Part shown: in pieces, positions 1 through 21,410 of the stretch
Position numbering within the stretch: position 1 is the stretch's first letter
How the letters are laid out: each line of letters begins with the position of its first letter
Virus record (IMG/VR): IMGVR_UViG_3300010397_000096
Span: 1-21,410 of that record
From: a virus
Length of the DNA stretch: 21,410 bases
Direction: 5' to 3' (one strand)
Notes under the pieces: generated by a model
Databases searched by the model: none
The model's input: the letters and a program-made list of their open reading frames with translations, nothing else
Told to the model about the DNA's origin: nothing
Program-made: the position numbers and the translations under genes

Positions 1-2
1 CG

Positions 3-464
3 GTAAAGTTCAGCGTTGACGATGAGCGAAAGATTATAGGAGGACCCGCACTTATTCCTGATCAACCTATTTATCGTAAGCAAATGATTAATGGCGTAGA
101 AGAAGAATTTGAAATAGTTTTTCCGACTGAATTAATGGAAAAAATATTGGTTCATTTCATGAGGTTCACGAGTAAAGACGCTGTTGGAGAAATGCATGTT
201 AGTAATGAGCCGGTTGGAGATGTTTGTGTAATGATGTGTTTTATGGCCGATAAACAATTAGGCGTACAACATCTAAAAGGATTTGAGCATAATCCTGATA
301 AAACAATCTATTTTTTAGGTAAAGTTGAGAACGATGTCATACGCGCTAAAATAAAAGCTGGTGAACTTACCGGATGGAGCATTGAGGGTTTATTTTCTTT
401 TATTGACGAAGCACAATATGAGCAAAACCTTTCCTACGTAATTGACAGAATTCTAAACGGTTAA
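3..464 (+). CDS. XkdF-like phage prohead protease, 5'-truncated
   Basis: The reading frame is open from base 3, so the gene starts before the window. The first ATG, at base 84, lies inside the protein. The visible 153 residues begin VKFSVDDERKIIGGPALIPD and carry the IYRKQ segment typical of the N-terminal half of XkdF-type proteins. They end with a block reading VENDVIRAKIKAGELTGWSIEG, close to the family's 'VDNDEIWxKIKxGExxGFSIEG'. XkdF (named from the PBSX element) is a putative prohead maturation protease that cleaves scaffold and capsid during assembly. The position directly upstream of a scaffold-like gene and the capsid gene fits that role. A possible catalytic histidine is in the MHVSNEP segment, but I cannot assign the active site with confidence. 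Confidence 0.75.
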   Translation, partial: VKFSVDDERKIIGGPALIPDQPIYRKQMINGVEEEFEIVFPTELMEKILVHFMRFTSKDAVGEMHVSNEPVGDVCVMMCFMADKQLGVQHLKGFEHNPDKTIYFLGKVENDVIRAKIKAGELTGWSIEGLFSFIDEAQYEQNLSYVIDRILNG

Positions 465-510
465 ACCCTTAATCGGGGTGGATTAGCGATATAGCCTGTT
501 ATCTGGTTGT

Positions 511-1152
511 ATGGCTAATACCGGACTACAAGTACAAGATAAAGTAACACAGCTTTTTAAAATTAAAGCTGCTGTAATTAAAGCCGCTGAAATCGATAAA
601 ACACTTTTAGCTGCTGTAATTGTTCACTTAGGCGAAGTTGCTACAGACAAAGGCGAACGCATTTTGTTTGATGGTGACGCCCTCGCTGAAAACGTTCCAG
701 TATTTACAGTTGTTGATAGCCAACCAGATCCGGTGCCAGTGCCCGATGGAACGTATACACTCGAGACAGGCGAAGTAATTGAAGTAATGTCTGGTGTATG
801 TGTAAAAATAACGCCAGCAGCTGCAGCAGAACCACCTGTAGCACCTGGTGCAACCGCACAAACAACAACTCCTGCAGCACCCACAAATCCAAAACAGACT
901 ATTGAGCGACATGAAATTGAAAGCTATTTCAAAGAGGCTATTAAGCCATTGAACGCAGAAATCGAAACGCTTAAAACAGAAAATACAAAACTGAAAGAGG
1001 CCAATACAAAGCTCGAACAGGATGTAGTTAAGATGGGTGAACAAGCTAGCGCGTTACCAGCGGCAACTACGCTTGAACTATCAGAAACAAAACAAAAAAC
1101 GCTATCGCTTACCGATAGCCTGGCACTAATCCGAAAAAACGCTTACAAATAA
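511..1152 (+). CDS. probable capsid scaffolding protein
   Basis: A 213-residue protein between the protease and the major capsid gene, the usual place for a scaffold. Residues 1-60 are helix-prone (VQDKVTQLFKIKAAVIKA). Residues 75-100 hold a small hydrophobic block with TYTLETGEVIEV. Residues 103-128 are a Pro/Ala/Thr-rich linker. Residues 130-175 are a charged, Leu-spaced helix (IETLKTENTKLKEANTKLEQ) that should form a coiled coil. The C-terminus is basic, as in scaffolds that dock onto capsid protein. There is no clear Shine-Dalgarno sequence before the ATG. The role is inferred from context and composition. The protein could instead be a decoration or assembly chaperone. Confidence 0.55.
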   Translation: MANTGLQVQDKVTQLFKIKAAVIKAAEIDKTLLAAVIVHLGEVATDKGERILFDGDALAENVPVFTVVDSQPDPVPVPDGTYTLETGEVIEVMSGVCVKITPAAAAEPPVAPGATAQTTTPAAPTNPKQTIERHEIESYFKEAIKPLNAEIETLKTENTKLKEANTKLEQDVVKMGEQASALPAATTLELSETKQKTLSLTDSLALIRKNAYK

Positions 1153-1164
1153 AAAAATTAAGAT

Positions 1165-2130
1165 ATGGCTTCTGCATTCGTAGTATCATCATTAGACAAT
1201 TACAGGGATCAAAGCTCCCTTGATTTATTGGTAGCGGCAACACTCTCAACTAAAACAGTTGCGATGTGCCGCAAAATACCAAAAGTAAAAAGTTCATTTG
1301 ACTTACATCTTTTGGCATCTGCTCCAGCCAATCAGGTTGGTGGTACTTGTGCATTTAATGCATCTGGAACTTCAACGTTTACCGCTCGTACGCTTACGAC
1401 ATCACCAGTAAAATGGGAGATGGAATTTTGCTTAACTGCACTTGAGGCAAAGTATACACAAATGATGCTTGACCAAGGTCAGAATTACCAGGACAAAGAA
1501 GTGCCTGCGGTAATTATCGCAAACATTTTTGAGGAGATAAAGGACTCAATGGAAGTTAACGACTGGACCGGAACCATTGCTGGTACCGCAAAATACGATG
1601 GCTTACACACCTTACTTGAATCACTTTCATTGACGCAAGCCAATGCTACAGCCTATACTCCTTCAGGAGCCGTGATTTCATCACAACCTACATCATCTAC
1701 AATCAACCAGGTTGTTTATGGTTTATATCGTTGTGCACTTGCAAACAATCCTGCAATGCTTGAAGGTAACCCTGTAATAGTGTTGCCAACAGAATGGTTT
1801 GGATTGCTTGAAGAATATTACCTGGATAAAAATTATTTCTCTTGGTCAAATGCAAACGATCCATCAAACGATGGTAGTACTCTTCCGTTACTTGGTCACT
1901 CAAATGTGAAGATCATGCATACACGTGGTTTATCAGGAGAGCAAACCGCATACCTGATTGACTTTAAGAAAAATGTTTTTGTTGGATTCGATTCAGAAGG
2001 TGAGGAATATGTACCAGAGTTATGGTATTCGAAAGATGATCGTATTCACCGGTTCCACGCAGCAATGCGTAGAGGATTCCAGGTAGCCTATACATCTGAG
2101 ATATTCCGATTCAATATCCCTGTAAGCTAA
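1165..2130 (+). CDS. phage major capsid protein
   Basis: A 321-residue protein 12 nt after the scaffold-like gene, in the expected order protease-scaffold-capsid. Length and layout fit an HK97-fold major capsid protein. The N-terminal part (residues 1-60) is helical and basic. A long middle region has many Ser/Thr/Asn-rich turns. The C-terminal stretch (residues 280-321), with EYVPELWYSKDDRIHRFHAA and then MRRGFQVAYTSEIFRFNIPV, resembles the last strands of Bacteroidota phage capsid proteins. This is the shell subunit. No catalytic motif is expected and none is seen. The identification rests on context, length and general resemblance. Confidence 0.7.
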   Translation: MASAFVVSSLDNYRDQSSLDLLVAATLSTKTVAMCRKIPKVKSSFDLHLLASAPANQVGGTCAFNASGTSTFTARTLTTSPVKWEMEFCLTALEAKYTQMMLDQGQNYQDKEVPAVIIANIFEEIKDSMEVNDWTGTIAGTAKYDGLHTLLESLSLTQANATAYTPSGAVISSQPTSSTINQVVYGLYRCALANNPAMLEGNPVIVLPTEWFGLLEEYYLDKNYFSWSNANDPSNDGSTLPLLGHSNVKIMHTRGLSGEQTAYLIDFKKNVFVGFDSEGEEYVPELWYSKDDRIHRFHAAMRRGFQVAYTSEIFRFNIPVS

Positions 2131-2134
2131 TCAT

Positions 2135-2140
2135 AAGGAG
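2135..2140 (+). promoter_or_regulatory. strong Shine-Dalgarno AAGGAG
   Basis: AAGGAG lies 9 nt before the ATG at 2150. It is one of the few canonical ribosome sites in the window and supports that start and strong expression of a structural gene. The gene at 5108 has a weaker one, GAAAGGGG, inside the end of the portal gene. Confidence 0.65.
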
Positions 2141-2149
2141 AATTAAATC

Positions 2150-2683
2150 ATGAGTTGCGGAACATCATTATCTACAGGTATTGAGGAAGTAGATTGCATG
2201 GACGGTGTAGGTGGACTTTTAGAAGTAGGCCTTACTGAAAAGCGTAACATTACTTCGATCACCAGAACTGGACAACAAGTCACAGCGATTGATATGGCCA
2301 GCGGAAAACAATTCTTTGTTTTTGCCATTGACCAGGAGAAAGCATTTATGACTTCGGTCATGACTAAAAATGTTCCTAACGGCACTACTCCATGGGTTCA
2401 TACCCTGCAGAGTACATGGCGTAAAATGAGCGTCACAAAATCTAACCTCATTAAAATACTTGCTGCTCAACCTGGATTATGTGCGCTTGTTAAAGATAAC
2501 AATGGCAACTATTTCCTAATGGGTTATAACATTGGAGGCCATATCACAACAGTAACCGGTCAAACAGGAACCGCTGTAGGTGATGCAAATGGGTACGATT
2601 GGACATTCGTAGCAAATGATAAAGAAGATGTTTTATATGTAGACTCAAGCATCATAGCCGATCTATACGAACCAGCTTCATAA
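2150..2683 (+). CDS. beta-rich structural protein, possibly tail-tube-like
   Basis: A 177-residue protein directly after the capsid gene with a strong ribosome site. It starts MSCGTSLSTGIEEVDCMDGVGG and then has a run of short beta-prone segments (NITSITRTGQQVTAIDMASG, KQFFVFAIDQ). A central helix (residues about 85-105) is followed by CALVKDNNGNYFLMGYNIGG and a final WTFVANDKE strand. This resembles small beta-sandwich tube or neck proteins of Bacteroidota phages, in which a 'VAIVKDNNGKYWLLGYDNG' segment recurs. I infer a virion structural role. The specific tube assignment is tentative, and a decoration protein is an alternative. Confidence 0.5.
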   Translation: MSCGTSLSTGIEEVDCMDGVGGLLEVGLTEKRNITSITRTGQQVTAIDMASGKQFFVFAIDQEKAFMTSVMTKNVPNGTTPWVHTLQSTWRKMSVTKSNLIKILAAQPGLCALVKDNNGNYFLMGYNIGGHITTVTGQTGTAVGDANGYDWTFVANDKEDVLYVDSSIIADLYEPAS

Positions 2684-2711
2684 GAAGGACTTAAACCTAA
2701 ATAACAACAAT

Positions 2712-2740
2712 AAAGCCGTACCTAAAATGCGGCTTTTCTT
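2712..2740 (+). terminator. rho-independent terminator
   Basis: A hairpin with 9-bp stem (AAAGCCGTA at 2712-2720 with TGCGGCTTT at 2728-2736, one G-T pair), a 7-nt loop (2721-2727) and a T-rich tail (TTCTTTT). It follows the capsid block. The next gene's ATG is at 2743, so the terminator occupies that gene's whole leader. Confidence 0.8.
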
Positions 2741-2742
2741 TT

Positions 2743-3156
2743 ATGGTAACGATTATAAAGGGAACCGAAAATGCCGTTGACCTTACCTTAAACGATAAGG
2801 TAACCATATCCGCGCCAGTATATTTTCTGTTTCGCCTCATTAGGGATGTTGCGTTTTCGGCACCTTCACAAACATTTCTTTGTACTGATGAGACTGATAG
2901 GCAAATTGAACGTTACAATCGGTTTCTTATAACCGAGGGGGACATTGAAGATTTGAATAATGGAATTATAGCCCTGGCTTCTGGCCAATATACTTTAGAG
3001 GTTTACGCACAGCATAGTTCAACAAACTTGGATTATACTCTGGCAGATGAAAAAATATTTAGCGATTTATGCCAGGTGATTCCATCGGCAACTGTTATCA
3101 ATGAAACGTACACGCCAAATATAAGCGTTACGGTATACTCACCTAACAGGGCATAA
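2743..3156 (+). CDS. small phage structural protein, unknown function
   Basis: A 137-residue protein between the capsid block and the portal gene. The start MVTIIKGTENAVDLTLNDKV and the following VYFLFRLIRD resemble a recurrent small protein of Bacteroidota phages beginning 'M(I/V)xIxKGxxNxxxLTLxEK'. This supports the ATG at 2743 although no Shine-Dalgarno sequence precedes it and the terminator U-tract ends just before it. The protein is beta-prone throughout with a Tyr/Ser-rich C-terminus. Its stop overlaps the portal start by one base (TAATG), which suggests translational coupling. The function is not known. A virion accessory or neck protein is a guess from position. Confidence 0.6.
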   Translation: MVTIIKGTENAVDLTLNDKVTISAPVYFLFRLIRDVAFSAPSQTFLCTDETDRQIERYNRFLITEGDIEDLNNGIIALASGQYTLEVYAQHSSTNLDYTLADEKIFSDLCQVIPSATVINETYTPNISVTVYSPNRA

Positions 3157-5105
3157 TGGCAGAAATTACCGATAAACCTAATCAAGAATACCGAATTTTA
3201 TCGGTTGATCTATCCGCTCCCGAACCGCCAAAATTCGTGGAACCCAGAAGCGGTGAGGGATTAATCCTATATGGTGAGGATAATATGTATCCTGATTATC
3301 TAATCTCTTTATACGAAAGTTCTCCAAAGCATAATAGTTTAATAAATCACAAGGTGCGTTATGCTACCAGCGCTGGATTTGCAGTAAAGAAATTAGGAAA
3401 ATCAATGGAGCATATTGCCGGGTTCAATGCGATCATAAATGAAAAAAACGATAAAGGTGATAACCTGAACCGAATAGGCGCAAAATGCGATTTAGATTTT
3501 GAAATATTTGATGGTTTTTGTGCCCAAATGATATGGACTAAAAACGGAAAAAAGGCTGTACCATATCATATGCCATTTAATCTGGTTAGGGCTTTTATTG
3601 TAAAAGAAGGATCTAGTGAGAACGCAAAAACAAGAATGAAGTATTGTTACCTGCCAAATTGGAAAAACGTAAAGACGCTTGATGTTGCAAAGGGAAAGCC
3701 AGGGTATAAAGAGTTTGATCCATTTGGCACAAATAAAACAGGTAATGAACTTTTGTATTATAAATCATTTAGGCCAACAAAATCTGGTGAGTCTGATGCT
3801 TATCCTATACCCTATTATATTGGCGCAATACCATATATCGAATGTGATATTGAGGTAGCTGCTTATTGCGTTAATGGAATACATAATGATTTCGGTGGTA
3901 ACAAAATGATCACCTTTACAAATGGTGCACCCCAGAACGAAGAACAAAAGAATTTAATTGAAAATAAATTTAAGCGCAAATATGCAGGCGGTAAGAACGC
4001 CCGAAGGGTTATACTGAACTTTGTAGATAGCGCAGATCAAAAACCGATTATTGATACTATGGGAACTGAAGAAATAGGACAACAGTTTGAGGTGTTAAAT
4101 AAACAAATCAGAGAGGAACTATTCACCGCCCACAATGTAACCAACGCAGCAATATTTGGCATACCTACAGAAGGTGCCTTAAGCGGACGTAATGAATTGC
4201 TTGAAGGTTATGAATTATTCAATGCTATATGGACCGTACCACGCCAAAATATACTTGAATGTGAATTTGAGTACATGTTTACTGCACAGGGACTCGTTCC
4301 AGATTTATACTTACAGCCTGTTAAGCCCTTAGGATTTCAGTTCAGTGAGAATGTAATAGTTCAGGCACTGGATGCCGAAGACTTAAAGAATGAAGTATAT
4401 AAGCAGCTTGGTATGACACGTAAAAAAGACCAGGTTAAAACAATTCTGTCAAGCGAAGTAAATGAAGAGGAATTAAATCTAAAGTACCTCGAAGATAATT
4501 CAGCGAATGAGGATGAAAATATTATTGATTCATTTAAGGTAGAGCTTACAGATAAAGGCTTTCCGAAATATACCGATTCCGGGTATAAAGCACTTTACCT
4601 GGCAAAAATATTTGATATTTCTCTTACCGATTTGGAAGCCGAAATAATCAGCGCTTATGCGTCAAATCCAAAATTAAGCGTAGACGATTTAGCAACAGCT
4701 TTAGATGCAACAACAGACGAAATAACAACTGCGGTAGACAAGTTAAAAACCCTCAAAATACTTAGTGGTGAACCAGGCCAAAATGTTTCTGTAACAAAGA
4801 AGGGCGAAGATATTGCCAAAGAAAATGGTAAACCATTAAACATTGAAGTAGAATATACCTATACAGATGAAGGGGCACCACCATTATCGCCTAAAGGATC
4901 ATCACGTCCATTCTGCCAACGTCTTATGGCGTTGGCTCGTTCCGGTAAAACCTGGACACGTAAGCAGATTGAGGCTATGAAAAACAGCGAGGGTAAGAGC
5001 GCATGGATTTATCGCGGTGGATTTTATACCCATCCAGACGGAGGAGAAACTACTCCGTTTTGCAGGCATCATTGGAAAGCAGTAATTAAAAAAAGAAAGG
5101 GGTAA
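3156..5105 (+). CDS. phage portal protein with winged-helix-like and Cys/His C-terminal extension
   Basis: A 649-residue protein. Residues 1-450 have the look of a Bacteroidota phage portal: an N-terminal LYGEDNMYPDYLISLYESSPKHNS segment, a core with EVAAYCVNGIHNDFGG, a stem-like helical block (GTEEIGQQFEVLNKQIREEL) and NVTNAAIFGIPTEGALSG, a stretch common in this portal group. The portal forms the dodecameric ring for DNA entry. After the portal core, residues about 490-552 read as a winged-helix-like unit (LSVDDLATALDATTDEITTA). Residues 581-649 form a compact tail with RPFC (C587), GGFYTHPDGG, and TPFCRHHW (C636, H638, H639), a probable metal-binding knot resembling MuF-type C-terminal segments. 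Longer than a typical portal because of these extensions. It starts by one-base overlap with the previous gene. Confidence 0.75.
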   Translation: MAEITDKPNQEYRILSVDLSAPEPPKFVEPRSGEGLILYGEDNMYPDYLISLYESSPKHNSLINHKVRYATSAGFAVKKLGKSMEHIAGFNAIINEKNDKGDNLNRIGAKCDLDFEIFDGFCAQMIWTKNGKKAVPYHMPFNLVRAFIVKEGSSENAKTRMKYCYLPNWKNVKTLDVAKGKPGYKEFDPFGTNKTGNELLYYKSFRPTKSGESDAYPIPYYIGAIPYIECDIEVAAYCVNGIHNDFGGNKMITFTNGAPQNEEQKNLIENKFKRKYAGGKNARRVILNFVDSADQKPIIDTMGTEEIGQQFEVLNKQIREELFTAHNVTNAAIFGIPTEGALSGRNELLEGYELFNAIWTVPRQNILECEFEYMFTAQGLVPDLYLQPVKPLGFQFSENVIVQALDAEDLKNEVYKQLGMTRKKDQVKTILSSEVNEEELNLKYLEDNSANEDENIIDSFKVELTDKGFPKYTDSGYKALYLAKIFDISLTDLEAEIISAYASNPKLSVDDLATALDATTDEITTAVDKLKTLKILSGEPGQNVSVTKKGEDIAKENGKPLNIEVEYTYTDEGAPPLSPKGSSRPFCQRLMALARSGKTWTRKQIEAMKNSEGKSAWIYRGGFYTHPDGGETTPFCRHHWKAVIKKRKG

Positions 5106-5107
5106 TC

Positions 5108-5662
5108 ATGGCATATGCAAAAGTACAATGGTGTGATGACGCTTTTATAAAAGATACTTCCGTAGTGGATGTAAACGCGGACGCTAAAATAATAGGGTTG
5201 GCCATAGTAGAAGCCCAGGAATTATATTTAAAAAAGGCCCTTGGCACTGCTTTATATGAAGCCATAAATACGAAAATTACAAACAGCACTTTAACTGGCG
5301 TTTACTTAACATTGATGGAAAAGTATATATTGGATACACTTAAGAACTATACGCTTTATTTGCTTGCTCCTGCAATGGTTTTCAAATGGCGAAATACATC
5401 CATAGGATCACAGTCTGCTGAAAATTTTGTACCAATGGGAATGAGTGATGTTGTTAAGTATCAGTCACAATTTTTGACAAAAGCAGAAAGCTACAAACAA
5501 GAATTGAATGATTATTTGATTGCAAATTATAATGACTATCCTGAGCTTGCCCAAAACAATACCTATGATAAAAAGAATGCGGACGGAATCGGTTTTACTG
5601 TTCCAATGCATTTAGGTAGTGATTATATACAGGATCGTCTTAATGATAAATTTTTCGCATGA
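5108..5662 (+). CDS. head-tail connector/adaptor protein (DUF6712-like)
   Basis: A 184-residue, mostly helical protein 2 nt after the portal. The pattern fits the small connector proteins that follow portals: a short N-terminal segment, then AKIIGLAIVEAQELYLKKAL, then a long helix (LMEKYILDTLKNYTLYLLAP) and a C-terminal helix with NDYLIANYNDYPEL. I recognise the general shape of DUF6712, found in Bacteroidota phages, from memory. The role would be the ring joining portal to tail. A GAAAGGGG ribosome site lies at the end of the portal gene. Confidence 0.6.
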   Translation: MAYAKVQWCDDAFIKDTSVVDVNADAKIIGLAIVEAQELYLKKALGTALYEAINTKITNSTLTGVYLTLMEKYILDTLKNYTLYLLAPAMVFKWRNTSIGSQSAENFVPMGMSDVVKYQSQFLTKAESYKQELNDYLIANYNDYPELAQNNTYDKKNADGIGFTVPMHLGSDYIQDRLNDKFFA

Positions 5663-5713
5663 AAAAACCAAAACAAAGTGTAATAAAAAAAATTTGGAAC
5701 ACCGTAAATAAGG

Positions 5714-6463
5714 ATGTTAACGTTAACTCAACATATAGAGCTATTCAGAAACTTTGCAACAGCGCACAGTCAAATTAAATCATTTGCTTTTGGTGAGCCT
5801 TCAATGCTTACTGAAACAGATCATTCAGAGGTAACAAGCAGGTTAAAATATCCAATATTATTTATGGATATAACTGAAGTATCTGTATCCAATAATGATT
5901 TACGTAGAAGCTACGCTATTTATATCGTTGATCGATTAGATAAGGGCAGTACAAATCACGAACAGGTGTTAAGTAATATGCAGCTTATTTCATTTGATGT
6001 TATGGCTTATTTAAAAAATACTCCACCAAACTGGACAAGTGTTTTTGAAAGAAGCGTTAACATGACTGATTTAACCAGGGCTTTCGGTGATTTTTTAGCT
6101 GGTTGGCTTGTGCCTATTACGCTTAAAGACCCTTTCCTTTATAACACATGTTCCATACCATATAATGAGGTTCCACCGGCATTGAATACAACATGCCCGC
6201 AGGTTACCATTTATGAAAATGATGGAATTACAGTTCATGAATTAGTAAATGCTGGCGGCTATTTTATTATCCCTACTTCTGGCGGTGGTTGTTCAAGCAT
6301 TGATATAAAAAATTCAAATGATGGCTATAATCAAAATATACTTTGTGACCAAAGCCCTTTTGTATTGCCCGATACAACATATACCATAAATGTAAACGGA
6401 GTTTTTAACCAATCAGTTAGTTTGCCTACTCTTGGTGACGCTGTTTTAAATATTAATGCGTAA
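5714..6463 (+). CDS. tail-completion-like protein with C-terminal accessory domain
   Basis: A 249-residue protein. Residues 1-150 (MLTLTQHIELFRNFATAHSQ, IKSFAFGE, LRRSYAIYIVDRLDKG) match the layout of a Bacteroidota phage protein placed after the connector and resembling tail terminator or completion proteins. Residues about 160-249 are a separate beta-rich piece starting near CPQVTIYENDGITVHEL. It contains LPDTTYTINVNGVFN and ends SLPTLGDAVLNINA. This tail recurs on several structural proteins of such phages. The ATG at 5714 is the first start after an in-frame stop at 5705 and matches the usual N-terminus. Its stop overlaps the next start by one base. Confidence 0.55.
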   Translation: MLTLTQHIELFRNFATAHSQIKSFAFGEPSMLTETDHSEVTSRLKYPILFMDITEVSVSNNDLRRSYAIYIVDRLDKGSTNHEQVLSNMQLISFDVMAYLKNTPPNWTSVFERSVNMTDLTRAFGDFLAGWLVPITLKDPFLYNTCSIPYNEVPPALNTTCPQVTIYENDGITVHELVNAGGYFIIPTSGGGCSSIDIKNSNDGYNQNILCDQSPFVLPDTTYTINVNGVFNQSVSLPTLGDAVLNINA

Positions 6464-8529
6464 TGCCAGAAACAGTAACAATAAATTTAGGAAATGTACA
6501 ACCGTTAAATGCGAATCTAACGGCATTGGCAGCACTTGCTACAGCATCAAATAAAATGATTCTGGTAACTGGTTTATCAACATTTTCTTTGATTGATGCT
6601 ACGGCAACGGGTCAGTCAATATTAGCGGCTACAAATGTTGCCGCTATAAAAACATTATTAAGCTATTCAACAACTGATGTAACTGAAGGAACAAGATTAT
6701 ACTTTACAACGACAAGGGTTTTATCAACGCTTTTGGCTGGGCTTTCTATTTCAGGTGGCTCAATAGCATCGAGCGACACGATATTAGAAGCATTAGGTAA
6801 ATTACAAAATCAAATAAATGGTGTATTAGGTGGTGCGATTTATCAGAGCGTTTGGAATGCTACAACGAATTCACCAACACTAACGTCAAGTAGTGGAACA
6901 AAAGGTTATTATTATATTGTTAATGTTGCCGGTTCAACAAACCTTAACGGAATTACTGACTGGAAAGTTGGGGATTGGGCTATATTTAATGGTTCAACAT
7001 GGGACAAAGTAGATAATACCGATGCAGTAAGTTCAGTTGATGGTATGATCGGGGCGGTAGATTTAAGCGCAACATACCAAGAAAAAGACGCAACGTTAAC
7101 AGCTTTAGCAGGATTAACAATTGCGGCCAATTCTTTAACTATCGGAACAGGTTCAGATGCTTTTAGTCAGGTTTCTTTTGCAGCTAATACATTCCCGGCA
7201 AGATCAAGCACAGGTAATATAGTCGCTAAGACTATAACTGATTTTGCGTTATCATTATTGGATGATACGGACGCGGCAACCATGCGCGCAACACTTGGTT
7301 CAGGAACTGGTAACGGAGACGCGTTAACATCTAATCCTTTAAGTCAGTTTGCCTCAACAACATCCTTACAATTACTTGGTGTTATTAGTGATGAAACAGG
7401 ATCTGGTTCTTTAGTATTTTCAATATCACCAACGCTTACAACTCCTATACTTGGTGTCGCACGTGCTACAAGTATAGGAATAGGCGCAGCACAAGACGCA
7501 GAATTAACCGTTTCAAAACAAGCTACAATTGTTGCGCCACCAAGCAATACGCTAGTTCACTTAATTGGACTTGACGCTAATTCATTAAGAATAGCATTGG
7601 ACACTCATAACAATGCAAACGCTGGTGGAACAGCATTTTTAGGAAGACGCAGCAGGGGCACAGCGGCTATTCCAACAAAGACCCTACTTGGAGATACAAT
7701 AATAAGTTTTAATGGTGTTGGATATGGCGCTACTGGCTTTGGTGCTGCCTCAACTGGACTCATAACAATAAAAGCAAATCAGGATTTTACTGATTCCGCT
7801 ATGGGTACTTATATTACTTTTTTTACAACGCCAGATGGAAGTGTAACAGCAGCAGAGGCTTTACGAATTAATGGAGATGGATCTTTAACAGTTGGAACAT
7901 GGAAGGGCGTACCAGTTACCGAATTATATGGCGGTACAGGCCAATCATCTTATACTTTAGGAAACATTTTATATGCATCAGCAACAAATACACTTTCTAA
8001 ACTTGCTGGAAATACTTCAACGTGGCGTAAAAAATTAGTACAAACAGGTAACGGAACTATTTCAGCAGCACCAACATGGGTAAACGATACGCTTGAAATA
8101 TTCATGAGTTCCGGTAACCAGACTACAACATCAAACTCAGCGCAAGCAATTACAGAATTAATAACGCCTACGCTTGAAGCAAATGCACGTTATACTTTTA
8201 TGGGAACCGTTTTTGTTGGTTGTGACAATACAGGTGGTGTAAAAATTGCGCTTGATATTCCAGCGTCAGCGACATTTGTAATGAGCATAAACACACGAAC
8301 TGCCGGAACTGGTAACCCATTGGTGCAGTCTATTGTTACGGATGCCGCATTAAATCCTACCGCTTTTTGTACGCAAAACACGACATTTGTAGCAGTATTA
8401 ATATCTGGTGAAATATCTGTTGGCGCAACGCCCGGAACTTCTCAATTGATGTTTGCATCAGGAACATCAACTCAGACATCAACAATATATCAGTTAGGTA
8501 CATTCATACGATTAAATAAAATATCATGA
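6463..8529 (+). CDS. phage tail fibre / receptor-binding structural protein
   Basis: A 688-residue Thr/Ser/Ala/Gly-rich protein. Residues 17-65 and 209-279 are two versions of a fibre repeat (NLTALAALATASNKM / ATLTALAGLTIAANS, each followed by a GTG or ATG-type turn). Residues 69-85 hold TDVTEGTRLYFTTTR, a hallmark of phage fibres. Residues 124-200 are a beta-rich module with WNATTNSPTL, GYYYIVNVAG and GDWAIFNGSTWDKV. Residues about 483-540 carry GGTGQSSYTLGNILYA, a shaft segment, and residues 544-688 look like a C-terminal jelly-roll head. The function should be host recognition at the tail tip. It overlaps its neighbours at both ends (TAATG and ATGA). Confidence 0.75.
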   Translation: MPETVTINLGNVQPLNANLTALAALATASNKMILVTGLSTFSLIDATATGQSILAATNVAAIKTLLSYSTTDVTEGTRLYFTTTRVLSTLLAGLSISGGSIASSDTILEALGKLQNQINGVLGGAIYQSVWNATTNSPTLTSSSGTKGYYYIVNVAGSTNLNGITDWKVGDWAIFNGSTWDKVDNTDAVSSVDGMIGAVDLSATYQEKDATLTALAGLTIAANSLTIGTGSDAFSQVSFAANTFPARSSTGNIVAKTITDFALSLLDDTDAATMRATLGSGTGNGDALTSNPLSQFASTTSLQLLGVISDETGSGSLVFSISPTLTTPILGVARATSIGIGAAQDAELTVSKQATIVAPPSNTLVHLIGLDANSLRIALDTHNNANAGGTAFLGRRSRGTAAIPTKTLLGDTIISFNGVGYGATGFGAASTGLITIKANQDFTDSAMGTYITFFTTPDGSVTAAEALRINGDGSLTVGTWKGVPVTELYGGTGQSSYTLGNILYASATNTLSKLAGNTSTWRKKLVQTGNGTISAAPTWVNDTLEIFMSSGNQTTTSNSAQAITELITPTLEANARYTFMGTVFVGCDNTGGVKIALDIPASATFVMSINTRTAGTGNPLVQSIVTDAALNPTAFCTQNTTFVAVLISGEISVGATPGTSQLMFASGTSTQTSTIYQLGTFIRLNKIS

Positions 8530-8726
8530 TAAAGATTAAAAGCATAGAAGGAAAAAATGGATCTAAAAAACCAGAATATTTGCCGAAAGAAAAAACTTTC
8601 GGACAACATTCGGACGATGATTTTTTTTACTTTTTTGAAACACAGGCAGAATATGATGAGCATAATAAGTTAGTTCAAAAAAATACTATTAGCGAAGAAA
8701 AAGAAATAATAGATTACAATAATTAA
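8526..8726 (+). CDS. small acidic/basic protein, unknown
   Basis: A 66-residue protein starting by a 4-nt ATGA overlap with the fibre gene. It is rich in Lys and Glu with an aromatic centre (DDDFFYFFETQAEYDEH). No domain is recognised. A fibre-assembly partner or chaperone is possible from the coupling, but that is only inference. Confidence 0.5.
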   Translation: MIKIKSIEGKNGSKKPEYLPKEKTFGQHSDDDFFYFFETQAEYDEHNKLVQKNTISEEKEIIDYNN

Positions 8727-8737
8727 AAACTAAAACT

Positions 8738-9619
8738 ATGAAAAAATTAATTTTTATTTTCTTATTGACATTTATATCAATAAGATTGTCAGCACAAAAC
8801 ACAGCATACGAATTGCCTGATGTTATTAGATTCCATCATTATGATGGAACGCTTATTGATTTCAAACAGATGATAATTGATCTTGAAATAGATAGCAACT
8901 ATTGTACATATGGAACTCCTTTTTGTGTTATTTATGATGTTAATGTAGGTGCGGATCAATGGATGGTAAAAGACGAAGCTCAACAAATATTAGCATATGA
9001 TTCAATTGGATTCTTTAATGAATTTACTTTAAATCAGGACGGAATGGAACCCATTTGGACTTCTGAAAGATCAAATTATCAACTTGCTTTAGGATTCACG
9101 CCATACAATTCAACAAATCCAGCAGGATATATAAGTAGCGTACCTGCACAATCGTTTAGTTCACTTACTGGAAAACCAACAACGTTGTCGGGCTATGGGA
9201 TAACAGACGCTTATCCTTTATCGGGTAATCCAGGTGGTTTTTTAACCTCATTTACAGAGGTGGATGGAAGCGTAACAAATGAAATTGAATTACCAGCCCA
9301 AACCGGAAATAACGGAAAATATTTAACTACAAATGGAAGTGCTGTTAGCTGGGGATCATTAAAAAGGCAAGAAACATATTCAGGAACAACCTCAGGGTCT
9401 GGAACATTTGTAGTTACTTTTAGTTCTTCATATTCAGTATCCCCAAACATTCAAGCTAATATTATTGGCGGAACTGATAGCCAAATAATAAAGATAACAT
9501 CAGTCAGCACAAGCGGTTTTACTGTTAATGTTAGAAACAGAACAGATGTAGTTGGATTATTACCTAGCTGGTCAAATGTTAATGGTGCTAATGTTGATGT
9601 ATTGATAACCGAAAAGTAA
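8738..9619 (+). CDS. secreted fibre-like protein with signal peptide
   Basis: A 293-residue protein. Residues 1-19 form a classical signal peptide (MKKLIFIFLLTFISIRLSA) with likely cleavage before Q20. No cysteine follows, so it is not a lipoprotein. Residues 136-205 are phage fibre shaft: SFSSLTGKPTTLSGYGITDA, LPAQTGNNGKYLTTNG and VSWGSL. The C-terminus has SVSPNIQANIIGGTDSQ, VSTSGFTVNVRNRTDV and NVNGANVDVLITEK, a tip domain seen on many phage fibres. A signal peptide on a fibre means export through Sec, which is odd for a virion part assembled in the cytoplasm. It could be a phage-encoded surface protein, a release factor, or a virion protein with an unprocessed N-terminus. Confidence 0.65.
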   Translation: MKKLIFIFLLTFISIRLSAQNTAYELPDVIRFHHYDGTLIDFKQMIIDLEIDSNYCTYGTPFCVIYDVNVGADQWMVKDEAQQILAYDSIGFFNEFTLNQDGMEPIWTSERSNYQLALGFTPYNSTNPAGYISSVPAQSFSSLTGKPTTLSGYGITDAYPLSGNPGGFLTSFTEVDGSVTNEIELPAQTGNNGKYLTTNGSAVSWGSLKRQETYSGTTSGSGTFVVTFSSSYSVSPNIQANIIGGTDSQIIKITSVSTSGFTVNVRNRTDVVGLLPSWSNVNGANVDVLITEK

Positions 9620-9627
9620 AATATTTT

Positions 9628-9837
9628 ATGACAAAAGACGAAGCAATCAACATAGCTCTATTGTCCGTTATGGGCGGCAATGGTGCATACCATAAATTTA
9701 AGGCCGGAAGCGATTTTTTTAAAGACCTGGCTCCTTACCTCACATTTATTTCATTCGTGATTTTTGTCATAATTAACCGAAGACATATAAAAGATTTCTT
9801 TATTCGTGCGCGCAAACAAAAAGGACACAAATCATAA
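9628..9837 (+). CDS. small single-span membrane protein
   Basis: A 69-residue protein with one predicted membrane segment at about residues 34-50 (PYLTFISFVIFVIIN) and a basic C-terminus (RRHIKDFFIRARKQKGHK). Its end overlaps the nuclease gene by 32 nt in another frame. Position at the head of the lysis block suggests a holin or antiholin helper, but the sequence does not prove it. Confidence 0.5.
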   Translation: MTKDEAINIALLSVMGGNGAYHKFKAGSDFFKDLAPYLTFISFVIFVIINRRHIKDFFIRARKQKGHKS

Positions 9838-10120
9838 ACAGATTGTTGCACATGCGCAGTCGTTGGGGTTCGGTACTATTGATGTGAGTATGATGAAAAA
9901 CTTTTGTGATGAGATATGGATAGGCCGTAATGGATCAGTGTTTTTTATCGAAATAAAGGACGGATCAAAGTCTCCATCAAAACGGATGCTAACAGATGGT
10001 GAAATAGGATTCAAAAACAAATTAAAGTCAATTGGTGGCTCATGGCACCTTATTGAAACAGAAAAAGACGTAAACGAATTATGGATACAAACGCAAAAAG
10101 AAAAGAACTACTCTCATTAG
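9806..10120 (+). CDS. VRR-NUC/PD-(D/E)XK-type nuclease
   Basis: A 104-residue protein with a GTG start at 9806. The motif set fits a small PD-(D/E)XK nuclease of the VRR-NUC kind: D35 in FCDEIWIG, then E49-I50-K51 in FFIEIKDG, then SKSPSKRMLTDGE, which parallels the 'VEVKDGSKPPSKRKLTPDE' of known phage nucleases, and a final strand (GGSWHLIETEKDV). The start MRANKKDTNHKQIV also matches the usual family N-terminus, supporting GTG over later starts. Such enzymes act on branched or viral DNA during recombination or packaging. It overlaps the genes on both sides (32 nt and 40 nt). Confidence 0.75.
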   Translation: MRANKKDTNHKQIVAHAQSLGFGTIDVSMMKNFCDEIWIGRNGSVFFIEIKDGSKSPSKRMLTDGEIGFKNKLKSIGGSWHLIETEKDVNELWIQTQKEKNYSH

Positions 10121-10590
10121 CCGGAACCCAGGTAGGCACTACAGAATTTCCTGCAGGTAGCAATAACGTTAAATATAATACCTGGTTCTATGGGCGTGAG
10201 GTGCATGATGGTGATAAACCAGGAGCGCACTATCCATGGTGCTGTACATTCATTTGTTGGTTATTTTCACAGGTGGCCAAGCCAATGCCTAAAGCAGACT
10301 ACCTGCGTGGATGGTCCAGTGTGCCGAACCTTTATAACTATGCCGTAAAGCATGGAATGATTACAACGGACCCGAAGCCCGGGGACCTGGTAATTTATGC
10401 ATGGGGTGGTGAGATACGGCATATAGGAATGTTTGTTGAGCATGTTAATGAGCATACGATACATACAATTGAGGGCAACACTGCCTTTGATAATAAAGGC
10501 GACCAAGCCAATGGCGGATGCTGTGCTTCAAAGAAGCAGAACATTAAACTGGTAAAAGCATACATAAACATTGACCAATTTATAAAGTAG
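10081..10590 (+). CDS. CHAP-domain endolysin
   Basis: A 169-residue protein consisting of a single CHAP (NlpC/P60-like) domain. The catalytic cysteine is most likely C54 in PWCCTFICW, the histidine is H114 in IRHIGMFVE, and E131 is in TIEGNT. KPGDLVIYAWGG (residues 99-110) is the usual strand before the histidine. It should cut peptidoglycan peptide bonds at host lysis. There is no signal peptide, so release through the holin downstream is expected. No separate wall-binding domain is present, which is common for phages of Gram-negative hosts. The start overlaps the nuclease gene by 40 nt. Confidence 0.85.
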   Translation: MDTNAKRKELLSLAGTQVGTTEFPAGSNNVKYNTWFYGREVHDGDKPGAHYPWCCTFICWLFSQVAKPMPKADYLRGWSSVPNLYNYAVKHGMITTDPKPGDLVIYAWGGEIRHIGMFVEHVNEHTIHTIEGNTAFDNKGDQANGGCCASKKQNIKLVKAYINIDQFIK

Positions 10591-10592
10591 AT

Positions 10593-11042
10593 ATGGGATT
10601 ATTAAAAAAGAAAGCAGACCGTAAGAAGTTTAAGGATACCACGGTAGGTAAATTCCTTAAGGAAAAAGCACCGCATATACTTGACGCGATAGGAGACCGT
10701 TTCCCGGCTGTTGGCCTGGTAAGGGATCTTATTTCAAAGGATGATAAAATGAGCGCTGAGGATAAAGAAACAGCTATGAAAATGGCCGAATTTGAGTTAA
10801 AGGAGATGGAAGAGGTAACACAAAGGTGGCAGTCGGATATGAATAGTGATAGCTGGCTGAGCAAGAATGTGAGGCCATTGGTATTGCTTTATTTACTTTT
10901 CCTGTTAACGCTTGTTGTTGTGTTGTCGTTCTGGAAAATTGAGATACCAAAGGAATACACGGCCTTGTTAAGCACATTAATGGTGACTACATTCCTGGCT
11001 TATTTTGGTGGTCGGACCATGGAAAAGTATAACAAGAATTAA
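10593..11042 (+). CDS. holin, 3TM gene-transfer-release type
   Basis: A 149-residue protein 2 nt after the endolysin. Residues 1-75 are a charged cytoplasmic part. RWQSDMNSDSWLSKNVRPLV (residues 78-97) is the signature of the 'holin of 3TMs, for gene-transfer release' family. Two clear hydrophobic spans follow (about 95-113 and 121-139). It should form the membrane lesions that let the endolysin reach the wall. The family name comes from gene transfer agents, but members occur in many ordinary phages, so this alone does not make the element a GTA. Confidence 0.8.
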   Translation: MGLLKKKADRKKFKDTTVGKFLKEKAPHILDAIGDRFPAVGLVRDLISKDDKMSAEDKETAMKMAEFELKEMEEVTQRWQSDMNSDSWLSKNVRPLVLLYLLFLLTLVVVLSFWKIEIPKEYTALLSTLMVTTFLAYFGGRTMEKYNKN

Positions 11043-11296
11043 TTGGTTGATTTTAATTCGTAACTTGCTGGCGTATAAGCTTAAAACAATACGTCCAGAA
11101 TACACCTGATAATTACAAAATAACACGTAAACAATTGATTGTATTAACGATATGTTTATTTCGCGCAAATTATAATAAAAGCCGTATAACGGGGCTTAAT
11201 CTTACTTAAACTGACTTAAAGTTGTTAAATCTGTAAAAAATAACTTGTTTAAGTTCGTTTAGTTTCGCTTAATTTATACACCCGTAATACACCTGT
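11043..11296 (+). promoter_or_regulatory. control region between holin and integrase; possible attP
   Basis: 254 bp without an ORF. It holds the phased repeat cluster at 11194-11274, a weak hairpin (AAGCC at 11179-11183 with GGCTT at 11193-11197, no U-tract), and a 10-bp direct repeat AATACACCTG at 11099-11108 and 11286-11295, the second copy touching the integrase start. Position next to an integrase makes it the best place in the window for the phage attachment site, but no core site can be proven from this sequence alone. Confidence 0.4.
11194..11274. repeat. helically phased inverted repeat cluster
   Basis: Left half-sites GCTTAAT (11194), ACTTAAA (11204), ACTTAAA (11214) and TGTTAAA (11223). 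Right half-sites in the opposite sense TTTAAGT (11248), TTTAGTT (11258) and CTTAATT (11268). Spacing is about 10 bp, one helical turn. The two arms face each other across an A-rich 18-bp centre and end 22 bp before the integrase ATG. They are likely protein-binding sites for the integrase arms or a repressor. Confidence 0.5.
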
Positions 11297-12436
11297 ATGG
11301 CTACTTTTAACGTTGAAATATCCACCAAACCAGTAAGCTCCGGTGAGCACACGGGCTTTTGGCAAATCTTTATACGAATTTCCCAAACCCTTAATGGCAA
11401 GCAGGTGCACCAAAGAACCGGCACCGGCATTTATATTGATGCTAAGGACTGGAATAAGGGGGCTAAGTTCGGTAAGTGGGTAAAGGCAAACCCGGCCGTA
11501 AACCGTAAAATTGAAAATAGCCTGCTTTCGGTAAAGGCCGCAAATGGTGAGCAGGTTGACGGGCCGGTACTGTTTTTTGTGTTTGGCGAAAACCTTATGA
11601 AAGACCTTGAGGCCAGGTTAAAAATAGGAACCTGGCAAAGGAACTGTTCGGTACTTAAGCATTTTAAGGCCTTTGCGGGTGCCGCCCTGCAGTTCAAACA
11701 CATTAATGATATTCTGATAAACCGCTATGTTGACCATTGCCGAAAAGAGGGTAACAATGACGGTACCATAATGAATAAGTTTTCTGTATTACGCAGGGTT
11801 TTAATGTCGGCCGGCCACAGTGAAAAGGCGTTTTTATTGGATAAAGTTAAATTCCGGTATAAGCCAAAAAAGAAAGTAGCGTTAACCAGGGATGAAATTT
11901 CAGTCTTTGAGACCTTTAAGCTGAGTAAAGATTACCGGGAAATAGCCGACTTTTTGCTATTCTGCATTTATAACTGGGGTATGCGTGCTGGTGATGCCAT
12001 TAAAATGAAGTTCGGTGATTTCAAAAATGGTGAGCTTTCATACAATGCCCGCAAAACAGACCATGCGTTCACTATTGATATGGTGCCAAAGGCAATTGAT
12101 ATTTTTAAAAAGTATTCGGCTGGCAAGAAGCCCACGGAACCGCTGTTTAGTTTTATTAACCGCAAACACGGGGCAACGGAGCATGATAAAATAAGGGATG
12201 CTACCAGTAAAATTGACCGTAAGCTAAAGGTGATATGTAAAAGGCTTGGTATTGACAAGCACATCACCACGCATTGCGCCCGGCACACATGGGCACGTAC
12301 GGCCGACAAAGCAAGTATTGATAGGCGAATAATTCAAAAGGCACTGGGGCATACATCCCTTGGAACAACGGAAACTTATTTGGAGTCATTGGGATTTGAC
12401 TCAGTGGATGAGGCTAACGTGGGGTTGTTTGGGTAA
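11297..12436 (+). CDS. int: tyrosine recombinase (phage integrase)
   Basis: A 379-residue integrase. Residues 1-60 look like an arm-binding domain (GFWQIFIRISQTLNGKQVHQ, TGIYIDAKDWNKG). Residues about 95-185 form the SAM-like core-binding domain. The catalytic domain follows, with R230 (NWGMRAGDA), K253, H326 and R329 (ITTHCARHTW), H352 (ALGHTS) and nucleophile Y361 (TETYLESL). All expected residues are present, so it should be active in integrating the phage. It is on the same strand as the late genes and converges on the minus-strand operon with only 7 nt between stop codons. The intergenic region before it holds the phased repeats. Confidence 0.9.
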   Translation: MATFNVEISTKPVSSGEHTGFWQIFIRISQTLNGKQVHQRTGTGIYIDAKDWNKGAKFGKWVKANPAVNRKIENSLLSVKAANGEQVDGPVLFFVFGENLMKDLEARLKIGTWQRNCSVLKHFKAFAGAALQFKHINDILINRYVDHCRKEGNNDGTIMNKFSVLRRVLMSAGHSEKAFLLDKVKFRYKPKKKVALTRDEISVFETFKLSKDYREIADFLLFCIYNWGMRAGDAIKMKFGDFKNGELSYNARKTDHAFTIDMVPKAIDIFKKYSAGKKPTEPLFSFINRKHGATEHDKIRDATSKIDRKLKVICKRLGIDKHITTHCARHTWARTADKASIDRRIIQKALGHTSLGTTETYLESLGFDSVDEANVGLFG

Positions 12437-12449
12437 ATGCCGGTTACCC
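12431..12449. repeat. inverted repeat over two convergent stop codons
   Basis: GGGTAA (12431-12436) and TTACCC (12444-12449) form a 6-bp stem around a 7-nt loop. Each arm contains the stop codon of one of the convergent genes. There is no T-run on either side, so a terminator role is uncertain. Confidence 0.35.
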
Positions 12450-12728
12450 CTTACAGCTATTTATTAATGCTTCTATTGATTTGAGGTTGTAAAGCGTGTT
12501 GCGTGGGGTAAGTTTTGAGCGCAAAACAAGGCCGTCATCACAAAGTTTATCCAGGTAAGCCTGTGTGCATAGCTTGTCATCCTCTTTTGTGCCAGAGAGC
12601 ATTTCTCTGGCAGTGCGCGAATCTACCCACTCAATGCTTGCGCATGCCGGCATAAGGTTGGTAATTGCCCTGGCAAGTGCTTTGAGGGTCTCTGGTTTAC
12701 TTTCGTCTATTATAAATACGTTGTTCAT
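12444..12728 (-). CDS. small HTH protein, excisionase-like
   Basis: A 94-residue protein, last in the five-gene minus-strand operon and ending 7 nt from the integrase. The middle (residues 33-85) has the layout of a MerR/excisionase helix-turn-helix: IEWVDSRTAREML, then CTQAYLDKLCDDGLVL, then TLYNLKSIEALI. Excisionases often pair with integrases and bend DNA at the attachment site. This one is transcribed towards the integrase rather than with it, which would let early expression oppose integrase expression. The HTH reading is from pattern only. It could be another small DNA-binding regulator. Confidence 0.5.
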   Translation of the reverse strand: MNNVFIIDESKPETLKALARAITNLMPACASIEWVDSRTAREMLSGTKEDDKLCTQAYLDKLCDDGLVLRSKLTPRNTLYNLKSIEALINSCKG

Positions 12729-13267
12729 CCCCTTGCGTGTTTTTGTATTAGTTCCTTAGTTTTTGATTTTGCGTATACAAATTCAATATCCGGCATTTCA
12801 TCAGGTAAATCACAACCTTTATATGCGTTTTCCCATGCTATTAAGCACTCAACAAGTTCAGCGCTGTGTGTTTTTAAAGCAGTTATCGTAAAATCCTTAA
12901 GAGCTAAGTCAGCCTTTAACTGCTCAATTTCATTTTTATTTTGAATAATATGGAATACTGCTATTTCTTTAAGTCGTTCAAAAGTTATTTTCCCGTCAAC
13001 GTAGTGCTCAAAATGAACTTTCATTGCATCAATATGAAAAGATACACCGTGTGCCAATTCGTTGCTGTACCAAAAAATTGGTTGCAAATCATAATCCAGA
13101 CTAATTTCTGTTATTCCGTTGATCCATATTCTGTTTATTATGTCGTACCAAGCAAAGTTTTGAAGTCCGTTTTGTGCCTGAATAATATATACTGTGTTAT
13201 CATTCGGTAAATCATCTGGCTCACCCGGGCGTTTAATCACCCTCTTGTAAAGTATATTGTTGCTCAT
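12725..13267 (-). CDS. hypothetical protein, unknown
   Basis: A 180-residue protein overlapping both neighbours by 4 nt. The N-terminal half is beta-prone with several Trp residues (FAWYDIINRIWINGITEI, IFWYSNELAHG). Residues about 105-150 are a likely coiled helix (IIQNKNEIEQLKADLALKDF). The C-terminus is short and basic (KSKTKELIQKHARG). No domain is recognised. Similar mixed proteins are common in Bacteroidota phage early regions. Confidence 0.55.
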   Translation of the reverse strand: MSNNILYKRVIKRPGEPDDLPNDNTVYIIQAQNGLQNFAWYDIINRIWINGITEISLDYDLQPIFWYSNELAHGVSFHIDAMKVHFEHYVDGKITFERLKEIAVFHIIQNKNEIEQLKADLALKDFTITALKTHSAELVECLIAWENAYKGCDLPDEMPDIEFVYAKSKTKELIQKHARG

Positions 13268-13515
13268 GGGTTAATTGTTTTGATTCTATATAAAATAAAT
13301 TTCTTGTTTTTTAACTCAACCACACAATACATGCCATTTGAGTCATGAGATAATTGGCAAAGCTCTTTTACTTCACTAATCTTTAAAGCATGTAATTTCA
13401 ATTCTATTCTTAATTGTGTTTTGTCCCTTGGTAAATTGTAAACCCTAAAGCAATAGTCATAGCAGTCGCCCCAATGACCCATTGAAATAAACTTTACTTT
13501 ATTATTACTGCTCAT
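13264..13515 (-). CDS. small hypothetical protein
   Basis: An 83-residue protein joined by 4-nt overlaps on both sides. It starts MSSNNKVKFISMGHWGDCYD and continues with short strands and a helix (LRIELKLHALKISEVKELCQ), ending with a basic strand (NKKFILYRIKTI). No known domain is seen. Confidence 0.5.
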   Translation of the reverse strand: MSSNNKVKFISMGHWGDCYDYCFRVYNLPRDKTQLRIELKLHALKISEVKELCQLSHDSNGMYCVVELKNKKFILYRIKTINP

Positions 13516-13820
13516 TGGTTGGTTGTGTTAATTATTTTAAATATTATCCATGAAAAGTTAATACCAAAAATAGACCAAACAATAGTCAATTGCCTAGCGT
13601 AATTTTCATATTCAAACGCATTTATAAAATCTTCTTTGAAATACGGTGAAACAATTAGTATTGCTATTATAAAAATCAATGTCAAATAGGGTATATATTC
13701 ATTTTTAAACTTGAACCCTACCGTTTCACCTGTTCGTTTTAGGATGGTATCCAGTAAATGTATGATCAAACAAAAGGCTAATATTCCAATTATATCTACA
13801 ATAAAAAATGCTGATGTCAT
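13512..13820 (-). CDS. three-span membrane protein
   Basis: A 102-residue protein with hydrophobic segments at about residues 5-27 (FFIVDIIGILAFCLIIHLL), 44-61 (YLTLIFIIAILIVSPYF) and 79-97 (TIVWSIFGINFSWIIFKI). It is coupled by 4-nt overlaps to the recombinase gene before it and the next gene after it. It could be a superinfection-exclusion or accessory membrane protein, but nothing in the sequence decides this. Confidence 0.55.
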   Translation of the reverse strand: MTSAFFIVDIIGILAFCLIIHLLDTILKRTGETVGFKFKNEYIPYLTLIFIIAILIVSPYFKEDFINAFEYENYARQLTIVWSIFGINFSWIIFKIINTTNQ

Positions 13821-14644
13821 AAATTAATATTTTGAAGTGGTGAATTAATTTTACTAATTAAATTATGTGAAATGTGGGTATAGATCAAGGTCGTTTTAAT
13901 ATTGTTGTGCCCGGCTAGCTTTTGGATGAGATTTATGTCCGTTCCCATTTCAACCTGATGCGTAAATGTGCAGTGACGGATTAAATGCGTATGAACCTTT
14001 TTTGTAATACCTGCTTTTTTGGCGAGTTGCTTTATTACTTCACTAACTGATCTATCCGAATACTGCAATTCTGTTTGTCCGTTTAAAACGTATTCCTTTG
14101 GCCTATATTTATTGTAATATTTTTCAAGCAACGGAATAAGCGAATCGGTTAACATTACCTGTCTGTCCTTTGCGCCTTTCGCTTGAATTATATTAATTAT
14201 TTTCCTGGAACGATCAATATGAGACCATTTAAGATTTATTAATTCAGATACACGCAAACCACATGAATAAAGAATGGCTAAAATTACTTTGTGTTTTAAA
14301 TTTTCACAAGCATTAAACATTGATTGAATTTCATCAACAGATAAAACAACTGGTAATTTACTCGACTTTCTAGCATAAGGAATATATTTGAATTTGTCCT
14401 TTTGATTTAAGCAGATTTCATAAAACTTTTTTATTGCCGAATGATACCCTCGTTGCGTGTTAGGTTCATTGAACTGACCTAAAAAAGCCTTAATGTCACT
14501 CTCATTAATATTTTTCGGGTGATCCTTTGTTGACCAACTAAAAAACTTTTTAATGCAGCTTGAATAATTTTCAACCGTTTGCGGGCTGAAATTCCTACGT
14601 TTCATTTCCTGCACGAAGTTGCTGCTATGTTCAGAAATATTCAT
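13817..14644 (-). CDS. second tyrosine recombinase, XerC/D-like
   Basis: A 275-residue recombinase, shorter than the integrase and lacking an arm-binding domain, as in XerC/XerD. The core-binding domain is residues about 5-85 (MKRRNFSPQTVENYSSCIKK, NTQRGYHSAIKKFYE). Catalytic residues are R131 (SCGLRVSELINLKW), K156, H220 and R223 (HLIRHCTFTH), H246 (LAGHNN) and Y255 (LIYTHIS). All six are present. It heads a five-gene operon in which each gene overlaps the next by 4 nt. It is in opposite orientation to the integrase. A palindrome with a 7-nt spacer lies 43 nt before its start. Possible roles are dimer resolution, inversion, or integration of a separate inserted element. Confidence 0.85.
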   Translation of the reverse strand: MNISEHSSNFVQEMKRRNFSPQTVENYSSCIKKFFSWSTKDHPKNINESDIKAFLGQFNEPNTQRGYHSAIKKFYEICLNQKDKFKYIPYARKSSKLPVVLSVDEIQSMFNACENLKHKVILAILYSCGLRVSELINLKWSHIDRSRKIINIIQAKGAKDRQVMLTDSLIPLLEKYYNKYRPKEYVLNGQTELQYSDRSVSEVIKQLAKKAGITKKVHTHLIRHCTFTHQVEMGTDINLIQKLAGHNNIKTTLIYTHISHNLISKINSPLQNINL

Positions 14645-14686
14645 AATAATTTGCTTTAAATGAGTTATTTAAACATAATGTAATAC

Positions 14687-14709
14687 ATATTGTATGTTAG
14701 GTACAATAT
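14687..14709. repeat. 8-7-8 palindrome, recombinase-site or operator candidate
   Basis: ATATTGTA (14687-14694), spacer TGTTAGG (14695-14701), TACAATAT (14702-14709). Perfect 8-bp arms and a 7-nt spacer match the geometry of tyrosine recombinase core sites. It lies in the leader of the second recombinase. A T-run follows on the plus strand, so a plus-strand terminator or an operator are the other readings. Confidence 0.5.
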
Positions 14710-14757
14710 TTTTTATCCATCGCACTCCTAAAACTTTGCAAGTTTTTAAAAGGTGTG

Positions 14758-15498
14758 TTAATCGATACATTCGCAAACAGGTTGATGCCAATCTTCCTCA
14801 TCCCAATCTATTTTTAATTGTGATCTATCTGCGTTTATTACATCAGTCCAACTTTTATTCCTTCCAAGTCCTTTAATTTCTGCAAGTTTTGTAGCGTTTT
14901 TTTCCATTGCTATTGCTCTATCTTTTAAATCATCAGGCAATCTTAATATTTCGTTTTTTCTCATATTAGGGCAAAAAAAACAGCTACTCTTTCCGGGTTG
15001 TTTCAATCCTGCATTTTGTATTACTTCAATACATTTCTCTCTATCCCATCCCCAATAAATTAAAGGGTAGTAATTTTCAAAGTTTTCGTTTGGGTTTGCT
15101 TTTATTCTTCTTTCTTCTCCTGCATCAAAACCAACCCATATTCTTAATTTTTCCGTTGGGTATTTAGTTTTTAAATATTTTTCTACTGGCTGTATCTTAA
15201 ACTTTTGAGAGCAAGTTTTCCAACCAAAAGCAACAGGTGGAATAGTGTTGTTGTTTAAGCAATCCTGCTCTAACGTTAATTCATCTCCGTTCTTTGTTTT
15301 ATATCTCAAAGTTTGAATTAATGGAAAATTTTTACTTTGTAGCCATTTATTCATCTCTACAATGTGTTCGTATGTGTAAGGGTTTTCGCCTCCTGTATCT
15401 GAAAAAAGTATTTCATCAGGGATTAATTGGTATTTTACCATATTAATTAACATTGCTGTTCCATTTGTACCACCACCAAAAGTTACGATCTCTTTCAT
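14758..15498 (-). CDS. PAPS-reductase-like PP-loop protein
   Basis: A 246-residue protein of the phosphoadenosine-phosphosulfate reductase superfamily as found in phages. The PP-loop is IVTFGGGTNGTAML (residues 4-17), where the usual SGGxDS reads GGGTNGT, followed by FSDTGGENP (residues 32-40). Cysteines C96 (GWKTCSQKFK), C173 and C176 (SSCFFCPNM) and C242/C244 (PVCECID) could bind an iron-sulfur cluster as in DndC- or TtuA-type enzymes. The family uses ATP to adenylate or thiolate a substrate. In phages it is often near DNA methyltransferases, as here. The substrate is unknown. The gene is separated by 203 bp of non-coding DNA from the methyltransferase before it and by 113 bp from the recombinase after it. 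Confidence 0.75.
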   Translation of the reverse strand: MKEIVTFGGGTNGTAMLINMVKYQLIPDEILFSDTGGENPYTYEHIVEMNKWLQSKNFPLIQTLRYKTKNGDELTLEQDCLNNNTIPPVAFGWKTCSQKFKIQPVEKYLKTKYPTEKLRIWVGFDAGEERRIKANPNENFENYYPLIYWGWDREKCIEVIQNAGLKQPGKSSCFFCPNMRKNEILRLPDDLKDRAIAMEKNATKLAEIKGLGRNKSWTDVINADRSQLKIDWDEEDWHQPVCECID

Positions 15499-15701
15499 TT
15501 GTTATATTTATTAGTTGTTATTTTCCACCGCACGCCATCCAAAAAATACTGATACCTAACAGCACCTAAAATACAGGCTATCTAACCGCTTACTATTCGT
15601 TAGTGCTATAACGCCCGACATTTTAGCTGCAAACCGTTATATGAAATTGCTACTGTATCGCTTCGTATTATCATTTGTGCTGTAAGTCGGTTTTTAATAA
15701 A
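15499..15701. other. repeat-rich spacer between methyltransferase and PAPS-like genes
   Basis: 203 bp without a credible gene. It holds a palindrome TATAACG (15607-15613) / CGTTATA (15635-15641) enclosing a 21-nt centre that contains TTTTAGCTGC, plus CTAAC (15582-15586) facing GTTAG (15599-15603). A direct repeat, GCTTCGTATT-6-TGTGCTG at 15660-15682, recurs at 16499-16521. The motif ATTTTCCACCGCAC at 15520-15533 recurs at 16452-16465 and roughly at 14712-14725. The arrangement recalls cassette-type recombination repeats. Confidence 0.5.
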
Positions 15702-16460
15702 TTATTTTTTCTCCCACCCTTTTAAAACAAAATCAATACACTTAAATATTTCATACACTACCTGTGGCTGTATCGCATTGCCAAGTCCCTTCAATCTGTT
15801 TGTGTCCATCCTTTCGGATAGCCCATCAATGCTTCTGCGAATTGCGGGTTCAATTTGCCACTCGCCATTATTTTCCTGCCTGCTTCTCCAAACATTCGAT
15901 ATAATTTCTTCTTGTTTCCGCTCCCGCCTCCCATTGCTGTAACTCCGCCCGTTGTAGTAACGCTCATTGTAGGCAACAATCCAAACTCTATCTCTTCTGT
16001 GTGCTGCACCAATGGCACAAGCTGGAATAATAAATGTTTCGATTTCGTAACCTTCGCTTTCCAAGTCAGCGAACACATCTTCGAGAGCCATTCCGATGAT
16101 GCCAGCAACATTTTCGCCAACAACAAAGGGCGGTTTTGTTTCGCATATAACTCTAAACATTTCTTTCCAGAGGTAACGGTCATCATCTTTGCCTTTCCTG
16201 CTTCCAGCCAAACTAAACGGTTGGCATGGAAATCCTCCTGTGAGAATGTCAATTTTGTTTGTGTATTCGCTTCCGTTAAATTCTTTAATGTCGCCATATC
16301 GCTTTACTGTTGGAAAATTCTTTGTCAATACTTTTTTGCACCATCCATCTTTTTCTACCTGAAATACATTCTCCCATCCCATCCATTCTGCTGCCAAGTC
16401 AAATCCACCGATACCAGTGAACAGCGAAGAATGTTTGATTTTTTCAAAATCATTTGCCAC
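15702..16460 (-). CDS. C5-cytosine DNA methyltransferase
   Basis: A 252-residue enzyme with the ordered C5-methyltransferase motifs: I, SLFTGIGGFDLA (SAM binding, residues 12-23); IV, GGFPCQPFSLAG with catalytic C79; VI, GENVAG (115-120); VIII, AAHRRDRVWIV (152-162); and X, LKGLGNAIQPQVVYEI (223-238). The target-recognition stretch between VIII and X is only about 60 residues, giving a small solitary enzyme. No cognate restriction enzyme is adjacent, so protection of phage DNA from host restriction is the likely role. It sits inside a 22-bp inverted repeat and contains a long second-frame ORF. The start ATG at 16460 leaves a complete motif I. Confidence 0.9.
   Translation of the reverse strand: MANDFEKIKHSSLFTGIGGFDLAAEWMGWENVFQVEKDGWCKKVLTKNFPTVKRYGDIKEFNGSEYTNKIDILTGGFPCQPFSLAGSRKGKDDDRYLWKEMFRVICETKPPFVVGENVAGIIGMALEDVFADLESEGYEIETFIIPACAIGAAHRRDRVWIVAYNERYYNGRSYSNGRRERKQEEIISNVWRSRQENNGEWQIEPAIRRSIDGLSERMDTNRLKGLGNAIQPQVVYEIFKCIDFVLKGWEKK
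15791..16297 (-). other. 168-codon ORF nested in +1 frame of the methyltransferase
   Basis: A full ATG-to-TGA frame inside the methyltransferase gene, with a stop just before its start (TAA at 16304-16306). Its product has segments I recognise from database proteins that accompany phage C5-methyltransferases: MTVTSGKKCLEL, LTWKAKVTKSKHLLFQLVPL, EFGLLPTMSV and LNPQFAEALMGYPKGWT. These lie exactly opposite methyltransferase motifs (for example LLFQLVPL over IIPACAIG). The resemblance could therefore be only a frame shadow of a conserved gene, or true dual coding. No ribosome site is evident. Confidence 0.35.
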
Positions 16461-16663
16461 CGCTCAAAAAAATAATTTATTAAAAACCTTAGTGCAGTGC
16501 TTCGTATTGAGGTCTGTGCTGAATAGACCGCAACGAGAAGATAACATACGATTAAAAGAGATTGCCTCTCGTAATCCGAACATTTGTGCATCTAATAAAC
16601 AGTTTTGGTTAATCATAATTTTGTGCCTTGTATTGAGGAGGCAACCTCTTTAATCGTCATTCG
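16461..16663. other. repeat-rich spacer upstream of methyltransferase
   Basis: 203 bp, the same length as the spacer on the other side of the methyltransferase. It holds the right copy of the 22-bp inverted repeat, the direct repeat GCTTCGTATT-6-TGTGCTG (16499-16521), a related GCCTTGTATTGAGG at 16625-16638, a hairpin GGTCT/AGACC (16511-16529), and a longer imperfect inverted repeat pairing 16549-16570 with 16635-16656. A 50-codon minus ORF (16616 to 16464) has no supporting features. Confidence 0.5.
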
Positions 16664-16888
16664 TTATCCCGCTTTATTTTTCTGTTTTTCGTACTCCGTG
16701 TATAGTTGGTCTAAGTCATAATGATTCCTGTGTTCTGGATAATAATATTTTCCATTCGCGAGGCTGTAAATACCTTCGTCCTTTTCAATTTTATTTTTAC
16801 TAACCCACTCAGCGAAAGCCTTGGTCTCTATTTATGCATAAAGCTTCATTGCATCGGTTGCCTCTTTTATTTGCTCTGCTGTCTTCAT
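16664..16888 (-). pseudogene. small gene interrupted by an in-frame TAA
   Basis: The ATG at 16888 overlaps the stop of the zinc-ribbon gene by 4 nt (ATGA), so translation should start here. The frame reads MKTAEQIKEATDAMKLYA, then TAA (16834-16832), then continues in the same frame for 55 codons: IETKAFAEWVSKNKIEKD, GIYSLANGKYYYPEHRNH and YDLDQLYTEYEKQKNKAG, ending in TAA. The two halves together look like one small phage protein of the type 'MKTAEEI...FAEWxSKN...YxTEQLYEEYxK', common in Bacteroidota phages. A single nonsense change separates them. The second half has no ATG near its start, so it is probably not translated unless the stop is read through. Confidence 0.6.
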
Positions 16889-17151
16889 GTTAGTTTGGTT
16901 TTTATTGGTAATTCTATTTTTTGCCATTCACTTTCCATAATAATATAACCACACCCTGTACACGTATGAACGTATGATGCCAAAGGAAACGTGTTATATA
17001 CAGTAGCCTCTTGTGCTTTGCTACATTCTGTACATTGAATTATTTCTGTGTGACTATGTACTTTATCATATGGGTGTGATTTTTCAAAATCAACTGTTCC
17101 ATCATTTTTTTTATGAGGCCTTGGTGAGGCACTTTCGTTTGGTTCTGTCAT
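16885..17151 (-). CDS. small zinc-ribbon protein
   Basis: An 88-residue protein with two CxxC knuckles, C40-x2-C43 (IIQCTECSKA) and C64-x2-C67 (HTCTGCGYII), about 20 residues apart, the pattern of a zinc ribbon. The N-terminus is polar and His-rich (SHPYDKVHSHTEI). No catalytic part is seen. It may bind nucleic acid or protein. It lies 4 nt after the preceding gene and overlaps the broken gene after it by 4 nt. Confidence 0.6.
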   Translation of the reverse strand: MTEPNESASPRPHKKNDGTVDFEKSHPYDKVHSHTEIIQCTECSKAQEATVYNTFPLASYVHTCTGCGYIIMESEWQKIELPIKTKLT

Positions 17152-17155
17152 AATC

Positions 17156-17371
17156 TTACTTTTTGGTTTTATATTTTTCTGGTAACGGTTTCAGTGGGCT
17201 ACAACCCGCATCAAGCATTAGCTTAAGCGCAAGAAGCCCCTTTTGGTTTATGTTAACCTGGCTCTTTTCAACCTGCTCATAATACTTCTTTGTATCAATA
17301 TACGGCTTGAACATTGGCTCAGGGAACAGTTTAGGCTGCTCGATTATTTCTTTAATTGTTCTAGCTGACAT
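17156..17371 (-). CDS. small hypothetical protein
   Basis: A 71-residue basic protein (MSARTIKEIIEQPKLFPEPM...). The middle is a likely helix (QKGLLALKLMLDAG) and the end is Pro/Lys-rich (LKPLPEKYKTKK). It overlaps the upstream 65-residue gene by 28 nt. No domain is recognised. Confidence 0.5.
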   Translation of the reverse strand: MSARTIKEIIEQPKLFPEPMFKPYIDTKKYYEQVEKSQVNINQKGLLALKLMLDAGCSPLKPLPEKYKTKK

Positions 17372-17541
17372 AGTAACTTATTTATTTCTGTTTTTTTTTC
17401 TTCAAGGCTCAACGCGTTAAATCTTTCTCTTTCTTCATCAAAATGTTTTTTATATTCCGTCATATGTTCCCTAAAAAACCATTTAAAATGATCGCAATCA
17501 ATTACCGCTTGTTGCCGTTTTATTTTTTGTTCAATATACAT
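17344..17541 (-). CDS. small helical hypothetical protein
   Basis: A 65-residue charged protein, almost all helix (HMTEYKKHFDEERERFNALS, EINKLLCQLEQLKK), probably a short coiled coil. It begins 11 nt inside the helicase gene's end and overlaps the next gene by 28 nt, so it belongs to the replication operon. The function is unknown. Confidence 0.5.
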   Translation of the reverse strand: MYIEQKIKRQQAVIDCDHFKWFFREHMTEYKKHFDEERERFNALSLEEKKTEINKLLCQLEQLKK

Positions 17542-18826
17542 TTCCGAACTTAGCTTGTGATGCGGTAAATTTCATTTTGCACCATCCTAGTTTACCATTG
17601 CGATGCTTAGACACAATCAACCAGCCAATGCCTTCGGTAGAGTGTCCTGTTTCATCCTCCATTATTCCATAATATTCTGGACGATACAAGAACCCAACTA
17701 TATCAGCATCCTGTTCAATAGCTCCAGACTCTCGTAGGTCGCTTAACATTGGCACCTTATCGCCTCCACGTGTTTCAACAGCCCTGCTCAACTGAGACAA
17801 CGCAATAATTGGTATATTTAACTCTTTCGCTATTTGTTTTATACCACGGCTTATTTCGCTTATTTCAGCCTCTCTGTTTTGTTTACCTTCACCACCTGAC
17901 ATTAGCTGTAAATAATCAATAATTATTATTTCAACGCCAAGCTGATTAACCATTATCCTGGCCTTTTGCCTGAATTGCGATAATTTCAATCCCGCTGTAT
18001 CATCAAAGAAAATGTTTGCGCCTATTATTTTTTTCATGTGCGCTCGTGCTGATTCAAGCTGATAAACATTAAGCCCGTTAAATATTTCATCACTTGGTAT
18101 TTCAGACTCACCGCTTACTATTCTGACAAATAACTGAGCACTTGATACCTCAAGGGTAAATACACCAACTTTATGTTTTAAATCTACTGCCATATTCCTG
18201 GCAATACTCACAACAAAAGCAGTCTTACCCATTCCCGGCCTGGCAGCAATTACCAGTAAATCTGGTTTTTTAATTCCGTTGAATATCCCATCAATTGTTT
18301 TTAAACCAGTTAGTATTCCGCTCACTCCGTTATTAGCCATTATGGCTTCCTGGTCCTTCACGAAATCAGCTTCTAACTCAGCAAGTGTTTTTATGTTGTT
18401 TCCAGACATGCCAGCCGTAATGCCGTTTATATTGCGTTCTGCTGCGTCCAACGCATCAAATATGTCTTTACCCTCCTCAACCATTTGAATAGTTTCTGAG
18501 CAAACCCTGATAGCTTCACGCTTAAGAAATAACTCATGCAGAAATAACAGGTCTTTGTTTAAACCAATCGGAGGTTCACATCTGAAATCAATTTTTTCAA
18601 TTACTGAAGTTGAAAAAGGAGTTATTGTATTCGTTAGCCATGTTTTAACGGTTTCGGAATTTATTGGGTGTTTTGATAAATGCAATGATTTTACGGCCTG
18701 CGCATATGGCTTATATTCCTGAAAATGATTAGGATTAAAACCATTCTCAAGCTCATACAAACACGATGGCTCATAAAAAACTTTTGCCAAAGCAGTTAAT
18801 TCTATTTCGGGGGCCGATAAGATCAT
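17531..18826 (-). CDS. dnaB: DnaB-type replicative helicase
   Basis: A 431-residue helicase. Residues 1-130 form a divergent N-terminal domain. The RecA-like motor starts near GILTGLKTIDGIFNG (residue 170). Walker A is AARPGMGKTA (K201, T202), Walker B is IIIIDYLQLM (D304), IIALSQLSR carries Q345, LRESGAIEQDADIV follows, and R409 in SKHRNGKLG fits the arginine finger. It unwinds DNA at the phage fork as a hexamer. The start overlaps the preceding DUF6291-like gene by 4 nt, the familiar organiser/loader-helicase pair of phages. Length is near normal for DnaB. Confidence 0.95.
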   Translation of the reverse strand: MILSAPEIELTALAKVFYEPSCLYELENGFNPNHFQEYKPYAQAVKSLHLSKHPINSETVKTWLTNTITPFSTSVIEKIDFRCEPPIGLNKDLLFLHELFLKREAIRVCSETIQMVEEGKDIFDALDAAERNINGITAGMSGNNIKTLAELEADFVKDQEAIMANNGVSGILTGLKTIDGIFNGIKKPDLLVIAARPGMGKTAFVVSIARNMAVDLKHKVGVFTLEVSSAQLFVRIVSGESEIPSDEIFNGLNVYQLESARAHMKKIIGANIFFDDTAGLKLSQFRQKARIMVNQLGVEIIIIDYLQLMSGGEGKQNREAEISEISRGIKQIAKELNIPIIALSQLSRAVETRGGDKVPMLSDLRESGAIEQDADIVGFLYRPEYYGIMEDETGHSTEGIGWLIVSKHRNGKLGWCKMKFTASQAKFGNVY

Positions 18827-19443
18827 GCTTGAATAATATTTGCGTTTGCAGGAACTTTAAAAGCCGTTGGTTTTTCCTCTGGTTTATAATTTCTAACAAA
18901 GTCTTTTTCTCTTGCGGCCCAAGTCTCAAGTCTTCTACCGGTATCCCATGTTTTTTGAAGTTCTTGTTTAAACTTTGAACCAGATTTATTTGGCTCAGTC
19001 CAATAGTTAAAAAAATCATTAATCAACTTTGGAGGATATTTTTCATAAAAAGGTTTGAGGGTGTCAGCAAACAAAAGTTTGCGCCTCTCTATATTTATTA
19101 CATTAACATTTACATTAACAGCTACGTTTGCTTGGTTTTGCTTGGTTTTGCTTGGTTTTGCTAGCAATTGCTTGGTTTGATTGTAAGCCTTTGATTTACC
19201 TCCATTTCTACCAGCTTCAACACGCGCTATTTTAATCTTTTCATACCTGTTTAAGTCCCTTTTTAACTGCTGTTTTATGGGCTCAAAAACAAGCGCAACC
19301 ACATCATCTGATGCAACAGGATCGAGGTCGTTAACATATGCTAGCAAATGCTTGATTAGCTTGCCAGCCTTTTCATCGGACAATAAATTGACTGTATGAA
19401 TTAGCTCGGTATATAAAACAAATGATTTCTTATCGGTAGCCAT
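18823..19443 (-). CDS. replication organiser / helicase-loader-like (DUF6291-like)
   Basis: A 206-residue protein translated just before DnaB and overlapping it by 4 nt. Residues 5-75 fit DUF6291: KKSFVLYTELIHTVNLLSDE, LIKHLLAYVNDLDP, FEPIKQQLKRDLNRYEKI, then AGRNGGK. Residues 87-118 are a low-complexity linker (KQLLAKPSKTKQNQ, VAVNVNVNV). Residues about 128-180 (FYEKYPPKLINDFFNYWTEP, ELQKTWDTGRRLETWAA) resemble the DnaT-like C-terminal segment of phage replication proteins. The likely role is origin recognition and helicase loading. The linker DNA is itself a direct-repeat array (19098-19179), as in lambda gene O. Confidence 0.7.
   Translation of the reverse strand: MATDKKSFVLYTELIHTVNLLSDEKAGKLIKHLLAYVNDLDPVASDDVVALVFEPIKQQLKRDLNRYEKIKIARVEAGRNGGKSKAYNQTKQLLAKPSKTKQNQANVAVNVNVNVINIERRKLLFADTLKPFYEKYPPKLINDFFNYWTEPNKSGSKFKQELQKTWDTGRRLETWAAREKDFVRNYKPEEKPTAFKVPANANIIQA
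19098..19179. other. candidate phage replication origin inside the organiser gene
   Basis: Three exact tandem copies of GCTTGGTTTT (19130-19159) in a 10-bp register, flanked by degenerate copies at 19121-19129, 19160-19169 and 19170-19179. Next to them lies an AT-rich stretch with a 12-bp tandem repeat, TTACATTAACAT (19098-19109) and TTACATTAACAG (19110-19121). The 20-mer at 19160-19179 recurs with 17 of 20 matches at 19340-19359. Iterons beside an AT-rich unwinding stretch, inside an initiator-type gene, is the layout of lambda-like origins. Confidence 0.45.
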
Positions 19444-19447
19444 TTTA

Positions 19448-19675
19448 CTATGAAGCTTGTTTTAAATTATGTGTGCTGGAGAATTCAATGAACTCCCTGG
19501 CTGATTTAGCCCTTTCAATTAGCAGTTGTATTTCTTTACTTATGTCCCTGCCCTTACCTAATATACCATCTGCTTTTAATTGATCACAGCATGCTCCTAT
19601 ATGGTTCATCAACCAGGTACATTTATCAACCTCGCGTTGGGCTGCTTCAATTATTATTTCAGGTATTTTATTCAT
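19448..19675 (-). CDS. small helical hypothetical protein
   Basis: A 75-residue protein, mostly helical (IIIEAAQREVDKCTWLMNHI, ISKEIQLLIERAKSAREFIE). It lies 4 nt before the DUF6291-like gene and overlaps the preceding gene by 8 nt. It has three cysteines but no metal-site pattern. The function is unknown; the position suggests a replication accessory. Confidence 0.5.
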   Translation of the reverse strand: MNKIPEIIIEAAQREVDKCTWLMNHIGACCDQLKADGILGKGRDISKEIQLLIERAKSAREFIEFSSTHNLKQAS

Positions 19676-20045
19676 TGCTTAAGCCTTTCTTAAAGTGCTT
19701 TATTATTTTCTCCATTTGAAATTGGTAGTATAGGTTAGGATCATCGTATCCCTCAGGGTCCTGCTTCCATAACAGGTACATGACGGCTTTTAATCGCTTT
19801 GATGGTGTTTTTTGAATGTCCACCATATCAATACCAGCCAGATCAATTTCCTTCATTAAATCAGTCTGTATAGCGTTAGGGCTTATATATACGTTAGCAA
19901 TGTTATTGTTTACCGCAAATAACCTTGCAGCAAATTCAGGAGTTAATTCCTGCGTGCCGAGCGTTACAGAGAGTGTACGATCCTTACGGGTACGTACACC
20001 CTCTATAATTGCCTGCATTACTATGCCTTTTTCTTTTTGTGGCAT
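19668..20045 (-). CDS. conserved Bacteroidota phage protein, unknown function
   Basis: A 125-residue protein. The first half has IIEGVRTRKDRTLSVTLGTQ and ELTPEFAARLFAVNN. The second half has TPSKRLKAVMYLLWKQDPEG, YDDPNLYYQFQMEKIIKHFK. I recall this last segment ('TPSxRLRxVLYLLWxQxxEG...YYxxxMExII') from other Bacteroidota phages near replication genes. The role is unknown; a replication or recombination accessory is plausible by location. The start shares one base with the stop of the preceding gene. Confidence 0.6.
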   Translation of the reverse strand: MPQKEKGIVMQAIIEGVRTRKDRTLSVTLGTQELTPEFAARLFAVNNNIANVYISPNAIQTDLMKEIDLAGIDMVDIQKTPSKRLKAVMYLLWKQDPEGYDDPNLYYQFQMEKIIKHFKKGLSNE

Positions 20046-20281
20046 TAGTCCCTTGACTTTGCGTACATCTTTGCAAAAGGATTATAAACCACCTGACATG
20101 TGATTAAGCAGTCCTCTTCAATTTGAAGGGTTGTATGGTTCTTTGTTTCCAAAGTTGCCGATCCCTTTACCATAAATGTCTCGTTAACATTGTCCAGGTT
20201 AATTACTTGTTTAGCGCCTTTAATGAAATGACCTTCGGTTGAAGATGGCGCTACATTTACTCTTTGTTTTGTTGTTTCCAT
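20045..20281 (-). CDS. small hypothetical protein
   Basis: A 78-residue protein with a polar N-terminus and beta-prone middle (KQVINLDNVNETFMVKGSAT, TLQIEEDCLITCQVVYNPFA). No domain is recognised. It is linked by a one-base overlap to the next gene and lies 25 nt after the DUF6745-like gene. Confidence 0.5.
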   Translation of the reverse strand: METTKQRVNVAPSSTEGHFIKGAKQVINLDNVNETFMVKGSATLETKNHTTLQIEEDCLITCQVVYNPFAKMYAKSRD

Positions 20282-20306
20282 TTTTTGATTATTGTTAAGT
20301 TGTTGT

Positions 20307-21410
20307 TTAAAATTCGTATTTGATTAATTTGAAATATGACTCACCATCAATACCTGATACATCCTCAATTTCATATTTAGACATTGATGACAATACATCA
20401 TTACCTTTTTCTGTCAGTATTGTACTGTATCTTTCGCCTTGGCGAGAAATTGATTTTATATGTTTTTTTAACTTGGATGGTATCCGATATAAAGAAGCAA
20501 TTGCGTCTTTTGCGTTCGTATGTGAACTGTCTACACCCAAGAAAAACATTCTATCTGTAGAAGGGCAATAACAGCGAACATAAGCTATATTGGTTTCGTT
20601 TATATTTCCTTTGAACAAAGTATAAACACCGATGTTCATTCCGTTTGTTGTTCCGGTTAAATACCTTTGATCCTTTTTATCAACGAATGAATCTGTTTCT
20701 TTTAGATATTCACGAAAGAAATCAACTAAATATTCATCACCATATTTTTCCTGCATTAAAGCAATACATGTTGATTTATATTCCTCGTTTGACTCATTAA
20801 TAAAATCTTCCATTTTGAATGATTTATCCGAAATTGATTTAAAGTGTTTCTCAGGAATATTACGGCCATTTATATAAAATCCATTCCATTCTGTTATGTT
20901 GGTTGAATTACCCCATTCAACGGACGAACCGTTTATATTATGTAAGTCATTATTTTCGTTTCTGTGAATTTTTTTAGGGTATTTTGAAACGACACAAACA
21001 AGCTCAGAGAAAATTGCTGTGTAAATATTTCCATTAAGATATAATTCATTCCATGAATCAAGCGTAGCATTTATTTCAGCAGTAAGATTAAATTCATCTT
21101 TCATGAATTTCCACCAAGCAATTACGCCACCATAAAAACAATCTGTTATAAATAGACCATAACTATTCATTTTGCCAAGTGAGTCAAGCTGTGAGTAAAG
21201 CTGTGAGTAAAGCTGTGAGTAAAGCTGTGAGTAAAGCTGTGAGTCAAGCTGTGAGTAAAGCCGTGAGTCAAGCTGTGAGTCAAGCTGTGAGTCAAGCTGT
21301 GATCTAAGCTGTGAGTCAAGCTGTGAGTCAAGCTGTGATCTAAGCTGTGAGGAAAGCTGTGAGTAAAGCTGTGAGTCAAGCTGTGAGTAAAGCTGTGAGT
21401 AAAGCTGTGA
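20307..21410 (-). CDS. DUF6745-like protein with N-terminal SQLX repeats, 5'-truncated
   Basis: An ATG at 21170 gives a 287-residue product, but the frame stays open upstream through the whole repeat to the window edge, adding S-L-G-K and 19 tetrapeptides (SQLY, SQLD, SQLR, SQLS). The repeat contains no ATG, so the true start lies beyond 21410. The C-terminal part carries SVEWGNSTNITEWNGFYING, IPEKHFKSISDKSFKMEDFI, ALMQEKYGDEYLVDFF and DRMFFLGVDSSHTNAKDAIA, which I match to DUF6745 from memory. That domain has no known function. The SQLX stretch could form a repeat solenoid or a flexible stalk. Translation could also begin internally at 21170. Confidence 0.6.
   Translation of the reverse strand, partial: SQLYSQLYSQLDSQLYSQLSSQLRSQLDSQLDSQLRSQLDSQLDSQLDSRLYSQLDSQLYSQLYSQLYSQLYSQLDSLGKMNSYGLFITDCFYGGVIAWWKFMKDEFNLTAEINATLDSWNELYLNGNIYTAIFSELVCVVSKYPKKIHRNENNDLHNINGSSVEWGNSTNITEWNGFYINGRNIPEKHFKSISDKSFKMEDFINESNEEYKSTCIALMQEKYGDEYLVDFFREYLKETDSFVDKKDQRYLTGTTNGMNIGVYTLFKGNINETNIAYVRCYCPSTDRMFFLGVDSSHTNAKDAIASLYRIPSKLKKHIKSISRQGERYSTILTEKGNDVLSSMSKYEIEDVSGIDGESYFKLIKYEF
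21180..21410 (-). repeat. 12-bp tandem repeat, 19 units, coding SQLX
   Basis: Nineteen consecutive 12-nt units (21183-21410). On the minus strand each reads TCA CAG CTT plus a variable codon. The variable codon is TAC (8 units), GAC (8), AGA (2) or TCC (1). The only other change is CGG for CAG in one unit (21255-21266). The array continues past the window edge. All three minus frames are open, so the THS-type peptide from another frame is a shadow. Confidence 0.9.

What the first reader, a model, noticed from the sequence alone, without database searches (positions are those of the whole stretch)
21180..21410. Tandem coding repeat in which almost all variation is confined to one codon
Nineteen 12-nt units encode S-Q-L-X. 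The nine bases for S-Q-L are identical in all but one unit, with no synonymous changes, while the fourth codon takes four values (TAC, GAC, AGA, TCC). TAC-GAC is a one-base change but AGA and TCC need several. Random decay would scatter changes over all 12 positions, so either selection, gene conversion or a targeted process acts on the X position. This could be a diversifying surface or recognition repeat.
Basis: seen in the sequence. Interest (0 to 1): 0.75.

Follow-up and report, generated by a model that had tools for sequence, protein, structure and literature searches.

The report
Diversified four-residue repeat in phage protein
The repeat is real and belongs to a widespread but unstudied phage and bacterial protein family (DUF6745-like), in which a 12-base unit is copied tens of times, three residues stay identical with almost no silent changes, and the fourth is kept diverse, apparently by selection rather than by a targeted mutation device.

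Summary
In detail: 19 in-frame 12-nt units (SQL-X), minus strand, 21183-21410. One correction: TAC to TCC is a single-base change. The array runs off the contig end, so its length is a minimum. It is part of a DUF6745-like gene with homologues in many environmental phages.

Across 81 non-redundant homologous arrays (1964 units) I counted 310 replacement variants at X, 9 silent variants at X and 36 silent variants at S, Q and L. The S, Q, L and X third-base codons are uniform within an array but differ between phages, so arrays are homogenised (concerted evolution) while the protein motif is conserved. Variants present once per array are at most a few-fold commoner at X; variants present two or more times are about 22-fold commoner. 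This points to selection retaining X diversity, not targeted mutagenesis. Reverse transcriptase occurs in 1 of 16 records, so a diversity-generating retroelement is unlikely.

Bacterial and prophage DUF6745 members follow the same rule with other cores (xDQV, xAQV, xGAV). A conserved small His-rich partner gene lies next door. The gene sits by replication genes, so "surface" is not supported. Function is unknown; an intracellular binding array is my best guess. Tweety gp54 (2007) is a published, non-homologous precedent.

The parts
21183..21410 (-). Tetrapeptide array, 19 complete units S-Q-L-X (X = Y8, D8, R2, S1), cut by the contig end
20307..21410 (-). Open frame of the array gene (367 aa visible, 5' end missing); DUF6745-like
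   Evidence: full-length homologues have an extra N-terminal region of about 80-110 aa before the array
20310..21182 (-). C-terminal part after the array; weak DUF6745 match over 20727-21002 (19.9 bits, below the 27-bit cut-off), strong in homologues
20045..20281 (-). Partner gene, 78 aa, directly downstream; shortened relative of the His-rich partner family found beside DUF6745 genes
17531..20045 (-). Following gene block: two unknown proteins, DUF6291 protein, DnaB-like replicative helicase; gives the replication-region context

Best explanation
The array is a tandem-repeat binding segment inserted between the N-terminal and C-terminal parts of an intracellular DUF6745-like phage protein. 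SHOWN (by sequence statistics): units multiply and are homogenised, most simply by block duplication or unequal recombination, so all units of an array share one codon for S, Q, L and one third base for X, while different phages fix different codons for the same S-Q-L. SHOWN: the X residue is diverse within a small polar set (D, Y, R, G, then N, S, H, W, C), with new variants entering X at a rate not far from that at other positions but being retained and spread far more often. INFERRED: this is diversifying selection on a residue that contacts a changing partner (a host protein, a defence component, a competing phage product, or a nucleic acid), with S-Q-L as scaffold and unit number and order as the tuning variables. 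INFERRED: the protein acts inside the cell around replication time, together with the neighbouring His-rich partner protein.
For: Within-array homogeneity and between-phage codon differences: S is AGC, TCA, TCG or another codon; Q is CAG or CAA; L is one of six codons. Relatives with about 76% identical C-termini differ in the S codon of every unit: L003 TCA against L004 AGC, a change that single silent steps cannot make. X: 310 replacement against 9 silent variant types; silent depletion at X gives binomial P about 4e-8 to 2e-23 depending on transition bias, a rough model. 431 of 436 GGN/CGN units share the array's third base. Multi-copy against single-copy variants: X1+X2 221:18, S/Q/L 45:39, Fisher P 6e-14. 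Longest repeated blocks exceed 95% of shuffles in 23 of 81 arrays. Identical neighbours are fewer than in shuffles (446 against 489, sd 17), the opposite of single-unit slippage. The same rule holds in bacterial and prophage members with other cores, e.g. L191: 57 units, X = GAC/CGC/AAC/GGC/TAC, GCG x57, GTG x57. Conserved partner gene. Replication-gene neighbours: DnaB in the window, RepA-like in prophiGD102-1, DNA polymerase region in Ma-LMM01.
Against: No function or ligand is shown. AlphaFold gives the array pLDDT of only about 30-45, so neither a folded solenoid nor a binding face is supported. Many X variants could be inherited rather than new, so the counts are not independent events. 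X sites are nearer saturation: per free slot, single-copy variants are up to about 7-fold commoner at X1 than at S/Q/L (own arithmetic), so some mutational excess at X1 is not excluded. The window's own array shows no excess of repeated blocks (3 against 3.4). The neighbour deficit is only about 2.5 sd. Arrays in short-read contigs may be mis-assembled.
Confidence: 0.6

Rival explanations
1. Neutral tandem repeat: slippage and unequal recombination alone shuffle a few unit types in an unstructured linker; X is merely tolerant while S-Q-L is constrained.
For: Array length and order vary freely; AlphaFold predicts no confident structure there; array-less DUF6745 proteins exist, e.g. Ma-LMM01 gp174 and most actinomycete members seen.
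Against: Neutral tolerance at X would also let silent X3 changes appear (9 against 310), and homogenisation should remove X diversity as well; instead mean X entropy is 2.0 bits against 0.1-0.4 for S/Q/L codons. The X residue set is narrow (T, K, E, Q, P, F, L nearly absent) and recurs in distant members.
Confidence: 0.2
2. Targeted diversification of X1/X2 (a diversity-generating retroelement or another site-directed mutator).
For: X1 and X2 vary while X3 is fixed, as for AAY codons of retroelement templates (recalled, not tested). One of 16 contigs (that of L006) carries a reverse transcriptase.
Against: No reverse transcriptase in the window contig or 14 other array-bearing contigs (some may be fragments); no second exact copy of the core in the window outside the array; adenines in TCA and CAG are not mutated; single-copy variants are not strongly concentrated at X.
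Confidence: 0.07
3. The array is conserved as DNA (iterons, recombination or packaging sites) and coding is incidental.
For: Tandem 12-mers resemble iterons by period, and the gene lies near replication genes.
Against: The DNA differs between phages (AGC/TCA/TCG, CAG/CAA, CTC/CTT/TTG) while S-Q-L is kept; other frames and the reverse strand carry stops in many arrays.
Confidence: 0.03
4. Assembly artefact.
For: The window and many relatives end inside the array.
Against: More than two dozen arrays are flanked by unique sequence on both sides, and arrays occur in bacterial genome records and in a deposited prophage genome. Exact length and order in short-read contigs remain uncertain.
Confidence: 0.02

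Closest known systems
DUF6745 (Pfam PF20530), including prophiGD102-1 gp38 (M. abscessus prophage) and Ma-LMM01 gp174
   Same: Homologous C-terminal part (24 of 27 homologues match PF20530, best 1.4e-51); same partner gene; gp38 has 45 units of [GRW][DG]QL with fixed third bases
   Different: The window protein itself scores below the Pfam cut-off (19.9 against 27 bits); Ma-LMM01 gp174 and most actinomycete members seen lack an array. No paper in the library names DUF6745
Mycobacteriophage Tweety gp54 / Che8 gp57 / PMC gp51 (PMC2884959)
   Same: 12-bp unit, tetrapeptide array, invariant core and third bases, variation at first and second codon positions; the authors inferred selection for variation
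   Different: Different protein family (phrog_3416), core AA-x-x, no DUF6745 match; partner not examined
Bordetella phage BMP-1 bbp36 VR2 (as described in PMC2884959)
   Same: Tandem coding repeat of variable number in a non-essential phage gene
   Different: 24-bp unit; not compared by sequence here
High-internal-conservation WD40 repeats of fungal HNWD receptors (PMC12222747)
   Same: Concerted evolution with a few hypervariable codons under diversifying selection
   Different: WD40 propeller repeats of a fungal immune receptor; no homology
FliH/YscL GxxxG glycine repeats (PMC2674601)
   Same: Long four-residue repeat with variable positions and variable length
   Different: Constant residue is Gly/Ala and three positions vary; no homology

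Membership tests
DUF6745 (PF20530) | Match of the window protein to the Pfam model above the gathering score | tested here: not met
   19.9 bits, cut-off 27; hence called DUF6745-like
DUF6745 (PF20530) | Homology of the group to DUF6745 | tested here: met
   24 of 27 aligned homologues match at E up to 0.01, best 1.4e-51; the model of homologue L003 matches the Ma-LMM01 DUF6745 protein, Foldseek E 6.4e-12
Tweety gp54 family (phrog_3416) | Sequence match to phrog_3416 | tested here: not met
   No PHROG match for the window protein; Tweety gp54 matches phrog_3416 at 1.2e-142
Diversity-generating retroelement | Reverse transcriptase gene | tested here: not met
   No RVT_1 in G000; 1 of 16 array-bearing contigs positive; contigs may be incomplete
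Diversity-generating retroelement | Template repeat and adenine-specific variation | tested here: not met
   No exact second core copy in the window outside the array; adenines of TCA and CAG stay constant but for one CAG to CGG
Fungal HNWD receptors | WD40 and NTPase domains | tested here: not met
   Only DUF6745 found in Pfam
FliH/YscL glycine repeats | Gly or Ala at every fourth residue | tested here: not met
   Constant residues are S, Q, L
Pentapeptide-repeat proteins | Five-residue period | tested here: not met
   Period 12 nt = 4 residues
PADLOC anti-phage defence families | Match to a defence model | tested here: inconclusive
   No match for L079, L089 or the partner; only weak matches inside the array of L003

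The most novel reading that the evidence does not exclude
The array is a modular recognition rod in which each four-residue unit presents one read-out residue (Y, D, R, G, N, H, W), so that unit order encodes specificity for a polymeric or repetitive ligand (nucleic acid, peptide or host assembly), and phages re-target it by duplicating, deleting and re-diversifying units.
Probability: 0.12. Interest if true: 0.9.

Novelty: new variant of a known kind. Interest (0 to 1): 0.55.

Why it matters
A common but unstudied gene family in phages and some bacteria keeps one residue per four-residue unit diverse while erasing silent variation across the rest of the array. This is a strong natural signal of diversifying selection, and the pair of array gene and His-rich partner gives a concrete system for finding what it recognises. 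It also explains why many phage contigs break at this gene.

Tried and rejected
Literature: no paper in the library names DUF6745 or prints SQLYSQL-type or WDQVWDQV strings in this context (two hits were unrelated). Structure: two AlphaFold models, array at pLDDT about 30-45, N- and C-terminal parts good; no PDB fold match and no convincing PDB sequence match for the C-terminal part or the partner; the PDB sequence hit for an array is a PGQM/PGQL low-complexity region. NCBIfam matches to MSCRAMM adhesins and PADLOC matches lie within the array and are taken as low-complexity matches. Plasmid hits to array-like sequences in Lactococcus and Vogesella were unrelated repeats. Two attempts at bacterial genomes failed before A2 worked. 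L112/L152: 99.7% identical over 2.9 kb with a shift of 5 units in the array, first read as a population-level block indel; L152's contig ends in the array, so I do not rely on it. Charge pairing between neighbouring X residues: none. Dual coding in other frames: 20 and 19 of 81 arrays have stops in the two other forward frames, so it is not a general feature. Rfam: nothing in the window. The Ma-LMM01 transcriptome paper (PMC5780444) does not name gp174 or gp175 in its main text.

Full report
Observation. The contig is a single viral record of exactly 21410 bases. On the minus strand its last 228 bases, 21183-21410, are 19 complete in-frame units TCA-CAG-CTT-X. X is TAC in 8 units, GAC in 8, AGA in 2 and TCC in 1; one unit has CGG for CAG; there is no silent change. 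TAC to TCC is one base, so only AGA needs several. The open frame continues without a start through the contig end, so the array is cut.

What the gene is. The 287-residue region after the array matches Pfam DUF6745 weakly (19.9 bits, cut-off 27). A search of viral contigs with the whole open frame gave 68 related loci, and a later search with a different member gave 69, partly the same. Complete homologues have an N-terminal part of about 80-110 residues, the array, and a C-terminal part of about 200-290 residues. Of 27 aligned C-terminal parts, 24 match DUF6745, best 1.4e-51. I therefore call the window protein DUF6745-like.

Per-position variation. In 81 non-redundant arrays, 1964 units, X is D 571, Y 528, R 295, G 232, N 78, S 73, H 70, W 39, with everything else rare. 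The second base of X is a purine in 1888 of 1964 units, which is the hydrophilic half of the code. Counting distinct variants per array, which discounts copying of units, X has 310 replacement and 9 silent variants, while S, Q and L together have 36 silent and 86 replacement variants. Within arrays 1747 of 1769 NRY units share the array's third base, though arrays differ (59 have C, 21 T, 1 G). The consensus S, Q and L codons also differ between arrays. Relatives about 76% identical in the C-terminus, L003 and L004, have TCA and AGC for S in all units of the array proper, which cannot be reached by single silent steps. Arrays are therefore homogenised as units or re-grown from a founder unit, under selection for S-Q-L as protein.

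Selection or targeting. In 73 arrays of adequate length, variant bases present once per array number 11 at X1, 7 at X2, 4 at X3, and 39 over the nine S/Q/L positions. Variant bases present two or more times number 145, 76, 20 and 45. Per site the single-copy class differs about two-fold (9 against 4.3) and the multi-copy class about 22-fold (110 against 5); Fisher P for multi against single is 6e-14. Correcting for slots already occupied, single-copy variants at X1 are up to about 7-fold commoner than at S/Q/L, and many S/Q/L slots are under purifying selection, so a modest mutational excess at X1 is not excluded. The simplest reading is ordinary mutation with selective retention at X. X strings show repeated blocks longer than 95% of shuffles in 23 of 81 arrays and slightly fewer identical neighbours than shuffles, which suggests block duplication rather than single-unit slippage.

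The same rule elsewhere. DUF6745 members in Nocardia farcinica (L070), Methylopila (L079), a Chromatiales MAG (L078), an actinomycete (L191) and M. abscessus prophage prophiGD102-1 (L165) have arrays with other cores. L191 has 57 units with X in GAC, CGC, AAC, GGC, TAC, a second codon GGC or GAC, then GCG 57 times and GTG 57 times. Of these five only L078 shows some looseness. Array-less members exist: Ma-LMM01 gp174 and most of the actinomycete proteins seen. DUF6745 matched 16 of 198 genomes sampled in the class of L074 and 2 of 385 in the class of L079. Some phages carry short free-standing array frames downstream of an array-less gene (L032).

Partner gene. A small protein with invariant Gly, His and Asp residues (GExSGHxH ... 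HxEH ... GxYxV ... VxD; A6) lies beside the array gene in many phages, on either side, and in Nocardia, prophiGD102-1 and Ma-LMM01. It has no Pfam or PDB match. The window's next gene, 20045-20281, belongs to a shorter family (A5) that profile comparison joins to A6 at 91% probability.

Context and mechanism. In the window the gene heads a minus-strand block with a DUF6291 protein and a DnaB-like helicase, away from the plus-strand genes. In prophiGD102-1 a RepA-like gene is close, in Ma-LMM01 DNA polymerase and uracil-DNA glycosylase genes. This argues for an intracellular role and against a tail or surface repeat. That X contacts a changing partner is inference from the selection pattern. 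AlphaFold gives confident N- and C-terminal parts and an unreliable array.

Comparison. Tweety gp54 was described in 2007 with a 12-bp unit, invariant third codon positions and selection inferred (PMC2884959); it is a different family, so the pattern has a precedent and probably arose more than once. The evolutionary analogue is the fungal high-internal-conservation WD40 receptors (PMC12222747). Targeted retroelement diversification is not supported.

Noticed in passing
window 20045-20281 (-); L032:1411-1788; L011:4003-4380; L165:3544-3939; L166:3012-3383: Unannotated small His-rich protein family (GExSGHxH...HxEH...GxYxV...VxD) next to DUF6745 genes in phages and bacteria; no Pfam or PDB match.
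   Followed up: partly
L032:3750-4611; L030:3682-4314: Short free-standing open frames made almost only of SQLX units, starting MKQINSQL or similar, downstream of an array-less DUF6745-like gene; two or three per locus.
   Followed up: partly
L007 and L046 (contig 3300046380_000009); L045 and L144 (3300047163_000066); L145 and L155 (3300049846_001128): Single contigs that begin and end inside the same kind of array, as expected if a circular genome map was broken by the assembler at the repeat.
   Followed up: partly
window 15791-16297 and 15702-16460 (-): Two overlapping open frames in different frames; the longer matches C-5 cytosine methylase, the embedded one ends in NPQFAEALMGYPKGWTQTD, which looks methylase-like from memory but has no Pfam match.
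   Followed up: no
G005:C1:74902-75423 (contig of L006): Reverse transcriptase (RVT_1, E 1.8e-24) in one array-bearing phage contig, about 10 kb from the array gene; not tested for a retroelement.
   Followed up: no
window 19127-19178: Second small tandem repeat (10-nt period, 5 copies) inside the DUF6291 gene.
   Followed up: no
L009:2546-2929: Another 12-nt array (32 units; found as [TPE]VRL, but its true reading frame is undecided) upstream of a DUF6745-like relative, again with constant core codons GTT-CGC.
   Followed up: no
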